Below, piece after piece: positions 1-64,000 of a stretch of 64,000 nucleotides of DNA. Each line of letters starts with the position of its first letter. Within the stretch, counting starts at the first letter, position 1. Source of the stretch: Streptomyces sp. P9-A4 (GTDB lineage: Bacteria > Actinomycetota > Actinomycetes > Streptomycetales > Streptomycetaceae). The DNA is taken from contig NZ_JAZIFY010000001.1 of NCBI RefSeq assembly GCF_036634195.1, forward strand, positions 6,148,501 through 6,212,500, in the 5' to 3' direction. The notes under the pieces were generated by a model. That model ran no database searches, was not told the origin of the DNA, and saw nothing but the letters and a program-made list of their open reading frames with translations. Both the position numbers and the translations under genes were made by a program.

Positions 1-1
1 C

Positions 2-34
2 ACCCGGTACGACATCGTCCACGCGGACCGGTGA
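2..34 (+). CDS. C-terminal end of an upstream gene (partial)
   Basis: The first bases read in one frame as TRYDIVHADR followed by TGA. Every codon except the stop ends in G or C, as expected of a real Streptomyces gene. Only ten residues are visible, so no function can be given. The gene would run towards the GAF-LuxR regulator, which lies on the other strand, making the two convergent. Coding status is an inference from codon use alone. Confidence 0.4.
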   Translation, partial: TRYDIVHADR

Positions 35-132
35 CGAGACGCCGGGCATGCCGGCGGCGCACGTCGGCGCGGCACTGCCCGGCCCCGGCCCGCGACGACC
101 GGGATTCGCCCCGGCTCCCCCCGCCCCGACCC

Positions 133-948
133 TTACGGCAGCGCCCCCGCCCGCCGCGCCGCCACCACCGCCTCCATCCGCGTATGCGCGCCCAGCTTCC
201 TCATCGCCGAGCGGAGGTAGCCCTTCACCGTTTCCGGGCGGAGGCCCAGGCGGTCGGCCGCCGTCGCGTTCGTCGCGCCGGAGGCCACCGCTGCCAGGAC
301 GTCCGTCTCGCGTGGGGTCAGGGAGACGCCGGGGGTCGTGGGAGCCGCGCCCGAGGCCGATTCGAGGCGGCCGCAGACGGCCAGGAGGCGGTCCCGTAGG
401 CCGGGGTCGACCACCTGGGGGGCCAGTTCGCGCAGCTCCCCGTACGCCTGGCGGACCTCCTCCCAGGAAGGTCCGGGGGCCGGCGGCGCGGGCAGTTGCC
501 GAGCCTGGTCCCGTACCGCGAGGGCCTGCTCGACATCGCGGGCCGCCGCCATCGCCGCGTCGAACACGCGCTCGCCGATCGGCAGGGACTCGCGCAGCGC
601 CCCGTACAGCACGCCACGCACCTTGCGCCGTACGACGACGGGGACGGCGATCACCGAGCGCAGGCCCTCCGCCGAGACCGGGAGGTCGTACTCGTGGGTG
701 ATGTGCCGCGCCGACCGGTAGTCCGTGACCGCGCACGGCCGCGACAGCGCCAGGCACTTCCCGCCCAGGCCAGAGCCGGCCGAGATCGCGAGGCCGCACA
801 GCGCGGGCGTCACCGCCCCGCTCAGCTCGGCGATCCGCATCGTGCGGCCCTCCTGGAGCAGTCCGCCGAAGACGACGGGCAGCCCGCTGGCGCGCCGCAG
901 CCGCAGCAGCGCCGTACGCAGCTCCACCGTTTCCATCCGCTCGGACAC
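133..948 (-). CDS. GAF-domain LuxR-family transcriptional regulator
   Basis: This 271-residue protein has an N-terminal GAF-like sensory region (about residues 5-140, including the stretch RSVIAVPVVVRRKVRGVLYG) and a C-terminal LuxR-type helix-turn-helix (about 208-265) with the typical LTPRETDVLAAVASG and ETVKGYLRSAMRKLGA segments. Such proteins bind a small ligand in the GAF domain and act as DNA-binding activators in the cytoplasm. There is no receiver domain, so it is not a classical response regulator. It is divergent from the two acyl-CoA synthetase genes, with 91 bases between the start codons holding two palindromes, so control of those genes and of itself is the simplest inference. 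The ligand cannot be read from sequence. Confidence 0.85.
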   Translation of the reverse strand: MSERMETVELRTALLRLRRASGLPVVFGGLLQEGRTMRIAELSGAVTPALCGLAISAGSGLGGKCLALSRPCAVTDYRSARHITHEYDLPVSAEGLRSVIAVPVVVRRKVRGVLYGALRESLPIGERVFDAAMAAARDVEQALAVRDQARQLPAPPAPGPSWEEVRQAYGELRELAPQVVDPGLRDRLLAVCGRLESASGAAPTTPGVSLTPRETDVLAAVASGATNATAADRLGLRPETVKGYLRSAMRKLGAHTRMEAVVAARRAGALP

Positions 949-963
949 GGAACCACTCCTTCA

Positions 964-996
964 CCCCCGAACGGGGGTAGTGAGACCTGGGTCACT
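964..996. promoter_or_regulatory. Palindromes in the divergent regulator/synthetase promoter
   Basis: Two inverted repeats sit side by side between the GAF-LuxR gene and the acyl-CoA synthetases: CCCCCG-AA-CGGGGG at 964-977 and AGTGA-N8-TCACT at 979-996. Their position suits operators for the LuxR-type protein, but neither matches a consensus I can name. Confidence 0.4.
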
Positions 997-1039
997 GATT
1001 ACACGATGTCCGGGACCGGTCCCGCAATGAGGAGGACGC

Positions 1040-2725
1040 ATGACGGCTACCAGCGCGACCAGCGCGACGGAGAGGTTCCGGGCCGCCCGGGACTTCCTGC
1101 TCCAGTACCGCGAGGACTACGAGACGGCCTACGAGGGCTTCGCCTGGCCCCGGTCCGACCGGTTCAACTGGGCGCTCGACTGGTTCGACGTCATCGCCGA
1201 GGGCAACGACCGGACCGCCCTGCACCTCGTCGAGGAGGACGGCTCCGAGACGAAGGTCGGCTTCGCCGAGATGTCCGCCCGCTCCAACCGGGTCGCGAAC
1301 TGGCTGCGGGCCCAGGGCGTCCGCGCGGGCGACCGGATCGTCGTCATGCTCGGCAACCAGGCCGAGCTGTGGGAGACCGCGCTCGCCGCGATGAAGCTGC
1401 GCGCCGTCCTCATCCCCGCCACCCCGCTCCTCGGCCCCGCCGACCTGCGGGACCGCGTCGAGCGGGGGCGGGCCCGGCATGTCATCGTGCGCGCCGAGGA
1501 CACCGCGAAGTTCGACGACGTCCCCGGGGACTACACACGGATCGCGGTCGGCGGCGACGGGGTGAGCTGGCTGGGCTACGAGCACGCCGCCGACGAGTCG
1601 GACGTGTTCGAGCCCGACGGCGTCACCCTCGCCGACGACACCCTGATGCTGTACTTCACCTCCGGCACGACCGCCCGGCCCAAACTGGTCGAGCACACCC
1701 ACACCTCGTACCCCGTCGGCCACCTCTCGACGATGTACTGGATCGGCCTCGAGCCCGGCGACGTGCACCTCAACATCTCCTCGCCCGGCTGGGCCAAGCA
1801 CGCCTGGTCCAACCTCTTCGCGCCGTGGAACGCGGAGGCGACCGTCTTCATCCACAACTACACGCGCTTCGACCCGGCCCGGCTGATGGACGAGATGGAC
1901 CGGAACGGCGTCACCAGCTTCTGCGCCCCGCCGACCGTGTGGCGGATGCTGATCCAGGCCGACCTGAGCCAGCTCAAGACCCCGCCGCGCGAGGTCGTCG
2001 CCGCCGGTGAACCCCTGAACCCCGAGGTCATCGAGTCGGTACGGCGTGCCTGGGGCGTCACCATCCGGGACGGCTTCGGCCAGACCGAGACCGCCGTCCA
2101 GGTCTCCAACAGCCCCGGCCAGCGCCTCAAGGAGGGCTCCATGGGGCGCCCGAGCCCCGGCTTCCGGGTCACCCTCGTCGACCCGGTGAGCGGCCGGCCG
2201 GACGTGGAGGAGGGCGAGATCTGTCTCGACCTGTCCGCCAACCCGGTGGGCCTGATGACCGGCTACCACGGCGACCCGGAGCGCACGGCGGAGGCGATGG
2301 CGGGCGGCTACTACCGCACCGGCGACATCGGCTCCCGGGACGCCGACGGCTACATCACGTACATCGGGCGCGCCGACGACGTGTTCAAGGCCTCCGACTA
2401 CAAGATCAGCCCCTTCGAGCTGGAGAGCGCCCTCCTGGAGCACGAGGCCGTCGCCGAGGCGGCCGTCGTCCCCGCGCCCGACCCGCTGCGGCTCGCCGTC
2501 CCGAAGGCGTACGTCGTCCTCGCGGCGGGCTGGGAGCCGAACGCGGAGACCGCGAAGGTCCTCTTCGCCCACTCGCGCGAGGTCCTCGCCCCGTACAAGC
2601 GCGTCCGGCGCATCGAGTTCGCCGAGCTGCCCAAGACCGTCTCCGGAAAGATCCGGCGCGTGGAGCTGCGCAGGCTCACCGCCGAGGGCGGCGGCACGGA
2701 GTACGCGGAAGGGGACCTCGCATGA
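1040..2725 (+). CDS. AMP-forming acyl-CoA synthetase (medium-chain/ACSM-like)
   Basis: This 561-residue adenylate-forming enzyme should activate a carboxylic acid with ATP and CoA. The phosphate-binding loop reads [17 protein letters not shown], the hinge region [20 protein letters not shown], and the C-terminal catalytic lysine lies in [12 protein letters not shown]. The stretch [17 protein letters not shown] is typical of medium-chain acyl-CoA synthetases. The start is ATG behind the purine-rich GAGGAGG at about 1027-1034. Its last codons overlap the next synthetase gene by four bases, so the two are co-translated. The divergent GAF-LuxR protein is the likely regulator. The acyl substrate is not determinable here. 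Confidence 0.88.
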
Positions 2726-4329
2726 GCGCCGCCGGGGAACTCGCCTACGCCCACGGGGTGTCGGGGACACCGCTCCTGGGCGACACCATCGGCGCCAACC
2801 TGCACCGGGCGGTCACCGCCTGGCCGGAGCGCGAGGCGCTCGTCGACGTGCCGACGGGCCGGCGCTGGACGTACGCCCAACTCGGCGAGGATGTCGACCG
2901 GTTGGCGGGGTCGCTGCTCGGCAGCGGGGTCCGCAAGGGTGACCGGGTCGGCATCTGGGCGGTGAACTGCGCCGAGTGGGTGCTCGTCCAGTACGCCACC
3001 GCCCGCATCGGCGCGGTCATGGTCAACATCAACCCGGCCTACCGCTCCCACGAGTTGGCGTACGTCCTCCGGCAGGCGGGCATCAGCCTGCTGTTCGCCT
3101 CGCTCGCCCACAAGACCAGCGACTACCGGTCGATGGTCGAGGAAGTCGCAGGAGAATGCCCGGAGTTGAGGGAGGCGGTCTACTTCGGCGACCCCGGCTG
3201 GGACGCCTTCCTCGCGCGTACGCCGGGGGAGCTGAGACCGGAGCCGCTGTCCTGCGACGAGCCCGTCAACATCCAGTACACCTCGGGGACGACGGGCTTC
3301 CCCAAGGGGGCCACCCTCTCCCACCACAACATCCTCAACAACGGTTACTTCGTGGGCGAGATGATCGCCTACAGCGAGCAGGACCGGATCTGCATCCCGG
3401 TGCCCTTCTACCACTGCTTCGGCATGGTGATGGGGAACCTGGCGGCGACCTCGCACGGCGCCTGCATGGTGATCCCCGCGCCGTCGTTCGACCCGGCGGC
3501 CACCCTCCGGGCCGTCCAGGAGGAGCGCTGCACCTCGCTGTACGGGGTGCCGACGATGTTCATCGCGGAACTGAACCTCCCCGACTTCGCCGCGTACGAC
3601 CTCTCCACCCTCCGCACCGGCATCATGGCGGGTTCGCCGTGCCCGGTGGAGGTGATGAAGCGGGTGGTCGCCGAGATGAACATGGCGGAGGTGTCGATCT
3701 GTTACGGCATGACCGAGACCTCGCCCGTCTCCACCCAGACCCGCCGCGACGACGACCTGGAACGCCGCACGGGCACCGTCGGCCGGGTCATGCCGCACGT
3801 CGAGGTCAAGGTCGTCGACCCGGCGACCGGCCTGACCGTGGAACGCGGCGCCGCGGGCGAGCTGTGCACCCGGGGCTACAGCGTGATGCTCGGCTACTGG
3901 GAGGAGCCGGAGAAGACCGCCGAGGCGATCGACTCCGGCCGCTGGATGCACACGGGCGACCTGGCGGTGATGCGGGACGACGGCTACGTCCAGATCGTCG
4001 GCCGCATCAAGGACATGATCATCCGGGGCGGGGAGAACGTGTACCCGCGCGAGATCGAGGAGTTCCTCTACGGGCACCCCGCGATCGCCGACGTCCAGGT
4101 GGTGGGCGTCCCCGACGAGCGCTACGGCGAGGAGATCCTGGCCTGCGTCATCCCGCGCGACCCGGCCGCCCCACCGACCCTCGACGACATCACCGCCTTC
4201 TGCCGCGACCGCCTCGCCCACTACAAGATCCCCCGCAGGGTGGAGATCCTCGCGGAGTTCCCGATGACGGTGAGCGGGAAGGTACGGAAGGTGGAACTGC
4301 GGCAGAGGTACGGGGAGGACAGGCCGTAG
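2722..4329 (+). CDS. Fatty-acyl-CoA synthetase, FadD-like
   Basis: This 535-residue enzyme is a second member of the ANL superfamily. It has the full phosphate loop [18 protein letters not shown], the motif YGMTETSP, the hinge [16 protein letters not shown] and the catalytic lysine in [12 protein letters not shown], all usual for fatty-acyl-CoA synthetases of beta-oxidation or lipid activation. It begins at an ATGA overlap with the preceding synthetase, so both are made from one transcript. Two different synthetases in tandem suggest that one organic acid route or two chain-length classes are switched on together; that is inference. Confidence 0.88.
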
Positions 4330-4465
4330 GAGGCTCCCGGGCTGGACCGCCGCGCGGCTGGACGAGGTGCGACCGGGGGGCCACCCGGCCGGACGACCGC
4401 CCGGCCAGGCGGCCCCCCGGTCGGACGACCGCCCGGCCAGCGGCCACCCGGTCGGAGGACAGGCC

Positions 4466-4981
4466 CTAGACGACCTCCCGGCGCATGCACACGCGGGGCC
4501 AGACCGAGAGGCCGTGGGCCGCTTCCGCCCGGCTGATCGCCCGCAGGCCCTCCGTAAGGGCAGGGTCGGAGTCGGTGAGCGGGCGGAAGCCGAGGCGCGA
4601 GTAGTACGGGGCGTTCCACGGCACCTCGGTGAACGTCGTCAGGGTCAGTGCCACCAGGCCCTGTTCCCCGGCGCTCGCCGCCAGGTGCTCGATCAACGCC
4701 CGGCCGACGCCCCGGCGCGCGGCGTCCGGATGCACCGACACCTGCTCGATGTGGGCGGCGCCGTCGACGGTGTCGGTCAGCAGATACGCGACCGGGCGGT
4801 CGGCGGCGTCCACCGCCACCCACGCCCGGCCGGCACGGCGGTAGGACTCCAGGACGTCCAGGGGCAGCGGGTCGTCGTCCGCGATCGCTGCCATCCCGAG
4901 GGTGCGGAACGGCTCGCCCGCCGCCCGTTCGATGTCCTGGAGCAGCGGGAGTTCGGCCGGTACGGCCGCTCTGATGCGCAT
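4466..4981 (-). CDS. GNAT family N-acetyltransferase
   Basis: This is a 171-residue protein starting at the ATG of MRIRAAVPAELPLLQDIE; an in-frame upstream ATG at 5032 is possible, but the added residues do not look like the family. The acetyl-CoA-binding segment VHPDAARRGVGRALIEHLAA carries the GNAT Q/RxxGxG/A motif, and the later PYYSRLGFRPL fits motif B. These enzymes transfer acetyl groups from acetyl-CoA to amines in the cytoplasm; the acceptor is unknown. It is convergent with the acyl-CoA synthetases. The bases 4330-4465 between them hold repeated GC-rich segments of the form CGGACGACCGCCCGGCC. Confidence 0.85.
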   Translation of the reverse strand: MRIRAAVPAELPLLQDIERAAGEPFRTLGMAAIADDDPLPLDVLESYRRAGRAWVAVDAADRPVAYLLTDTVDGAAHIEQVSVHPDAARRGVGRALIEHLAASAGEQGLVALTLTTFTEVPWNAPYYSRLGFRPLTDSDPALTEGLRAISRAEAAHGLSVWPRVCMRREVV

Positions 4982-5000
4982 ACGACAGTATGGCGCGGCC

Positions 5001-5792
5001 TCACCGCCGGCCGTCGCCCGAATCCGGTCCACGGTTTCCCGGAGGCCGGTTCCGGTCCACCTCCCCGGGCCGGTCCAGCAGCCCGCCGTCCCGCGAGAAA
5101 CGCGGCAGGAACAGCGCGAGCGCCGGATCGCCGTACAGCGCCACGTACAGCTGGACCAGCCACCCGTCCGTCACCTCGCGTCGGTGCGCGGGCAGCGGAT
5201 ACCGCTCCCGCAGCCCGGCGAGGAGGTGCCGCGCCGCCGGGGTCGCCGGTGGCAGCCGCAGCAGTACGACCGCCAGGAGCACCGGCACCGTCCCCGTCAC
5301 GAGCGCCACCGACGGACCGGCTCCCGGCGCGCCCGTCGCGTACGCCCCCGCCGCCACCGTCAGCGGGACGCAGCCGAGCAGCGCCCTCGCCGTCCACAGC
5401 CGCACCGGCCGCAGCAACAGCCCCGCCCCGCGCAGCTCCCCGCGCAGCGCGTCCACCGCCCGCCGCGCCTCGGGACGCACCACGAGGTCCCGTAGCGGGA
5501 ACGCCCGGTGGAGCGCCCCGTGCACGCCCAACTGCACGGGGTCCCGGGTCCGGCCGGGACCGCCGTTGGCCCGAATCGTATGTTTGCGGCCCGCCGCGAC
5601 CGCTCCGCGCTGGTGCAGTGCCACCAGCGCCACGGTGACGGCCGCCCGCCGTCCGCCCCGCAGCAGCGCGAGGGCCTGCGGAGGAGGCGGATCGTCCGTT
5701 CCGCTTTCCCGGCTGCGCGTTCGCAACAGCACGGCGCCGAGCAGCAGTTGCCCGCAGGCCGCTCCGATGAACCACCACATCGCCGTCGGCAT
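5001..5792 (-). CDS. TIGR04222-type membrane protein
   Basis: This 263-residue protein begins MPTAMWWFIGAACGQLLLG, a membrane segment at the very N-terminus. Next comes the recurring TIGR04222-type stretch ALLRGGRRAAVTVALVALHQRG, then a soluble part and two further hydrophobic segments (about residues 130-180). Proteins of this family are common in Streptomyces, are membrane-anchored, and have no established function. A longer in-frame reading to 6572 was rejected because it overlaps the clear zinc-ribbon gene and its composition is that of an antisense shadow. It is followed 19 bases later by the acetyltransferase on the same strand. Confidence 0.75.
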   Translation of the reverse strand: MPTAMWWFIGAACGQLLLGAVLLRTRSRESGTDDPPPPQALALLRGGRRAAVTVALVALHQRGAVAAGRKHTIRANGGPGRTRDPVQLGVHGALHRAFPLRDLVVRPEARRAVDALRGELRGAGLLLRPVRLWTARALLGCVPLTVAAGAYATGAPGAGPSVALVTGTVPVLLAVVLLRLPPATPAARHLLAGLRERYPLPAHRREVTDGWLVQLYVALYGDPALALFLPRFSRDGGLLDRPGEVDRNRPPGNRGPDSGDGRR

Positions 5793-5860
5793 GACGCCCA
5801 CCCCCGAGGGTGTTCTGCCCGGGAGAGCGTGATCGTCACGCGTGAATGGCCGGATCCGGA

Positions 5861-7000
5861 TCAGGCGCCGCCCGCCGCCAGCTCGTCGGCGGCGTTGTTC
5901 ACCGGCTGCGGGGTGCCGGTCAGGTCGAGCACGAAGAGCGGCAGCCCGATCTCGGCGGCGCGCGAACGTGCCTCCGGGGTGTAGCCCGCCAGCGAGAAGA
6001 AGACACTCACGGCGGATGCGCTGAGCCCGTTGAGCCACAGGCACTCGATCACCCGCAGCCCTGTGGGCCGGGTGCTCGGGTCGACCTGCGCGACGAGCCC
6101 CGGCGCCCGCAGATCCACCCCGGACGCAGGCCGGTCCTCGGGCTGCACCACGTCCCGGAAGCCGAGCCAGCGCAGATACCCGGCCGCCGCGGCGACCGCG
6201 TCCCGCGAGGTCCGGATGGTCACGGGCCGGAAGGCGCCGCGCACCGGAGCGGGCCGCGGGGCGGTGGGCGGCAGCGGGATGTGCGCGGGGTAGCGCTCGG
6301 CGAACGTCCGGGGCGGGGCGACTCGGGGCGGCCGGGCGGGGTCGGACCCGGACTCGGGGCCGGGCTGTGACCCGGACCCCGACCCGGAACCCGTACGGGC
6401 TGCGCCGGGAGCGGGTCCGGCAGCGGTCGGGCCCCCGGTCGTACCCCCGGATATGTCCCCGGATATGCCCCCGGTCGTACCCGCGGCGCCGGAGGAACCC
6501 GATGTGCCGGGCGTACCGGACGCTCCACCCGCGCGCGCGTCGCGCCTGTTCCCGGGGCCCGGCCCGAACCACTCCGAGCCGGTCGCTCTCGCCGCCCGGC
6601 CGGCGGTCCCGGCCCCGGGCGTACCGGTGGCAGCGCCCGTACCCGTACCCGTATCAGTAAGAGATCCCGTACCCGTACGGGATCCCGACCCCGAGTCCGA
6701 GTGGGGACTCGTCCCCGGCTCCGCTCCCTCCTCCATGGCCCGTACCGGCACCCGCAGTACCGTCCCGCACGGGCAGCCCACCTCCGGGTGCGGCCAGTCG
6801 TCCTCGCGCCCGCAGGCTCCGCAGCGGACCGCGACCCATGCGTCCGTCCAGTTGCGGTGCGTGATCGGTTCCGCCGTCGCGCCGGCCGTCACCGGCGGGG
6901 CCACCGGGCTTCCGCACGCGCAGGGAAAGACGGGTGCCGCGTACGCCTGCGTCCGCAGGCACTCCGGGCAGCGCACCGGTACCGACTCGCCCACAACCAT
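5861..7000 (-). CDS. Zinc-ribbon protein with degenerate Mrr-like C-terminus
   Basis: This 379-residue protein starts at [14 protein letters not shown]; another ATG seven codons upstream is possible. Two zinc ribbons are visible: C11/C14/C27/C29 and C60/C63/C76/C78. A long linker rich in Gly, Ser, Thr and Pro (about 90-235) follows. The C-terminal 120 residues look like a restriction-endonuclease fold of the Mrr type: [15 protein letters not shown], then an amphipathic helix, then GLPLFVLDL. In active Mrr nucleases the second motif is Q-x-K; here it is QVD (D307), so the catalytic lysine is missing and nuclease activity is doubtful. Fold assignment is from pattern only. The gene is divergent from gcl. 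Confidence 0.7.
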
Positions 7001-7099
7001 CCCCCTGTCGCTCGGTCCCATCGTCCACCCATCGGACGCCTGGGGGAGGGTGTTCGGCCACTTCCGTGGGTCCGCGGCAGTCCGTTGCGCGGACCTCTC

Positions 7100-7167
7100 T
7101 TGACGGTTCTCCGGAGCCCGACCTACATTGCTTCCGTATAGCAGAACAGTATTTCCGCATTACGGAA
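7100..7167 (+). promoter_or_regulatory. gcl promoter with paired AllR-type operators
   Basis: A promoter TTGACG (7100-7105), 18-base spacer, TACATT (7124-7129) puts the transcription start near 7136. Two copies of a TTCY-N7-RGAA palindrome follow: TTCCGTATAGCAGAA at 7132-7146 and TTCCGCATTACGGAA at 7153-7167. Their starts are exactly 21 bp apart, two helical turns. The first covers the predicted start site, which fits repression. The same paired arrangement recurs before hyi, malate synthase and allB. Confidence 0.75.
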
Positions 7168-7236
7168 ACAAGCCGTCCGGGCTCCCCGAGCCGACCGGTG
7201 GGCTTGGATCCGCCCGGCCGAAGCAGGAGCACTCCC

Positions 7237-9024
<1,788 letters not shown>

Positions 9025-9043
9025 TCACGGAGCCGTGACGCGG

Positions 9044-9073
9044 CCCCCGCCCCGACGAGCACCGGGGCGGGGG
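9044..9073. terminator. Bidirectional hairpin between gcl and regulator gene
   Basis: A perfect 10-bp inverted repeat, CCCCCGCCCC (9044-9053) and GGGGCGGGGG (9064-9073), has a 10-base loop and lies in the 51 bases between two convergent stop codons. There is no long T tract, which is usual for Streptomyces terminators. Confidence 0.75.
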
Positions 9074-9075
9074 TC

Positions 9076-10050
9076 TCACCCCTTCCGTGCCCGTACGAGC
9101 ACCGCGCCCGCCTCCGTCCACTCGTACAGGACCGAGCGGCCCGCCCGCCCCCGCCGTACGAGCCCGGCGTCGAGCAGCACCTTCAGATGGCGGCCCACCG
9201 AGCCGAGGCCCTGACCGGTGAGCGCCACCAACTGGCTGGTGGACTTGGGCGATTCGAGCCGTACGAGGACCCCGGCGCGCGCCGTTCCGAGCAGCGCGCC
9301 GAGCGCCTCGGGTACGACCGGTCCCGTCGCGTCCGTCAGGGCGCCGGAGCACGCGTACACGATCGCGGACCGTTCCGAGCCCTCCCAGGACACCCAGCCC
9401 TTGTTCGGTGTCACCGGGACGAAGAGCAGCCGGCCGCCGTCGAACCGTCTCGGCGGATACGCGCGGGGGTTGACCTGAAGCCGCCCGTCGCCCAGCCAGC
9501 GCATCTTCCCCGGGCACAGCTCGTCGAGCGCCGCCGCCCAGCCGTCCCGCGCCAGCTGCGCGGTCCGCGCCACCACGTCGGCCTCAAGGACCCGGCGCCG
9601 ACGCGCCCAGTCAGGCAGCACCGTCTCCCGCCACACCCACTCCAGGACGCCGGCGAGCCGGTGCGGCAGGTCCCGCGCCGACCGCAGCGGCTCCGGTACG
9701 GGACCCCCGACGGCGACCTCCAACTGCGGTACGGCGTCGGCGGGTTCGACCACACGGACCGCCTCGACCTCCTCCTCGAACGACCGCTCGCGGTCACCCG
9801 TCGGGGTCGGCGTCAGGAAGTCGGCGTTCCAGGTGGGCCCGATGGCCGCCCGGACGAGCAGTGCGTCGAGCGGTTCGGCGGCCAGCCGGGCCCGGTAGGC
9901 GGGCAGACGGGCGGCCAGCCAGGCCCGCTCGCCCGGGTGGGCGCCGGTCGCCGCGTGCAGGGTCTGGAGCGCGGCGACCGTCTCGGCGAGCGGCGAGACG
10001 ACGAATCTGCTCCCGGCGAGGGAGTCCGTGCCGATCTGCCACCAGCCCAT
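9076..10050 (-). CDS. ArsR-like winged-helix transcriptional regulator
   Basis: This 324-residue protein starts at MGWWQIGTDSLAGSRFVVSP. Its last 80 residues form a winged helix (STSQLVALTGQGLGSVGRHLKVLLDAGLVRRGRAGRSVLYEWTEAG), the ArsR-type arrangement also found in DUF5937-containing actinobacterial regulators. The long N-terminal part has no metal-binding motif that I can see. It is divergent from an MFS transporter with only 70 bases between starts, containing a perfect inverted repeat, so it probably represses the transporter and itself and is relieved by a transported compound. The effector is unknown. Confidence 0.82.
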   Translation of the reverse strand: MGWWQIGTDSLAGSRFVVSPLAETVAALQTLHAATGAHPGERAWLAARLPAYRARLAAEPLDALLVRAAIGPTWNADFLTPTPTGDRERSFEEEVEAVRVVEPADAVPQLEVAVGGPVPEPLRSARDLPHRLAGVLEWVWRETVLPDWARRRRVLEADVVARTAQLARDGWAAALDELCPGKMRWLGDGRLQVNPRAYPPRRFDGGRLLFVPVTPNKGWVSWEGSERSAIVYACSGALTDATGPVVPEALGALLGTARAGVLVRLESPKSTSQLVALTGQGLGSVGRHLKVLLDAGLVRRGRAGRSVLYEWTEAGAVLVRARKG

Positions 10051-10063
10051 ACCGGCCCCCGTC

Positions 10064-10083
10064 GTTTCGCTTCTCCGCGAAAC
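10064..10083. promoter_or_regulatory. Putative operator between regulator and MFS genes
   Basis: GTTTCGC-TTCTCC-GCGAAAC is a perfect 7-bp inverted repeat with a 6-base spacer, in the middle of the 70-base divergent region. It is the obvious binding site for the adjacent winged-helix protein. Confidence 0.6.
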
Positions 10084-10120
10084 AATATCGGGACCCGGGT
10101 CCGCGCCCGAGACTCCCCGC

Positions 10121-11431
10121 ATGCCCCGCTACCGCGATCTCTTCCGGATCCCCGAGTTCACCCCGCTCTTCCTCACCGGTTCCGCGCACATCGCCGCCCA
10201 GACCGTCGCCGGGCTCGGCCTCGCCACGCTCGTCTACCGCGCGACCGGCTCTCCGTTCCTCGCGGCGCTCGCGCTCTTCGGGCCCTCGCTCGCCCAGCTG
10301 CTCGGCGCGACCACCCTGCTCTCCGCCGCCGACCGGGTGCCGCCGCGCGCCGCGATGGCCGGGATCGGGCTCTTCTTCGCCCTGGGCACCGCCGCCCTGG
10401 CGATCCCCGGGCTGCCGACCTGGGCGTTCTTCGCGATCCTCTTCGCCGAGGGGCTCGCCGCCTCCCTCGGCGGCGGGGTGCGGTACGGGCTCCTCAACGA
10501 GATCCTGCCCCGCGAGGCGTTCCTGCTGGGCCGCTCGGTGACCAACATGGCCGTCGGCATCAGCCAGATCGGTGGCTTCGCCGCCGGCGGCGTCCTGATC
10601 GCGCTGCTCTCGCCGCGCGGCACGGTCCTCGTGGGCGCGGGGCTCTACCTCGCCGCCGCGCTCCTCGCCCGCTTCGGCCTCGGGGCGCGTCCGCCGCGCG
10701 CCGCGGGCCGGGCCTCGGTCGCCGAGACCTGGCGCACCAACGCGCGGCTGTGGTCCCTGCCCGCCCGCCGCCGGACCTATCTGGCCCTCTGGGTGCCCAA
10801 CGGCCTGATCGTGGGCTGCGAGTCGCTCTTCGTGCCGTACGCCCCCGAGCGCGCCGGGCTGCTCTTCGCCTGTGCGGCGTTCGGGATGCTGGTGGGGGAC
10901 ACCGTCGTCGGCCGCTTTCTGCCGTCCCGGCTGCGGGGCCGCGTCCGCTTCCCTCTCCAGGCGCAACTGGCGGCGCCTTTCCTACTGTTCGCGCTCGACC
11001 CGCCACTGCCGCTGGCGCTGCTCGCGGTGACGGTCTCGGCGGTCGGGTACGGGGCGAGCCTCCTGCACCAGGAGCGGCTGATGACCCTCGTGCCGGAGGA
11101 ACTGTCCGGCCACGCGCTCGGTCTGCACTCCTCCGGAATGATCGCCCTCCAGGGGGTGAGCGCGGCGCTCGCCGGAACCCTCGCGCAGTACACGTCCCCG
11201 CGCACGGCGATGGTGGTGCTCGCCGTCGTCTCGCTCGCGGTGACGCTCGGGCTGGCGTGGGCCGACCGGGGGGCGCGGCGGCCCGCCGCGGAGCCCGGAA
11301 GCGAAGAAGCGCCCGGAAGCGAAGAAGCGCCCGGAAGCGAAGAAGCGCCCGGAAGCGAAGAAGAGCCCGGAAATGAAGAAGAGCGCGGAACCAGGGACCG
11401 TAAACCTGGTTCCACGCTCTCCAGCCAGTGA
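10121..11431 (+). CDS. MFS transporter with repetitive C-terminal tail
   Basis: This 436-residue membrane protein starts MPRYRDLFRIPEFTPLFL and has about twelve hydrophobic segments, the N-terminal pattern of single-function MFS exporters (FRIPEFTPLFLTGSAHIAAQTVAGLGLATLVY). It should use the proton gradient to move a small molecule, with export likely from the paired ArsR-like regulator. After the last membrane segment the tail consists of five near-identical six-residue units (APGSEE), encoded by an 18-base tandem repeat, then a short basic end. The tail is acidic, low in complexity and probably variable between strains. The substrate is unknown. Confidence 0.85.
   Translation: MPRYRDLFRIPEFTPLFLTGSAHIAAQTVAGLGLATLVYRATGSPFLAALALFGPSLAQLLGATTLLSAADRVPPRAAMAGIGLFFALGTAALAIPGLPTWAFFAILFAEGLAASLGGGVRYGLLNEILPREAFLLGRSVTNMAVGISQIGGFAAGGVLIALLSPRGTVLVGAGLYLAAALLARFGLGARPPRAAGRASVAETWRTNARLWSLPARRRTYLALWVPNGLIVGCESLFVPYAPERAGLLFACAAFGMLVGDTVVGRFLPSRLRGRVRFPLQAQLAAPFLLFALDPPLPLALLAVTVSAVGYGASLLHQERLMTLVPEELSGHALGLHSSGMIALQGVSAALAGTLAQYTSPRTAMVVLAVVSLAVTLGLAWADRGARRPAAEPGSEEAPGSEEAPGSEEAPGSEEEPGNEEERGTRDRKPGSTLSSQ
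11293..11382 (+). repeat. 18-base coding tandem repeat in MFS tail
   Basis: Five head-to-tail copies of GCCCGGAAGCGAAGAAGC (units begin at 11293, 11311, 11329, 11347 and 11365; the last two carry small changes) encode APGSEE-type units. Copy number may vary by slippage. Confidence 0.9.
11381..11419. terminator. Hairpin overlapping the 3' end of the MFS gene
   Basis: GAGCGCGGAACCAGG (11381-11395) pairs with CCTGGTTCCACGCTC (11405-11419) at 14 of 15 positions around a nine-base loop. It sits inside the last codons of the transporter, so it may end transcription or protect the mRNA 3' end. Confidence 0.5.
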
Positions 11432-11733
11432 CCGCCCGACGGTACGAGGCCGGCGCGACAGGACGTTCGCACCGCCGGGCGGAGTCTTGGGGAAGTTCCC
11501 CCCCGTAGGAGGGGCGTTGGGACCGCGGCGGCACCGACGGGCGGCCGGCGCACCCCTTCTTTCAGGTCAAGAAGGGGGGCCTCATGCCCTTACCACCGCA
11601 CTGGCTCGGCGCCGCCGCGGTCCTCACGCTTGTCCGGTCCACCGGCCACCCCTCATCCGGGCCGGCGATCCGGACCACGTACGGCACTGACCTCCCGTCA
11701 GGTGCCGTACGCAGTCTGGGTGTTCCTTGAGGT
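11432..11733. other. Non-coding stretch with hairpins between MFS and catalase
   Basis: The 302 bases between two convergent genes contain no credible coding frame. Two hairpins stand out: CCCCTTCTT-N7-AAGAAGGGG at 11553-11577, and GTACGGCACTGAC with GTCAGGTGCCGTAC (one bulge) at 11679-11711. The second lies 22 bases beyond the catalase stop codon and is the likely catalase terminator. Confidence 0.6.
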
Positions 11734-13191
11734 TCAGTCCTCGCGCAGGGCGCGGACCGCCTCGGCCACGCGCTTGCCGTAGTCCGCGTCGGCGGCGGCG
11801 AAGTGCGCGAGGTTCTTCTCGATGACGTCCTCGCGGGACACCTGGGACAGACCGCCGGCGATGTTGGCGATCAGACGGCCCTTCTCGTCCTCGGACATCA
11901 GGCGGTAGAGCTCACCGGCCTGGAAGAAGTCGTCGTCCTTGGTGTGCGCGGGCGCCGCGTGGGTGCCGGTCCAGCCGTGGACGGCGAGCGGGGCGGAGAG
12001 CGCCGCGTCGGTCTGGGCCGGGCCCTGGTACGAGTTGGGCTCGTAGTTCTTGTCGTGGCGCGAGCCCTGGCGGGTGGCCATGGCGCCGTCGCGGCCGTAG
12101 TTCTCGGCCACGGTCGCCTTGGGGGCGTTCACCGGCAGCTGGGTGTGGTTCACGCCGAGGCGGTAGCGGTGGGCGTCCGCGTAAGCGAACAGGCGGCCCT
12201 GGAGCATCTTGTCCGGCGAGGGGCCGATGCCCGGGACGAAGTTGTTCGGGGAGAACGCGGCCTGCTCGACCTCGGCGAAGACGTTGTCCGGGTTGCGGTC
12301 GAGGACCAGCCGGCCGACGCGCTGCAGCGGGTAGTCGCTGTGCGGCCAGACCTTGGTGAGGTCGAAGGGGTTGAAGCGGTAGTCCGCGGCCTCGGTGGCC
12401 GGCATCACCTGGACGTAGAGGGTCCAGGAGGGGCTGACACCGCGCTCGATCGCCTGGAGCAGGTCGGTCTGGTGCGAGTTGGCGTCCTTGCCGACGAGCT
12501 CGGCGGCCTGGTCGGCGGAGAGGCTGCGGACGCCCTGGTTCGTCTTGAAGTGGTACTTGACGAAGAAGGCCTCGCCCGCCTCGTTGCTCCACTGGTAGGT
12601 GTGGGAGCCGTAGCCGTTCATGTGACGGTACGAGGCCGGGATGCCGCGGTCACCCATGAGCCAGGTGATCTGGTGGGTGGCCTCGGGGGCGTGCGCCCAG
12701 AAGTCCCAGACGTTGTCCGCCTCCTGCTTGCCCGTGAAGGGGTCGCGCTTCTGGGAGTGGATGAAGTCGGGGAACTTGATCGGGTCCTTGATGAAGAACA
12801 CCGGGGTGTTGTTGCCGACGAGGTCGTAGTTGCCCTCTTCGGTGTAGAACTTCAGGGCGAAACCGCGGGGGTCGCGCACCGCGTCCGCGCCGCCGAGCGA
12901 GTCGGCCACGGTGGAGAAGCGGATGAAGGTCTCGGTCTTCTTGCCGACCTCGCCGAGGAAGCCGGCCTTCGTGTAGGCGGTGACGTCGTCGGTCACCTCG
13001 AAGTAGCCGTACGCGCCGGAGCCGCGGGCGTGGACCACGCGCTCCGGGATCCGCTCACGGTTGAAGCGCGCGAGCTTCTCCAGCAGGTGCTGGTCCTGGA
13101 GGAGGATCGGGCCACCGACGCCGGCGGTGGCGGAGTTCTGGTTGTCGGCGACGGGGGCGCCGGACTCGGTCGTAAGCACGCGCTTCGACAT
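11734..13191 (-). CDS. katA: Catalase, small-subunit heme type
   Basis: This 485-residue heme catalase dismutates H2O2. The catalytic histidine is H54 in [15 protein letters not shown], the active-site asparagine is in [19 protein letters not shown], and the heme-ligand tyrosine is in [14 protein letters not shown]; the length is that of clade 3 enzymes. The ATG at 13191 follows GGAAGG; a longer in-frame reading to 13446 runs over the promoter and was rejected. Its -35 box is covered by an 18-base palindrome almost identical to the one before the urate oxidase operon. Since urate oxidase makes H2O2, the enzyme probably serves purine breakdown rather than general stress. That link is inference. 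Confidence 0.95.
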
Positions 13192-13231
13192 CGTGACCTT
13201 CCGTACGGGAGCTCTGCTGACGGTCCGAGGA

Positions 13232-13272
13232 GCGTAAATTCGGCTCGAACGTGACGTCAACAGTTTGTTGAA
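13232..13272 (-). promoter_or_regulatory. Catalase promoter with shared urate-type operator
   Basis: On the minus strand TTGACG (plus 13255-13260), a 17-base spacer and TTACGC (plus 13232-13237) form a promoter. The palindrome TTCAACAAACTGTTGACG (plus 13255-13272) includes the whole -35 box. The urate oxidase operon has TTCAACAAAGTGTTGACG at the same place relative to its -35, differing at one base. Confidence 0.75.
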
Positions 13273-13378
13273 AAGGAAGTGTGGTGTTCCGGTCGGCGGC
13301 GACGCCTGGGCGCGACAGGACAGGTTGTCAGCGCCGCCGCCGACCGGAAATCCGGGGGCCCCGCGAGGGGGTGGTGGG

Positions 13379-14293
13379 TCAGACCTGCTGGCCGGAGAGG
13401 CGCTCGACGGCGCGCAGCAGGGCCGAGTGGTCCAGGCCGCCGTCACCCTGGGCGCGCAGCGAGGCGACCAACTGGGCGACGACCGCGCCGACCGGGAGGG
13501 CCGCGCCGACGTTGCGGGCGGCGTCGGTGACGATGCCCATGTCCTTGTGGTGCAGGTCGATCCGGAAGCCGGGCTTGAAGTCCCGGTTCAGGAAGTTGTC
13601 CTTCTTGCGGGTCAGCACGGTCGAGCCGGCCAGACCGCCGTTGAGGACGTCCAGGGCGGCCTGGAGGTTCACGCCGGACTTCTCGAGGAAGACGACGGCC
13701 TCGGCGCAGGCCTGGATGTTGACCGCGACGATCAGCTGGTTGGCGGCCTTCACCGTCTGGCCGGAGCCGTGCGGGCCACAGAGCACGATGGTCTTGCCGA
13801 GGGCCTCCAGGATCGGGAGGGCCTCGTCGAAGTCGGCCTGCTCGCCACCGACCATGATCGAGAGCACCGCCTCGATGGCGCCGGCCTCGCCGCCGGACAC
13901 CGGGGCGTCGATGACGCGGATGCCCTTCTCGGCGGCGTTCTTGGCCAGGTCGACCGAGGTCTGGGGGGTGATCGACGACATGTCGACGATCAGCGCGCCC
14001 TGCTTGGCGTTCTCCAGGATGCCGGCAGGGCCGTACGAGATGGCCTCGACCTGCGGGGAGGCGGGCACCATCGTGATGATGACGTCGGCGTCCTGGACGG
14101 CCTCGGCGATCGATCCGGCGGAGGTGCCGCCGGCCTCGGTCAGGCGGTCCAGCTTGTCCTGCTCAAGGGTGAAGCCGGTGACCGAGTAGCCGGCCTTGAT
14201 GAGGTTCTCGGACATGGGGGAGCCCATGATGCCGAGGCCGATCCATGCGATCGCCGGGCGGGTGGGCTGGGAGGAGTCAGCGAGATTGCTCAT
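13379..14293 (-). CDS. glxR: 2-hydroxy-3-oxopropionate (tartronate semialdehyde) reductase
   Basis: This 304-residue member of the beta-hydroxyacid dehydrogenase family reduces tartronate semialdehyde to D-glycerate, directly using the Gcl product. The dinucleotide-binding motif is [17 protein letters not shown], the substrate-binding motif [11 protein letters not shown], and the catalytic lysine lies in [12 protein letters not shown]. The ATG at 14293 follows GAGAGG. It lies 45 bases after hyi on the same strand, so hyi-glxR form one operon under the paired AllR-type sites before hyi. Glycerate kinase, the next enzyme, is not in the window. Confidence 0.93.
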
Positions 14294-14338
14294 GAGGGTG
14301 CCTCTCAAAACAAGGTGATACGGGGGAGGGGGCCTGCG

Positions 14339-15190
14339 TCAGCGGGCCGGGCGGGCTTCGGCGGGCAGCCACTCGAAGGAGGCGGCGGCGTCGGCGGCCT
14401 TGTACTCCAGGCCGATCCAGCCGTCGTAACCGGCCTTCCTCAGCTCGTCGAGGAGCTGCTCCAGGGGCAGGTCGCCGGTGCCCGGCGCGCCGCGGCCCGG
14501 GTTGTCCGCGATCTGGACGTGGCCGGTCTTGGCCGCGTACTCCGCGATGACCTGGCTGACGTCCTCGCCGTTCATCGACAGGTGGTAGATGTCGAGGAGG
14601 AACTTGGCGTTGCCGAGTCCGGTGGCCGCGTTGACCTTGTCGATGACCTCGATGGCCGAGGGGGCGCTCACCAGCGGGTAGAGCGGTGACTCCGGCTTGT
14701 TGAGGGTCTCGACGAGGAGGATCGCTCCCACCCGGTCGGCGGCGCGGGCGGCCAGGACCAGGTTCTCCAGGGCGAGGGTGTCCTGGATCCGGGGGGCGAC
14801 GCCCTCCACACGGTTGCCGTAGAGCGCGTTGAGCGCCTTGCAGCCGACCGAGGCGGCGAAGTCGGCCGCCACCTCGATGTTGGCGCGGAAGCGGTCCGAC
14901 TCCTCACCCGGTACGGAGAGGGCCCCGCGGTCCGGGCCGGGCAGCTGCCCGGCGTAGAAGTTCAGTCCCACCAGCTGGGTGCCGGCGTCCTCAAGAGCCT
15001 TCTTGAGGGCGTCGAGCTCGCTCTGCTCGGGGGTGGCGGTGTCGATCCAGGGCCACCACAGCTCGACCGCGGTGAAGCCCGCCGCGGCGGCGGCCGCGGG
15101 GCGCTCCAGGAGCGGGAGTTCCGTGAAGAGGATCGACAGGTTCACATCGAAGCGCTGGTCCGAGCCGGCGCCTACTGAGAAGCGGGCCAT
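14339..15190 (-). CDS. hyi: Hydroxypyruvate isomerase
   Basis: This 283-residue TIM-barrel protein of the xylose isomerase-like superfamily interconverts hydroxypyruvate and tartronate semialdehyde. Catalytic glutamates of the Hyi pattern are visible in LLVETLNKPESPLYPLV and GWIGLEYKA, with metal-binding residues around LLDIYHLSMNGED and GHVQIADNPGRGAPGTG. It is the first gene of the hyi-glxR operon. The 5' untranslated leader is short (about 44 bases) and is occupied by one of the two operator copies, so repressor binding could affect both initiation and elongation. Confidence 0.92.
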   Translation of the reverse strand: MARFSVGAGSDQRFDVNLSILFTELPLLERPAAAAAAGFTAVELWWPWIDTATPEQSELDALKKALEDAGTQLVGLNFYAGQLPGPDRGALSVPGEESDRFRANIEVAADFAASVGCKALNALYGNRVEGVAPRIQDTLALENLVLAARAADRVGAILLVETLNKPESPLYPLVSAPSAIEVIDKVNAATGLGNAKFLLDIYHLSMNGEDVSQVIAEYAAKTGHVQIADNPGRGAPGTGDLPLEQLLDELRKAGYDGWIGLEYKAADAAASFEWLPAEARPAR

Positions 15191-15205
15191 GAGGGGCGGC
15201 GCTCC

Positions 15206-15270
15206 TTCCGTATCGCGGAAGTAAGTTTCTGTCTGACGGAATGTTGCAAGGGGGTTGCCTCGCTTGTCAA
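15206..15270 (-). promoter_or_regulatory. hyi-glxR promoter with paired AllR-type operators
   Basis: On the minus strand TTGACA (plus 15265-15270), an 18-base spacer and CAACAT (plus 15241-15246) form the promoter. The palindromes TTCTGTCTGACGGAA (15227-15241) and TTCCGTATCGCGGAA (15206-15220) start exactly 21 bp apart. The first covers the predicted start site and the second lies in the leader, the same geometry as at gcl. Confidence 0.75.
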
Positions 15271-15315
15271 GAGGTCCCCGCAGGTCCGGGGCTGCCGCAG
15301 GCCGGATCGGGGCCG

Positions 15316-15321
15316 TAGTTT
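15316..15321 (+). promoter_or_regulatory. -10 box for a leaderless transcript
   Basis: TAGTTT lies exactly six bases before the ATG at 15328, so transcription would begin at or next to the start codon. No clear -35 box is visible. Confidence 0.45.
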
Positions 15322-15327
15322 GGGGCC

Positions 15328-15582
15328 ATGGTGCGTTTGAGAGTGGAGTTCACGACCGAGCCGTTCGACCTCGACGAGGCCCCGGCGCACGCGGTCGTAG
15401 CTCGTGAGGTCATCCAGTCGGCCGAACTGGACGCGGTCGATGTCGGCCCCTTCGGCAATACGGCGGAAGGTGGCGCCGACGCGGTGCTCACCGCGGTCGA
15501 CTCGCTGCTGCGCAGGTCGCTCGCGGCCGGCGCCACCCGCGTCTCGCTCCAGGTCAATGTGATCGGTGAGGGGGAGAAGTGA
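15328..15582 (+). CDS. Small MTH1187/thiamine-binding-fold protein
   Basis: This 84-residue protein resembles the MTH1187/YqgV ferredoxin-like fold: an opening strand VRLRVEFTTEPF, the central GPFGNTAEGGADAVLTAVDSL, and a closing strand ATRVSLQVNVIGEG. Family members bind thiamine-like or other small ligands as multimers, but few have a proven role. It has no membrane segment or signal peptide. Its stop overlaps the GTG of the next HTH gene (GTGA), so the two are translationally coupled; a ligand-binding partner for that DNA-binding protein is an attractive but unproven idea. The pair is divergent from hyi and precedes the urate oxidase operon. Confidence 0.65.
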   Translation: MVRLRVEFTTEPFDLDEAPAHAVVAREVIQSAELDAVDVGPFGNTAEGGADAVLTAVDSLLRRSLAAGATRVSLQVNVIGEGEK

Positions 15583-15965
15583 GCGAGCACCCGTTGGTGG
15601 CGGCGGTGAAGCCCCTGGTCGACGCCATGGGCGGCGAGCTGCTGGTCCCCGCGCAGGCGGAGGCCGACGACGTCGTCCTGTCCTGGGAGGGCGAGGACGT
15701 CCTCGCCGTACGGCTGCCCCAGCTGTCCGAATCCCTCGATCACATCCTCGCGGCGATGGAGCGGCGGCACGGGGTGCCGCTGGCCGAACTCGACCGCAAG
15801 GCCAAACAGGAGGCGGTACGGCTGCTGGAGGCGCGCGGCGCCTTCTCGGTGCGCCATGGAGTGGAGACGGTGGCCGGTGCACTCGGTGTCAGCCGCTTCA
15901 CCGTGTACAACTACCTCAACAGGGAGACCGCCCTGAACAGGGAAAAGGCCGCCAAGGGCGACTAG
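15579..15965 (+). CDS. DauR-type HTH protein, candidate urate/catalase regulator
   Basis: This 128-residue protein has a C-terminal helix-turn-helix of the DauR/YheO type (HTH_22): KQEAVRLLEARGAFSVRHG leads into ETVAGALGVSRFTVYNYLN. The N-terminal 75 residues are short compared with the PAS-like domain of full-length YheO proteins, so ligand sensing may be supplied by its coupled MTH1187-like partner. The GTG start overlaps the partner's stop. It ends at a good intrinsic terminator just before the urate oxidase promoter. I propose it as the candidate binder of the TTCAACAAACTGTTGACG-type palindromes; this is positional inference only. Confidence 0.7.
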   Translation: MSEHPLVAAVKPLVDAMGGELLVPAQAEADDVVLSWEGEDVLAVRLPQLSESLDHILAAMERRHGVPLAELDRKAKQEAVRLLEARGAFSVRHGVETVAGALGVSRFTVYNYLNRETALNREKAAKGD

Positions 15966-15983
15966 TTGATCACCTGAGACCAC

Positions 15984-16017
15984 AAGCCGTCGTCCAGATG
16001 TCGGGACGACGGCTTTT
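15984..16017 (+). terminator. Intrinsic terminator after the HTH gene
   Basis: AAGCCGTCGTCC (15984-15995) pairs perfectly with GGACGACGGCTT (16004-16015) around an eight-base loop and runs into TTTT (16014-16017). Confidence 0.88.
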
Positions 16018-16030
16018 GCGTGGCCGAGTT

Positions 16031-16071
16031 TTCAACAAAGTGTTGACGTTGTGTTGTGGAGGGCGTTAGCT
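16031..16071 (+). promoter_or_regulatory. Urate oxidase operon promoter and operator
   Basis: TTGACG (16043-16048), a 17-base spacer and TTAGCT (16066-16071) form the promoter. The palindrome TTCAACAAAGTGTTGACG (16031-16048) spans the -35 box and differs at one base from the catalase operator in the equivalent orientation. A bound protein would block polymerase. Confidence 0.75.
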
Positions 16072-16120
16072 ATCCGCAGCCCGTCCGACGCACAGCGAAA
16101 AACAGCCACGGAGGCTTCCC

Positions 16121-16654
16121 GTGACTTCAGGTACGACACCGGGTCTCACCCGGTTCAACACCTCGGCGGACAGCGAGGCCGTCGCCGCGCTCCACGAGGT
16201 GTGTTCCAGTTCGGCGTGGGGGAGCAAGGTCCTCGCCCAGCGCCCGTACTCCACCGCCGAAGCTCTCTTCCTCGCCAGTGACGCCGCCATGGCCGAGCTG
16301 ACCGCCGAGGACCTCGCCGAGGCGATGGCGGGGCACCCGCCGATCGGTCGTCCGAAGGCAGGGGACCCGACCTCCTCCCGCGAACAGAGCGGAATGGCCG
16401 GCGCCTCCGATCAGCTCAAGACCGAGATGCTCGACCTCAACCTGGCCTACCAGGACAGGTTCGGTCACGTCTTCCTCATCTGCGCCACCGGCAGGACCGG
16501 CGAGCAGATGCGCGACGCGCTCCGGGAGCGGATCGAGAACTCGCCCGAGGCGGAGCGGGAGATCGTCCGCACCGAACTGGGCAAGATCAACCGAATCCGG
16601 CTGACCCGTCTCGTAGAGACCTCCGAGACCTCCGAGGAAGAGAGCTCCGCATGA
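16121..16654 (+). CDS. uraD: OHCU decarboxylase (UraD)
   Basis: This 177-residue enzyme decarboxylates 2-oxo-4-hydroxy-4-carboxy-5-ureidoimidazoline to S-allantoin, the last step of urate degradation. The catalytic histidine motif is MAGHPPIGRPKAG, followed by SSREQSGM and the GHVFLICATGRTGEQM segment of the family. The start is GTG at 16121. Its end overlaps uraH by four bases (ATGA). It heads the uraD-uraH-urate oxidase operon, which has its own promoter and operator about 50-90 bases upstream. Confidence 0.93.
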   Translation: MTSGTTPGLTRFNTSADSEAVAALHEVCSSSAWGSKVLAQRPYSTAEALFLASDAAMAELTAEDLAEAMAGHPPIGRPKAGDPTSSREQSGMAGASDQLKTEMLDLNLAYQDRFGHVFLICATGRTGEQMRDALRERIENSPEAEREIVRTELGKINRIRLTRLVETSETSEEESSA

Positions 16655-17055
16655 GCACCGACACCACGGCCTCGGTGTCCACGCACATCCTGGACACCAG
16701 CGTCGGCCGCCCCGCCGAGGGCGTGGCCGTCACGCTCGCGGCCCGTGGCGGCTTCGACGCGGAGTGGGTCGCGCTCGGCGGTTCGGCCACCGACGCGGAC
16801 GGACGCTGCAAGGACTTGCCGGCGCTGCCGGAAGGCACCACCCACGTACGACTCGACTTCCAGGTCGAGACGTACTTCTCCCATCAGCACAGTTTCAAGA
16901 AGCAAGCCGAGGCGCAGCAGGACGCCCCCCGCGTAAGGGACAGCGGTGCGTTCTTCCCCGAGGTGGCGATCACTTTCGCCGTCACCCCGGGCGAGCATTA
17001 CCACGTACCGCTGCTGCTCAACCCGTTCGGCTACTCCGTATACCGAGGGAGCTAG
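16651..17055 (+). CDS. uraH: 5-hydroxyisourate hydrolase (UraH)
   Basis: This 134-residue transthyretin-related enzyme hydrolyses 5-hydroxyisourate, the product of urate oxidase, to OHCU. The N-terminal THILDTSVGRPAEGV and the C-terminal HVPLLLNPFGYSVYRGS are diagnostic; the final YRGS tetrapeptide separates the enzyme from vertebrate transthyretin. It acts as a cytoplasmic tetramer. It starts inside the last codon of uraD and is followed after five bases by the urate oxidase gene. Confidence 0.95.
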   Translation: MSTDTTASVSTHILDTSVGRPAEGVAVTLAARGGFDAEWVALGGSATDADGRCKDLPALPEGTTHVRLDFQVETYFSHQHSFKKQAEAQQDAPRVRDSGAFFPEVAITFAVTPGEHYHVPLLLNPFGYSVYRGS

Positions 17056-17060
17056 CAGAC

Positions 17061-17984
17061 ATGCCCACGATTCTCGGCCAGAACCAGTACGGCAAAGCAG
17101 AGAACCGCGTCGTCAAGATCACGCGGGACGGCGACACCCACCACATCAAGGACCTGAACGTCTCCGTCGCCCTCTCCGGCGACCTCGACGACGTACACCT
17201 CACCGGCTCGAACGCCCACTGCCTCCCCACCGACACGACGAAGAACACCGTCTTCGCGTTCGCCAAGAAGTACGGGATCGAGTCCGCCGAGCAGTTCGGC
17301 ATCCACCTCGCCCGCCACTTCGTGACGAGCCAGGAGCCGATCAAGAAGGCGCGCATCCGGATAGAGGAGTACTCCTGGGAGCGCATCGCGTCCTCCGAGG
17401 CCAACTCCAAGTTCATCGGCGCCGACGAGGTCAACCACTCCTTCGCCCGCAAGGGCCAGGAGACCCGGGTCACCCAGATCACCTACGACGGCCGGACCTG
17501 GGAGATCATCTCCGGTCTCAAGGACCTCGTCGTCATGAACTCCACCAACTCGGAGTTCTGGGGCTACATCAAGGACCAGTACACGACGCTCCAGGAGGCG
17601 TACGACCGCATCCTGGCCACGCAGGTGTCCGCCCGCTGGCGGTTCAACTGGACCGACGACGACCAGCGCATGCCGAACTGGGAGCGGTCCTACGAGCAGA
17701 CCAGGAAGCACATGCTCGAGGCCTTCTCGGAGACGTACTCGTACTCCCTCCAGCAGACGCTGTACCAGATGGCCACGCGCATCATCAACCACCGCTCGGA
17801 GATCGACGAAGTCCGCTTCTCGCTCCCGAACAAGCACCACTTCCTGGTCGACCTCGAGCCCTTCGGCCTGAAGAACGACAACGAGGTCTACTACGCCGCC
17901 GACCGCATGTACGGCCTCATCGAGGCCACCGTCCTCCGCGACGGAGCCACGGCGCAGATCCCGGTCGACATGACCAACCTCTAA
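17061..17984 (+). CDS. uox: Urate oxidase (uricase)
   Basis: This 307-residue cofactor-free enzyme oxidises urate with O2 to 5-hydroxyisourate and H2O2. It is a full-length uricase: opening QNQYGKAENRVVKITRDG, the NAHCLPTDTTKNTVFAFAKK motif with the catalytic threonine, the arginine-containing substrate loops, and the C-terminal LPNKHHFLVDLEPFGLKNDNEV. It starts at ATG 17061, five bases after uraH. No peroxisomal-type tail is expected or present. Its H2O2 explains the matching operator on the nearby catalase gene. Confidence 0.97.
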   Translation: MPTILGQNQYGKAENRVVKITRDGDTHHIKDLNVSVALSGDLDDVHLTGSNAHCLPTDTTKNTVFAFAKKYGIESAEQFGIHLARHFVTSQEPIKKARIRIEEYSWERIASSEANSKFIGADEVNHSFARKGQETRVTQITYDGRTWEIISGLKDLVVMNSTNSEFWGYIKDQYTTLQEAYDRILATQVSARWRFNWTDDDQRMPNWERSYEQTRKHMLEAFSETYSYSLQQTLYQMATRIINHRSEIDEVRFSLPNKHHFLVDLEPFGLKNDNEVYYAADRMYGLIEATVLRDGATAQIPVDMTNL

Positions 17985-18001
17985 GCGGCATCTGAGTGAC
18001 C

Positions 18002-18033
18002 GGCCCCCGCCCGCCCGCAGTCGGGCGGGGGCC
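18002..18033 (+). terminator. Strong hairpin between urate oxidase and permease genes
   Basis: GGCCCCCGCCCG (18002-18013) and CGGGCGGGGGCC (18022-18033) form a perfect 12-bp stem with an eight-base loop. It lies between the urate oxidase stop and the permease ribosome-binding site, with no T tract. It could terminate part of the transcription or protect the upstream message, lowering permease expression relative to the enzymes. Confidence 0.65.
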
Positions 18034-18055
18034 GCACCAGACCGGAGGGAATCTC

Positions 18056-19474
18056 ATGGCACAGCCTGCAAAGGGGCCGGCAACCGCCGAAGGCCCGTGT
18101 TCCACCCCTCCGTCCACCCCGGGTCCGGCCTCGGCCGCATGCCACCCGGTGGACGAGAAGCTCCCCGCCTCGCGGCTCGTCCCCGCGGCACTCCAGCACA
18201 TCGCCGCCATGTACGCCGGCGTCGTCACCCCTCCGCTCATCATCGGCCAGGCCGTCGGCCTGGACGCGGCCGGGATGACCCGGCTCATCGCGGCCGGCCT
18301 GCTCATCGCCGGCTGCGCGACCATCCTGCAGACCCTCGGCATCGGACGCTTCGCCGGAAACCGGCTCCCGTTCGTCAACGCCGCCTCCTCCGCCGGAATC
18401 GCCCCGATGCTCGCCATCGCCGAGACCAGCGCCCCCGGTCACCAACTCCCCGCCATCTACGGCGCGGTGATGGTCGCCGGAGTCTTCTGCCTCGCCGTCG
18501 GCCCCTTCTTCGGCCGGCTCCTCCGCTTCTTCCCGCCGCTCGTCACCGGCGTCGTGATCACCCTCATCGGGGTCACCCTGATGCCCGTGCCCGTCGGCTG
18601 GGCCCAGGGCGGCGACCGGACCGCCGCCGACTTCGGTGCCATGAAGTACCTGGCGCTCGCCGGCTTCACCCTCGTCGTCATCCTGCTCTTCCAGCGCTTC
18701 GGCAAGGGCTTCGTCAAGCAGATCGCCCTGCTGCTCGGCCTGTTCATCGGTACCATCGCCGCGATCCCCTTCGGGATGGCCGACTTCAGCGCCCTGCGCG
18801 AGGCGCCCCTCGCGGCCCTGCCCGCCCCTTTCGCCTTCGGCGCCCCCGAGTTCCAGCCCGCCGCCATCCTCTCCCTGTGCATCGTCATGCTGGTGCTCAT
18901 GACCGAGTCCAGCGCCGGCATGCTCGCCCTCGGCGAGATCTGCGAGCGGCGCAGCGACGGGAAGACCATCACCCGGGGCTTGCGCACCGACGGCATCGCC
19001 ACCCTGCTCGGCCCCGTCTTCGGCGGCTTCCCGACCTCGGCCTTCGCCCAGAACGTCGGCGTCGTCTCGCTGACCCGGGTGCGCTCCCGGTACGTGGTCG
19101 CCGTCGCCGGCGGCGCCCTGATCGTCCTCGGTGCCTTCCCCGTCCTCGGCGCGGTCGTCTCCATGGTCCCGATGCCCGTCCTCGGCGGCGCCGGCATCGT
19201 CCTCTTCGGCTCGATCGCGGTCAGCGGCATCCGCACCCTGTCGGAAGCCGGACTCGACGACAGCTCCAACATCATCCTGGTGGCCGTCGCGCTCGGAGCG
19301 GGCATCATCCCGCTCGCCGCGCCCACCTTCTACGCCGAGTTCCCGGCCTGGGCGCAGACCGTGCTCGGCTCCGGCATCAGCGCGGGCGCGCTCGTCGCCG
19401 TCCTGCTGAATCTGTTCTTCCACCATCTCGGCACCCGGAGCCGTCACCCGGCTCCGGCACTCAAATCCTCCTAG
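18056..19474 (+). CDS. NCS2 nucleobase permease (uric acid/xanthine type)
   Basis: This 472-residue membrane protein of the nucleobase:cation symporter-2 family has about twelve to fourteen hydrophobic segments. The family signatures are visible as LQHIAAMYAGVVTPPLIIG, ETSAPGHQLP, and MTESSAGMLALGEIC in the substrate-binding helices. Members of this group import uric acid or xanthine with protons. The ATG follows GGAGGG. It lies behind the urate oxidase gene across a hairpin and before the amidohydrolase, so uptake of a purine for this pathway is the natural reading. Its stop codon TAG is also the start of a -10 box for the next gene. Confidence 0.92.
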   Translation: MAQPAKGPATAEGPCSTPPSTPGPASAACHPVDEKLPASRLVPAALQHIAAMYAGVVTPPLIIGQAVGLDAAGMTRLIAAGLLIAGCATILQTLGIGRFAGNRLPFVNAASSAGIAPMLAIAETSAPGHQLPAIYGAVMVAGVFCLAVGPFFGRLLRFFPPLVTGVVITLIGVTLMPVPVGWAQGGDRTAADFGAMKYLALAGFTLVVILLFQRFGKGFVKQIALLLGLFIGTIAAIPFGMADFSALREAPLAALPAPFAFGAPEFQPAAILSLCIVMLVLMTESSAGMLALGEICERRSDGKTITRGLRTDGIATLLGPVFGGFPTSAFAQNVGVVSLTRVRSRYVVAVAGGALIVLGAFPVLGAVVSMVPMPVLGGAGIVLFGSIAVSGIRTLSEAGLDDSSNIILVAVALGAGIIPLAAPTFYAEFPAWAQTVLGSGISAGALVAVLLNLFFHHLGTRSRHPAPALKSS

Positions 19475-19477
19475 GGT
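19472..19477 (+). promoter_or_regulatory. -10 box formed from the permease stop codon
   Basis: TAGGGT begins with the permease stop codon (19472-19474) and is six bases from a GTG at 19484, the expected transcription start. The amidohydrolase could be read from the leaderless GTG at 19484 or from the ATG at 19523. Confidence 0.5.
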
Positions 19478-19522
19478 CCTGCCGTGCCCACACCATCCCC
19501 GAGGAATGAAGGAAGCACCGCC

Positions 19523-20911
19523 ATGGCAGCACCTTCGGCAGTCCGGCGCATCGTCATCGAGAACGCGGCGATCGCGACCGTGGACGCGAACGACACCGAG
19601 TACGCCTCCGGCCACCTCGTCGTCGCGGACAACAGGATCGAGTCCATCGGCGCCGGGAAGGCTCCCGAGGGCCTGGAGAACGTGGTCCGGCGCATCGACG
19701 CCACCGGCCACCTCGTCACGCCCGGTCTCGTCAACACCCACCACCACTTCTACCAGTGGATCACCCGGGGGCTGGCGACCGACCACAACCTCTTCGACTG
19801 GCTCGTCGCCCTCTACCCGACCTGGGCGCGGATCGACGAGCAGATGGTGCGCGCCGCCGCCCGGGGCTCGCTGGCGATGATGGCCCGCGGTGGTGTCACC
19901 ACCGCCATGGACCACCACTACGTGTACCCGGTGAACTCCGGTGACCTGTCCGGCGCCATCATCGGCGCCGCCTCCGAGATGGGTGTCCGCTTCACCCTCG
20001 CCCGCGGCTCCATGGACCGCAGCGAGAAGGACGGCGGCCTGCCGCCGGACTTCGCCGTCGAGACCACCGAGGGCGCGCTCGCCGCGACCGAGGAGACGGT
20101 CAAGAAGTTCCACGACGCCTCCTTCGACGCGATGACCCAGGTCGCCGTCGCCCCCTGTTCTCCCTTCTCCATCTCCACCGAACTCCTCCGGGAGGGCGCC
20201 GCGCTTGGCCGTCGCCTCGGTGTGCGCATGCACACCCACGGCTCGGAGACCGTGGAGGAGGAGAAGTTCTGCCACGAGCTCTTCGGGATGGGCCCGACGG
20301 ACTACTTCGAGTCCACCGGCTTCCTCGGCGAGGACGTGTGGATGGCGCACTGCGTCCACATGAACGACTCCGACATCGCCGCGTTCGCCCGCACCAAGAC
20401 TGGTGTCGCGCACTGCCCCTCCTCCAACGCACGCCTCGCCGCCGGCATCGCGCGCGTCCCCGACATGCTGAAGGCGGGCGTACCGGTCGGCCTCGGCGTC
20501 GACGGCACCGCCTCCAACGAGTCCGGCGAGCTGCACACCGAGCTGCGCAACGCGCTCCTGATCAACCGCCTCGGCGCCCGCCGCGAGTCCGCGCTCAACG
20601 CCCGCCAGGCCCTGCGCCTCGGCACCTACGGCGGCGCGCAGGTCCTCGGCCGCGCCGACAGCATCGGCTCCCTGGAGGCCGGCAAGCTCGCCGACTTCGT
20701 CCTCTGGAAGATCGACGGCCTCGGCCACTCCACGATCGCCGACCCGGTCACCGCCATCGTCTTCGGCGCGGCGGCCCCGGTCACGGCCTCCTTCGTCAAC
20801 GGCAAGCAGATCGTCGAGAACGACCACCTGCTCACCGTCGACGAGGACACCATCGCGCGCGACGCTCGCGCGGAGGCGCAGCGCCTGGCCCGCATCGTGG
20901 CCCAGGCCTGA
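19523..20911 (+). CDS. 8-oxoguanine deaminase-type amidohydrolase
   Basis: This 462-residue zinc hydrolase of the AtzB/TRZ/guanine deaminase branch has metal ligands in GLVNTHHHFYQW, a histidine in RMHTHGSET, HCVHMNDSD, and the catalytic aspartate in GLGVDGTASNESGE. Closest annotated relatives are 8-oxoguanine deaminases, which convert 8-oxoguanine to urate and would feed urate oxidase directly; guanine or an s-triazine substrate cannot be excluded. I chose the ATG at 19523, preceded by GAAGGAAG; a leaderless GTG at 19484 would add 13 residues. It follows the permease and is followed by three hairpins. Confidence 0.87.
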   Translation: MAAPSAVRRIVIENAAIATVDANDTEYASGHLVVADNRIESIGAGKAPEGLENVVRRIDATGHLVTPGLVNTHHHFYQWITRGLATDHNLFDWLVALYPTWARIDEQMVRAAARGSLAMMARGGVTTAMDHHYVYPVNSGDLSGAIIGAASEMGVRFTLARGSMDRSEKDGGLPPDFAVETTEGALAATEETVKKFHDASFDAMTQVAVAPCSPFSISTELLREGAALGRRLGVRMHTHGSETVEEEKFCHELFGMGPTDYFESTGFLGEDVWMAHCVHMNDSDIAAFARTKTGVAHCPSSNARLAAGIARVPDMLKAGVPVGLGVDGTASNESGELHTELRNALLINRLGARRESALNARQALRLGTYGGAQVLGRADSIGSLEAGKLADFVLWKIDGLGHSTIADPVTAIVFGAAAPVTASFVNGKQIVENDHLLTVDEDTIARDARAEAQRLARIVAQA

Positions 20912-20926
20912 CCTTCCCCATGAAGT

Positions 20927-21206
20927 CCGACCGAGGGGGACGGCCCTCGGTCGGTCGCCGCGGACCCGAGCGGGGTCCGCGGCAGCCGGCCCGGGAGGTG
21001 CCGTACGCAGAAGCCGTACAGCGCCTCCCGGGAAGGTGACGCACGCCCGCACCCCCACCGGGCCCACCGTCCCCGCGCCGCAGTACCTCCCCGCGCGCAC
21101 CGCACCACCCCCGCAACGAGCCGCACCTCCTGCACCTCGCACCGCATCGCACCACCTCCCTGACACCCGTGTCACCGCCGACGCGTACCCGACCGGAGGA
21201 ACCGCC
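20927..21206 (+). promoter_or_regulatory. Structured leader before the second NCS2 permease
   Basis: Three hairpins follow one another: CCGACCGAGGG/CCCTCGGTCGG (20927-20954), GCCGCGGACCC/GGGTCCGCGGC (20957-20983) and CCCGGGAGG/CCTCCCGGG (20990-21032). From about 21037 to 21180 the plus strand is then C-rich and poor in G, with little structure, before the ribosome-binding site CCGGAGGAAC. The first hairpin is probably the terminator of the amidohydrolase gene. The rest may be an attenuator or Rho-loading leader; it matches no riboswitch class I recognise. Confidence 0.5.
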
Positions 21207-22655
21207 GTGGCCGCCAAGCCCCAGGTTCGCAATGCACAAGAAGCAGGCTCCGCCCCCGACGACCGTGAGACGCATCCGGTCGACGAGACGCTGCCCCCAC
21301 TGAAGATGCTCACCAGCGGCCTCCAGCATGTGGCCGCCATGTACGCGGGCGTCGTCGCCCCGCCCCTGATCGTCGGAGCGGCCGTCGGCCTCTCCGGCAC
21401 CGAACTCACCTTCCTGACCGGCGCCAGCCTCTTCACGGCCGGCCTCGCGACCTTCCTCCAGACGCTCGGGGTCTGGAAGATCGGCGCCCGGCTGCCGTTC
21501 GTCAACGGCGTCACCTTCGCCGGTGTCGCGCCGATGCTCGCCATCGTCGACACCACCGGGAACAAGGCCGACGCGCTTCCCGTGATCTTCGGCGCGATCA
21601 TCGTCGCCGGACTCCTCGGCTTCCTCGCCGCCCCCTGGTTCTCCCGGCTGGTGCGGTTCTTCCCGCCGGTCGTCACGGGCACCGTCATCACCCTCATAGG
21701 TGTCTCCCTCCTCCCGGTCGCGTTCGGCTGGGCCCAGGGGCCCAACCCCAAGGCGGCGGACTACGGTTCGACCACCTTCCTGTCCCTGGCCGGTATCACC
21801 CTGGTCGTCGTCCTGCTGCTGCGCCGCTTCACCCGCGGCTTCCTCAAGCAGATCGCCGTCCTCGTCGGCCTCGTCATCGGCACGGCCATCGCCATACCCT
21901 TCGGCGTCACCGACTTCTCCCCGGTGACCGAGGCGGACATCGTCGGCTTCCCGTCGCCGTTCCACTTCGGCGCCCCGCAGTTCGCGCTCGCCGCGATCAT
22001 CTCCATGTGCGTGGTCATGCTGGTCTCGATGACCGAGTCGACCGCCGACATGCTGGCCCTCGGCGAGATCGTCGACCGGCCGGCCGACGAGAAGACCATC
22101 GCGGCCGGACTGCGCGCCGACACCCTCGGCTCCGCGATCAGCCCGCTCTTCAACGGCTTCATGTGCAGCGCCTTCGCACAGAACATCGGCCTGGTCGCCA
22201 TGACCCGGATCCGCAGCCGCTTCGTCGTCGCCTGCGGTGGTGGCTTCCTGGTCCTGATGGGCCTCTCGCCGGTCGCCGCCTCGCTGATCTCGGTCGTCCC
22301 CCGGCCGGTCCTCGGCGGCGCGGGCGTCGTCCTCTTCGGCTCGGTCGCCGCCAGCGGCATCCAGACCCTGGTCAAGGCCGGCCTGGAGAAGGACAACAAC
22401 GTCCTCATCGTGGCCGTCTCCCTGGCCGTCGGCATCATCCCGATCACCGCGCCGGAGTTCTACCACGCCTTCCCGGAGACGGCGAAGATCATCCTGGACT
22501 CGGGCATCTCGACCGGCTGCGTCACCGCGGTCCTGCTCAACGTGGTCTTCAACCACCTGGGCCGGGGCCGGGACGCCGACGAGGTCACCGCGCCGATGGA
22601 ACCGGGCGAGGAGATCTCCGGCAGGAGTACGGCGAAGGCGGCGCACGTCCACTGA
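21207..22655 (+). CDS. NCS2 nucleobase permease (second copy)
   Basis: This 482-residue permease is clearly paralogous to the one at 18056: it shares LQHVAAMYAGVVAPPLIVG, the LPFVNGVTFAGVAPMLAI segment and the substrate-site motif MTESTADMLALGEIVDR. I placed the start at the GTG at 21207 behind GGAGGAAC; the frame stays open to 21036, but the added part is proline-rich and unlike the family. Differences in the binding helices (TESTAD here, TESSAG in the other) suggest different purine preferences. It probably imports xanthine, urate or a related base with protons. Confidence 0.9.
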   Translation: MAAKPQVRNAQEAGSAPDDRETHPVDETLPPLKMLTSGLQHVAAMYAGVVAPPLIVGAAVGLSGTELTFLTGASLFTAGLATFLQTLGVWKIGARLPFVNGVTFAGVAPMLAIVDTTGNKADALPVIFGAIIVAGLLGFLAAPWFSRLVRFFPPVVTGTVITLIGVSLLPVAFGWAQGPNPKAADYGSTTFLSLAGITLVVVLLLRRFTRGFLKQIAVLVGLVIGTAIAIPFGVTDFSPVTEADIVGFPSPFHFGAPQFALAAIISMCVVMLVSMTESTADMLALGEIVDRPADEKTIAAGLRADTLGSAISPLFNGFMCSAFAQNIGLVAMTRIRSRFVVACGGGFLVLMGLSPVAASLISVVPRPVLGGAGVVLFGSVAASGIQTLVKAGLEKDNNVLIVAVSLAVGIIPITAPEFYHAFPETAKIILDSGISTGCVTAVLLNVVFNHLGRGRDADEVTAPMEPGEEISGRSTAKAAHVH

Positions 22656-22714
22656 ACCCGCCCGTCACCCCACCCGACGCCCCGGTCCCCGCGCACGCCG
22701 CGGGGCCCGGGGCC

Positions 22715-23362
22715 GTGGTGCTGATCAACCCCAACAGCTCCGCCGCCACGACCGCGATGATGACCGCCCTCGCCCGGCGGAGCCTGCACCCGGCCCTGCG
22801 CGTCCGGGGAGTGACCGTCGCCAGGGGCCCGCGCATGCTCACCGATCCCGCCGCCCTGCGCGCCGCCGCCCCCGAGGTCCTCGCCGCCGGCCTCCGCGCC
22901 CTCGGCGGCGGCGACTGCGCCGCGCTCCTCGTCGGCGCCTTCGGGGACCCGGGCCTCGCGGCGCTGCGCGCGGCCACCGACGTCCCCGTGGTGGGCCTGG
23001 GCGAGGCCGCGCTCAAGGAGGCCGCCGCCGACGGGACCCCCTTCGGCATCGCCACCACCACACCGCTCCTGGCCGACGCCATCACCGCACAGGTGACGGC
23101 CCTCGGCCTCGCCGACCGGTACACGGGACTGCGCCTCACCACCGGAACCCCCGAACACCTCTCCGCGGAACCGGATTTGCTCGTCGCCCGGCTGGAGGGT
23201 GCCGTGCGTGCCTGCGTCGAGCGGGACGGGGCGCGGGCCGTCGTCATCGGCGGCGGCCCGCTGGGCGAGGCCGCCGAGGAACTCCGCACCCGCTGCGCGG
23301 CCAGGATCGTCGCCCCGATCCCGGCGGCCTGCCGCGCGGTCGAAGGCCTCCTGACCGGCTGA
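22715..23362 (+). CDS. Asp/Glu-racemase-fold protein lacking catalytic cysteines
   Basis: This 215-residue protein begins MVLINPNSSAATTAMM, the start pattern of hydantoin and allantoin racemases. Family members use two cysteines in motifs like ACFGDPGL and LGCAGM. Here they read GAFGDPGL (A75) and IGGGPLG (about G180), so both are missing and two-base racemisation by thiols is not possible. Start choice is uncertain: the frame is open upstream and a CTG at 22652 overlaps the permease stop. It probably shares the permease transcript. A purine-related ligand or a different lyase/racemase reaction may be considered, but no function can be assigned. Confidence 0.75.
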   Translation: MVLINPNSSAATTAMMTALARRSLHPALRVRGVTVARGPRMLTDPAALRAAAPEVLAAGLRALGGGDCAALLVGAFGDPGLAALRAATDVPVVGLGEAALKEAAADGTPFGIATTTPLLADAITAQVTALGLADRYTGLRLTTGTPEHLSAEPDLLVARLEGAVRACVERDGARAVVIGGGPLGEAAEELRTRCAARIVAPIPAACRAVEGLLTG

Positions 23363-23381
23363 GGCCGGAGGCGCCGTCCGC

Positions 23382-24017
23382 TCACCGCTCGACCGCGATC
23401 CGCCGTCGGCACTCGCCGGCCAGCGCCGGGTAGGCGGCGGCGATGGCCTCGTAGAGCCGCCACCGCAGCAGCCGCTCGGCCTCGCCGCGCCCGGTCTCGC
23501 CGTACAACCCGTCGAGCAGGGCCTCGTAGCGGGAGAGAGCCTGCCGCAGGTAGCTCACCTGCCAGCGCACGAGCGCCCCGGAGGGGACCCCGGGCGATGC
23601 GGGGGCGGAGGGAGGAGTGGAGGCGGTGGTGGCAGTGCCCTGCTTCGTCCCCGGGCTCCGCGCCCCGAGGAGTTGTCGGTGGCGCACCGCCCGCCGCTCC
23701 AGTTCGGGGCCGGGCAGGCGCGGGACCTCGATCGGTTCCGCGCGGATCGCGGTCAGCACGGCCGCCCGGCGCCGCTCGGCGTAGGCCCCGGCGGCGGCGG
23801 AGCGCCCGGGGGCGAGTGCCGAGGTCTCCGCGAACTCGGGTGTCCGCTCCACCGTCTGGACCCGGGCGAGGAGGTAGAGCCGGACGGGCGCGAGGGACCA
23901 CCGGCGCGGGTCGCGGCCCTGGACGTCGGGCGTGCCGAGCAGGTCGCGGACCATCGTGTCGGTCCAGCCGCGCCGACGTACCCCGGAGAGCGTCACATAG
24001 GTCGTACGGTCCGTCAT
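23382..24017 (-). CDS. Hypothetical cytoplasmic protein
   Basis: This 211-residue protein has no membrane segment and no domain I can name. The N-terminus TTYVTLSGVRRRGWTDTMVRDLLGTPD resembles a small DNA- or protein-binding helical unit. The middle is arginine- and alanine-rich, with a short Ser/Thr/Pro linker around residue 130, and the C-terminus is helical. The ATG at 24017 follows AGGGGGAA; an upstream frame extension was rejected for poor composition. It is convergent with the racemase-fold gene and divergent from the FN3 lipoprotein gene. Similar N-termini are, to my recollection, widespread in Streptomyces. Confidence 0.7.
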   Translation of the reverse strand: MTDRTTYVTLSGVRRRGWTDTMVRDLLGTPDVQGRDPRRWSLAPVRLYLLARVQTVERTPEFAETSALAPGRSAAAGAYAERRRAAVLTAIRAEPIEVPRLPGPELERRAVRHRQLLGARSPGTKQGTATTASTPPSAPASPGVPSGALVRWQVSYLRQALSRYEALLDGLYGETGRGEAERLLRWRLYEAIAAAYPALAGECRRRIAVER

Positions 24018-24160
24018 GATTCCCCCTGAATCGACTACGGAGAGTGATGTTCCCAGTGAAGCGCACGCCACTGACAACGCCCTCGCCGACGTCCTCTTGC
24101 CGGGATCGGCCCCCCTGTGCGATATAGGTCTGGACCTTTTCGACGGACGGAGGCCGGCCC

Positions 24161-25132
24161 GTGCAACGACCGCTCGCCGCAAGCCTGTTGACCACCCTCG
24201 CACTCACCCTCGCGGTCGCCCTCACCGCCTGTTCCGGGGCCGCCGTGCCCGCGGCGAAGGACGTCCGCGCCCCCACCGCCCCGACCGGAGTCACCGCCAC
24301 GGCCGGCAGCGCGGCCACCGTCCACGTCATGTGGAGCGCGGCCACCGACGACCGGGCCGTCACCGGCTACGCGGTCTACAGCGAGGACCGCAAGCTCAAG
24401 GACCTCCCGGCCACCACGCTGATGACCGACGTGGCCGGACTCGCCCCCGCCACCCGCCACCGCTTCACCGTCCGAGCCCGGGACGCCGCCGGCAACACCT
24501 CGCCCCCGAGTGCCACCGTCACCGCCACCACCCTCCGCGCCGTCGCCGAGGACCGTACGCCGCCCACCACTCCGTCCGCCCTCCGCGTCACCGCCGACGG
24601 CAGCCGCGCCGCGACCCTCCGCTGGAACCCGGCCCGGGACGACACCAGGGTCACCGCGTACGACGTCTACCGGGCCGACACCCGCATCCACACCGTGCCC
24701 GGCACCGCCACCACCGCCCACCTCACCGGTCTGCGCCCCGGCACCGCCTACGCCTTCACCGTCCGCGCCCGCGACGCCGCCGAGAACTCCTCCCCGGACA
24801 GCGCCCCCGCCGACCTCACCACGGCCCCCTCACCGGGCGCCCCCGTGAACACCGCCCCCACGAACCTCGCCGTCACCGCGGCCGAGGGCGAGATCACGGT
24901 CACCTGGACCCCGCCCCCCACCGGCGCCCCGGTGACCCACCACGAACTCCACCTCAACGGCCGCTTCGCCACCACGATCGTCTGGGGCAACACCCCGCCC
25001 CCAGGCCGCGCCACCTACACCTTCCCGGTCCAGGACCCCCCGGGCACCCGCTACACCCTCACCCTCCGCGCCCAACTCCCGGACGGCACCTGGGGCGACT
25101 TCTCGGCGCCGAGAACGGTGGTGGTGCGCTGA
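24161..25132 (+). CDS. Secreted lipoprotein with three fibronectin type III domains
   Basis: This 323-residue protein starts at GTG with a lipoprotein signal peptide ending in the lipobox LTAC (C24). Three FN3 modules follow, at about residues 38-125, 132-225 and 230-322, recognisable by repeated APTGVTATAG, VTGYAVY, PATRHRFTVRARDAAGN and TVTAT segments. No catalytic domain is attached. It should be anchored outside the membrane and act in binding to polysaccharide, protein or the cell wall. FN3 modules are common in secreted actinomycete glycosidases, so loss of a catalytic partner is possible, but nothing in the flanks shows it. Confidence 0.85.
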   Translation: MQRPLAASLLTTLALTLAVALTACSGAAVPAAKDVRAPTAPTGVTATAGSAATVHVMWSAATDDRAVTGYAVYSEDRKLKDLPATTLMTDVAGLAPATRHRFTVRARDAAGNTSPPSATVTATTLRAVAEDRTPPTTPSALRVTADGSRAATLRWNPARDDTRVTAYDVYRADTRIHTVPGTATTAHLTGLRPGTAYAFTVRARDAAENSSPDSAPADLTTAPSPGAPVNTAPTNLAVTAAEGEITVTWTPPPTGAPVTHHELHLNGRFATTIVWGNTPPPGRATYTFPVQDPPGTRYTLTLRAQLPDGTWGDFSAPRTVVVR

Positions 25133-25228
25133 CTCCGACAGGCATTGGCCGGAAGTGCACCCTTTCGCCTCGCCCCGCCGCCCCTCACCCTGCGAACAGG
25201 GGATGCAGCGGGCCGCTGGGGGGCGCCG

Positions 25229-26404
25229 ATGTCCGAGCCGATGTCCGAAGACCCGATGTCCGAAGACCCGATGTCCGAGGACCCGTCGTCCGAGCCGCTC
25301 TACGTACCCGCCCTGCCCGCGCGCCGGAGTGCGCTCGGCGCGTACGAGAAGTCGGCGCCGGTGGTACGCGCGCGCGTGGCGCCCCTGTGGACCGTCCCGC
25401 CCCGGTCCGGAAGGGACCGCACCATGGGGATGCGACCGCGCCGACCGCTCGACCCCGACCCCGTCGCGCTCGCCGACCACCTGCGGACCACCCTGAACGC
25501 GATCGAAAGGGTTCAGGGAGGCCTGCCCGCCTGGGTGGACACCTTCCATGTCGAGGACGAGCCGGGGGCCCTGGCCGCCGCGTTCGGGCCGGGCCCCGGG
25601 AGCACCCCGCTCCGGCCGGTGACGGGTGTCGGTCGGGCCCCCGGACAACAGACGGCCTGCGCCGAGGCCGCTCGGCTGAGCGGGCACGGCCTCGGCGTCC
25701 GCGTCTTCCTGACCGCTCTCCCCGACGAGCGGCTGAGGGACCGGGTCCGCCTCCTCCTGGACCGGATCGCCTTCGCGCGCTGCCCCGTGGACCTGCTGCT
25801 CGACCTGGGCGCCGTGGACGACGAGCACCACCCCGCGGAGAAGTGGGCGCTGCGCGCCCTCGGCCTCCTCGGCCCCCTCCATCGCTGGCGCACGGTCGTC
25901 GTGCTGGCCGGTTCCTTCCCCCGTACGTACCCCGAGGACTACGGAGCACCGCTCGCGGAGGCGCACCGATTCGACTGGGACATCTGGCACATGCTCGTCG
26001 ACGGGACCCACCACCCGGCCCTGCGCGTCGTGTACGGCGACTACGGCGCCGACCACGCCGCGAGCGCCGACCGGCCCGTGGACGCGGGCGGGGGTTCCCC
26101 CTGGGGAGTCGTCCGGTACACGACCGAGCGCACCTTCCTCCTGGCGCGGGTGCCCACCCGGGGGCCCGACCACGCGGACGCGATCCGCGCGCTGGTCCGG
26201 GAGATCGTGCACGCGGAGGGCTTCCGGGGCGCGGAGTTCAGTGCCGGGGAACGCTGGCTCGACTCCTGCGCGGCCGGCGGGGCAGCAGGCGGGGTGCGTG
26301 CCGGAGTGCGCGGCTCCGGGGCGGGCGGTCCGGAGGTCTGGCTGCGCACCGGCCATGTCCAGCACCTGGCCCAGGTCGTCCGCGCCCTGCGAAGACGCCC
26401 GTGA
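25229..26404 (+). CDS. Beta-family protein (phage T4 Beta-like)
   Basis: This 391-residue protein resembles the Beta protein family (PF14350) named after a phage T4-type protein: after a variable N-terminus comes LYVPALPARRSALGAYEK, then RVAPLWTVPP, DLLLDLGAVD, and a late segment VVYGDYGADH. I place the start at the first MSEP; the first 20 residues are three MSEDP units from a 15-base tandem repeat, so the exact start could be any of four ATGs. The family often neighbours sce7726-type or other accessory genes, and its role is unknown; none of those partners is present here. Confidence 0.72.
   Translation: MSEPMSEDPMSEDPMSEDPSSEPLYVPALPARRSALGAYEKSAPVVRARVAPLWTVPPRSGRDRTMGMRPRRPLDPDPVALADHLRTTLNAIERVQGGLPAWVDTFHVEDEPGALAAAFGPGPGSTPLRPVTGVGRAPGQQTACAEAARLSGHGLGVRVFLTALPDERLRDRVRLLLDRIAFARCPVDLLLDLGAVDDEHHPAEKWALRALGLLGPLHRWRTVVVLAGSFPRTYPEDYGAPLAEAHRFDWDIWHMLVDGTHHPALRVVYGDYGADHAASADRPVDAGGGSPWGVVRYTTERTFLLARVPTRGPDHADAIRALVREIVHAEGFRGAEFSAGERWLDSCAAGGAAGGVRAGVRGSGAGGPEVWLRTGHVQHLAQVVRALRRRP
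25241..25285 (+). repeat. 15-base tandem repeat at the start of the Beta-family gene
   Basis: Three units of ATGTCCGAAGACCCG (25241, 25256, 25271, the last with one change) encode MSEDP. Each carries an ATG, so the start codon itself is repeated. Confidence 0.85.
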
Positions 26405-26493
26405 CCCCCTCGTCTCCACCGCTCCGCCGATTCCCGCTCCGCCCCGCCTGCGTCGCCCGCCCGATTCGTCCCCGTCGAACTACCCTGGGAAGC

Positions 26494-28284
26494 GTGGCCG
26501 AGACCGTTCTCACCAACACCGGGCTCGACAGTTTCCTCGACGGAAGCGCCGAGTGCCGTGATCCCGTCTTCGTGCGTGCCGCCGAGGTGGTGCTGGGGCT
26601 TCTGGCTCTGCGGGGGGCCGATCGGGGCAGTGGGGTGCCCGAGCCCACGCCGGGGCTGGTGCGGCAGCTGCTCGTCGAGGATCTGCCGATCTTCGTGTAC
26701 GCGCCGCCCGGGACGCTGGACGCCTACCCGGCCGTGCTCGCGCGGCTCGCCGCGCGGTTCGACGGGGGGCGGGGCGAGCGGATCGGCGCCGTCGTCCGGG
26801 AGGCCGCCGCCGACTTCGAGCGGGCCATGACCGATCCGGGGAATCTGACCTGGCACCGCTGGTACGCCTCGCTGCTGCGGACCTGCGGGGCCGATCTCGC
26901 CGATCCCGATGACGTGCGCCGCAGGCTCGCCGCGCTCGACGGGGCGCCGCTGCCCGCCGGTGTGCACCGGGCCGACCTCATGGGACGCACGGCCCTCGCG
27001 GACGTCCTCCTCGCCGAGGCCCTCGCGCGCGCGTACGTACGGGACGCCGAGGAGCCGCCCGCCGTCGGGCCGCTGCTCACCGACCACGCCGTCGCGACCG
27101 GCATCGGGCAGGTGGCGGCGGCGCTCCGGGACCGGTGGACCGCCGCCGGGCTCGCCGAGCAGCTCTCCGGGCCGTACGCGCGCTTCGCTCCCGGACCCGA
27201 GGCCTTCCCGCACCTCGTCCTGGCCGACGCCCTTCTCGACGAACACCTCGACCACTACGGGGACGTCGCCGTCCCCGTACCCCCGCCGCCCGCGATCGAG
27301 GCCGGGCCCGTACCCGTCGAGGAGGACGCGGACACCCTCATCACCCTCGTGGAGGAACTCACCGAGGAGGAGTTCGAGCCCTACGGCGGGGAGGCGCCCC
27401 ATCTGCTGTATGTGGTCTACCGGCGCGGCTGCTCCGCCGAGTCCGTCGTCCGCAAGGCCGCCGAGTACGAGGACCGGGCCGTCGACCCGGCGCTTGAGGA
27501 CCTGCCCGTACCGGTACCGGCCGAGGCGGCCGGCCCGTACACCGTCCCGCCGCTGCCCGAGCTCGTCCGCCTCCTCGGCTCCGCCGGGCTGACCGAGGCC
27601 GACCGCGCCGCTCTGGAGGGGCCCGCCCGCGAACTGGCCGCCGTTCTCGACCGGCTCGCCGCCACCGGCCTGGTCTTCCGCACCGGCGACGCCTTCGGGC
27701 TCACCCCGCGCGGTGCGGGCGTCGTGCGCTATCTGCTCGGGGTGCGCGGGATCGCCGCGCCCGACGCCGAGGAGGTCAGGTCGTGGGCCGCGGCCGACGT
27801 GGTGGCCGCCGCCGCGGGCTGGCCCGGCTGTGTCGCCGGGCGCGTGCTCGCCGACCGGCTCCACGCGCGCGGTGACACCGTCGAAGCCTGGTCCGAACTG
27901 CTCGCGGCCCTCGGCACCGTCCACGCCGGCGGCTCCGACGCCGCCGCCACCCGGGGCCTCTTCGCCGTCCTCGACACCGCTTCCGCCCCGCCCGAGGCCC
28001 TGCGCGGCGCCCTTCGGGACCCCGTGATCGGCGCGTACGCCCACCAGGCCCTGCGGGCGCGGGGCGAGCCCTCCGACCTCGTCCAGGTAGGGACCTCGGC
28101 GCGGGCGCTGTTCGTGCTCGACGCGCTGCCCGCGAAGAAGGGGCCCCTGGAGTCGCGCCGTACCGCCTTCGACACGGCCGCCGCCGCCTGGCCGGGCGGT
28201 TCCGCCGCCCTGCTCCGGGCGATGGCCGCGGCGGACCGCCACGAGACGGAGCGGGTCCTCGGCCCGCTCGGTCTCATGCCGTAG
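26494..28284 (+). CDS. Hypothetical alpha-helical protein, 596 residues
   Basis: I do not recognise this protein. It starts at GTG 26494 (MAETVLTNTGLDSFLDGSAE), with GGGAAG just upstream and TACCCT at 26481-26486. It is acidic, leucine- and alanine-rich, without signal peptide or membrane segment. The part after residue 400 (DRLAATGLVFRTGDAFGLTPRGAGVVRYLL) looks like a winged-helix wing, and the last 150 residues look like helical repeats. Similar long, low-identity proteins are scattered through Streptomyces genomes. It overlaps nothing and is convergent with the SGNH hydrolase gene. Confidence 0.75.
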   Translation: MAETVLTNTGLDSFLDGSAECRDPVFVRAAEVVLGLLALRGADRGSGVPEPTPGLVRQLLVEDLPIFVYAPPGTLDAYPAVLARLAARFDGGRGERIGAVVREAAADFERAMTDPGNLTWHRWYASLLRTCGADLADPDDVRRRLAALDGAPLPAGVHRADLMGRTALADVLLAEALARAYVRDAEEPPAVGPLLTDHAVATGIGQVAAALRDRWTAAGLAEQLSGPYARFAPGPEAFPHLVLADALLDEHLDHYGDVAVPVPPPPAIEAGPVPVEEDADTLITLVEELTEEEFEPYGGEAPHLLYVVYRRGCSAESVVRKAAEYEDRAVDPALEDLPVPVPAEAAGPYTVPPLPELVRLLGSAGLTEADRAALEGPARELAAVLDRLAATGLVFRTGDAFGLTPRGAGVVRYLLGVRGIAAPDAEEVRSWAAADVVAAAAGWPGCVAGRVLADRLHARGDTVEAWSELLAALGTVHAGGSDAAATRGLFAVLDTASAPPEALRGALRDPVIGAYAHQALRARGEPSDLVQVGTSARALFVLDALPAKKGPLESRRTAFDTAAAAWPGGSAALLRAMAAADRHETERVLGPLGLMP

Positions 28285-28327
28285 CGGGTCCCCGGCCCGA
28301 TCCGTCCCGTGCCGTGGCCAGGGTCCG

Positions 28328-29473
28328 TCAACCCGCTGTCAGATACATCGCCGACGGGCCCGCCCCCGCCGTGTTCCGGCAGCTCTGGTTGCCCGTCGGG
28401 CGGGCGTTGACCAGGGCCAGGCAGCGGCCGAGGGCCTGCTGTCCGTAGGCGTTGGGGTGCATGGACTCCTGGACGAGGCCCTGGGTGCTCTGGCTGTCGA
28501 TCCAGCGCGCCCACTCGCTCGTCGTGCCCGAGGCGGGCGCCGTCGAGGTCACCTGGCGGCTCGCCTTCGCGCAGACCTCACGGCCCTGGAGCGCGTCCCG
28601 GAGGTCCAGGAACTGGACGCCCTTGGCGGTGGCGACGCCCTTCAGGCGGTCGGCGAGCTGGGGGACGAGGGAGTCGCGGGCCCAGTCGGAGTCGGCGTTC
28701 CAGAACGGGCAGCCGCCGGTGTTCGTACGGGACCAGCCGCTCTCCCCGTAGCGGTTGTCGGCGGCGCGGGGGATGGGGGAGGGGTACGACTGGAGGACGA
28801 TCCGGTAGTCGGAGGAGCCGTAGCCGGCGCCCGCCATGACGGCCCTGATCTCGTCGACCGAGCGGCCGACGTCCGCCATGACGCCGTCGATCCTCGCGTC
28901 CACCTCGGCCTGCTGGTCGTCGTGGCAGTACGAGTACCAGACGATGTAGTCGGTGGCGCAGGTGGTGATGACGTCCGCGAACCCGAGGTCGTTGCCGCCG
29001 ATCGAGAGGGCGATCAGCTTCACGTCGTTCGCGGCGGCGACCGCCGCCAGCTGGTCGGCCTGCGGTGCCTCGCCCTTGTAGGACTGGCCGCCCCGCGAGG
29101 CCCGGAAGACGTTCCGCGTGGTCGCGCCGGAGCAGGCCAGGTTGATCAGGGAGCCCGCGATCGGGCCCGCGCTCCTCACCTCGGCGGTGTCCGAGCGGTC
29201 GCAGCCGCCCGCGGTGGAGCCGTACACCCGGGACGGGTCGTATCCGCTGCCCGTCCAGGCGCGGTCGGTGCCGTTGCGGCTGCCGGAGTTGGCCAGGCTG
29301 TTGCCCTGCCAGCGGCCGGCCTCGCCGGAGATGTAGCTGTCGCCCATGGTGACGACGGCGGTGGGCCCGGTGCCGGGGGAGGCATGGGCGGCCGGGGCGG
29401 CGAGGGAGGCCAGCCCGGCGGCGGTACACAGTGCCAGGAGTGCGCGCAGCGCGCGGTGGGGGGTCGAAGGCAT
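28328..29473 (-). CDS. Secreted SGNH/GDSL hydrolase
   Basis: This 381-residue protein has a Sec signal peptide ending near AAPAAHAS (residue 32), then the SGNH blocks: GDSYISGE with nucleophile S46, the oxyanion-hole glycine around SLINLACSGATT, GGNDLGF in block III, and the catalytic His in ESMHPNAYGQ. Six or more cysteines suggest disulfides in the secreted form. It is of the type of Streptomyces extracellular lipases, esterases and phospholipases A1. Substrate is not determinable here. It is a single-gene unit. Confidence 0.9.
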   Translation of the reverse strand: MPSTPHRALRALLALCTAAGLASLAAPAAHASPGTGPTAVVTMGDSYISGEAGRWQGNSLANSGSRNGTDRAWTGSGYDPSRVYGSTAGGCDRSDTAEVRSAGPIAGSLINLACSGATTRNVFRASRGGQSYKGEAPQADQLAAVAAANDVKLIALSIGGNDLGFADVITTCATDYIVWYSYCHDDQQAEVDARIDGVMADVGRSVDEIRAVMAGAGYGSSDYRIVLQSYPSPIPRAADNRYGESGWSRTNTGGCPFWNADSDWARDSLVPQLADRLKGVATAKGVQFLDLRDALQGREVCAKASRQVTSTAPASGTTSEWARWIDSQSTQGLVQESMHPNAYGQQALGRCLALVNARPTGNQSCRNTAGAGPSAMYLTAG

Positions 29474-29618
29474 GGCTGTGCTCCTGCGGTACGCAGTGAC
29501 GTGGGGGACAGCCGCCGGCCGGTGGCATGGCGGAATCTGTCACCCCCCGGCTTGTTACCGCTAGGTAGTTGCATATCTCGGTTCCGTCACGTCACCTGTG
29601 AGGCAACCGGGAACGCGG

Positions 29619-29664
29619 CAGGGCTCCGCCCCCGGCGATGTGCGTCACCGGAGGCGGAGCCCTG
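29619..29664 (-). terminator. Terminator downstream of malate synthase
   Basis: CAGGGCTCCGCC (29619-29630) pairs perfectly with GGCGGAGCCCTG (29653-29664); inner CCGG/CCGG bases extend the stem. It lies 45 bases beyond the malate synthase stop codon. Confidence 0.8.
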
Positions 29665-29708
29665 ATCGGACGGTGTGCGGCCGCTGTGCGGACGGCCGAC
29701 GCGGTGGG

Positions 29709-31331
29709 TCAGCCGACCAGCTGCTCGTAGGCGGGCAGCGTCAGGAAGTCCGCGTAGTCCGCGTCGAGGGAGACGTGCAGCAGCAGGTCGTGCGCCTGCT
29801 GCCACTTGCCGGCCGCGAAGGCCTCCTCGCCGATCTCGGCGCGGATGGCGGCCAGTTCCTCGGCGGCGACCGCGCGGGCCAGCTCCGGGGTGGCGGGCTC
29901 GCCGTTCTCGAAGACGACACCGGCGTTGATCCACTGCCAGATCTGCGAGCGGGAGATCTCGGCGGTGGCCGCGTCCTCCATCAGGTTGAAGATGGCGACG
30001 GCGCCCAGGCCGCGCAGCCATGCCTCGATGTAGCGGATGCCGACCTGCACGGCGCTCACCAGGCCGGCGTACGTGGGCTTCGCGTCCAGCGAGTCGATGG
30101 CGATGAGGTCGCCGGCCGCGACGGAGACGTCCTCGCGGAGGCGGTCCTTCTGGTTCGGCTTCTTGCCGAGGACCGCGTCGAAGGAGGCCATCGCGATCGG
30201 GACCAGGTCGGGGTGGGCGACCCAGGAACCGTCGAAGCCGTCGCCGGCCTCGCGGTCCTTGTCGGCCTTGACCTTCTCGAAGGCGACCTTGTTGACCTCG
30301 GCGTCGCGGCGGGACGGGATGAACGCCGCCATGCCGCCGATCGCGTGCGCGCCGCGCTTGTGGCAGGTGCGCACGAGGAGTTCGGTGTACGCGCGCATGA
30401 ACGGGGCCGTCATCGTGACCGCGTTGCGGTCCGGCAGGACGAACTTGGCGCCGCCGTCACGGAAGTTCTTCACGATGGAGAACAGGTAGTCCCAGCGGCC
30501 CGCGTTCAACCCGGCGGCGTGGTCGCGGAGTTCGTAGAGGATCTCCTCCATCTCGTACGCGGCCGTGATCGTCTCGATGAGGACCGTGGCGCGGACGGTG
30601 CCCTGCGGGATACCGACGTAGTCCTGGGCGAAGACGAAGATGTCGTTCCAGAGGCGGGCCTCCAGGTGCGATTCCGTCTTCGGCAGGTAGAAGTACGGGC
30701 CCTTGCCGAGGTCGATCAGCCGCTGGGCGTTGTGGAAGAAGTACAGGCCGAAGTCGACCAGGGCTCCCGGCACCGGGCGGCCGTCGAAGGTGAGGTGGCG
30801 CTCCTCCAGGTGCCAGCCGCGCGGCCGCATGACGACCGTGGCCAGCTCGCCGGCCGGCTTGAGGGCGTACGACTTGCCCGAGCGCGGGTCCGTGAAGTCG
30901 ATCTTCCGGGCGTACGCGTCGATCAGGTTGAGCTGGCCCAGGATCACGTTCTCCCAGGTCGGCGCCGAGGCGTCCTCGAAGTCGGCGAGCCAGACCCTGG
31001 CGCCGGAGTTGAGCGCGTTGATCGTCATCTTGCGGTCGGTCGGGCCGGTGATCTCGACGCGCCGGTCGTTCAGGGCCGCCGGGGCGGGGGCGACCTTCCA
31101 GGAGTCGTCGGCGCGGATCGCGGCGGTCTCCGGCAGGAAGTCCAGGGTGGACGTACGGGCGATCTCGGCGCGACGCTCCGCTCGGCGGTCGAGGAGCTCG
31201 TCCCGGCGCGGGGTGAACCGCCGGTGCAGTTCGGCGACGAAGGCCAGGGCGGCCTCGGTGAGCACCTCTTCCTGACGCGGCAGGGGCTCGGCATCGACGA
31301 CGGCCAGGGGGGACGGCGCTGGTGCGGACAT
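29709..31331 (-). CDS. aceB: Malate synthase A
   Basis: This 540-residue enzyme condenses glyoxylate and acetyl-CoA to malate. It has the form-A length and motifs: [33 protein letters not shown], the catalytic arginine in [12 protein letters not shown], and [18 protein letters not shown]. No isocitrate lyase lies in the window, and the gene sits in the allantoin region with both operator types over its promoter, so its main task is probably disposal of glyoxylate from purines rather than acetate growth. It is a single-gene unit with a leader of about 130 bases. Confidence 0.96.
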
Positions 31332-31455
31332 GAACTGTCACTTCCTTCAGCGGACTTCACGGGCGGTGCCAAGCGGCCGCCGGGCGTCACGGAACGGCAC
31401 GGAGTGCCGCAGGCGCCGAGATACGGCCGCGAGCGCCTTCTGAAACAGCAGACGC

Positions 31456-31509
31456 TTCTGAACAGTGGATACTAGTTTCCTCATGGTGGAAGTTCAATGG
31501 TTTGTTGAT
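31456..31509 (-). promoter_or_regulatory. Malate synthase promoter carrying both operator types
   Basis: On the minus strand TTGAAC (plus 31492-31497), a 17-base spacer and TAGTAT (plus 31469-31474) form a good promoter. TTCCTCATGGTGGAA (31477-31491) fills the spacer and TTCTGAACAGTGGAT (31456-31470) covers the start site, 21 bp apart. The second palindrome type, read ATCAACAAACCATTGAAC on the minus strand (plus 31492-31509), covers the -35 box. Confidence 0.75.
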
Positions 31510-31648
31510 GTCGAGATTCTCCGGATCGACAGACCATGGCGCTCGGTGCCAGAGCGTTCACTCCAGGTACGCCACCTCCGTGGTGCGTCGCCGGGGTGGG
31601 TGCCGCGGGTGTGTGCCTCGGGGCGCCGGGCACCTCGCGCCGGTCGTG
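31510..31648. other. Remainder of the malate synthase upstream region
   Basis: The 317 bases between malate synthase and the MobA-like gene hold the promoter described separately. In the remaining part, from 31510, I see no coding frame, operator or clear hairpin. Confidence 0.5.
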
Positions 31649-32275
31649 TCACTCCAGACGGGCCAGGTCCGCCTCCGTGTCGATGTCGTAGGGCTCGGCC
31701 ACATCCGAACAGTCCACCGGGGTGATCGCATCCCGGTGCGCCGCCAGATAGTCCCGCGCCCCCCGGTCTCCCACCGCGAGCTCCGCGATCCCCGCCCAGT
31801 GCGCGGCGCCGAACAGCACCGGATGGCCCCGCCGGCCGTCGTACGAGGCCGCCGCCAGCGTGTCCCCCGACGTGTACGCCGACCGGACCCGCGCCACCGC
31901 CTCCGCGCCGATCCCCGGCTGGTCCACCAGGGACACGAGCGCCGCGTCCACCCCGCGCGGGTCGGCGGCCAGCGACGCGAGGCCCGCCCGCAGCGACGAG
32001 CCCATCCCCTCGGCCCACTCCGGGTTGTCGACCAGCACGCACCCGGGCAGCTCCGCCCGCTCCCGTACGACATCGGCCGAGGCCCCCAGGACCACGTGCA
32101 CCACCTCGCAGCCGGCCGCGCGCAGCACCCCCACGGCGTGCTCGACGAGCGGACGGCCGCGGTGGGGAAGGAGTGCCTTCGGGCGCCCCCCGAGCCGCCG
32201 CCCGCCTCCGGCGGCGAGCAGCAGGCCCGCGACCACGGGCGGTCGGACGGGTGTTCGGTCGTGCGTGGTTGTCAT
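31649..32275 (-). CDS. MobA-like molybdenum cofactor nucleotidyltransferase
   Basis: This 208-residue protein has the NTP-transferase opening LLLAAGGGRRLGGRPKALLPHRGRPLVEH, the DQP motif SLVDQPGIG, and RRGHPVLFG, as in MocA/MobA-type enzymes that attach CMP or GMP to molybdopterin. Such enzymes are needed to mature xanthine dehydrogenase, which would supply urate to the pathway; no dehydrogenase gene is in the window, so the link is inferred from location. It is transcribed in the same direction as malate synthase but is 317 bases away, behind that gene's promoter. Confidence 0.85.
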   Translation of the reverse strand: MTTTHDRTPVRPPVVAGLLLAAGGGRRLGGRPKALLPHRGRPLVEHAVGVLRAAGCEVVHVVLGASADVVRERAELPGCVLVDNPEWAEGMGSSLRAGLASLAADPRGVDAALVSLVDQPGIGAEAVARVRSAYTSGDTLAAASYDGRRGHPVLFGAAHWAGIAELAVGDRGARDYLAAHRDAITPVDCSDVAEPYDIDTEADLARLE

Positions 32276-32460
32276 GAGGACTGCTTACCTCATCAGGCGG
32301 AATGACACGCTCGCCCGAATCACCCTTGCGGAGGGTGGCGCGCCGGGGCGGCGAAGGAGTTAACTGACCCGCGACTCGCGGCGCCCGACCACCACCAGAC
32401 GGCCGGTTCGGAGTGTCCGGAGTGGAGTTCTGCGCACAGTGTCGTGCGAGGGGGAGAACC

Positions 32461-32787
32461 ATGTTGCGAAGCGTGGGACAGAGGCGAGTGACCGGCGAGG
32501 GCGTGGACCCCAGAGTGGCCGAGCTGCGGTCGGCCGTGTCCCGGCTCAGGCGGGAACTGGCCGCCCACCGTGTCGAGTTCGCCGACCGGGGCATCGCCGA
32601 GGACGAACTCGCCGCGCTGGACGCCATGGCGCTCAGCGGCGCCCCCGAGATACGGCGGCTGCGCCGCTCCCTGCTGCTCGTCGCGGGCTCGGTCGGCTCC
32701 GTCAGCGCGCTCGCGGCGGGGCTGGCGGGGGTGCGCCGGGCGGTGGAACTCTTCGGACCGCCGCCGGAGCGGGGGAGCGGGGGCTGA
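32461..32787 (+). CDS. DUF5955 family protein
   Basis: This 108-residue protein fits the DUF5955 family of Streptomyces: it opens MLRSVGQRRVTGEGVDPRVAELR, has a coiled-coil-like helix (LRSAVSRLRRELAAHRVEFA), and a C-terminal hydrophobic segment RRSLLLVAGSVGSVSALAAGLAGVR. The ATG at 32461 follows GGGGGAGAACC; an earlier start at 32413 is less likely. Function is unknown. Its stop codon lies within the first copy of a GC-rich repeat. Confidence 0.78.
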   Translation: MLRSVGQRRVTGEGVDPRVAELRSAVSRLRRELAAHRVEFADRGIAEDELAALDAMALSGAPEIRRLRRSLLLVAGSVGSVSALAAGLAGVRRAVELFGPPPERGSGG

Positions 32788-32940
32788 GGAGGCTGCTGGG
32801 GCGGGGAGCGGGGACTGAGGCGCCTGCCGGGCCGGGGAGCGGGGACTGAGAGGACTGCTGCCGGGCTGCCCGGGCCGGGCGAGCGGGGACTGATGGGGAC
32901 TGCTGCCGGGCTGCCGGGCCGGGCGAGCGCGCTTGGGCCG
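32775..32940. repeat. Degenerate GC-rich repeat after DUF5955 gene
   Basis: Four copies of GAGCGGGG(A/G)CTGA begin near 32775, 32806, 32837 and 32881. The first contains the DUF5955 stop codon. The last two are joined by a second repeated unit built on GACTGCTGCCGGGCTGC and GGGCCGGGCGAGCG. No coding frame crosses the array. Confidence 0.75.
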
Positions 32941-32965
32941 TCGCCCGCCGGAAGGCCGCAGGCCG

Positions 32966-33592
32966 TCAGCGCCTGATCAGCCGCCGCGCCGTCGCCGCTG
33001 CCACCGCCGCCGTCCGCGAGTCCACGCCCAGCTTCGCGAAGATGTGCACCAGGTGCGACTTCACCGTCGCCTGGCTCAGGAACAGCGCCTTGCTGATCTG
33101 CTGGTTCGACAGCCCCTCGCCCACCAGCTGGAGAACCTCCAGCTCCCGCTTGGTCAGCGCCTCCGCCGGGGTCCGCATCCGGTCCATCAGCCGGTGCGCC
33201 ACCGCCGGGGCGAGCGCCGACTGCCCGGCCGCCGCCGTCCGGACCGCCGCCGCCAGCTCCTCCGGCGGCGCGTCCTTGAGGAGGTAGCCGGAGGCGCCCG
33301 CCTCCACCGCCGCCAGGATGTCCGCGTCCGTGTCGTACGTCGTCAGGACCAGCACCTTCGGCCCGCCGGGCACCGCCGTGATCGCCGCCGTGGCCTCCGA
33401 GCCGTGCATCCCCGAGCCGAACTGCAGGTCCATCAGGACCACGTCCACGCCCCCGGCGGCGGCCAGCTCCACCGCGCGCTCGGCGGTGGCCGCCTCCGCG
33501 ACGACGGCGAAGTCCGGTTCCGTGTCGAGGACCGCGCGCAGGCCGGCCCGTACGACCGGGTGGTCGTCGGCGAGGAGGAGGCGGATGGTCAT
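32966..33592 (-). CDS. NarL/LuxR response regulator (ChrA/HrrA-like)
   Basis: This 208-residue response regulator has an N-terminal receiver (D9/D10, phosphoacceptor D55 in VVLMDLQFGSG, T-loop VLTTYDTDAD, K105 region LLKDAPPEEL) and a C-terminal LuxR helix-turn-helix (LTKRELEVLQLVGEGLSN, QATVKSHLVHIFAKLGV). It starts four bases after the stop of its kinase and is co-transcribed with it. The pair is divergent from an FtsX-type permease and ATPase, the arrangement of heme-responsive ChrSA/hrtBA loci in corynebacteria. Heme sensing is inferred from that arrangement only. Confidence 0.9.
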   Translation of the reverse strand: MTIRLLLADDHPVVRAGLRAVLDTEPDFAVVAEAATAERAVELAAAGGVDVVLMDLQFGSGMHGSEATAAITAVPGGPKVLVLTTYDTDADILAAVEAGASGYLLKDAPPEELAAAVRTAAAGQSALAPAVAHRLMDRMRTPAEALTKRELEVLQLVGEGLSNQQISKALFLSQATVKSHLVHIFAKLGVDSRTAAVAAATARRLIRR

Positions 33593-33596
33593 GGCT

Positions 33597-34778
33597 TCAG
33601 ACTCCAGCGGGAAGAGGGAGGGCGACGGCGACGGCCGTGCCCTGGCCGGGCGCGGACTCCACGGTGAACGTGCCGCCCAGCGACTCCGCGCGCACGCGCA
33701 TCGCCGGAAGCCCGAAACCGCCGTCGGAGGAGGGGCGTACGGCACCCGGATCGAAGCCCGCGCCGTCGTCGACGACGTCCAGGGTCACCGAGGCGTCCAT
33801 GAACGAGAGGGTGATCTCGGCGCGCGAGGCCGCCGCGTGCCGCACCGTGTTCGCGAGCGCCGACTGCGCGATGCGCAGCAGCGCCACCTCGTACGGCGTC
33901 GGCAGCTCGGCCGGCGTACCGCTGACGGAGAACCGCACGCGCGGCCCCGCACCGTACGCCCCGGCGTCCCCGCCGGAGCCCGGTTCGCACAGGCGCTCCA
34001 GGGCCGCCGCGAGCGAGCCGTGCTCCAGGTCCGGGGGCGACAGCGCGCGGACGAAGCGCCTCGCCTCCGCGAGGTTGTCCTGCGCCGCCTGCCGCGCCCG
34101 GTCGATGTGCCCCGCCGCCGGGGATCCCGGCGGCAGCGCCCGCTCCGCGGCCCGCAGCAGCAGCTGGATCGAGGACAGCCCCTGTGCGAGCGTGTCGTGG
34201 ATCTCGCGGGCCAGGCGCTCCCGCTCGGCCAGCGTCCCCGCGTGCCGCTCCGCCGACGCCAGCTCCGCCCGCGTCGTGATCAGCTCCTCGATGAGCTGCC
34301 GCCGCCGCTCGCTCTCCCGGTACAGGGCCTGGTAGCCGAGGACCGTCGCCACCGCGACCGCCGCGCCGAGCAGCGGACCGATGAAGACGCCCGGAGTGAT
34401 CGGCGCGCCGTGCCGCACGTACGAGAGGATCGCCGCGACCGCCGTCAGCGTGACCACCGGCAGCGACCAGCGGGTGGGCAGCAGGTGCAGCTGGAGGAAG
34501 TACAGCGGGAACGCCAGCCAGAGCGCCTCCTGCGTCAGCCCCAGCAACACCAGCCACGACAGGCCCAGGACCCCCAGCCACACGGCGGCGGCCCGCTGCG
34601 AGCCCCGCACGGACGGGAGGTACGAGCCGGCCGCGTAGACGGCCCCCATGACCACCGCCGCCACCGTCCCGGCGGCCGAGTCCGCGCGGACCGCCGCCAG
34701 GACCAGCAGGCCCGCCATCAACAGGTGCAGACAGAGGCGCAGCGCGCGGAGGGCAGGGGTGAGGGAACGTGGATCCAT
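33597..34778 (-). CDS. Sensor histidine kinase (ChrS/HrrS-like)
   Basis: This 393-residue membrane kinase has about six transmembrane segments in residues 12-152, a HisKA_3 dimerisation helix with the phosphorylated H194 in ARLAREIHDTLAQGLSSIQ-type context, and a C-terminal ATPase domain (ALLRIAQSALANTVRHA, VVDDGAGFDP, GGFGLPAMRVRAESLGG). There is no large extracellular loop, so the signal is sensed in or near the membrane, as for ChrS/HrrS heme sensors. It is the first gene of its operon and is divergent from the HrtB-like permease. Confidence 0.9.
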   Translation of the reverse strand: MDPRSLTPALRALRLCLHLLMAGLLVLAAVRADSAAGTVAAVVMGAVYAAGSYLPSVRGSQRAAAVWLGVLGLSWLVLLGLTQEALWLAFPLYFLQLHLLPTRWSLPVVTLTAVAAILSYVRHGAPITPGVFIGPLLGAAVAVATVLGYQALYRESERRRQLIEELITTRAELASAERHAGTLAERERLAREIHDTLAQGLSSIQLLLRAAERALPPGSPAAGHIDRARQAAQDNLAEARRFVRALSPPDLEHGSLAAALERLCEPGSGGDAGAYGAGPRVRFSVSGTPAELPTPYEVALLRIAQSALANTVRHAAASRAEITLSFMDASVTLDVVDDGAGFDPGAVRPSSDGGFGLPAMRVRAESLGGTFTVESAPGQGTAVAVALPLPAGV

Positions 34779-34814
34779 GGTTCCACCAGCCTAGGCGGAG
34801 GGAGACAATCCGGA

Positions 34815-34830
34815 CTCAACCGAAAGATTG
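34815..34830. promoter_or_regulatory. Inverted repeat in the kinase/permease divergent region
   Basis: TCAACCGAAAGATTGA contains TCAA-N8-TTGA in the 112 bases between the divergent kinase and permease genes. It is a candidate site for the response regulator; the arms are short. Confidence 0.35.
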
Positions 34831-34890
34831 ATTGCGGAGCCATCCGCGGCGCGATGCCCGAGGGGCACCCCGGGGACCACTCTGGTCAGC

Positions 34891-35970
34891 ATGTTCGTGG
34901 CATGGAGAGACCTCAGATTCGCCAAGGGGCGGTTCACCCTCATGGGCACCGTGATCGTGCTGATCACGCTGCTCGTCGGGTTGCTGTCAGGACTGACCGC
35001 CGGGCTCGCGCGGGAGAACATCTCCGCGATCACCGGCCTGTCCGCCGACCGGCTGGCCTTCGCCGCGCCGCCGTCGGGACAGTCGGTCTCCTTCACCAAC
35101 TCGACGGTGACGGAGAAGCAGTGGCAGCAGTGGGCGGACCGGCCCGGAGTGACCGGCGCGGAACCGCTCGGCATCCGTACGATCAACGGCGCCGCCGGGG
35201 ACCGTACCGCCGCCGTCTCCGCCTTCGGTTCGGAGCCGGACGCGGGCCTCGCCCCGGCCGCCGTCGCCCCCGGCAAGGCCGTCCTCTCGGAGTCGGCGGC
35301 CGAGGAACTGGGCGTCTCGCCCGGTGACGCCGTCCGCCTCGGCCCCGTCGACCTCACCGTCTCGGCCGTCTCCGGCGACGCCTCGTACAGCCACACCCCG
35401 GTCGTGTGGACCTCCCTCGACGACTGGCAGAAGCTCGGCCACAACGGCACGAGCCCGGAGGAGCAGGCCACCGTCATCGCCCTGACCGGCGGCGACGGCG
35501 TCGACTGGACCGCCGGCGACAAGGCGGCCGGCACCGAGGCGCGGAGCGTCGACGGCGCCCTCACCGCCATAGGGTCCTACCAGGCCGAGAACGGCTCGCT
35601 CCAGCTCATGCGCGGCTTCCTCTTCGCCATCTCCGCGCTCGTCATAGGGGCCTTCTTCACCGTCTGGACCATCCAGCGCAGTGGCGACGTCGCCGTCCTC
35701 AAGGCGCTCGGCGCCTCCACCCCGTACCTCCTCAAGGACGCGCTCGGACAGGCCGTGCTCATGCTCACCGCGGGCACCCTGCTCGGCACGGCGCTCGCCG
35801 TCGGCATCGGCGCCCTGGTCAGCGGCGGCAACGTGCCCTTCGTCCTCGAACCGCTCACCGTCCTCGGGCCCGCCGCCGTGATCGTCGTCCTCGGCGTCCT
35901 CGGCGCCGCCCTCTCCATCCGGCGGATCACCGCCGTCGACCCCCTGACCGCCCTCGGAAGTGCCCGATGA
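34891..35970 (+). CDS. FtsX-family ABC permease, HrtB-like
   Basis: This 359-residue protein has one transmembrane segment near the N-terminus (residues 17-40, GTVIVLITLLVGLLSGLTAG), a large extracellular domain, and three C-terminal membrane helices of the FtsX type, the MacB/HrtB topology. The start MFVAWRDLRFAKGRFTLMG is like heme exporter permeases as I recall them. With its ATPase it would form an efflux pump removing heme or another membrane-toxic compound. Its stop overlaps the ATG of a 15-codon frame leading to the ATPase gene. Substrate assignment is inference. Confidence 0.85.
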   Translation: MFVAWRDLRFAKGRFTLMGTVIVLITLLVGLLSGLTAGLARENISAITGLSADRLAFAAPPSGQSVSFTNSTVTEKQWQQWADRPGVTGAEPLGIRTINGAAGDRTAAVSAFGSEPDAGLAPAAVAPGKAVLSESAAEELGVSPGDAVRLGPVDLTVSAVSGDASYSHTPVVWTSLDDWQKLGHNGTSPEEQATVIALTGGDGVDWTAGDKAAGTEARSVDGALTAIGSYQAENGSLQLMRGFLFAISALVIGAFFTVWTIQRSGDVAVLKALGASTPYLLKDALGQAVLMLTAGTLLGTALAVGIGALVSGGNVPFVLEPLTVLGPAAVIVVLGVLGAALSIRRITAVDPLTALGSAR

Positions 35971-36014
35971 GCGTCGTCCTCCGTCCCCTCTCCACCCCCC
36001 GGAGCACCCGATGA
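35967..36014 (+). CDS. Fifteen-codon bridging frame between permease and ATPase
   Basis: ATG at 35967 overlaps the permease stop (ATGA), reads MSVVLRPLSTPRSTR and ends in TGA at 36012-36014, which overlaps the ATPase ATG (ATGA again). Its first bases, CGATGAGCGTCGTCCTC, nearly repeat those of the ATPase start, CGATGAGCCTCGTCCTC, 44 bases later. It therefore looks like a duplicated gene start that now works as a coupling peptide. Translation is plausible but unproven. Confidence 0.4.
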   Translation: MSVVLRPLSTPRSTR

Positions 36015-36691
36015 GCCTCGTCCTCGACGCCGTCACCCTCACCTACCCCGACGGGGACGGCCGGCTGACCGCACTCGACGCCGTCTCCCTCGACGTGCCC
36101 GCGGGTACCCTCACCGCCGTCGTCGGCCCCTCCGGCTCCGGCAAGTCCAGCCTGCTCGCCGTGGCCGCCACCCTGGTGACCCCGGACGAGGGGCGGGTCG
36201 TCGTCGCCGGTACGGACACCGGGCCGCTCACCCCCGCCGCCAAGGCGGAGCTGCGCCGCGAGCACATCGGGATCGTCTTCCAGCAGCCCAATCTGCTGCC
36301 CTCGCTGAGCGCGGCGGAGCAGCTCCAGGTGATGGCCCATCTCTCGGGGCGTCAGCCGAAGGCGGTACGGGGCCGGGCCATGGACCTCCTCGACGCGGTG
36401 GGCCTCGCGGACCAGGCCCACCGGCGGCCGCACCAGCTGTCGGGCGGCCAGCGGCAGCGCGTGAACATCGCGCGGGCGCTGATGAACGAGCCCTCCCTGC
36501 TCCTGGTCGACGAGCCGACGAGCGCCCTGGACCACGAGCGGGGGGCGGCGGTCATGGACCTCCTGGCCACGCTCACCACCGAGCGGGGCACGGCGACGGT
36601 CCTGGTCACCCACGACCGCACCCACCTGGCCCGCACGGACCGCACGGTCACGGTCCAGGACGGACGCCTGACGGAGTCGGTGCGGGCCTGA
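36011..36691 (+). CDS. ABC transporter ATP-binding protein, HrtA-like
   Basis: This 226-residue ATPase has Walker A GPSGSGKSS, Q-loop VFQQPNLLPSL, signature LSGGQRQRV, Walker B LLLVDEPTSALD and switch histidine in VLVTHD. It is of the LolD/MacB/HrtA class that works with FtsX-type permeases. It energises the preceding permease. Its start ATG overlaps the stop of the fifteen-codon frame, so its translation is tied to ribosomes leaving the permease gene. Confidence 0.92.
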   Translation: MSLVLDAVTLTYPDGDGRLTALDAVSLDVPAGTLTAVVGPSGSGKSSLLAVAATLVTPDEGRVVVAGTDTGPLTPAAKAELRREHIGIVFQQPNLLPSLSAAEQLQVMAHLSGRQPKAVRGRAMDLLDAVGLADQAHRRPHQLSGGQRQRVNIARALMNEPSLLLVDEPTSALDHERGAAVMDLLATLTTERGTATVLVTHDRTHLARTDRTVTVQDGRLTESVRA

Positions 36692-36754
36692 GCTCGGGGG
36701 AGCCGGGCCCCGGGCGATGTCCCGTCCGGAACGGCGTGCGGCCAGGGCGGCCGT

Positions 36755-37228
36755 TCAGCCGTGCCGGTGGGCGCGGGCGCGGGCCCGCCACCCGAGGGTG
36801 ACGGCGACCAGGCCCACCAGCACGGCGACGTAGGCGCCGCCCAGCCCGTTGCCGGTGCCGAGGCCGCCGTCGGCGGTCGCGGCGACCACCCCGCCGACGG
36901 CCACGGCGACCGGCCCGGCCACCAGGGCCGTGACGGCCCCGTGCAGGCGGGCCCAGGTGCGGACGCGGCCCCGGCCCGTGGTGCGGGCCAGGGCGAGGCC
37001 GCCGTTGACCGCGCCAAGGATGCCGACCAGCGCGGCTGCCGAGGAGGCGACGCGGCCGACGCTCAGGGTGTAGACGTTCGCGGCGACCGGCTGCACGGCG
37101 GGGTCGGCGGCAGCCGGAACGGCGAGTGCGAGACCTCCGGTCAGGACGGCTCCGGTCAGGACGGCTCCGGTCAGGACGGCTCCGGTCAGAACGGCTCCGG
37201 TCAGGGCGGGCACGGTGCGGACCGACAT
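36755..37228 (-). CDS. DUF6223 family membrane protein
   Basis: This 157-residue protein has an N-terminal signal-like region built of repeated TGAVL units (15-base tandem repeat), then a short Ala/Pro segment ending near AADPAVQP, and three further hydrophobic segments with the paired LGAVNGGLALAR and GGAYVAVLVGLVAVTLGWRARA patterns of DUF6223. Function is unknown. The ATG at 37228 follows GAAGGAGC. It is divergent from a NarL-type two-component system with 194 bases between them, so that system may control it. Confidence 0.78.
   Translation of the reverse strand: MSVRTVPALTGAVLTGAVLTGAVLTGAVLTGGLALAVPAAADPAVQPVAANVYTLSVGRVASSAAALVGILGAVNGGLALARTTGRGRVRTWARLHGAVTALVAGPVAVAVGGVVAATADGGLGTGNGLGGAYVAVLVGLVAVTLGWRARARAHRHG
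37141..37200 (-). repeat. 15-base tandem repeat in the DUF6223 signal region
   Basis: Four units of TCAGGACGGCTCCGG (plus strand; units at 37141, 37156, 37171 and 37186, the last with one change) encode TGAVL. The repeat lengthens the hydrophobic core of the N-terminal segment. Confidence 0.9.
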
Positions 37229-37410
37229 GGGTGCTCCTTCTCCTCGGGGGAACGGGACCACCCGAGCATCGCCACCGGACCGGCCGCGCGTCGTCCGGCA
37301 GGCGTGGTCACTTCCCGCTGCCGCCCACGCGGCAGGAACGTTCCGACTACCGCGACCGTGGTAGCCGCGGGCTCCTCCGCGAGCGGGATTCGCCCGCCTC
37401 CACGCGCGGC

Positions 37411-37416
37411 TAGGGT
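37411..37416 (+). promoter_or_regulatory. -10 box for leaderless kinase transcript
   Basis: TAGGGT lies six bases before the ATG at 37423, the spacing of a leaderless gene. Confidence 0.5.
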
Positions 37417-37422
37417 GCGCGC

Positions 37423-38550
37423 ATGATCAGAGGACGGTTCGGTGTCCCGGAAGGTGTCGGGGACGGGGTGATCGCCGTCGGCGTGGCGGCGGCGCTGCTG
37501 TCGGCCGGGGCGTCCGGGCAGCACTCCACCACGGGTCTCGGCCTTCTCGGCTACGCGCTCCTCGCGGCCGGCGGTCTGGCGCTCGCCGCGCGCCGCCGCG
37601 CCCCGGTCCCCGTCCTGGTCGTGACCGGGCTCTGTGCGGCGGGTTACCAGGCGGCCGGTTTCGACGTGCCCGCCGTCGCGTATCTGTTCGCGGTGTACGC
37701 GGCCGTACGGGCGGGGCACCGCACCGTCGCCATCATGGTGAGCGTGGCCGTGCTCGCCGCGCTGCCGGTGGCGGCGCTGCTCTCGGGCCTGCACGACACG
37801 GGCGAGGCGTTCGCGCGGGCCCGTGGCGCCCTGGAGCTGGCCTGGCTGGTCGCGGCCGGTGCCGCGGGTGAGGCGCTGCGGCAGGCCGAGTGGCGGGCGG
37901 ACGAGGCCGAGCGGACCCGGGAGGAGACCGCGCGGCGCCGCGCCGACGAGGAGCGGCTGCGCATCGCGCGTGAGCTGCACGATTCGCTCACCCATCAGAT
38001 CTCGATCATCAAGGTGCAGTCCGAGGTCGCGGTCCACGTGGCCCGTCGGCGCGGCGAGCGGGTGCCGGAGGCCCTGCTCGCGATCCAGGAGGCCGGGCGG
38101 GAGGCGACCCGGGAACTGCGGGCGACCCTGGAGGCGCTGCGCGACGACGACACGGCCCCGCCGCGCGGTCTCGACGACGTGTCGGGCCTGGTCGCGCGGG
38201 CCCGGCTGACCGGTCTGGACGCCACGCTGACGATCGAGGGCGACCGGCACCACGTGCCGGTCGCGGTGGACAGGACCGTCTACCGGATCGTCCAGGAATC
38301 GCTCACCAACATCGCCCGTCACGCGGACGCGGCCACCGCCTCGGTGCGCATCGACTGCCGTCCGGACGCCCTGACCGTACGGGTCGACGACGACGGGAAG
38401 GCGGCGCCGGACTCGGCGCCGACGCCCGGAAGGGGGCTGCTCGGGATGCGCGAACGGGTCACCGCGCTCGGCGGGGGGCTGAGCGCTCGGCCGCGTACGG
38501 AGGGCGGTTTCACCGTCAGGGCCCGGCTCCCCCTGGAGCGGACCCCGTGA
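37423..38550 (+). CDS. Sensor histidine kinase (NarL-partner type)
   Basis: This 375-residue kinase has about four to five membrane segments in residues 12-150, then the HisKA_3 helix with phosphoacceptor H186 in RIARELHDSLTHQISIIK, and the ATPase domain with YRIVQESLTNIARHA and GRGLLGMRERVTALGGG. Its stop overlaps the GTG of the response regulator, so both are co-translated. A -10 box six bases before the ATG suggests a leaderless message. The signal is unknown; the divergent DUF6223 membrane protein is a possible partner or target. Confidence 0.92.
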   Translation: MIRGRFGVPEGVGDGVIAVGVAAALLSAGASGQHSTTGLGLLGYALLAAGGLALAARRRAPVPVLVVTGLCAAGYQAAGFDVPAVAYLFAVYAAVRAGHRTVAIMVSVAVLAALPVAALLSGLHDTGEAFARARGALELAWLVAAGAAGEALRQAEWRADEAERTREETARRRADEERLRIARELHDSLTHQISIIKVQSEVAVHVARRRGERVPEALLAIQEAGREATRELRATLEALRDDDTAPPRGLDDVSGLVARARLTGLDATLTIEGDRHHVPVAVDRTVYRIVQESLTNIARHADAATASVRIDCRPDALTVRVDDDGKAAPDSAPTPGRGLLGMRERVTALGGGLSARPRTEGGFTVRARLPLERTP

Positions 38551-39215
38551 TCCGCGTCCTGCTGGTCGACGACCAGCCGCTCATCCGCAGCGGGTTCCGC
38601 GCGCTCCTCGACCTGGAGGACGACATCCAGGTGGTGGGGGAGGCCGGTGACGGCCGGGAGGGCCTGGCCCTGGCGGCGGAGCACCTGCCCGACATCGCGC
38701 TCGTGGACATCCGGATGCCGGTCATGGACGGCGTCGAGGCGACCCGGCGCATCGCCGCCGATCCGGCGCTGGCCGGGGTGCACGTGGTCATCCTGACCAA
38801 CTACGGCCTGGACGAGTACGTCTTCGAGGCGCTGCGGGCGGGCGCCGCCGGGTTCCTGGTCAAGGACATCGTGCCGGAGGACTTCCTGCACGCGGTACGG
38901 GTCGCGGCGCGGGGCGACGCGCTGCTCGCGCCGTCGATCACGCGCAGGCTCATCGACCGGTACGTCGCCGAGCCGTTCGGGCCCGGTCCGGGGGCCGGAC
39001 TGGAGGAGCTGACCAACCGGGAGCGCGAGGCCGTGGTCCTGGTCGCGCGGGGCCTGTCCAACGACGAGATCGCCGGCCGCATGGTGATCACGCCGATGAC
39101 CGCGAAGACCCATGTCAACCGGGCCATGACGAAGCTCCGGGCCCGCGACCGGGCCCAACTGGTCGTCCTCGCCTACGAATCGGGCCTGGCGACACCGCGC
39201 GTCCCAGGTCCCTGA
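38547..39215 (+). CDS. NarL/LuxR response regulator
   Basis: This 222-residue regulator has a receiver with VDDQP, phosphoacceptor D54 in ALVDIRMPVMDG and lysine in LVKDIVPEDF, then a LuxR-type helix-turn-helix (LTNREREAVVLVARGLSN, AKTHVNRAMTKLRARDRAQL). It begins inside the last codon of its kinase (GTGA). It is followed by a perfect hairpin and the convergent allR gene; no link between the two is evident. Confidence 0.92.
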   Translation: MIRVLLVDDQPLIRSGFRALLDLEDDIQVVGEAGDGREGLALAAEHLPDIALVDIRMPVMDGVEATRRIAADPALAGVHVVILTNYGLDEYVFEALRAGAAGFLVKDIVPEDFLHAVRVAARGDALLAPSITRRLIDRYVAEPFGPGPGAGLEELTNREREAVVLVARGLSNDEIAGRMVITPMTAKTHVNRAMTKLRARDRAQLVVLAYESGLATPRVPGP

Positions 39216-39280
39216 CGCCCGGTCCCTGACGCCCGAGTCCTGACGCCCGGGTCCTGCCGAACCGGACCGCCGCGCGGACC

Positions 39281-39310
39281 GAGCGCGACGGCCCGAAGGC
39301 CGTCGCGCTC
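39281..39310. terminator. Bidirectional terminator between response regulator and allR
   Basis: GAGCGCGACGGCC (39281-39293) and GGCCGTCGCGCTC (39298-39310) form a perfect 13-bp stem with loop CGAA, between two convergent genes. Confidence 0.85.
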
Positions 39311-39353
39311 GCGGACCTCGGTCACGCCGTCGAGGCCCACCCTGCGGCGGGGC

Positions 39354-40160
39354 TCAGCCCTGGCCGTTCCCCGAGGTGTTCGCCAGGGCCGCCGAGAGGT
39401 CCCGGGCCACTTCCTGGAGGATCGGGACGATCTTCTCCGTGGCCGCCTCGGTCACGCGGCCCGCCGGGCCCGAGATCGAGATCGCCGCCGCGGTGGGGGA
39501 GTCGGGGACCGGCACCGCGAGGCAGCGGACTCCTATCTCCTGCTCGTTGTCGTCGACCGCGTACCCCGTCTCGCGGACCGCGACGAGCGCGTCGAGGAAG
39601 CCGTCCGGCGTGGTGATGGTCTTCTCGGTCGCGGCGGGCATGCCGGTACGGGCGAGCAGCGCCCGCACCTCCTCCGCCGGGGTGTGCGCGAGCAGCGCCT
39701 TGCCGACGCCGGTGGAGTGCGGCAGCACCCGCCGGCCGACCTCGGTGAACATGCGCATCGAGTGCTTGGACGGCACCTGCGCCACGTACACGATCTCGTC
39801 GCCGTCGAGCAGTGCCATGTTCGCGGTCTCGCCGGTCTCCTCGACGAGCCGCGCCAGGTAGGGGCGGGCCCAGGTGCCGAGGAGGCGGGAGGCCGACTCG
39901 CCGAGGCGGATCAGACGGGGGCCGAGGGCGTAGCGGCGGTTGGGCTGCTGGCGGACGTATCCGCAGGCGACCAGGGTGCGCATCAGACGGTGGATGGTGG
40001 GGAGCGGGAGTCCGCTGCTGGCGGAGAGCTCGCTCAGCCCGACCTCGCCCCCGGCGTCGGCCATCCGCTCAAGGAGGTCGAAGGCACGCTCAAGGGACTG
40101 GACGCCCCCGCTCGCGGCGGGTTTGGCGGCGTCGGTGGTGCTGGCGCTGGACGTCGGCAC
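39354..40160 (-). CDS. allR: IclR-family repressor of allantoin catabolism, AllR-like
   Basis: This 268-residue protein has an N-terminal winged helix (VQSLERAFDLLERM to RYALGPRLIRLGESAS) and a C-terminal IclR effector domain (GDEIVYVAQVPSKHSMRMFTEVGRRVLPHSTGVGKALLA, VDDNEQEIGVRCLAVPV). I chose GTG at 40160 behind GAAAGGA; a TTG at 40190 is the alternative. It is divergent from allB, as allR is in Streptomyces coelicolor, where AllR represses allantoin genes. The TTCY-N7-RGAA pairs in this window are its likely sites, including one between it and allB that could also give autoregulation. The effector is probably a pathway intermediate. Confidence 0.9.
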   Translation of the reverse strand: MPTSSASTTDAAKPAASGGVQSLERAFDLLERMADAGGEVGLSELSASSGLPLPTIHRLMRTLVACGYVRQQPNRRYALGPRLIRLGESASRLLGTWARPYLARLVEETGETANMALLDGDEIVYVAQVPSKHSMRMFTEVGRRVLPHSTGVGKALLAHTPAEEVRALLARTGMPAATEKTITTPDGFLDALVAVRETGYAVDDNEQEIGVRCLAVPVPDSPTAAAISISGPAGRVTEAATEKIVPILQEVARDLSAALANTSGNGQG

Positions 40161-40511
40161 GTCAACGGTCCTTTCGGGGCAGGCGGGCAAGGCAGCAGCC
40201 TACCGGGCGCCCCCGGCCGGGGCACACGGTCCCGGTGTCGGCGTCCGCGCCGGTCAGGGCGTGTTTGTCCGGTGTCGCCGACGGTCCGGGGCGGTCCGCG
40301 AACGCCCCGCATGTGCGGAGCTACGTTCTACTGTACGAAATTTACATTCCACTTCGTGGAAACGTCCAAGCGGGGTTCGCTCGGGCCCGATGCTGGAAGT
40401 GTGCCCTTGACGGCATGTCGTCCGGAAGTGAAGACTCCTTCAACAGTTCGTTGAATTCCCTGCCGGTGGATTCCCGCCGGAGCACTTGAAGAACTTGAAG
40501 AAGGGGTACGG
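40161..40511. promoter_or_regulatory. allR/allB intergenic control region
   Basis: The 351 bases between the divergent genes contain a pair of AllR-type sites, TTCTACTGTACGAAA (40326-40340) and TTCCACTTCGTGGAA (40347-40361), again 21 bp apart. A perfect copy of the second palindrome type, TTCAACAGTTCGTTGAA, is at 40439-40455. TACATT at 40343-40348 may be a -10 box but lacks a clear -35. The allB ribosome-binding site is AAGAAGGGG just before 40512. Confidence 0.72.
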
Positions 40512-41846
40512 GTGGACGTCAACCTGGTCCTGCGCTCGACGCGTGTCATCACCCCCGAGGGGACGCGCCCGGCGTCGATCGCCGTCTCCGGAGGGACGAT
40601 CGCGGCCGTGCTGCCGTACGACGCCGCGGTACCCGCCGGCGCCCGGCTGGAGGACGTCGGCGACGACGTCGTCCTGCCCGGCCTCGTCGACACCCATGTC
40701 CACGTGAACGACCCCGGCCGCACCGAGTGGGAGGGCTTCTGGACCGCCACCCGCGCGGCGGCCGCCGGCGGCATCACCACGCTGCTCGACATGCCCCTCA
40801 ACTCGCTGCCCCCCACGACCACCGTGGAGAACCTGCGCGTCAAGCAGGAGGTCGCCCGGACCAAGGCGCACATCGACGTCGGCTTCTGGGGCGGCGCCCT
40901 GCCCGACAACGTCAAGGACCTGCGCCCGCTGCACGACGCCGGCGTCTTCGGCTTCAAGTGCTTCCTGTCGCCCTCCGGTGTCGACGAGTTCCCCGAGCTC
41001 GACCAGGAGCGCCTCGCGACCTCGCTCGCCGAGATCTCCGGCTTCGACGGCCTGATGATCGTGCACGCCGAGGACCCCCACCACCTCGCCGCCGCGCCCC
41101 AGAAGTCCGGCCTCGCCTACGCCGACTTCCTGGCCTCGCGTCCCCGCGACGCCGAGAACACGGCCATCGAGAACCTGGTCAACCAGGCCCGCCGGCTCAA
41201 CGCCCGCGTCCACGTCCTGCACCTCTCCTCCTCCGACGCGCTGCCGCTGATCGCCGCCGCCAAGGCCGAGGGCGTCAAGATCACCGTCGAGTCCTGCCCG
41301 CACTTCCTCACGCTCACCGCCGAGGAGATCCCGGACGGCGCCACCGAGTTCAAGTGCTGCCCGCCCATCCGCGAGGCCGCCAACCAGGACGCCCTGTGGC
41401 AGGGGCTCGCGGACGGCACGATCGACTGCATCGTCTCCGACCACTCCCCGTCGACCGCCGACCTCAAGACGCCCGACTTCGCGTCCGCGTGGGGCGGCAT
41501 CTCCTCCCTCCAGCTCGGCCTGCCCGCCATCTGGACCGAGGCCCGCCGCCGCGGCTTCGACCTGACCGACGTCGTCCGCTGGATGTCCGAAGGCCCGGCC
41601 CGGCTCGCCGGACTCTCCCGCAAGGGCGCCATCGAGGCCGGCCGCGACGCCGACTTCGCGGTCCTCGACCCGGAGGCCACCTTCACCGTCGACCCGGCCG
41701 AGCTCCAGCACCGCAACCGGATCACCGCCTACGCGGGCAGGACCCTCAGCGGTGTCGTCACCTCCACCTGGCTGCGCGGACAGCGGATCGCCGACCACGG
41801 CACCCTCACCGAGCCCACCGGCCGCCTCCTCGAAAGGAACAACTGA
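40512..41846 (+). CDS. allB: Allantoinase
   Basis: This 444-residue cyclic amidohydrolase opens the hydantoin ring of allantoin to give allantoate. Metal ligands appear in [16 protein letters not shown], the carboxylated lysine in [17 protein letters not shown], further histidines in IVHAEDPHH and [11 protein letters not shown], and the catalytic aspartate in IVSDHSPST. It starts at GTG. It is immediately followed by the allantoicase gene, one base separating stop and start, so both enzymes are made together. Confidence 0.96.
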
Positions 41847-41847
41847 C

Positions 41848-42963
41848 GTGTCCGTCATCCCCTCCTTCACCGGCGACGCCAGCCCCTACGGCGGCGGTGA
41901 CCCGTACGCCGACTACCGCACCGCCGACTTCCCCTTCACCCAGTACGCCGATCTCGCCGACCGGCGCCTCGGCGCGGGTGTCGTCGCCGCCAACGACGAG
42001 TTCTTCGCCGAGCGCGAGAACCTGCTCAAGCCCGGGGCCGCCGAGTTCGACCCCGAGCACTTCGGCCACAAGGGCAAGATCATGGACGGCTGGGAGACGC
42101 GCCGCCGCCGCGGCATCTCCGCCCAGCAGCCGCACCCCACCGAGGACGACCACGACTGGGCCCTCGTACGGCTCGGCGCGCCCGGCGTCGTCCGCGGCAT
42201 CGTCCTCGACACCGCCCACTTCCGAGGCAACTACCCGCAGGCCGTCTCCGTCGAGGCCGCCTCCGTCGCCGGCTCGCCCTCGCCCGAGGAACTCCTCGTC
42301 GAGGACGTGAAGTGGACGACGCTCGTCCCGCGCACCGCCGTCGGCGGCCACGCCGCCAACGGCTTCGCCGTCGACGTCGAACAGCGCTTCACGCACCTGC
42401 GCGTCAACCAGCACCCCGACGGCGGCATCGCCCGCCTGCGCGTCCACGGCGAGGTCGCCCCCGACCCGGCCTGGCTCGGTGTCCTCGGTACGTTCGACCT
42501 CGCGGCCCTGGAGAACGGCGGCCAGGTCGAGGACGCCTCCGACCGCTTCTACTCCCCGGCCACCAACACCATCCAGCCCGGCCGCTCCCGCAAGATGGAC
42601 GACGGCTGGGAGACCCGCCGCCGCCGCGACAAGGGCAACGACTGGATCCGCTACCAGCTGGTCGCCGAGGCCGAGATCCGCGCGGTCGAGATCGACACCG
42701 CGTACCTCAAGGGCAACAGCGCGGGCTGGGCGGCGCTCTCCGTCGCCGCCGAGGGCTCCGAGGACTGGACCGAGATCCTGCCCAGGACCCGCCTCCAGCC
42801 CGACACCAACCACCGCTTCGTGCTCGACACCCCGGCGGTCGGCTCCCGCGTCCGGATCGACATCTACCCGGACGGCGGCATCTCGCGCCTCCGCCTCTTC
42901 GGCTCCCTCACGGAGGCGGGCCGCGCCCGGCTGACCGCCCGGCACCAGGAACTGGGCGGGTAG
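41848..42963 (+). CDS. alc: Allantoicase
   Basis: This 371-residue enzyme hydrolyses allantoate to ureidoglycolate and urea. It is built of two homologous jelly-roll repeats, each carrying the family motif: KGKIMDGWETRRRRG at about residue 75 and RKMDDGWETRRRRDKG at about 250, with paired IARLRVHGE and ISRLRLFGS ends. The GTG start one base after allB follows GAAAGGAAC. Because allantoicase rather than allantoate amidohydrolase is present, urea and ureidoglycolate are the expected products; ureidoglycolate lyase and urease must be encoded elsewhere. Confidence 0.95.
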   Translation: MSVIPSFTGDASPYGGGDPYADYRTADFPFTQYADLADRRLGAGVVAANDEFFAERENLLKPGAAEFDPEHFGHKGKIMDGWETRRRRGISAQQPHPTEDDHDWALVRLGAPGVVRGIVLDTAHFRGNYPQAVSVEAASVAGSPSPEELLVEDVKWTTLVPRTAVGGHAANGFAVDVEQRFTHLRVNQHPDGGIARLRVHGEVAPDPAWLGVLGTFDLAALENGGQVEDASDRFYSPATNTIQPGRSRKMDDGWETRRRRDKGNDWIRYQLVAEAEIRAVEIDTAYLKGNSAGWAALSVAAEGSEDWTEILPRTRLQPDTNHRFVLDTPAVGSRVRIDIYPDGGISRLRLFGSLTEAGRARLTARHQELGG

Positions 42964-42970
42964 ATACGAC

Positions 42971-43122
42971 CCCCCTTTTTTTTGGGGGCTCGGTTCGCCT
43001 CCGGGCGCCCAGAGCCGGGGAAGAACCCCGACCGTGCTCGCCTCCCTCCCCTTTTTTTTTGGGGCTCGGTTCGCCTCCGGGCGCCCAAAGCCGGGGGAAG
43101 AACCCCGACCGTGCTCGCCCCC
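42971..43122. repeat. Tandem duplication of about 75 bases with T8/T10 tracts
   Basis: Two copies of one unit lie head to tail: each has a C run, a long T run and a G run, then GCTCGGTTCGCCTCCGGG, CGCCCA(G/A)AGCCGGGG, AAGAACCCCGACCGTGCTCG. The first begins near 42971 and the second near 43047. The C-T-G runs can fold as a hairpin. A shorter inverted piece, CGGGGTTCTTCCAC, follows at about 43148. Such tracts are rare in this GC-rich DNA. The array ends the allB-alc unit and may terminate it. Confidence 0.85.
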
Positions 43123-43205
43123 TCGTTCCTCGGGAGGCTCCGCGCGCTCGGGGTTCTTCCACCGGCGGCGCCCTTCGGCTCACTCGCCGGGTTTCGCCTC
43201 CCGCG

Positions 43206-43946
43206 TCAGGCCGCGTGGCCGCCGTCCACCGCGAACTCCGCGCCCGTCACGTACCGCCCCTCCGGGCCCGCCAGGAAGGCGACCATCGCCGCCACCTCCT
43301 CCGCCGTGCCGAAGCGGCCGAGCGCCGTCAGGGCCGACTGGCCGTCCGCGTACGGGCCGTCCGCCGGGTTCATGTCCGTGTCGATCGGACCCGGGTGGAC
43401 CACGTTCGCCGTGATGCCGCGCCCGCCGAGTTCCCGCGCGAGCGCCTTCGTCAGGCCGATCAGGGCCGACTTGCTCATCGCGTACAGCACTCCGCCGGGG
43501 CCCGGCACCCGCTGGGTCATGCAGCTGCCGATCGTGACGATCCGCCCGCCCTCGGGCAGTCGCGCGGCAGCCGCCTGCGAGGCCAGGAAGGCCGCCCGGA
43601 CGTTCACCGCGAGGACCCGGTCCACGTCCGCGAGGGGCAGCGACTCCAGCGGGCCGAGGACACCCGCGCCGACGTTGTTCACCAGGACGTCGAGGCGCCC
43701 GAGGGCGTCCGCCGCCCACTCCACCGCGCCGGACGCGTCCCCGGCGTCCGCCGCGTCCGCCCGCAGGGGCAGTGCCTTGCGGCCGGTCGCCTCGATCCGC
43801 GCCGCGACCTCTTTGGCCCGCGCCTCGTCCTGGACGTAGGTGAAGGCGACATCGGCGCCCTCCTGGGCCAGCCGGACGGCCGTGGCCGCGCCGATGCCCC
43901 TGCTGCCGCCCGTGACCAGTACCGCCGTGCCGTTCATCGTGGACAT
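43206..43946 (-). CDS. SDR family oxidoreductase (FabG-like)
   Basis: This 246-residue short-chain dehydrogenase has the NAD(P) motif VTGGSRGIGAA, NNVGAG, catalytic serine in IGSCMT, and the catalytic YAMSK motif; the C-terminal GAEFAVDGGHAA closes the Rossmann fold. The ATG at 43946 follows ACGGAGG. These enzymes reduce or oxidise carbonyl or alcohol groups; the substrate cannot be told. It stands alone and reads towards allB-alc, separated from them by the duplicated tract. Confidence 0.9.
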   Translation of the reverse strand: MSTMNGTAVLVTGGSRGIGAATAVRLAQEGADVAFTYVQDEARAKEVAARIEATGRKALPLRADAADAGDASGAVEWAADALGRLDVLVNNVGAGVLGPLESLPLADVDRVLAVNVRAAFLASQAAAARLPEGGRIVTIGSCMTQRVPGPGGVLYAMSKSALIGLTKALARELGGRGITANVVHPGPIDTDMNPADGPYADGQSALTALGRFGTAEEVAAMVAFLAGPEGRYVTGAEFAVDGGHAA

Positions 43947-44117
43947 CCCGAAACCTCCGTAGAACCCGCTGATTGGTTGTGGGTTCAAGCAAACTCCGGT
44001 GCGGGTCCCGGCGCTGGCGGGAATCGGACGCCGACCCGGTCACCGATGACTTTCGCCGGGCGGTGGGGTCGGAAGAGGTGGGACACGATGGTCCCGAGAA
44101 CAGAAAGGGCACCCGAC

Positions 44118-44726
44118 ATGGCCACCCTCAGCCTCACCCAGTTCCTCACCCTCGACGGCGTCATCCAGGCACCCGGAGGCCCCGACGAGGACCGCAGCAG
44201 CGGCTTCGAGCACGGCGGCTGGTCCGCGCCGTACGACGACGAGGACTTCGGGCAGCGCATCACCGAGATCTTCGCCCGCCCGACCGCCTTCCTCCTGGGC
44301 CGCCGCACGTACGACATCTTCGCGGGCTACTGGCCCAAGCACACCGACCCGGCCGACCCCATCGCCTCCAAGCTCAACGGCCTCCCCAAGTACGTCGCCA
44401 CCACCACCCTCACCTCGGCCGACTGGGAGGGCACCACCCTGCTCCGCGGGGACATCGTCGAGGAGGTCACCGCCCTCAAGGAACGCACCGACGGCGAGAT
44501 CCAGATGCACGGCAGCGCGGGTCTCGCCCGCACGCTGCTCGACCACGACCTCATCGACACCCTCCACCTGCACGTCTTCCCCGTGGTCCTGGGCACCGGC
44601 CGCCGCCTCTTCACCGAAGGGGTCCGCCCCACCGCCTTCCGCCTCACCGACGCGCGCGTCACCAGCAAGGGCGTCGCCCTCCACACGTACGAGCTGGCCG
44701 GCCGCCCGACGTACGGGAGCTTCTGA
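44118..44726 (+). CDS. Dihydrofolate reductase-fold (RibD C-terminal) protein
   Basis: This 202-residue protein begins MATLSLTQFLTLDGVIQAPGG and has LLGRRTYDIFAGYWP, GEIQMHGSAGLARTLL and LHVFPVVLGTGRRLF, the usual pattern of the widespread DHFR/RibD_C family in actinobacteria. It should bind NADPH and reduce an unidentified substrate; it is not the housekeeping folate enzyme. A much longer in-frame reading from 42312 is a shadow of alc and was rejected. It is divergent from the SDR gene. Confidence 0.88.
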   Translation: MATLSLTQFLTLDGVIQAPGGPDEDRSSGFEHGGWSAPYDDEDFGQRITEIFARPTAFLLGRRTYDIFAGYWPKHTDPADPIASKLNGLPKYVATTTLTSADWEGTTLLRGDIVEEVTALKERTDGEIQMHGSAGLARTLLDHDLIDTLHLHVFPVVLGTGRRLFTEGVRPTAFRLTDARVTSKGVALHTYELAGRPTYGSF

Positions 44727-45076
44727 CCCGGCCGCACGACGAACCGGCCGCACGGCACCGGCCGAGCCACGGACCGGTCGTCCCGCATGCGGCCGGTCCC
44801 GCCGGAGGAGGAGACCAGCCGGAATACGCCGGAAACGTGCCTGAGACCGACCGGCGAATGGGGGCGGCGTCGCGGGGCTGGGCACGCACATCTGCCGCGT
44901 TGTCGTCAATCACCATGGCTCCGCCATGCCTCAATCCTCCGCCTCGCAGCTGCACGCACCCAGCCCCGCTCCTTCTCCCACCCCCATGTGCCGGTCGGTC
45001 TTAGCCGCTTCTGAGGCGGAGCCGGTGGAGTGTCCAGCCGTCCAGGTCCTCGATGCTGAATCTGTCCCGGGACCAA
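44727..45076. other. Non-coding junction before the M48 peptidase operon
   Basis: These 350 bases carry no convincing gene. Codon bias is lost in all frames and short open frames on both strands lack family resemblance. Several CCGGCCGCACG-type repeats follow the DHFR-fold gene. From about 44880 the DNA becomes less GC-rich (for example TTGTCGTCAATCACCATGG), which marks the edge of the accessory patch. Confidence 0.5.
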
Positions 45077-47908
45077 TCAGCCGGCCGTCCATTGCGGCCA
45101 CCTCTTGGCCGCGGCGGAGACGCGCTCCCCCAGGGGCAGCAGCGTCGCCTCGGCGTGTTTGACGGCCTCGTAGAGCTGCGTCAGCATCTTGGTGTTGCGG
45201 TCCACGTCGTTCTCCGAGCTGTTGAGTACCGCCTTGCACTCCGCAGCCGCGCTCTTGCTGCGGTTCAGCAGAGTGGACCACTTCTGATCCAGGTCGGGGT
45301 CGGGCACCCGCAGATGGCGCCGGGCAGTGGCCGTGTCGCGGGCGAGCCCGTCGCAGACAGGGCGAAGAGTGTCGGCGTCGAAGGTTCCGCTCTCGGTGTT
45401 CACGTTTTGCACCCACGTCCCGAATTCGACGTAGCGGCCGGACAGCGCCACGATGTCGTCCTGGCCGCCCGCCTTGAACCAGGCCAGGAGCTGGAAGTCG
45501 CGTACCTTGTCGTCGGTGTCGACCGGTTCGGCTCGGACCGGCACGGCCGAGAACGGGCTGCCACTTGCCCGCTGCGGGTCGATAACAGCGGCCGTGAGAA
45601 CGAGCCCGGCCACTACCGTGACGGCTATGACGGCCCGGTCCGGCCAGGAGGTTCGTACGGTGTCGGCGGGCAACGACGTGCATTTTGTGCGGGGCCATTG
45701 GGACATGACGGTCGCGGCGAGGGCGGCGCCGAAGAAGACCGGTGTTACCGGATGGATGAGTATCTCGGTCAGCATCCAGGAGGTGCGGGGCAGCCAGTGG
45801 CAGGTGTTGGCCATGACCCGCAGCGGACCGATACAGCCGTCGGCGGCCTGGAGGATGAAGTAGCCGGCCACAATGACGATGTGCGCGATGGCCGCCGCTG
45901 TCAGGGCACGGGGCAGGCGGTGTGTACGGGTGGTCGCGGCGACCACGGCCGCCGTGCCCACTACCCCCGCCCACAGGGCAACCGTCTGCCACCACAGGTA
46001 GACCACGTGGAAGGCGAGGGTCCGCTCCTCCAGCGCAGGGCGCCAGGAATGGATGTATGCCATCGCCGCTGCTACGACGGCGACGCCCACGACCCCTCCG
46101 GCCAGCCCGGCCAGCACGGTGGAGCGCAGCCCTGCCGTCCTGGGCCGCCTCAACAACAGCAGCGCCGGGTATGCCCACAGAACGACCGCGCCGACGACGG
46201 TCGGCAAGTACGTGCCCGCAACGGCCAGGTTGATCAGGACCGAACCGATCCAGGGCAGCACGGACTCGTACTGGGGAAGGCTGTTCCAGGGGCCGGGGAA
46301 GCTTTGCCGGGCGAGCTCGGACAGACCGCTGGCCTTGAGGAAGTTTCCTGTCATCCATAGCTGTCCGTCGCGCAACCACCAGTTCAGTCCGCCCGCCGCC
46401 ACCACGGAGCCCGCAGCGGCCGCGGCAAGGAAGGCCCGGCGTGGCACGGCACGCTCGCCCGGCATGGTCCGCAGGTGGAGTTGTGCGCACTGGGCGAGCC
46501 AGGTGATGTAGACGACGGAGCCGAGGAGCAGGACGAGGAGAGGTTCCCCGTGCTCGGGCGTCCAGTCGGGCGCCGCAGTCGGCCCGGACAGCAGCTCCCC
46601 GCAGACCAGACCGAACCCGAGGGCGAGCCCCGCCCGGATACCCCTGGGGCTGGCCGCCTGGCTGTGGGCGGCGTACAGGGCTGCCCGCCAGACCGCGACC
46701 GTCACGACGCACGCGGCCAGGGCTCCGACGACCCAGGCGGCGACGCCTCTGTCCCACACCGCGCTCAGGCTGTTTCCGGTGACCAGCGTGACGACACCGA
46801 GCAGGAACAGCGGCACGTCCGTCAGGGCGAACAGCCCCGCCGGGTTGTGCAGTGAACGCCATCGCTCGGACCAGGAGGGGTGGCTGCGCCACAGCGCGGC
46901 AACGGCCCTCAGCGCCGACCGGCCTTGTGTACGCCCGTCTGACTGCGCCTGCCAGACAGCCGGGTCGGCGCCCAGGGCGACCGCGCTCCGGTCGGCGTAC
47001 AGCTCGCGGTGGCGCAGGGTGTCGGCGCGAGCCAGGACGACCAGCAGGAACAGAAACGCGGCGATGCCGATGGCCTTGACCGTGGCCGGTCGGCTGGCCG
47101 GCCAGAAGACCTCGTCGGCGCCCAAGAACACGCCGAAAAACTCTGCCGCGACGAGGCTTCCGCCTATCAGGAGCGTGTAGGGGACGACGACCAACGCCAG
47201 GAAGACGCGCCACAACGCTGTCACCGCGTAGGCGATGTCCACGTCCCGGTTGCGGATGTGGGCCAGTTCGTGCAGGACCACGGCCTCAAAGCGAGCGGTG
47301 TTCACACGACGGGTGTGCAGCAGGCCGTTGTTCAGGCACAGCGTGCGCCGGCCGGCCCGGCCGTAGACGACTGCGCCAGGATCGAGCGCGGACAGGTCGA
47401 CCACGAGATCGGGCAGGGACCGCACCCCGGCACGCTCTGCCAATGCGACGACCTCGGCCCGCACCTCACCCTGCGGGTCCCCCGTGTGCAGCGGTTCCAC
47501 GCCGGGCCGGCTCCGCTTCCGGCGCGGAATCAGCAGATACAGCCCACCGGCCGCCAGCAACACGGCACCGGTGCCGGCCAGCCCGTACCAGCGTGGAACC
47601 TCCTCTGCCTCCTCGACGCACGCCCGCACCGCGTCTTCCTGTGCCTGGTCCCGGAACAGCTCGTCGATCAGCTTGCCCCCAGGGTCGTACCCGGCGGCGA
47701 ACTGGCACAGTGTCGCCACGTCCTGGTAGGGCAACGGCCGCAGGATGCCACTCAGCATCGCGACCGTGGCTACCACCATGGCGACGGCCAGCACGAGGAA
47801 CCGCAGGGTGGTGCCCGCAGGTAAGGCGCCGGGGTCAGATTCTGCAGAAGCGGACGCAGAGGTCCCGGAATCCGGGCGAGGTGCCGTGGTCTCCGTGCCG
47901 TTGCTCAT
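45077..47908 (-). CDS. Large membrane-embedded M48 metallopeptidase-like protein
   Basis: This 943-residue protein combines an M48 peptidase domain with a large membrane region. Transmembrane segments at about 34-55 and 110-128 precede the zinc motif HELAH (213-217), and RHRELYADRSAV (E302, D306) supplies the third ligand, so the active site looks intact. About twelve further hydrophobic segments follow up to residue 770. The last 170 residues are soluble and helical, with a DLDQKWSTLLNRSKSAAAECKAVLN-type coiled region, probably on the other face of the membrane. The start overlaps the small upstream gene by four bases. Base composition is looser than in neighbours, and a Tn3 remnant lies alongside, suggesting transfer. 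Confidence 0.8.
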   Translation of the reverse strand: MSNGTETTAPRPDSGTSASASAESDPGALPAGTTLRFLVLAVAMVVATVAMLSGILRPLPYQDVATLCQFAAGYDPGGKLIDELFRDQAQEDAVRACVEEAEEVPRWYGLAGTGAVLLAAGGLYLLIPRRKRSRPGVEPLHTGDPQGEVRAEVVALAERAGVRSLPDLVVDLSALDPGAVVYGRAGRRTLCLNNGLLHTRRVNTARFEAVVLHELAHIRNRDVDIAYAVTALWRVFLALVVVPYTLLIGGSLVAAEFFGVFLGADEVFWPASRPATVKAIGIAAFLFLLVVLARADTLRHRELYADRSAVALGADPAVWQAQSDGRTQGRSALRAVAALWRSHPSWSERWRSLHNPAGLFALTDVPLFLLGVVTLVTGNSLSAVWDRGVAAWVVGALAACVVTVAVWRAALYAAHSQAASPRGIRAGLALGFGLVCGELLSGPTAAPDWTPEHGEPLLVLLLGSVVYITWLAQCAQLHLRTMPGERAVPRRAFLAAAAAGSVVAAGGLNWWLRDGQLWMTGNFLKASGLSELARQSFPGPWNSLPQYESVLPWIGSVLINLAVAGTYLPTVVGAVVLWAYPALLLLRRPRTAGLRSTVLAGLAGGVVGVAVVAAAMAYIHSWRPALEERTLAFHVVYLWWQTVALWAGVVGTAAVVAATTRTHRLPRALTAAAIAHIVIVAGYFILQAADGCIGPLRVMANTCHWLPRTSWMLTEILIHPVTPVFFGAALAATVMSQWPRTKCTSLPADTVRTSWPDRAVIAVTVVAGLVLTAAVIDPQRASGSPFSAVPVRAEPVDTDDKVRDFQLLAWFKAGGQDDIVALSGRYVEFGTWVQNVNTESGTFDADTLRPVCDGLARDTATARRHLRVPDPDLDQKWSTLLNRSKSAAAECKAVLNSSENDVDRNTKMLTQLYEAVKHAEATLLPLGERVSAAAKRWPQWTAG

Positions 47909-48426
47909 GTCCTTGACGTTCCGTCCTGTTCAGGTTCCTCCGCTCCGGCGAGCGCAGGTTCCTCCGCTCCGGCGAGCGCCAGCCTCGCGACCACACTGTC
48001 CGCCAGGACCTCTGCGTCCGGCTCGGGGAGCCCGCGTCGCACCGCTTCCGCACGCACCCGGCTTCGTACGGCCGCCAACTGGTCCCGGTCGAAGTCCGGG
48101 ACCTCGGGCGGGGCAATCTGGCGGCGGCCCGGCGGGCGCAGGCGCCCCAGGGCGCTGGTGACACGGGACAGCAGGCGGCCCGTCGCGTCCGCCACCGCGG
48201 CCCGGCACGCCTCGTCAACCGCCAGCAGCACGACGGGCGTGATAAGCGCCGTGGCCTCGGAAAGGCCGAAGCCGAGAGGGTTGCCGCCCTTTCCGTCGCT
48301 CGCCCGTCGCACCCGATGTACGACGAGCCCGTAGTCCAGCCCCGCCAGATCGTCGACCAACGGGCTTTCCTCCGGGGCTCGTTGGTCTACGACGTCCCGC
48401 ACCACGTCCATCACGGTCGCACGCAT
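47905..48426 (-). CDS. Small partner protein of the M48 peptidase, unknown function
   Basis: This 173-residue protein starts MRATVMDVVRDVVDQRAPEESPLVDDLAGLDY. It has one moderately hydrophobic stretch (GLSEATALITPVVLLAVDEACRAAVADA), a proline-rich middle and a helical C-terminal part. The tail contains ALAGAEEP twice, from a perfect 24-base duplication. Its stop overlaps the ATG of the M48 gene, so the two are translated together and probably work together. I recognise no domain. A start at 48495 is less likely because the added residues are basic and atypical. Confidence 0.65.
   Translation of the reverse strand: MRATVMDVVRDVVDQRAPEESPLVDDLAGLDYGLVVHRVRRASDGKGGNPLGFGLSEATALITPVVLLAVDEACRAAVADATGRLLSRVTSALGRLRPPGRRQIAPPEVPDFDRDQLAAVRSRVRAEAVRRGLPEPDAEVLADSVVARLALAGAEEPALAGAEEPEQDGTSRT
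47931..47978 (-). repeat. Perfect 24-base tandem duplication
   Basis: Positions 47931-47954 and 47955-47978 are identical (CAGGTTCCTCCGCTCCGGCG plus AGCG). They encode the doubled ALAGAEEP of the small M48 partner. Confidence 0.92.
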
Positions 48427-48595
48427 GCGTCCCCTCTCCCACAGTCCCACACGGTTCCGCCGACCACTCACCTGCCACCCGCGACAGCCTTCCACTTCAT
48501 CAGCACCGTCAGCAGGTGCTCAGGAAACTGAACGCTCTACCGGTGTTCCCTGTCCGGATACTCCCCGAACCCCTGATTCAGACGGTTCGTGGTGG

Positions 48596-49215
48596 TCAGG
48601 CGGCCATCCGCAGCCGCCCGATTGCCTCGCTCTCGGGCGGCTCCATGTCCAGGTGCCGGGTCCCGAAGCGGCGGATCTTGCTGGTGATGTACGGCGTAAC
48701 GGTCGCCAGGTCGACCGGGTCGACCTCCCAGCCCTCGTCGACGAGGTCGTTGACGACCTTCGTGATGTCCTGAGCGGTGTGGAAGATCAGGCAGTTCGCG
48801 AGCAGCTCGTTGAACTTGCCTTGCGTATCACCGTGCACGATGTCGACGGTCACCTCGGACTCGTTCTTCAGCAGCCCCTCGAACAGATGCGAGGCGCTCA
48901 GGGCGGTGGAGTTCTGCCAGGCCATGCGTCACCGCAGCAGCGAGTGGGTGCGTCGTAGACGACGCCCAGACGCTCACGCACGACCGTGCGGTGATGCCGC
49001 AGCGTACGGGCGGAGTCATGCGTGGGCGCCACCTCCTCGCCCAGCCCCAGCAAGCCGCGCACATGCCCGACCACCAGCTGCGGCCCCTCGGCCACGTCCG
49101 GGAAGGAGCCCAGCTTCTGGTAGCTCTTCAGCAACACCACCAGCGCCAGCACATGCTCCGCCGACCGCGCCTTTCCGCGCGCCCACGCCACCTCGGACGA
49201 TCGGAAGGGCTGCCT
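48596..49215 (-). pseudogene. Decayed Tn3-family transposase
   Basis: Two pieces of one transposase remain in order. The upstream piece (about 49215-48950) reads SEVAWARGKARSAEHVLALV, VLLKSYQKLGSFPDVAEGPQ, then TLRHHRTVVRERLGVVYDAP, the N-terminal DUF4158 region. The downstream piece (48925-48596) reads LFEGLLKNESEVTVDIVHGD followed at once by KFNELLANCLIFHTAQDITK and SPYITSKIRRFG-like VTPYITSKIRRFG. In intact relatives roughly two hundred residues of the DDE core separate the HGDTQG and KFNELLAN motifs, so that core has been deleted in frame. A second deletion and frame change join the pieces. No resolvase or terminal repeats were found. Confidence 0.82.
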
Positions 49216-49354
49216 GTACGGCGTTCACCCTGACGGAGCACCCCTCACCGGCCCATTGCCTGTTTCCGGCGCATTCCGGCTGGCCTCCGAGGAAAGGTGT
49301 AGCCGCCACGGGCCCGTCCGGGTACGGTGATCGCTCCGTGTGCGAGCCGTCGAA

Positions 49355-49383
49355 GTCTCCACCCCACCCCGAGAGTTGGAGAC
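49355..49383 (+). promoter_or_regulatory. Leader hairpin at the DMT transporter ribosome-binding site
   Basis: GTCTCCA (49355-49361) pairs with TGGAGAC (49377-49383), which contains the GGAG ribosome-binding sequence about ten bases before the ATG at 49394. It could lower translation. Confidence 0.35.
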
Positions 49384-49393
49384 CCGGACCGCC

Positions 49394-50329
49394 ATGGCCG
49401 CTTCGTCCTCCTTTGTCGCGCCCGCGGCGCTCGGCGCGCCGCGCCGCGCCTGGCTCACCGACCTGCCCGTCCTCCTCGTCGCGGTCGTCTGGGGGACCAG
49501 CTACCTCGCGGCCAAGGGCATCACCACCGCCCACACCGTCATCGCCGTCCTCGTGCTGCGGTTCGCGGTGGTGGTGCCCGTCCTCGTCGCCGCCGGATGG
49601 CACAGGCTCCGGGCGCTGAGCGCGGCCCAGTGGCGCGGGGCCGCGACCCTCGGGCTGATCCTCGGCGGGATCTTCCTCCTGGAGACCTACGGGGTCGTCC
49701 ACACCTCCGCCACCAACGCGGGCCTGATCATCAGCCTCACCATGATCCTCACGCCGCTCGCCGAGGCCGCCGCCACCAGGCGCAGACCGCCCCGCGCCTT
49801 CCTGGCCGCCGCCGCGCTCTCCGTCACCGGCGTCGTCCTCCTCACCCAGGGCGCCGGCTTCACCGCCCCGTCCCCCGGCGACCTGCTCATGCTGCTCGCC
49901 GCCGTCGCCCGTACCGTGCACGTCCTCGCCATGGCACGGATCAAGTCGGTCCGTTCGGCCGACTCGCTCTCCCTGACCACCGTCCAACTCGGCGCAGCCG
50001 TCGCGGTCTTCGCCGTCATCGCCTGCGTCCCCGGTACGGGCGCCTCGCCCTGGGCGGTCGCCCTCGACTTCGGTCCGGGCGAATGGGCAGGCCTGCTCTT
50101 CCTCTCCGTCTTCTGCACGCTCTTCGCCTTCTTCGTGCAGATGTGGGCGGTCCGCCGCACCTCCCCGTCCCGGGTCAGCCTCCTCCTCGGCACCGAGCCG
50201 CTCTGGGCCGCCGCCGCGGGCATCGCCCTCGCCGGTGACCGCCCCGGACCCCTCGGCCTCGCGGGCGCGATCCTCGTGCTGGCGGGCACCAGTTGGGGCC
50301 GCCGGGCCGTCGACAAGGACGCCGGGTAG
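49394..50329 (+). CDS. EamA/DMT family transporter
   Basis: This 311-residue membrane protein has ten predicted helices in two EamA repeats; the opening LPVLLVAVVWGTSYLAAKG and the later LGLILGGIFLLETYGVVHTSATNAGLIISL are typical, and the second repeat ends in ILVLAGTSWGRRA. It should export or import small metabolites such as amino acids or sugars. The ATG at 49394 was preferred to an upstream GTG because of GGAGAC just before it. It is the first intact gene after the transposase remnant. Its TAG stop forms part of a -10 box for the next gene. Confidence 0.88.
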   Translation: MAASSSFVAPAALGAPRRAWLTDLPVLLVAVVWGTSYLAAKGITTAHTVIAVLVLRFAVVVPVLVAAGWHRLRALSAAQWRGAATLGLILGGIFLLETYGVVHTSATNAGLIISLTMILTPLAEAAATRRRPPRAFLAAAALSVTGVVLLTQGAGFTAPSPGDLLMLLAAVARTVHVLAMARIKSVRSADSLSLTTVQLGAAVAVFAVIACVPGTGASPWAVALDFGPGEWAGLLFLSVFCTLFAFFVQMWAVRRTSPSRVSLLLGTEPLWAAAAGIALAGDRPGPLGLAGAILVLAGTSWGRRAVDKDAG

Positions 50330-50332
50330 GTT
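50327..50332 (+). promoter_or_regulatory. -10 box formed from the DMT transporter stop codon
   Basis: TAGGTT begins with the stop codon at 50327-50329 and lies eight bases before the ATG at 50341, near the spacing of a leaderless gene. Confidence 0.35.
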
Positions 50333-50340
50333 CTTCGACC

Positions 50341-50697
50341 ATGCGTTCACTTGCCTACGACAACGACTTCCGCGCCCGCGCCCGGCGCACCCAGGGCTGG
50401 GGCCTCGGACTGCTCGCCCTCGCGGCCCTGCTCTGGGTCTGGCTCGGCGTCCTGCTGTTGACCTCGTACCAGGACGGCGACGGCGGCGGCAGCCCCTGCC
50501 CCGCCCTGCTCACCAGCGAGTACGTCCACGACAAGGAGTGCGTCGAGAGCCGGGACTGGCCCGGACTCCTCACGATCCTCGGCGGATCCGTCCCCCTCGC
50601 CGTGGTCGGCGCCGTCCTCTACACCAGCGGCTCGGTCTCGCACCGCATGGCCGAGCACCTGGCCGAGGTGACCCGGCTCGACTCCGCGAGCGCCTGA
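50341..50697 (+). CDS. Small two-helix membrane protein
   Basis: This 118-residue protein has two hydrophobic segments (about residues 20-42, GLGLLALAALLWVWLGVLLL, and 77-98, GLLTILGGSVPLAVVGAVLY). Between them is an external loop with two cysteines (SPCPALLTSEYVHDKEC) that may form a disulfide. No family recognised. It follows the DMT transporter by 11 bases and may be co-transcribed or start from its own -10 box at 50327. Confidence 0.75.
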   Translation: MRSLAYDNDFRARARRTQGWGLGLLALAALLWVWLGVLLLTSYQDGDGGGSPCPALLTSEYVHDKECVESRDWPGLLTILGGSVPLAVVGAVLYTSGSVSHRMAEHLAEVTRLDSASA

Positions 50698-50718
50698 CCG
50701 CACCCCCTGCGCCCGCCC

Positions 50719-50943
50719 TCAGGACGACTTCGGCACCCGGTCCGACACGATCATCAGGACCACGCCGAGGACCGCGATCACGATGTTGGCGAACAGCTCC
50801 CGGCCCTCCAGGAACCCCACGTTCTCGGTGAGGTACCGCGTCATCCCGAGGAGCCGGAACGAGCCGTCCGTCAGCTCGCGCACCACCCCGGCGACACCGA
50901 AGAGCGCGAGCAGGAATCCGGCGACTTCCAGAAACTTCTTCAT
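50719..50943 (-). CDS. Small two-helix membrane protein
   Basis: This 74-residue protein starts MKKFLEVAGFLLALFGVAGVV, has a loop DGSFRLLGMTRYLTENVGFLEG, and a second helix LFANIVIAVLGVVLMIVSDRV. No enzyme motif is present and the function is unknown. Codon use is good for a Streptomyces gene. It is divergent from a sensor kinase (start at 51089), so it may be regulated by, or interact with, that system. A long in-frame extension to 52029 is a shadow of the kinase. Confidence 0.72.
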   Translation of the reverse strand: MKKFLEVAGFLLALFGVAGVVRELTDGSFRLLGMTRYLTENVGFLEGRELFANIVIAVLGVVLMIVSDRVPKSS

Positions 50944-51075
50944 GAGGTGATCATGGGCGGGGCGGGGGAGGGAGCGCGTCCGCCTCCCGTCCACGGCGCC
51001 GCTACCGAAGTATCGACCGGTACGACTTAGGTAGCGCCCCCGCCGCCGATGCCCCGCGGCGGCGGCCCGGCTGCG

Positions 51076-51081
51076 TAGATT
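51076..51081 (+). promoter_or_regulatory. -10 box for leaderless kinase transcript
   Basis: TAGATT lies seven bases before the ATG at 51089, consistent with a leaderless message. Confidence 0.45.
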
Positions 51082-51088
51082 TGCCCCC

Positions 51089-52303
51089 ATGACTCGTACG
51101 GACCGGCAGCGCTGGCTGTTCCCCTCCCACCTGGTCGAACCGGGTGGGAACGGGGCGGCCCGGCCCCGCCGTACCGCCCGCGACTGGGTCGTGGACATCT
51201 CGCTCTTCCTGCTCGCCGCGTTCGTCGGCCTGCTCGCCGCCGACGCCAGCGCGCAGTACACCAGCGACACCGTCACCCTCCTCGACCAGCTCGCCGGCGC
51301 CGCCGCCTGCTGCGCCCTCTGGCTGCGCCGGCGCCGGCCCGTCGGACTCGCCGTCGCCCTCGCCCTGGCGAACGCCGTGGCCCCCGTCGCCGCCGGAGCC
51401 CTCCTCGCGAGCCTGTTCAGCGTCGCCGTACGCCGCCCGTTCCGCGAGGTCGCCTGGATCGGGGCGCTCGCCGTCGCCACCTCCACCGTCCAGGTCTTCG
51501 TCCGCCCCGACCCCACCACCAACGCCGGACTCTCCGTCGCCATCGGCTTCATCCTCATCCTCCTCGTCACCGCCTGGGGCATGCTCGTCCGCTCCCGCCG
51601 CCAGCTCGTCGAGGCCCTCAGGGAACGGGCCCGCCGCGCCGAGGCCGAGGCCGAACTGCGCGCCGCGCAGGCCCAGCGGCTCGCCCGCGAGGCCATCGCC
51701 CGCGAGATGCACGACGTCCTCGCCCACCGGCTCACCCTGCTCAGCGTCCATGCCGGAGCCCTGGAGTTCCGGCCCGACGCCCCGCCCGAGCAGGTCGCCC
51801 GCGCCGCCGGGGTCATCCGCGACAGCGCCCACGAAGCCCTCCAGGACCTCCGCGAGATCATCGGCGTCCTGCGCGCCCCCGGCGAGAACGGCGAGGCGGG
51901 CGACCGGCCGCAGCCCACCCTCGCCACCCTCGACGCCCTGATCGCCGAATCCCGCGAGGCCGGCGCGGAGGTCGTCCTCGACACCACCGTCGACGACCCG
52001 GCCGCCGTGCCCGCCGCCACCGGCCGCACCGTCTACCGCATCGCCCAGGAAGCCCTGACCAACGCCCGCAAGCACGCCCCCGGCACCACCGTCACCGTCA
52101 CCGTGCGCGGCCGTCCCGGCGGGGGCCTCACCGTCGAGGTCCGCAACCCGGCACCCGGCGGACCCGTCCCCCACGTCCCCGGCTCCGGCCAGGGACTCAT
52201 CGGACTCACCGAGCGCGCCGCCCTCGCCGGCGGCCGATTGGAGCACGGCCCGGACCCCGACGGGGGATTCGCCCTGCGCGCCTGGCTACCGTGGCCCGCA
52301 TGA
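51089..52303 (+). CDS. Sensor histidine kinase (NarL-partner type)
   Basis: This 404-residue kinase has about four membrane segments in residues 35-167, a linking coiled coil (RRQLVEALRERARRAEAEAE), the HisKA_3 helix with H208 in AIAREMHDVLAHRLTLLSVH, and an ATPase domain with YRIAQEALTNARKHAPG and GQGLIGLTERAALAGG. It overlaps its response regulator by four bases (ATGA). The signal is unknown. This is the third NarL-type pair in the window; its sequence is not close to the other two. Confidence 0.92.
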   Translation: MTRTDRQRWLFPSHLVEPGGNGAARPRRTARDWVVDISLFLLAAFVGLLAADASAQYTSDTVTLLDQLAGAAACCALWLRRRRPVGLAVALALANAVAPVAAGALLASLFSVAVRRPFREVAWIGALAVATSTVQVFVRPDPTTNAGLSVAIGFILILLVTAWGMLVRSRRQLVEALRERARRAEAEAELRAAQAQRLAREAIAREMHDVLAHRLTLLSVHAGALEFRPDAPPEQVARAAGVIRDSAHEALQDLREIIGVLRAPGENGEAGDRPQPTLATLDALIAESREAGAEVVLDTTVDDPAAVPAATGRTVYRIAQEALTNARKHAPGTTVTVTVRGRPGGGLTVEVRNPAPGGPVPHVPGSGQGLIGLTERAALAGGRLEHGPDPDGGFALRAWLPWPA

Positions 52304-52977
52304 CCATCCGGCTGCTCATCGTCGACGACGACCCCCTGGTCCGCGCGGGCCTCACCCTGATGCTCGGCGGAGCCGAGGAACTGGAGATCGTCGGCGAGGG
52401 CGCCGACGGCCGCGAAGTCCCCGAACTCGTCGCCCGCCACGCCCCCGACGTCGTCCTCATGGACATCCGCATGCCGGACGTCGACGGCCTCACCGCCACC
52501 GAACGCCTCCGCGCCCGGCCCGGCGCCCCCGAGGTCGTCGTCCTCACCACCTTCCACGCGGACGAGCAGGTGCTGCGCGCACTGCGCGCCGGGGCCGCCG
52601 GGTTCGTCCTCAAGGACACCCCGCCCGCCGAGATCGTCGCCGCCGTCCGCCGGGTCGCCGCCGGGGACCCCGTACTCTCCCCGGCCGTCACCCGCCAGCT
52701 CATGACCCATGTCGCCGGGCAGCCGGAGCGCAGCCCGCGCGCGGCGGCCGGCGGCCGGCTCGCCGAACTCGCGGACCGGGAAAGGGAAGTGGCCGTCGCC
52801 GTCGGCCGCGGCCTGGCCAACGCCGAGATCGCCGCCGAGCTGTACATGAGCGTCCCGACCGTGAAGACCCATGTCTCCCGGGTGCTCGCCAAGCTCGGCC
52901 TCAACAACCGCGTCCAGATCGCCCTGCTCGTCCACGACGCGGGACTCCTCGACGAGAACCGGGGGGACAACCCGTAG
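52300..52977 (+). CDS. NarL/LuxR response regulator
   Basis: This 225-residue regulator starts MTIRLLIVDDDPLVRAGL, with phosphoacceptor D55 in VVLMDIRMPDVDG and lysine in VLKDTPPAEI, then a LuxR-type helix-turn-helix (LADREREVAVAVGRGLAN, PTVKTHVSRVLAKLGL). It is translated from an ATGA overlap with its kinase. Its stop codon TAG is the first half of a -10 box that would start the P450 message. Confidence 0.92.
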   Translation: MTIRLLIVDDDPLVRAGLTLMLGGAEELEIVGEGADGREVPELVARHAPDVVLMDIRMPDVDGLTATERLRARPGAPEVVVLTTFHADEQVLRALRAGAAGFVLKDTPPAEIVAAVRRVAAGDPVLSPAVTRQLMTHVAGQPERSPRAAAGGRLAELADREREVAVAVGRGLANAEIAAELYMSVPTVKTHVSRVLAKLGLNNRVQIALLVHDAGLLDENRGDNP

Positions 52978-52980
52978 GCT
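52975..52980 (+). promoter_or_regulatory. -10 box formed from the response regulator stop codon
   Basis: TAGGCT begins with the stop codon of the response regulator (52975-52977) and lies six bases before the P450 ATG at 52987, the exact spacing of a leaderless transcript. Confidence 0.5.
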
Positions 52981-52986
52981 GGGCCG

Positions 52987-54165
52987 ATGTCCGTCATCGA
53001 ACTGGGTGAGTACGGCGCGGACTTCACCGCGAACCCGTACCCCTACTACGCCAAGCTCCGGGAGTCCGGTCCCGTCCACGAGGTACGACTGCCCGACGGC
53101 TTCCAGGTCTGGCTGGTCGTCGGCCACGAGGAGGGCCGGGCGGCACTCGCCGACGCCCGGTTCGCCAAGTCCCCTTCCGTGATCGGCGTACGGCCGCCGG
53201 AGGAGGACATCATCGGCGTCCACCTGCTCGGCGCGGACGCCCCCGACCACACCCGGCTGCGCCGCCTGGTCGCCGGAGAGTTCACCGGCCGCCGGGTGGA
53301 GAGCCTGCGCCCCCGCATCGAGCGGCTCACCCAGGAACTCGCCGACGCGATGGAACCGGCCGGCCGCGCCGACCTCGTCGACGCCTTCGCCTACCCGCTG
53401 CCCATCACCGTCATCTGCGAACTCCTCGGCGTCCCCGCCGAGGACCACGACACCTTCCGCCGCTGGTCCAACGAGCTGGTCACCCCGACCGGCGACCGGG
53501 GCCACCAGGAGGCCATGGAGGGCTTCGGTGCCTATCTCGACGAACTCATCGAGGACAAGCGGGCGTCGGGGCCCGCGGACGACCTGCTCTCCGGTCTGAT
53601 CACCGCCCGGGCCGAGGACGGCGACCGGCTCTCCCTCACCGAACTCCGGGCCATGGCCTATCTGCTGCTCATCGCCGGCCACGAGACGACCGTCAACCTG
53701 ATCTCCAACACCGTCCGCAACCTGCTCACCCATCCCGAACAGCTCGCGGCCCTGCGCGCCGATCCCGGACTCCTGGACGGGACGATCGAGGAGTCCCTGC
53801 GGTACGACGGCCCCGTGGAGACCAGCACCTTCCGCTTCACCCGGGAGGCCGTCACCATCGGCGGTACGGAGATCCCGGCGGGCCAGGGCGTGCTCGTCGG
53901 CATCGGCGCCCTCGACCGCGACCCCGCCCGCTTCCCCGACCCCGACCGCTTCGACATCCGCCGGGAAACCCGCGGCCATCTCGCCTTCGGCCACGGCATC
54001 CACTACTGCCTCGGCGCCCCACTGGCCCGCCTGGAGGGCCGTATCGCCCTCCGTGCGCTCCTCGACCGCTTCCCCGGCCTCGCGCTCGACCCCGAGGCCG
54101 AGCCCTGGGAATGGCTCCCTGGCCTCCTCATACGGGGCGTCCGCCACCTGCCGGTCCGCTGGTGA
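52987..54165 (+). CDS. Cytochrome P450
   Basis: This 392-residue class I bacterial P450 has the oxygen-binding I-helix AGHETT (230-235), the K-helix ExxR (E269/R272 in EESLRY), and the heme-binding loop FGHGIHYCLGAPLA with cysteine ligand C341. The overall pattern is that of CYP107/CYP105-type Streptomyces enzymes, soluble monooxygenases needing ferredoxin and reductase. No ferredoxin gene is nearby. Its stop overlaps the GTG of an ECF sigma factor gene, an uncommon partnership. The substrate is not determinable. Confidence 0.94.
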   Translation: MSVIELGEYGADFTANPYPYYAKLRESGPVHEVRLPDGFQVWLVVGHEEGRAALADARFAKSPSVIGVRPPEEDIIGVHLLGADAPDHTRLRRLVAGEFTGRRVESLRPRIERLTQELADAMEPAGRADLVDAFAYPLPITVICELLGVPAEDHDTFRRWSNELVTPTGDRGHQEAMEGFGAYLDELIEDKRASGPADDLLSGLITARAEDGDRLSLTELRAMAYLLLIAGHETTVNLISNTVRNLLTHPEQLAALRADPGLLDGTIEESLRYDGPVETSTFRFTREAVTIGGTEIPAGQGVLVGIGALDRDPARFPDPDRFDIRRETRGHLAFGHGIHYCLGAPLARLEGRIALRALLDRFPGLALDPEAEPWEWLPGLLIRGVRHLPVRW

Positions 54166-55166
54166 TCACGACCGGAGAGGGGAAGGGCGCGGGCGAGGCC
54201 GTGGGTGCGGCCGGGGACGAGGTCTTCGGCCGGATGATCGAGCCGTTCCGCACGGAGCTGCTCGCGTACTGCTACCGGATGCTCGGCTCGGCCCACGACG
54301 CCGAGGACCTGGTCCAGGAGACGTACCTGCGGGCCTGGCGGGCGCGCGAGCGGTACGACGCCGCCCGGAACTCGCCGCGCACCTGGCTCTACCGGATCGC
54401 GACGAACGCCTGCATGACCGCCCTGGAGGCCCGTGGCCGCCGACCGCTGCCCTCGGGGTTCGTGGCCGCGTCGGACCCGCTCGGGCCACTCGTCCGGAGC
54501 GAGAGCGCCGCATGGCTCCAGCCCCTCCCGGACGCCCTGCTCGACGCGGGCGACCCGGCGGGAGCGGTGATCGACCGCAGCACCCTGCGGCTGGCGTTCG
54601 CCGCCGCCCTGCAGCATCTGTCGGCCCGGCAGCGGGGTGCGCTGATCCTGCGTGATGTGCTCCGCTTCTCCGCGTCCGAGGCGGCGGCGGTCCTCGGCAC
54701 CACCACCGTGTCCGTGAACAGCTCCCTCCAGCGGGCGCGTACCCGGATGAAGGAGGCCGGGGCCCGGCAGGAAGGTCTCGGCGAGCCGTCCGCCGCCGAG
54801 CAGCGCGCCTGGGTCGACCGCTACATGAAGGCGTTCGAGCGCGCCGACGTCGAGGGGCTCAGGCGGCTGCTCACCGAGGACGTGCTCATGGAGATGCCGC
54901 CGGTGCTCAACTGGTTCGTCGGACGCGGCAATTACGGACTGTTCATGGAGTGGGTCTTCGGGCGCCTGGGAACGGACTGGCGGCTCCAGCCGGTCACGGC
55001 CAACGGCCAGCCCGGGTTCGCCGCGTACCGGCGCGTCGAGGGCGGGTACGAGCTGCACACCCTCCAGGTCTTCACGGTCACCACCGAGGGGATCAGCCGG
55101 AACTCGGTGTTCCAGGAGGCCGAGGTCTTCGCGACCTTCGGTCTGGCGCCCGGAATCGACGACTAG
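54162..55166 (+). CDS. ECF sigma factor with C-terminal SnoaL-like domain
   Basis: This 334-residue protein has sigma region 2 (RTELLAYCYRMLGSAHDAEDLVQETYLRAWRARERYD), a linker with DPLGPLVRSESAAWLQPLPDALL, sigma region 4 (ALQHLSARQRGALILRDVLRFSASEAAAVLGTTTVSVNSSLQRARTRM), and a C-terminal NTF2/SnoaL-like domain (about 215-330). The linker and extra domain match the SigG/SigJ-type ECF factors of mycobacteria and streptomycetes, which lack a classical anti-sigma gene and are modulated by the C-terminal domain. GTG start inside the last codon of the P450 gene. No anti-sigma factor is adjacent, in line with this class. Confidence 0.88.
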   Translation: MITTGEGKGAGEAVGAAGDEVFGRMIEPFRTELLAYCYRMLGSAHDAEDLVQETYLRAWRARERYDAARNSPRTWLYRIATNACMTALEARGRRPLPSGFVAASDPLGPLVRSESAAWLQPLPDALLDAGDPAGAVIDRSTLRLAFAAALQHLSARQRGALILRDVLRFSASEAAAVLGTTTVSVNSSLQRARTRMKEAGARQEGLGEPSAAEQRAWVDRYMKAFERADVEGLRRLLTEDVLMEMPPVLNWFVGRGNYGLFMEWVFGRLGTDWRLQPVTANGQPGFAAYRRVEGGYELHTLQVFTVTTEGISRNSVFQEAEVFATFGLAPGIDD

Positions 55167-55329
55167 CCGGGCCGGATCCGAGGACTAGCGGGGGCCGGAT
55201 CCGAGGACCGGAGCGGACCGGATTCGACGATCGGCGGCGGGCGCGATGAGTTTCGCCGTCGCCGCCGGTATGTACGGGCGGGCCCGCCGGAACGCCCCGG
55301 CGGACCGTTCGCGAGGGAGAGTCCGATGT

Positions 55330-55410
55330 CCGGGAGTCGTGGAGAGGCGGGACGGCCGGTGGCTGATCGCCGCCCACCACAACAGCCCGGTCCTTGCCCC
55401 GGGGAGCTGA
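55330..55410 (+). pseudogene. Remnant of a SnoaL-like (SgcJ/EcaC-type) protein
   Basis: The frame ending in TGA at 55408-55410 reads VVERRDGRWLIAAHHNSPVL followed by APGS, the typical last strand and tail of SnoaL-like proteins. Upstream the same frame has no start and lacks family resemblance, so only the end of the gene survives. It may derive from a duplicate of the SnoaL-like domain of the preceding ECF factor or from a separate small gene. Confidence 0.45.
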
Positions 55411-55516
55411 CCCCCGGCGTTCGGACCTGCGGGCCGGGCGGTGAAGCCGACGCCTGCTGCCCGACGGCGGCCGGTGCCGGCCAGGGCGCCTAGGAGGGCC
55501 TGCCACCCCCTGGAGG

Positions 55517-55534
55517 TTGACCGCGCGCGGTCAA
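55517..55534. promoter_or_regulatory. Isolated perfect 18-bp palindrome
   Basis: TTGACCGCGCGCGGTCAA is perfectly symmetrical with no spacer, the look of a TetR-type operator. No gene starts next to it: the lectin gene reads towards it and the ECF gene ends upstream. It may be the relic operator of a deleted gene. Confidence 0.5.
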
Positions 55535-55644
55535 TCCGGCGGCCCGGCCGGACATCCGGAGCGGTGCCGCGCAGCAGTCCTCGACCGGAGCGGGGTGGGG
55601 GTGCTCGGACGCCGGCCGGGCAGCGGCGGCACGTGGCCTGGGCG

Positions 55645-55947
55645 TCAGACGGTGGTGGCCAGCCAGCCGACGGCCTCGGTGGTGTGCTTGCCGTCGCTCT
55701 TGGTGTTGGGGTTCACGTTGACCTCGTTGAGGCGGATCAGGAAGCCCCTCTCGGTCACACCGTGGATTCGGATGCCCGGAGTCTCGGGGCCGTTGAAGGT
55801 CTGCGTCAGCGGCAGCACGATGACGTCCGCCCCCGCCGGAAACGGGGTCGGGAAGGTGACTTGGGTAAAGGTCGAGGTGTTTCCGCCCGCGGTCTCGATC
55901 GCACTGTCCGAGCGGAGGTCGACCTTGCCGGTCTGGATCATCGCCAT
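55645..55947 (-). CDS. H-type lectin domain protein
   Basis: This 100-residue protein is essentially one H-type lectin domain: SDSAIETAGGNTSTFTQVTF, PTPFPAGADVIVLPLTQTF and RGFLIRLNEVNVN give the six-stranded fold seen in Helix pomatia agglutinin and discoidins, which bind GalNAc-type sugars as trimers or hexamers. There is no signal peptide, so it is probably cytoplasmic or released by lysis. The ATG follows GGGAGTG. Bacterial examples are scattered and their roles are unclear. It stands alone between the gene-poor stretch and the sugar locus. Confidence 0.78.
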   Translation of the reverse strand: MAMIQTGKVDLRSDSAIETAGGNTSTFTQVTFPTPFPAGADVIVLPLTQTFNGPETPGIRIHGVTERGFLIRLNEVNVNPNTKSDGKHTTEAVGWLATTV

Positions 55948-56133
55948 TGTTCACTCCCATTGCTCAGTCTTCCCAGGCCGCCGACCGGCGGCCCAGAGCG
56001 AACTGTCCAGGCCGGCCGCCCTCCATGCCGTCTTCCTCCTAACGAGCGATCGGTATCCGGCCACGAGAATCGCCTGACAGCGACGGTGTTCGCGCTGTCG
56101 CGGACTGCGGGAGTTCGCCCAGGAAGACACTCC

Positions 56134-57141
56134 CTAGCCGGACCCTGGAGCGTCGTCCACCCGTACCGGGCGCCGCTCCCTGCGCGAGGTCTCGCAGGCC
56201 TCCGCGACGCGGAGGGCCGCCAGGGCCTCCCGGCCGTCGCACGGGTTGGCCGCCTCCCCGCGCACCAGCCGGACGAAGGCGTCGAGCTCCGCCTCGTACG
56301 CGGGACCGAACCGCTCCAGGAACCCCGGCCAGGGCTTCCCCGGCGCGGTCGGCCCCTGCGGCTCCAGCGAGGTGAGCGGGGTCCGGTCGTCCAGGCCCAC
56401 CACGACCTGGTCCCGGTCGCCCGCCAGCTCCATGCGGACGTCGTACCCGGCGCCGTTGCAGCGGGTCGCCGTCGCCGTGACCAGCGTGCCGTCGTCCAGG
56501 GTGAGGAGCGCCGCCGCCGTGGACACGTCGCCGGCCGCCCGGAACATCGCCGGGCCCGCGTCCGAGCCCGTCGCGTACACCTCCACGACCTCCCGGCCGG
56601 TCACCCAGCGGACGATGTCGAAGTCGTGCACCAGACAGTCCCGGAAGAGACCGCCGGAGAGCGGCAGGTACGCGGCCGGCGGCGGCTCCGCGTCGGAGGT
56701 GGCAGCCCGTACGGTGTGCAGCCGGCCGAGCCGCCCCGAGCGCACCGCCTCCCGCGCCGCCCGGTACCCCGCGTCGAAGCGCCGCATGAACCCGAGCTGG
56801 AGTTCCGTACCCGCCTCGGCCACCGCCGCGAGCGCCGCCCGCGTCCCCGGCACGTCCAGGGCGATCGGCTTCTCGCAGAAGGCCGGCAGGCCCGCGCCCG
56901 CCGCGCGGGCGATCAGCTCCGCGTGCGCGGCCGTCGCCGAGGCGATCACCACGGCGTCGAGGGCGTGCCCGAACAGGGCCGTCACATCCGGCGCCGCCTC
57001 CGCGCCCAGCGCGCCCGCGACCCCGGCCGCCCGGCCGGCGTCCGCGTCCGCCACGACCAGCGACTCGACCTCCGGGTGCCGGGCCAGCACCCCCGCGTGG
57101 AAGCTCCCGATCCGTCCCGTACCGATGAGTCCGATGCGCAT
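56134..57141 (-). CDS. Gfo/Idh/MocA family oxidoreductase (inositol dehydrogenase-like)
   Basis: This 335-residue enzyme has an N-terminal NAD(P) fold (MRIGLIGTGRIGSFHAGVLARHPE), the catalytic lysine in FCEKPIALDVPGTRA, and the family's substrate loop FMRRFDAGYRAAREA with GLFRDCLVHDFDIVRWVTG. It resembles myo-inositol 2-dehydrogenases, but sugar or other polyol substrates are possible. It is divergent from a GntR regulator that is followed by a sugar ABC transporter, so it probably oxidises the imported compound. The ATG at 57141 is supported by the start of the Rossmann fold. Confidence 0.9.
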   Translation of the reverse strand: MRIGLIGTGRIGSFHAGVLARHPEVESLVVADADAGRAAGVAGALGAEAAPDVTALFGHALDAVVIASATAAHAELIARAAGAGLPAFCEKPIALDVPGTRAALAAVAEAGTELQLGFMRRFDAGYRAAREAVRSGRLGRLHTVRAATSDAEPPPAAYLPLSGGLFRDCLVHDFDIVRWVTGREVVEVYATGSDAGPAMFRAAGDVSTAAALLTLDDGTLVTATATRCNGAGYDVRMELAGDRDQVVVGLDDRTPLTSLEPQGPTAPGKPWPGFLERFGPAYEAELDAFVRLVRGEAANPCDGREALAALRVAEACETSRRERRPVRVDDAPGSG

Positions 57142-57181
57142 GGCCCCACCGTGGAGCCGTCCCGTCCCCGCTGTCAAGGAT

Positions 57182-57193
57182 TTGTCAGGACAA
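57182..57193. promoter_or_regulatory. Putative GntR operator
   Basis: TTGTC-AG-GACAA is an inverted repeat with 5-bp arms in the 101 bases between the oxidoreductase and gntR starts. Its size fits HutC-type GntR operators. Confidence 0.5.
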
Positions 57194-57230
57194 CCGGACG
57201 TCACGACTTCCCGTCATCAGCGCACCCGGC

Positions 57231-57236
57231 TACGCT
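57231..57236 (+). promoter_or_regulatory. -10 box for leaderless gntR transcript
   Basis: TACGCT lies six bases before the GTG at 57243, the leaderless spacing. Confidence 0.5.
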
Positions 57237-57242
57237 CCCCCC

Positions 57243-58001
57243 GTGTCCAAGCAGTCCGGCTCCTCCCTGCCCCCGCTCTCCGTGGACCGCAGCAGCCCGG
57301 TCCCGCTCTACCACCAGCTGGCCCAGCAGCTGGAGAGCGCCGTGGAGGACGGCACGCTGACCCCGGGCACCCTCCTCGGCAACGAGATCGACCTCGCCAC
57401 CCGCCTCGGCCTCTCCCGGCCCACCGTCCGCCAGGCCATCCAGACCCTCGTCGACAAGGGCCTCCTGGTCCGCCGCCGGGGCATCGGCACCCAGGTCGTA
57501 CAGAGCGGGGTGCGGCGCCCGCCGGAGCTCAGCAGCCTCTACGACGACCTGGACGCCGCCGGAGGGAACCCCACCACCCGGGTCCTGGTCAACCGCGTCG
57601 AACCCGCCACCGGACCGGTCGCCGAGGCCCTCGGCGTACCCGAGGGGAGCGAGGTCCACTATCTGGAGCGGCTCCGGACGGCGCACGGGGAGCCCGTCGC
57701 GTACCTCCGGAACCACCTCCCGCCCGGCCTGCTCGATCCGGACACCGCCCGTCTGGAGACCACCGGCCTCTACCGGATGCTCCGATCCGCCGCGCTCACC
57801 CTGCACAGCGCCCGGCAGATCGTGGGCGCGCGCGCCGCGACCGCCGCCGAGGCGGCGCTGCTCGACGAACGGGAAGGAGCCCCGCTGCTCACCATGGAAC
57901 GCGTCACCTACGACGACACCGGCCGCGCCGTCGAGTACGGTTCCCACCTCTACCGGGCCGCCCGTTACTCCTTCGAGTTCCGGCTGATGGTCCGTCCGTA
58001 G
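57243..58001 (+). CDS. GntR family (HutC/UTRA) transcriptional regulator
   Basis: This 252-residue repressor has an N-terminal GntR winged helix (SPVPLYHQLAQQLESAVEDGTL, LATRLGLSRPTVRQAIQTLVDKGLLVRRRGIGT) and a C-terminal UTRA ligand-binding domain (PEGSEVHYLERLRTAHGEPVAYLRNHLPP, RYSFEFRLMV). UTRA ligands are commonly sugar phosphates or related metabolites. It starts at GTG 57243 and is probably leaderless. It lies between the divergent oxidoreductase and the sugar ABC transporter and should control both. Confidence 0.93.
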   Translation: MSKQSGSSLPPLSVDRSSPVPLYHQLAQQLESAVEDGTLTPGTLLGNEIDLATRLGLSRPTVRQAIQTLVDKGLLVRRRGIGTQVVQSGVRRPPELSSLYDDLDAAGGNPTTRVLVNRVEPATGPVAEALGVPEGSEVHYLERLRTAHGEPVAYLRNHLPPGLLDPDTARLETTGLYRMLRSAALTLHSARQIVGARAATAAEAALLDEREGAPLLTMERVTYDDTGRAVEYGSHLYRAARYSFEFRLMVRP

Positions 58002-58112
58002 GACCCGGGGCGGCCGACCGGACGGCCGGAGACAGGCCCCCGGGCGAGCGCCCCGACCCGCATGACCGATACTGCAATGCACGCAGAAGGACACAAAGGA
58101 GGGCACGGCCTC

Positions 58113-59132
58113 GTGACCAGGCTTCGGACAGGAGGGGTACGCGCCGTCATCGGTGCCGTGCTCGCGCTCGCGCTCACCGGGGCGCTCGCCGGGTGCAGCA
58201 GCACCGGCGGAAAGCGGGCGGAGGACGCCCGCAGGGCAGCCGAGGCCCAGGGCAGGGCGGCCGTCGACACCCCCCGCTGGACCGTCGCCATGGTGACGCA
58301 CTCCGGCGACGGCGACACCTTCTGGGACATCGTCCAGAAGGGCGCCAAGCAGGCTGCCGTCAAGGACAACATCAACTTCCTCTACGCCCACAGCGACGAG
58401 GCCCAGCAGCAGGCGCAGCTGATCGACTCGTACGTCGCCAAGGGCGTCGACGGACTGATCGTCACCCTCGCCAAGCCCGACGCCATGAAGGCCGCCGTGG
58501 AGAAGGCCGTCAAGGCCGGCATCCCGGTGATCACCGTGAACTCGGGCGCCGAGCAGTCCAAGGCGTACGGGGCGCTCACCCACATCGGCCAGGACGAGAC
58601 CGTCGCCGGTGAGGCCGTCGGCGAGGAACTCGACAAGCGCGGCAAGAAGAAGGCGCTCTGCGTCCTGCACGAGCAGGGCAACGTCGGCCACGAACAGCGC
58701 TGTGCCGGCGCGAAGAAGACCTTCGGCGGCGAGCTGGTCAACCTGTACGTCGACGGCACCAACATGCCCGACGTGAAGGCGTCCATCGAGGCCAAGCTCC
58801 AGTCCGACAAGGCCATCGACGCCGTGGTCACCCTCGGCGCGCCCTTCGCCGACACCGCCGTCCAGGCGGCCAGGAGCGCGGGCAGCAAGGCCGAGATCGA
58901 CACCTTCGACCTCAACGCCAAGGTCGCGAGCTCCCTCCAGGCCGGCACCCTCGGCTTCGCCGTCGACCAGCAGCCCTACCTCCAGGGCTACGAGGCCGTC
59001 GACCTGCTCTGGCTCTACCGCTACAACGCCGATGTCCTCGGCGGCGGCAAGCCGGTCCTGACCGGCCCCCAGATCATCACCAAGGACGACGCCGCCGCGC
59101 TCGTCGGGTACGCGGAGCGGGGCACCCGATGA
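58113..59132 (+). CDS. Sugar ABC transporter substrate-binding lipoprotein
   Basis: This 339-residue lipoprotein has a signal peptide ending in LAGC (C28), then a periplasmic-binding-protein fold of the ribose/galactose class: [61 protein letters not shown], and [15 protein letters not shown]. It captures a sugar or polyol outside the membrane. I chose GTG at 58113 because AAAGGAGG lies at the right distance; ATGs at 58062 and 58077 give a poor signal peptide. Its end overlaps the permease gene (ATGA). Confidence 0.92.
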
Positions 59133-60190
59133 GCTCCACCGCCCCGGCGCCGGAACCGCCCGGCGTCGACCACGTCGACGAGCGGCTGCTGCGCACCACC
59201 CCGCTCAAGAAGCTGCTCGCCCGCCCCGAACTGGGCTCGGTCGTCGGCGCGGTCGCCGTCTTCGTCTTCTTCTCGGTGGTCGCCGACAGCTTCCTGCGCG
59301 CCTCCAGCCTCGGGACCGTGCTCTACGCGGCCTCGACCATCGGCATCATGGCCGTCCCGGTCGCGATGCTCATGATCGGCGGCGAGTTCGACCTCTCGGC
59401 CGGTGTCCTGGTGACCAGCTCCGCGCTGATCTCCTCGATGTTCAGCTACCAGATGACGGCGAACGTCTGGGTCGGCGTCGGGGTCTCGCTGCTCGTCACG
59501 CTGGCGATCGGCGTCTTCAACGGCTTCATGCTGACCCGTACGAAACTGCCCAGCTTCATCATCACGCTCGGCACCTTCCTCATGCTCACCGGTCTGAACC
59601 TGGGCCTCACCAAGCTCATCAGCGGCACCGTCTCCACCAAGACCATCGCCGACATGGAGGGCTTCGACTCCGCCCGCAAGCTCTTCGCCTCGCAGCTGAC
59701 CATCGGCGGCGTCGAGTTCAAGGTGACCATCCTGTGGTGGTTCGGGCTCGTGGCGCTCGCCACCTGGATCCTGCTGCGCACCCGCTTCGGCAACTGGATC
59801 TTCGCGGTCGGCGGCGGCGCCGACGCGGCCCGCGCGGTCGGCGTCCCGGTCTACCGGACGAAGATCGGCCTCTACATGGGCGTGGCCTTCTGTGCCTGGA
59901 TCTCGGGGCAGCACCTGCTGTTCTCCTTCGACGTCGTCCAGTCGGGCGAAGGCGTCGGCAACGAGCTGATCTACATCATCGCGGCCGTCATCGGTGGCTG
60001 TCTGATCACCGGCGGATACGGCTCCGCCATCGGCTCGGCGGTCGGCGCGCTCATCTTCGGCATGACCAGCAAGGGCATCGTGTACGCCGAGTGGAACCCG
60101 GACTGGTTCAAGTTCTTCCTGGGAGCGATGCTCCTCCTGGCGACCCTGCTGAACGCCTGGATCCGCAAGCGCGTGGAGGCCACCAAGTGA
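59129..60190 (+). CDS. Sugar ABC transporter permease (RbsC/XylH type)
   Basis: This 353-residue permease has about ten membrane helices and the family segment [20 protein letters not shown], with the late [26 protein letters not shown] loop typical of RbsC-type CUT2 permeases. As these form homodimers, one permease gene is enough. It overlaps the binding-protein gene by four bases and the ATPase gene by four bases (GTGA), so the three parts are made in a fixed ratio. Confidence 0.93.
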
Positions 60191-60993
60191 CGACCGAAGC
60201 CACGGCGCAGGCCGCCCCGCTGGTCGAGCTCGACGACGTCAGCAAGTACTACGGCAACATCCGGGCCCTCGAAGGGGTCTCCCTGGAGGTCCGCTCCGGC
60301 GAGATCTCCTGTGTCCTCGGCGACAACGGCGCGGGGAAGTCCACCCTCATCAAGATCGTCGCCGGTCTGCACCGGCACGACGCGGGCACCTTCCGCATCG
60401 AGGGGGAGGAGGTCACCCTCGCCAACCCGCGCGACGCCCTCGACCGGGGCATCGCCACCGTCTACCAGGACCTGGCCGTGGTCCCGCTGATGCCGGTCTG
60501 GCGGAACTTCTTCCTCGGCTCCGAGCCCACCAGGGGCTCCGGCCCCTTCAAGCGGCTCGACGTCGCCCTGATGCGGTCCACGACCCGCGAGGCGCTGCTG
60601 CGCATGGGCATCGACCTGCGCGATGTCGACCAGCCGATCGGCACCCTCTCCGGCGGCGAGCGGCAGTGCGTGGCCATCGCCCGCGCCGTCCACTTCGGCG
60701 CCAAGGTCCTCGTCCTCGACGAGCCGACCGCCGCGCTCGGCGTCAAGCAGTCCGGGGTCGTCCTGAAGTACGTGGCCGCCGCCCGTGACCAGGGCCTCGG
60801 CGTGGTCCTCATCACCCACAACCCGCACCACGCCTATCTCGTCGGCGATCGTTTCGTGCTCCTCAAGCGGGGCGTGATGGCCGGCAGCCACACCAAGGAC
60901 TCCGTGACGCTCGACGAGTTGACCCGGCAGATGGCCGGCGGCACCGAGCTGGAGGACCTCCGCCACGAGCTGGAGCGCCCCTCCACGCCGTAG
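60187..60993 (+). CDS. Sugar ABC transporter ATP-binding protein (single domain)
   Basis: This 268-residue ATPase has Walker [11 protein letters not shown]-loop VYQDLAVVP, signature [10 protein letters not shown], Walker [13 protein letters not shown] and the switch histidine in VLITHN. CUT2-type ATPases such as RbsA usually carry two fused ATPase domains in about 500 residues; this one has a single domain and would work as a homodimer, as some actinobacterial systems do. It starts at the GTGA overlap with the permease. A longer frame from 59734 is a permease shadow. Confidence 0.92.
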
Positions 60994-61050
60994 CGCGACC
61001 CGCCTCGACCAGACGGCCGCTTCACACCGCACCTGGCAGAATCGGAGCCG

Positions 61051-62226
61051 ATGAGTACCTACCGTGACCTCGCGCACCGGGGATCGGCCCGGGGCACCGT
61101 GCTGCGGACCGTCGGGACCCGGGAGCGGCGCTCCCACCTGACGGCGCCCCGGGTGCCGACCGTCGGCATCGACATCGGCGGTACGAAGGTGATGGCCGGT
61201 GTCGTCGACGCCGACGGCAACATCCTGGAGAAGCTCCGCACGGAGACCCCGGACAAGTCCAAGAGCCCCAAGGTCGTCGAGGACACCATCGTCGAACTGG
61301 TCCTCGACCTCTCCGACCGGCACGATGTGCACGCCGTCGGCATCGGCGCGGCCGGCTGGGTCGACGCCGAGCGCGCCACCGTGCTCTTCGCCCCGCACCT
61401 CGCCTGGCGGAACGAGCCGCTGCGCGACGCCCTGCAGGGCCGTCTCGCCGTGCCCGTCATGGTCGACAACGACGCCAACACCGCCGCCTGGGCCGAGTGG
61501 CGCTTCGGCGCCGGGCGCGGCGAGGACCACCTCGTCATGATCACCCTCGGCACCGGCATCGGCGGCGCCATCCTGGAGGGCGGCCAGGTCAAGCGCGGCC
61601 GGTACGGGGTCGCCGGCGAGTTCGGCCATATGCAGGTCGTGCCCGGCGGGCACCGCTGCCCGTGCGGCAACCGGGGCTGCTGGGAGCAGTACAGCTCGGG
61701 CAACGCGCTGGTCCGCGAGGCCCGCGAGCTGGCCGCCGCCGACTCCCCGGTGGCGTACGGGATCATCGAGCGGGTCAAGGGGAACATCCCGGACATCACC
61801 GGACCGCTCATCACCGAGCTGGCCCGCGAGGGCGACGCCATGTGCGTCGAGCTGCTCCAGGACATCGGTCAGTGGCTCGGCGTCGGCATCGCCAACCTCG
61901 CCGCCGCGCTCGACCCCTCCTGCTTCGTCATCGGCGGCGGTGTCTCGGCCGCCGACGACCTGCTCATCGGCCCCGCCCGGGACGCCTTCCGCCGCCATCT
62001 CACCGGCCGGGGCTACCGTCCCGAGGCCCGTATCACCCGCGCCCAGCTCGGCCCCGAGGCGGGCATGGTCGGCGCCGCCGACCTCGCCCGGCTCGTCGCC
62101 CGCCGCTTCCGCCGCGCCAACCGGCGCCGGGTGGAGCGGTACGAACGGTACGAGCGCTACGCCCAGGCCCTGCGCAACGGGACCTCGGCTCGGGCCCCCC
62201 GTACCCCCGAGGACCCGCCTTCATGA
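61051..62226 (+). CDS. ROK family sugar kinase (glucokinase-like)
   Basis: This 391-residue ROK kinase has the ATP-binding GIDIGGTKVMAGVVDADGN, the catalytic aspartate in VDNDANTAAWAEWRFGAG, LGTGIGGAILEGG, and the zinc site HRCPCGNRGCWEQYSSG. It should phosphorylate a hexose, probably the sugar brought in by the preceding ABC transporter. Compared with standard ROK kinases it has about 35 extra basic residues at the N-terminus and a basic C-terminal tail rich in RYERYERYAQ. It follows the ATPase by 57 bases and overlaps the next gene. Confidence 0.92.
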   Translation: MSTYRDLAHRGSARGTVLRTVGTRERRSHLTAPRVPTVGIDIGGTKVMAGVVDADGNILEKLRTETPDKSKSPKVVEDTIVELVLDLSDRHDVHAVGIGAAGWVDAERATVLFAPHLAWRNEPLRDALQGRLAVPVMVDNDANTAAWAEWRFGAGRGEDHLVMITLGTGIGGAILEGGQVKRGRYGVAGEFGHMQVVPGGHRCPCGNRGCWEQYSSGNALVREARELAAADSPVAYGIIERVKGNIPDITGPLITELAREGDAMCVELLQDIGQWLGVGIANLAAALDPSCFVIGGGVSAADDLLIGPARDAFRRHLTGRGYRPEARITRAQLGPEAGMVGAADLARLVARRFRRANRRRVERYERYERYAQALRNGTSARAPRTPEDPPS

Positions 62227-62801
62227 CCGTGCCCCACCAGTCCACCCCGCCCCGCACCCCGCAGGAGAGGCTCCCCGAGGACCACCGGCACATGATCCGC
62301 CGCCGCTGGCTGACGGCCGTCATCATCGTGCTGCTCGTCGGCATCCCGGCCGGCTATCTCGTCATCTCCGCCGGGCAGAGCCGCGACAGCGGCCGGGACA
62401 AGGAGCGCGAGTCCTCGGCGGCCGGCCTCCAGGAGAACTGGCCCTCGCTGATGAAGCGCCGGGTGTTCGAGGTGCCGGTCCCGGCCGGGGCGTGGGGCGT
62501 CGCCTACTACGAGACCAGCAACTGGAAGACGAGCAGGCTGTACGTGCAGTTCTCGACGACCGCGACGGGTCTCGACGTCTTCCTCGCCGAGTCCGGCACG
62601 AGCCGGGCGGCCCTCACCCCCGGGCGGGTGACCGTCGGCGAGCGGGACGTCGAGATCGCCGGCTGGCGCTTCGTGGAGGGCATGCAGTGGTCGGGCACCA
62701 CGGTGACCCGTGAGAAGCCGCGGCCGCACACCGACATCACGGTCGACCTCACGGACCCGGCGTTCCCCCGGGTGTACGCGGTCTCGGCGACGAGTCCCTG
62801 A
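62223..62801 (+). CDS. Single-pass membrane protein of unknown function
   Basis: This 192-residue protein has a short cytoplasmic N-terminus, one membrane helix (about residues 28-48, WLTAVIIVLLVGIPAGYLVIS) and an extracellular domain of about 140 residues with alternating beta-strand pattern (GAWGVAYYETSNWKTSRLYVQF, GRVTVGERDVEIAGWRFVEG). No family recognised. Its ATG overlaps the ROK kinase stop (ATGA), so it belongs to the sugar operon by position; whether it works with the transporter is unknown. Confidence 0.8.
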   Translation: MTVPHQSTPPRTPQERLPEDHRHMIRRRWLTAVIIVLLVGIPAGYLVISAGQSRDSGRDKERESSAAGLQENWPSLMKRRVFEVPVPAGAWGVAYYETSNWKTSRLYVQFSTTATGLDVFLAESGTSRAALTPGRVTVGERDVEIAGWRFVEGMQWSGTTVTREKPRPHTDITVDLTDPAFPRVYAVSATSP

Positions 62802-62847
62802 GATCCGGTCCTGAGAGCGGCCGGACGTCGTCCGGCCCGCCCGTCCT

Positions 62848-63288
62848 TCAGGCGTTCTTCTCCATGCCCGGGCGCAGCCGGGCGAGCAGGGTGTAGAGGG
62901 TCGCGCTCTCGTCCGCGTCGAGGGTGTCGAGCGCGCCGCTGGTGGCCTGCATCTCCTCGCGGACACGGCGGATGACCTCGCGGCCCTCGTCGGTCGCGAC
63001 GACGTTCTTCACACGGCGGTCGGCGGGGTCGGGCTCACGGCGGACCAGGTCGCGGGCCTCCAGGCGGTCGATGATCCCGGTGACGTTGGACGCGTCGCAG
63101 ACCAGCAGGGTGGCGAGCGCGCGCATCGGCAGCGGGCCGTTCAGCTGGGCGAGGACCTTCGCCTGGGTGGAGGTCAGTCCGTGGTGCGCGGCGGCGGACG
63201 CGAAGTCGCGCCACTGGGCCGTGCCGATGGCGGCGAGCAGCTCCATGAGCTGCAGCTTCGTGGGGGTGGCGGGGGTGGTCGCGCTCAT
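62848..63288 (-). CDS. MarR family transcriptional regulator
   Basis: This 146-residue regulator has the MarR winged helix: HGLTSTQAKVLAQLNGPLPM, ALATLLVCDASNVTGIIDRLEARDLVRREPDPADRRVKNVVATDEG. It acts as a dimer and usually loses DNA binding on meeting a drug-like or phenolic ligand. It is divergent from an MFS transporter, and the 136 bases between them hold three copies of TTGA-N5-TCAA, so it should repress both genes. Confidence 0.92.
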   Translation of the reverse strand: MSATTPATPTKLQLMELLAAIGTAQWRDFASAAAHHGLTSTQAKVLAQLNGPLPMRALATLLVCDASNVTGIIDRLEARDLVRREPDPADRRVKNVVATDEGREVIRRVREEMQATSGALDTLDADESATLYTLLARLRPGMEKNA

Positions 63289-63310
63289 GGGACGAGCCTA
63301 CTCAGAACAC

Positions 63311-63385
63311 TTGACATTATCAATTGTTTACTTGACCACCTCAAGTATCCGGGCCTACCTTCGTCGAAGTACTTGATGAGATCAA
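63311..63385. promoter_or_regulatory. Triple MarR-type operator and divergent promoters
   Basis: TTGA-N5-TCAA occurs at 63311-63323, 63332-63344 and 63373-63385, with starts 21 and 41 bp apart. The middle copy extends to ACTTGA-CCACC-TCAAGT (63330-63346). For marR, TTGAGG (plus 63339-63344), 17 bases and GATAAT (plus 63316-63321) form a promoter on the minus strand. For the MFS gene, TTGACC (63332-63337), 18 bases and TACCTT (63356-63361) form one on the plus strand. Confidence 0.75.
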
Positions 63386-63424
63386 ACATCGACGGACTAA
63401 AGCACTGAAAAGGCCTCTCCTGTC

Positions 63425-64000
63425 ATGAGCCACACCCCCGCGCCGCCCTCCGCCGATCCCCGGCGCGAGACGCTCATCGTCTTCGCCCTGAGCCTCGCCG
63501 CCATGGTCGTCTCGATGATGCAGACCCTGCCGGTCCCGATCCTCGGCCTCATCCGCGCCGACCTGGGCACCTCGGCCGCGAACGTGAGCTGGGTGACCAC
63601 CGCGACCCTGCTCTCCGCCGCCGTCTTCACCCCGCTGCTCGGCCGCTTCGGCGACCAGCACGGAAAGAAGCCCACCCTCGTCGCCGTCCTCGGCGTCATG
63701 GTCGCCGGCTCCGTCGTCGCCGCCCTCGCGACCTCGCTGCCCCTGCTCGTCCTCGGCCGCGTCCTCCAGGGCGCCGCCACCGCGATCTTCCCGCTCGCCC
63801 TCTCCGTACTCCGCGAGGAGGTCCGCCCGCAGAAGCTGCCCGGCGCCATGTCGCTGGTCAGCGGCACCCTCGCCTTCGGCAGCGGACTCGCGCTCGTCGC
63901 GACCGGCCTGCTCACCTCGGGCTCCGGTGCCGACTACCGCAACGCCTTCTGGATGGCGACCGGCTTCGCCGCGCTCGCCCTGCTGGCCGTCGTCCTCCTC
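63425..64000 (+). CDS. MFS transporter (DHA2-like), truncated by window end
   Basis: The first 192 residues of a major facilitator are visible: six hydrophobic segments with ILGLIRADLGTSAANVSWVTTATLL, the loop LLGRFGDQHGKKPTLVAVLG (motif A) and VLGRVLQGAATAIFPLALSVLREEV, the pattern of drug:proton antiporters with 12 or 14 helices. The paired MarR regulator also points to efflux of a toxic compound. The gene continues beyond the window. The ATG at 63425 is the first plausible start. Confidence 0.9.
   Translation, partial: MSHTPAPPSADPRRETLIVFALSLAAMVVSMMQTLPVPILGLIRADLGTSAANVSWVTTATLLSAAVFTPLLGRFGDQHGKKPTLVAVLGVMVAGSVVAALATSLPLLVLGRVLQGAATAIFPLALSVLREEVRPQKLPGAMSLVSGTLAFGSGLALVATGLLTSGSGADYRNAFWMATGFAALALLAVVLL

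Follow-up and report, generated by a model that had tools for sequence, protein, structure and literature searches.

The window analysed here, a stretch of 64,000 nucleotides from Streptomyces sp. P9-A4, carries a catalase gene (PF00199; 11734..13191, minus strand) and, on the plus strand, the operon of uraD (OHCU decarboxylase; 16121..16654), uraH (hydroxyisourate hydrolase; 16651..17055), and uox (urate oxidase, TIGR03383; 17061..17984). Directly upstream of uraD are two plus-strand genes that overlap by 4 bases and encode an 84-aa DUF77/Thiamine_BP-like protein (15328..15582) and a 128-aa HTH_22 protein (15579..15965), proposed below to be the sensor and DNA-binding subunits of a regulator. 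Two palindromes of the form TTC[CT]-N7-GGAA, which we take to be AllR-like, lie between hyi and this gene pair (15206..15241). Further along the window is allB (allantoinase, TIGR03178; 40512..41846, plus strand), adjoined by an IclR-family gene (39354-40190).

A sequence-only reading of the window had claimed that the catalase promoter and the promoter of the uraD–uraH–uox operon share 17 of 18 bases, with TTGACG as the -35 box and a 17-base spacer in both. The two 18-mers, TTCAACAAACTGTTGACG (13255-13272, minus strand) on the catalase side and TTCAACAAAGTGTTGACG (16031-16048, plus strand) on the uraD side, indeed differ at only one central base. Over a slightly longer stretch, 20 of 21 bases agree between TTTTCAACAAACTGTTGACGT (13254-13274, minus strand) and TTTTCAACAAAGTGTTGACGT (16029-16049, plus strand), the predicted operators over the -35 boxes of the two promoters. 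When up to three mismatches were allowed, the 18-mer had three matches in the window and none in 100 dinucleotide shuffles of it; the resemblance is far from chance. Both 18-mers are copies of one 17-bp palindrome, TTCAACA-N3-TGTTGAA, and TTGACG was found as the -35 box in both promoters, overlapping the right half-site in each. The 17-base spacer holds for uraD (-10 TTAGCT) and not for catalase, where 17 bases lead to TTACGC and 18 bases lead to TACGCT, a better -10. In the promoters listed for catalase orthologues, TACGCT or TAGGCT was present at spacer 17 or 18 in most rows.

Across the whole genome, TTCAACANNNTGTTGA occurs exactly three times, before catalase, uraD–uraH–uox, and a urease operon. 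A motif scan added a relaxed copy, TTCAACAGTTCGTTGAA, in the allB promoter (40439..40455, plus strand) and a weak copy with three mismatches before the malate synthase gene (31493..31509, minus strand); both palindrome types occur in the promoters of allB and malate synthase. Perfect palindromes were found before allB in two Actinopolyspora, three Saccharopolyspora, and two Streptomyces loci. Sites also precede xdhA, xdhC (identified by reading the protein), and genes for NCS2 permeases. Besides catalase and uraD/uox, the predicted regulon takes in allB and urease, joined by xdhA and the permeases in other families.

We searched for the site in other Streptomyces. Among 61 genomes, the exact site was present somewhere in 58 and a reversed control pattern in none, and the site precedes all 37 of the 37 orthologues of the window catalase, indicating that the catalase–site pairing is conserved. 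At the sequence level, these counts support the proposal that catalase and the urate oxidase operon share a conserved operator and are co-regulated. The earlier reading had attributed this co-regulation to purine sensing rather than oxidative stress. Of the targets identified, most are genes for purine or ureide metabolism or for urease, and the two other listed catalases of the window genome have no nearby match within one mismatch; the data thus favor a purine regulon over a general peroxide regulon. Outside Streptomyces, 20 further genomes with the regulator contributed 30 loci, and none of these had catalase as a target, nor did any site of 80 loci encoding a fused regulator (see below) or of the G106 family. 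Among the genomes examined, the link to catalase is thus confined to Streptomyces. Nine of the 72 Streptomyces sites picked for fetching had no target within our gene panel. At 17 Streptomyces loci, a perfect palindrome lies between cydA and a divergent cyclophilin-like gene (PF04126). Cytochrome bd (cydA) was rejected as the target since the cyclophilin-like gene has its estimated start 7–27 bp from the site and since, at a Nocardia locus (L365), a site precedes the cyclophilin-like gene with no cydA match within 700 bp. The cydA region of the window genome is without the site.

The 128-aa protein matched PF13309 (HTH_22) with an E value of 1.5e-20 and 73.4 bits, above the curated cut-off of 29.6, and its predicted model has C-terminal helices at residues 73-85, 94-102, and 106-126. 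A database search with this protein returned no function among the matches listed (120 of 2893), of which the named ones were from Streptomyces. No MarR-type domain was detected in the protein adjoining the uricase operon, for which only HTH_22 was reported at E 0.001. The 84-aa protein matched PF01910 with an E value of 1.2e-4 and 22.4 bits, below the Pfam cut-off of 24.9, and gave no PDB sequence match of the DUF77/Thiamine_BP family. The DUF77-like and HTH_22 parts form a single fused protein in Phycicoccus-like bacteria, Nocardioides, Kribbella, Amycolatopsis, and others; of the 120 homologues listed for the fusion, 114 carry both PF01910 and PF13309. One fused homologue (P0091) scored 32.5 bits against PF01910, above the cut-off, and the top-ranked Foldseek matches of its model were DUF77 and YkoF entries (best E value 2.4e-3, none at or below 0.001). 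The sequence-only reading had called for a second regulator besides AllR. The palindrome is unlike the AllR type, which supports this view, and the DUF77-like/HTH_22 pair is the likely candidate. We found no paper on this regulator or site in the open PMC literature, which is not to claim that none is in print.

A scan with the fused regulator gave 568 relatives, of which the best 80 were kept. Each of these 80 loci has a site with at most two mismatches, located before uraD (77), uox (2), or uraH (1), and the 1.56 Mb contained 88 sites versus one for the reversed palindrome. Because these loci were chosen via the regulator, which usually adjoins uraD, the regulator could still be a linked but unrelated passenger. 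In a class sample, all 16 genomes with a close match to the regulator had the exact site, as did 15 of the other 181 (reversed control, 5 of 197 genomes). In the G106 family (119 genomes), the exact site was present in 13 of the 15 regulator-bearing genomes versus 9 of the 104 that lack the regulator (Fisher 5.7e-10; reversed control, 3 of 119). The counts of both searches rest on a capped number of first-look candidates scored per genome. Among uricase-bearing genomes of the family, the ratio was 13 of 15 versus 4 of 25 (Fisher 2.8e-5), both Fisher values overstating independence because the genomes are related. Uricase was therefore rejected as the thing that the site follows; none of the sites in the four uricase-bearing genomes lacking the regulator is near uox. 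The two regulator-bearing genomes of the family that were scored as misses have a 2-mismatch site near the regulator (loci L275 and L276).

In three genomes (G321, G348, and G365), the regulator lies at a distance from uox; the regions fetched from them hold 10 sites, which precede xdhA (3) or NCS2 permease genes (7). These genomes answer the passenger objection, yet all belong to one genus (g116), of which a regulator-less member (G280) has one exact site. The regulator-less genomes with a site (9 of 104 in the family and 15 of 181 in the class) exceed the reversed control, and so not all sites are explained. In G010, a 2-mismatch uraD site is kept and the HTH_22 match lies in two frames, which could be a sequencing error. 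G050, an 82% complete genome in which no HTH_22 was found, has uricase and a 2-mismatch copy before malate synthase.

Conservation, co-occurrence, fusion, and operator positions are the basis of our best explanation: very probably, the 17-bp palindrome serves as operator for a regulator that is dedicated to purine catabolism and composed of DUF77-like and HTH_22 parts. We infer binding by this pair as a dimer, repression, a ligand, and H2O2 removal as the rationale, as follows. In Streptomyces, the regulator would consist of two small proteins, a sensor and a DNA-binding protein, from the overlapping genes directly before uraD. A dimer would occupy the palindrome, over the -35 box at the uraD and catalase promoters, and block RNA polymerase. 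It may be released once the sensor has bound a purine-pathway metabolite, either urate itself or a neighboring intermediate such as hydroxyisourate, xanthine, or allantoin. Catalase would have been added to the regulon in Streptomyces, where the H2O2 produced by urate oxidase would be met by catalase under the same inducing signal.

The position of the operator varies between genes: over the -35 box, 6–7 bases from TAGGGT at most urease promoters, or, at the cyclophilin-like gene and allB, 7–66 bp ahead of the estimated start. Since operators lie over -35, beside -10, and near the start codon, the most likely mode is repression that a purine-pathway ligand relieves. The same regulator could instead be an activator that binds over -35 at the same site and recruits polymerase upon a purine signal. 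At the uraD, uox, permease, and catalase promoters, the right half-site mostly ends in TTGAC instead of the perfect TTGAA, as though the site had been fitted to the -35 box; however, the differing positions, next to -10 at urease promoters and close ahead of the start codon of the cyclophilin-like gene, suit a repressor, and we regard activation as unlikely.

It is more doubtful still that the palindrome is bound by another regulator, such as the IclR-family AllR encoded in the window or a TetR/MarR protein elsewhere, with the HTH_22 pair a mere conserved neighbor. The IclR-family gene shares the window with the ureide genes, two of the promoters hold both palindromes, and an S. coelicolor homologue is cited as a repressor of allantoin genes (PMC12772271). 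Against this, the site in the G106 family follows the HTH_22 gene, including where that gene is not beside uox. AllR-like TTCC-N7-GGAA also differs from TTCAACA-N3-TGTTGAA. Control of the uraD operon by the redox signalling system HbpS-SenS-SenR, the shared sequence being promoter core only, is very improbable, even though SCO6209-6211 of S. coelicolor are down-regulated under oxidative stress in the wild type and deregulated in the HbpS-SenS-SenR mutant, and SCO6209 is preceded by a predicted SenR box (PMC4991794). That box, as printed, is rich in GC and does not resemble the palindrome. If only a promoter core were shared, the upstream TTCAACA half would not be conserved, nor would complete palindromes turn up elsewhere relative to promoters; a core as the whole explanation was rejected.

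Returning to the DUF77-like/HTH_22 regulator, we lean slightly toward the view that it represents a new kind of one-component regulator, a purine/urate sensor of DUF77/YkoF fold with HTH_22, fused or (in Streptomyces) split. It would be widespread in actinobacteria, with a near-unchanged operator across several families, and recruited in Streptomyces to couple catalase with urate oxidase. If so, actinobacterial purine breakdown has a pathway regulator, proteins annotated generically as "helix-turn-helix" and "thiamine-binding" become a testable sensor pair, and a peroxide-making enzyme is paired with its own catalase through a metabolic, not an oxidative, signal. Each step is directly testable because the operator is short, exact, and conserved.

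In Deinococcus radiodurans, HucR is a dedicated regulator beside the uricase gene whose DNA binding is lost when urate binds (PMC5487221). It resembles our candidate pair as a dedicated regulator next to uricase, and possibly in its release by urate, but has a MarR fold without DUF77 or HTH_22 and only one site, which lies between hucR and the uricase gene. AllR (IclR family; E. coli and Streptomyces) likewise controls the ureide part of the pathway, and an IclR-family gene adjoins allB here, whereas its fold is IclR and its palindrome is another one; the window site is not of the AllR type. The Streptomyces AllR study is reportedly that of Navone 2015. XdhR belongs to the TetR family. In S. 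coelicolor, it represses the purine-catabolic operon xdhABC and responds to ppGpp and GTP (PMC6627660). Repression of a purine-catabolic operon is the likeness, and the ppGpp/GTP response and the fold are the differences. YheO/DauR are HTH_22 regulators with a PAS-like sensor. They share the DNA-binding domain family PF13309 with the window protein, whereas the sensor here is DUF77/Thiamine_BP-like, fused or separate. Among solved structures, the thiamine-binding fold proteins DUF77/MTH1187/YkoF come closest to the sensor domain of the fusion by profile and fold; the listed DUF77/YkoF entries carry no description as transcription regulators, whereas here the domain is tied to an HTH.

The sequence-only reading had paired the promoters of the catalase gene (11734..13191, minus strand) and the uraD-uraH-uox operon (16121..17984, plus strand) through two near-identical 18-mers. 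Both lie where that reading placed them and differ in a single central base; each is an instance of the imperfect palindrome TTCAACA-N3-TGTTGA[A/C]. No match to the site with up to three mismatches was found in 100 shuffles of the window. TTCAACANNNTGTTGA occurred exactly three times in the 7.54-Mb genome, before catalase, uraD, and urease; the urease copy (on locus L001) is exact and begins 77 bp before the urease start codon. With up to one mismatch, the genome contained 10 matches (several being one place on both strands) versus 2 for the reversed pattern. A relaxed copy was found before allB (site at 40439; gene at 40512..41846, plus strand) and a weak copy before malate synthase (31493).

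Two overlapping genes directly precede the uraD operator. The first encodes an 84-aa protein with a weak, below-cut-off match to PF01910 (DUF77, Thiamine_BP), and the second encodes a 128-aa protein in which PF13309 (HTH_22) is clearly recognized. The latter matches an S. venezuelae entry at 96%, and going by this one protein the organism would be a close relative of that species. In G106, a genome of another family, both proteins form one 190-aa chain, the order is fusion, operator, and uox, and a second site precedes xdhA. A protein search with this fusion gave 1025 matches; both Pfam domains were present in 114 of the 120 listed, with Phycicoccus, Pedococcus, Knoellia, Marmoricola, and Amycolatopsis among the names. 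By eye, the homologue P0091 joins three parts in a single chain: DUF77, a stretch resembling the N-terminal part of the HTH protein of Streptomyces, and HTH_22. We propose the DUF77-like and HTH_22 pair as the candidate specific regulator of the operator.

Among 61 Streptomyces genomes, the exact site was present in 58 and its reversed control in none; uricase was found in 60 and the adjacent HTH_22 protein in 59 (in G010, as two pieces only). Three genomes had no exact site: G043, with neither uricase nor HTH_22; G050 (82% complete), with uricase but no HTH_22 found and a contig end inside uraD; and G010, in which the HTH_22 match is split over two frames and the site before uraD is retained at two mismatches (L105). 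By coordinates, the HTH_22 gene lies approximately 20, 5, and 8 kb from uox in G051, G057, and G058, respectively, and the site is still ca. 1 kb before uox. An orthologue of the window catalase (identity ≥86%; next matches ≤73%) was present in 37 of the 61 genomes and missing from 24. The operator preceded all 37 orthologues (30 by one scan and the remaining 7 by another), including those 16–19 kb from the HTH_22 gene in G001, G006, G030, and G049. Two other catalases identified in the window genome had no nearby site at up to one mismatch. Since every orthologue carries the operator, catalase and uricase remain paired throughout the genus in genomes that have this catalase, and their putative co-regulation is well supported by conservation of the site. 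Removal of H2O2 is a reasonable aim of such co-regulation, as we infer. Near glxR, where other genomes have catalase, two loci (L286 of G009 and L302 of G024) have a site that no catalase match follows.

To examine whether the site follows the regulator or uricase, we scanned contigs with the fusion alignment. The best 80 of at least 568 relatives came from Kribbella, Nocardioides, Amycolatopsis, Prauserella, Kutzneria, Nocardia, Saccharopolyspora, Actinopolyspora, Tsukamurella, Pedococcus, and others. All 80 loci had a site at up to two mismatches (88 sites over 1.56 Mb, versus 1 for the reversed palindrome), and in each a site precedes uraD, uox, or uraH. In 79, the site is at most 600 bp from the HTH match; in two Tsukamurella, it lies between divergent regulator and uraD genes. 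In a sample of the class (197 genomes), all 16 with a close match to the regulator (15 Streptomyces plus G106) had the exact site, as did 15 of the other 181; the reversed control was found in 5 of 197. In the family of G106 (119 genomes, 15 with the regulator at E ≤1e-20), 13 of 15 regulator-bearing genomes had the exact site versus 9 of 104 others (Fisher P = 5.7e-10, too small a value because the genomes are related), and 3 of 119 had the reversed control. The two regulator-bearing exceptions (L275 and L276) had a two-mismatch site near the regulator. Of the 40 genomes with uricase, 25 were without the regulator; the site occurred in 4 of these, never near uox by coordinates, and four fetched uox regions (L278–L281) had none within two mismatches. 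Six genera included both regulator states, and five were clean contrasts; in the remaining genus, g116, one exact site occurs in the genome without the regulator. Three g116 genomes (G321, G348, and G365) carry the regulator apart from uox, and all 10 sites in their fetched regions precede xdhA or NCS2 permeases. These genomes thus separate the regulator from uricase as the partner of the site.

Other targets were identified around 71 Streptomyces loci, hand-picked from an incomplete list, so that the counts for their 72 non-uraD sites are not frequencies: 32 were before catalase, 17 between cydA and a cyclophilin-like gene, 12 before ureA, and 2 before allB, and 9 had no panel target. Two of the nine (L299 and L313) precede a DUF6986 gene, as does L269:16501 (Pfam was run on the L299 protein only; the others were named by eye). 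A DUF6986-like protein is also encoded near the fused regulator of G106 (L107:5223-6479). In another two of the nine (L115 and L317, from two Streptomyces), the palindrome lies between genes for an isochorismatase-type hydrolase and a DJ-1/AraC-type regulator, named from reading the proteins. For the other five (L122, L286, L288, L302, and L323), no tie to the purine pathway was found. In other families, sites preceded xdhA, NCS2 permeases, allB, hyi, and xdhC (the last named from reading the protein). All 20 genomes taken from the 80-locus set had the exact site, and their 30 fetched loci gave uraD, uox, xdhA, permease, allB, and cyclophilin-like targets, a few sites without a panel target, and none before catalase. 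With the exception of catalase, the cyclophilin-like gene, and a few unexplained cases, the targets identified were genes for purine, ureide, or glyoxylate metabolism or for urease. Perfect palindromes lie 7–43 bp before the cyclophilin-like (PF04126) gene both in Streptomyces, where it is divergent to cydA (L110–L113, L117, L119, L124, and others), and in Nocardia (L365, G382). The site suggests that this protein is part of purine or ureide metabolism.

The right half-site serves as the -35 element at uraD, uox, permeases, and catalase, where its end is mostly TTGAC. Most urease promoters have TAGGGT six or seven bases after the site, and the estimated starts of allB and of the cyclophilin-like gene are 7–66 bp downstream of theirs. 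Because the position varies among promoters, a repressor would fit best. In the model of P0091 (mean pLDDT 81, pTM 0.56), both domains had good confidence and the linker low confidence. The best-ranked solved folds for the N-terminal domain were DUF77 and YkoF proteins (best E 2.4e-3, none ≤0.001); the C-terminal domain was helical, as it was in the window HTH protein modelled alone. Since YkoF has been solved with thiamin, a ligand-sensing role for the DUF77-like domain is plausible, and urate or a neighbour would be a natural guess.

Passages of published S. coelicolor studies bear on these genes. Oxidative stress down-regulated SCO6209-6211 in the wild type, and an hbpS-senS-senR mutant showed deregulation of these genes (PMC4991794). 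In one transcriptome, SCO6209, a xanthine dehydrogenase gene, SCO6247 ("dihydroorotase"), and SCO6248 rose together (PMC6629963); SCO6247 is probably allB. SCO6204 is given as a putative catalase (PMC7324645), and SCO6208, which would be the HTH_22 gene going by gene number alone, is listed as a putative transposase (PMC3897704). Among open PMC papers, we found none describing a DUF77-HTH_22 regulator or the TTCAACA-N3-TGTTGAA site.

The window also contains TTC[CT]-N7-GGAA palindromes before gcl (7153), hyi (15206 and 15227), malate synthase (31477), and allB (40347), which we take to be boxes of AllR, the IclR-family ureide regulator. Before malate synthase (31477-31509), the AllR-like palindrome and the weak copy of the new site almost adjoin. 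From the positions of both palindrome types, there therefore seem to be two layers of control in the window, with the new operator on the side of the urate and catalase genes, the AllR-like palindrome on the glyoxylate side, and the allB and malate synthase promoters seemingly under both.
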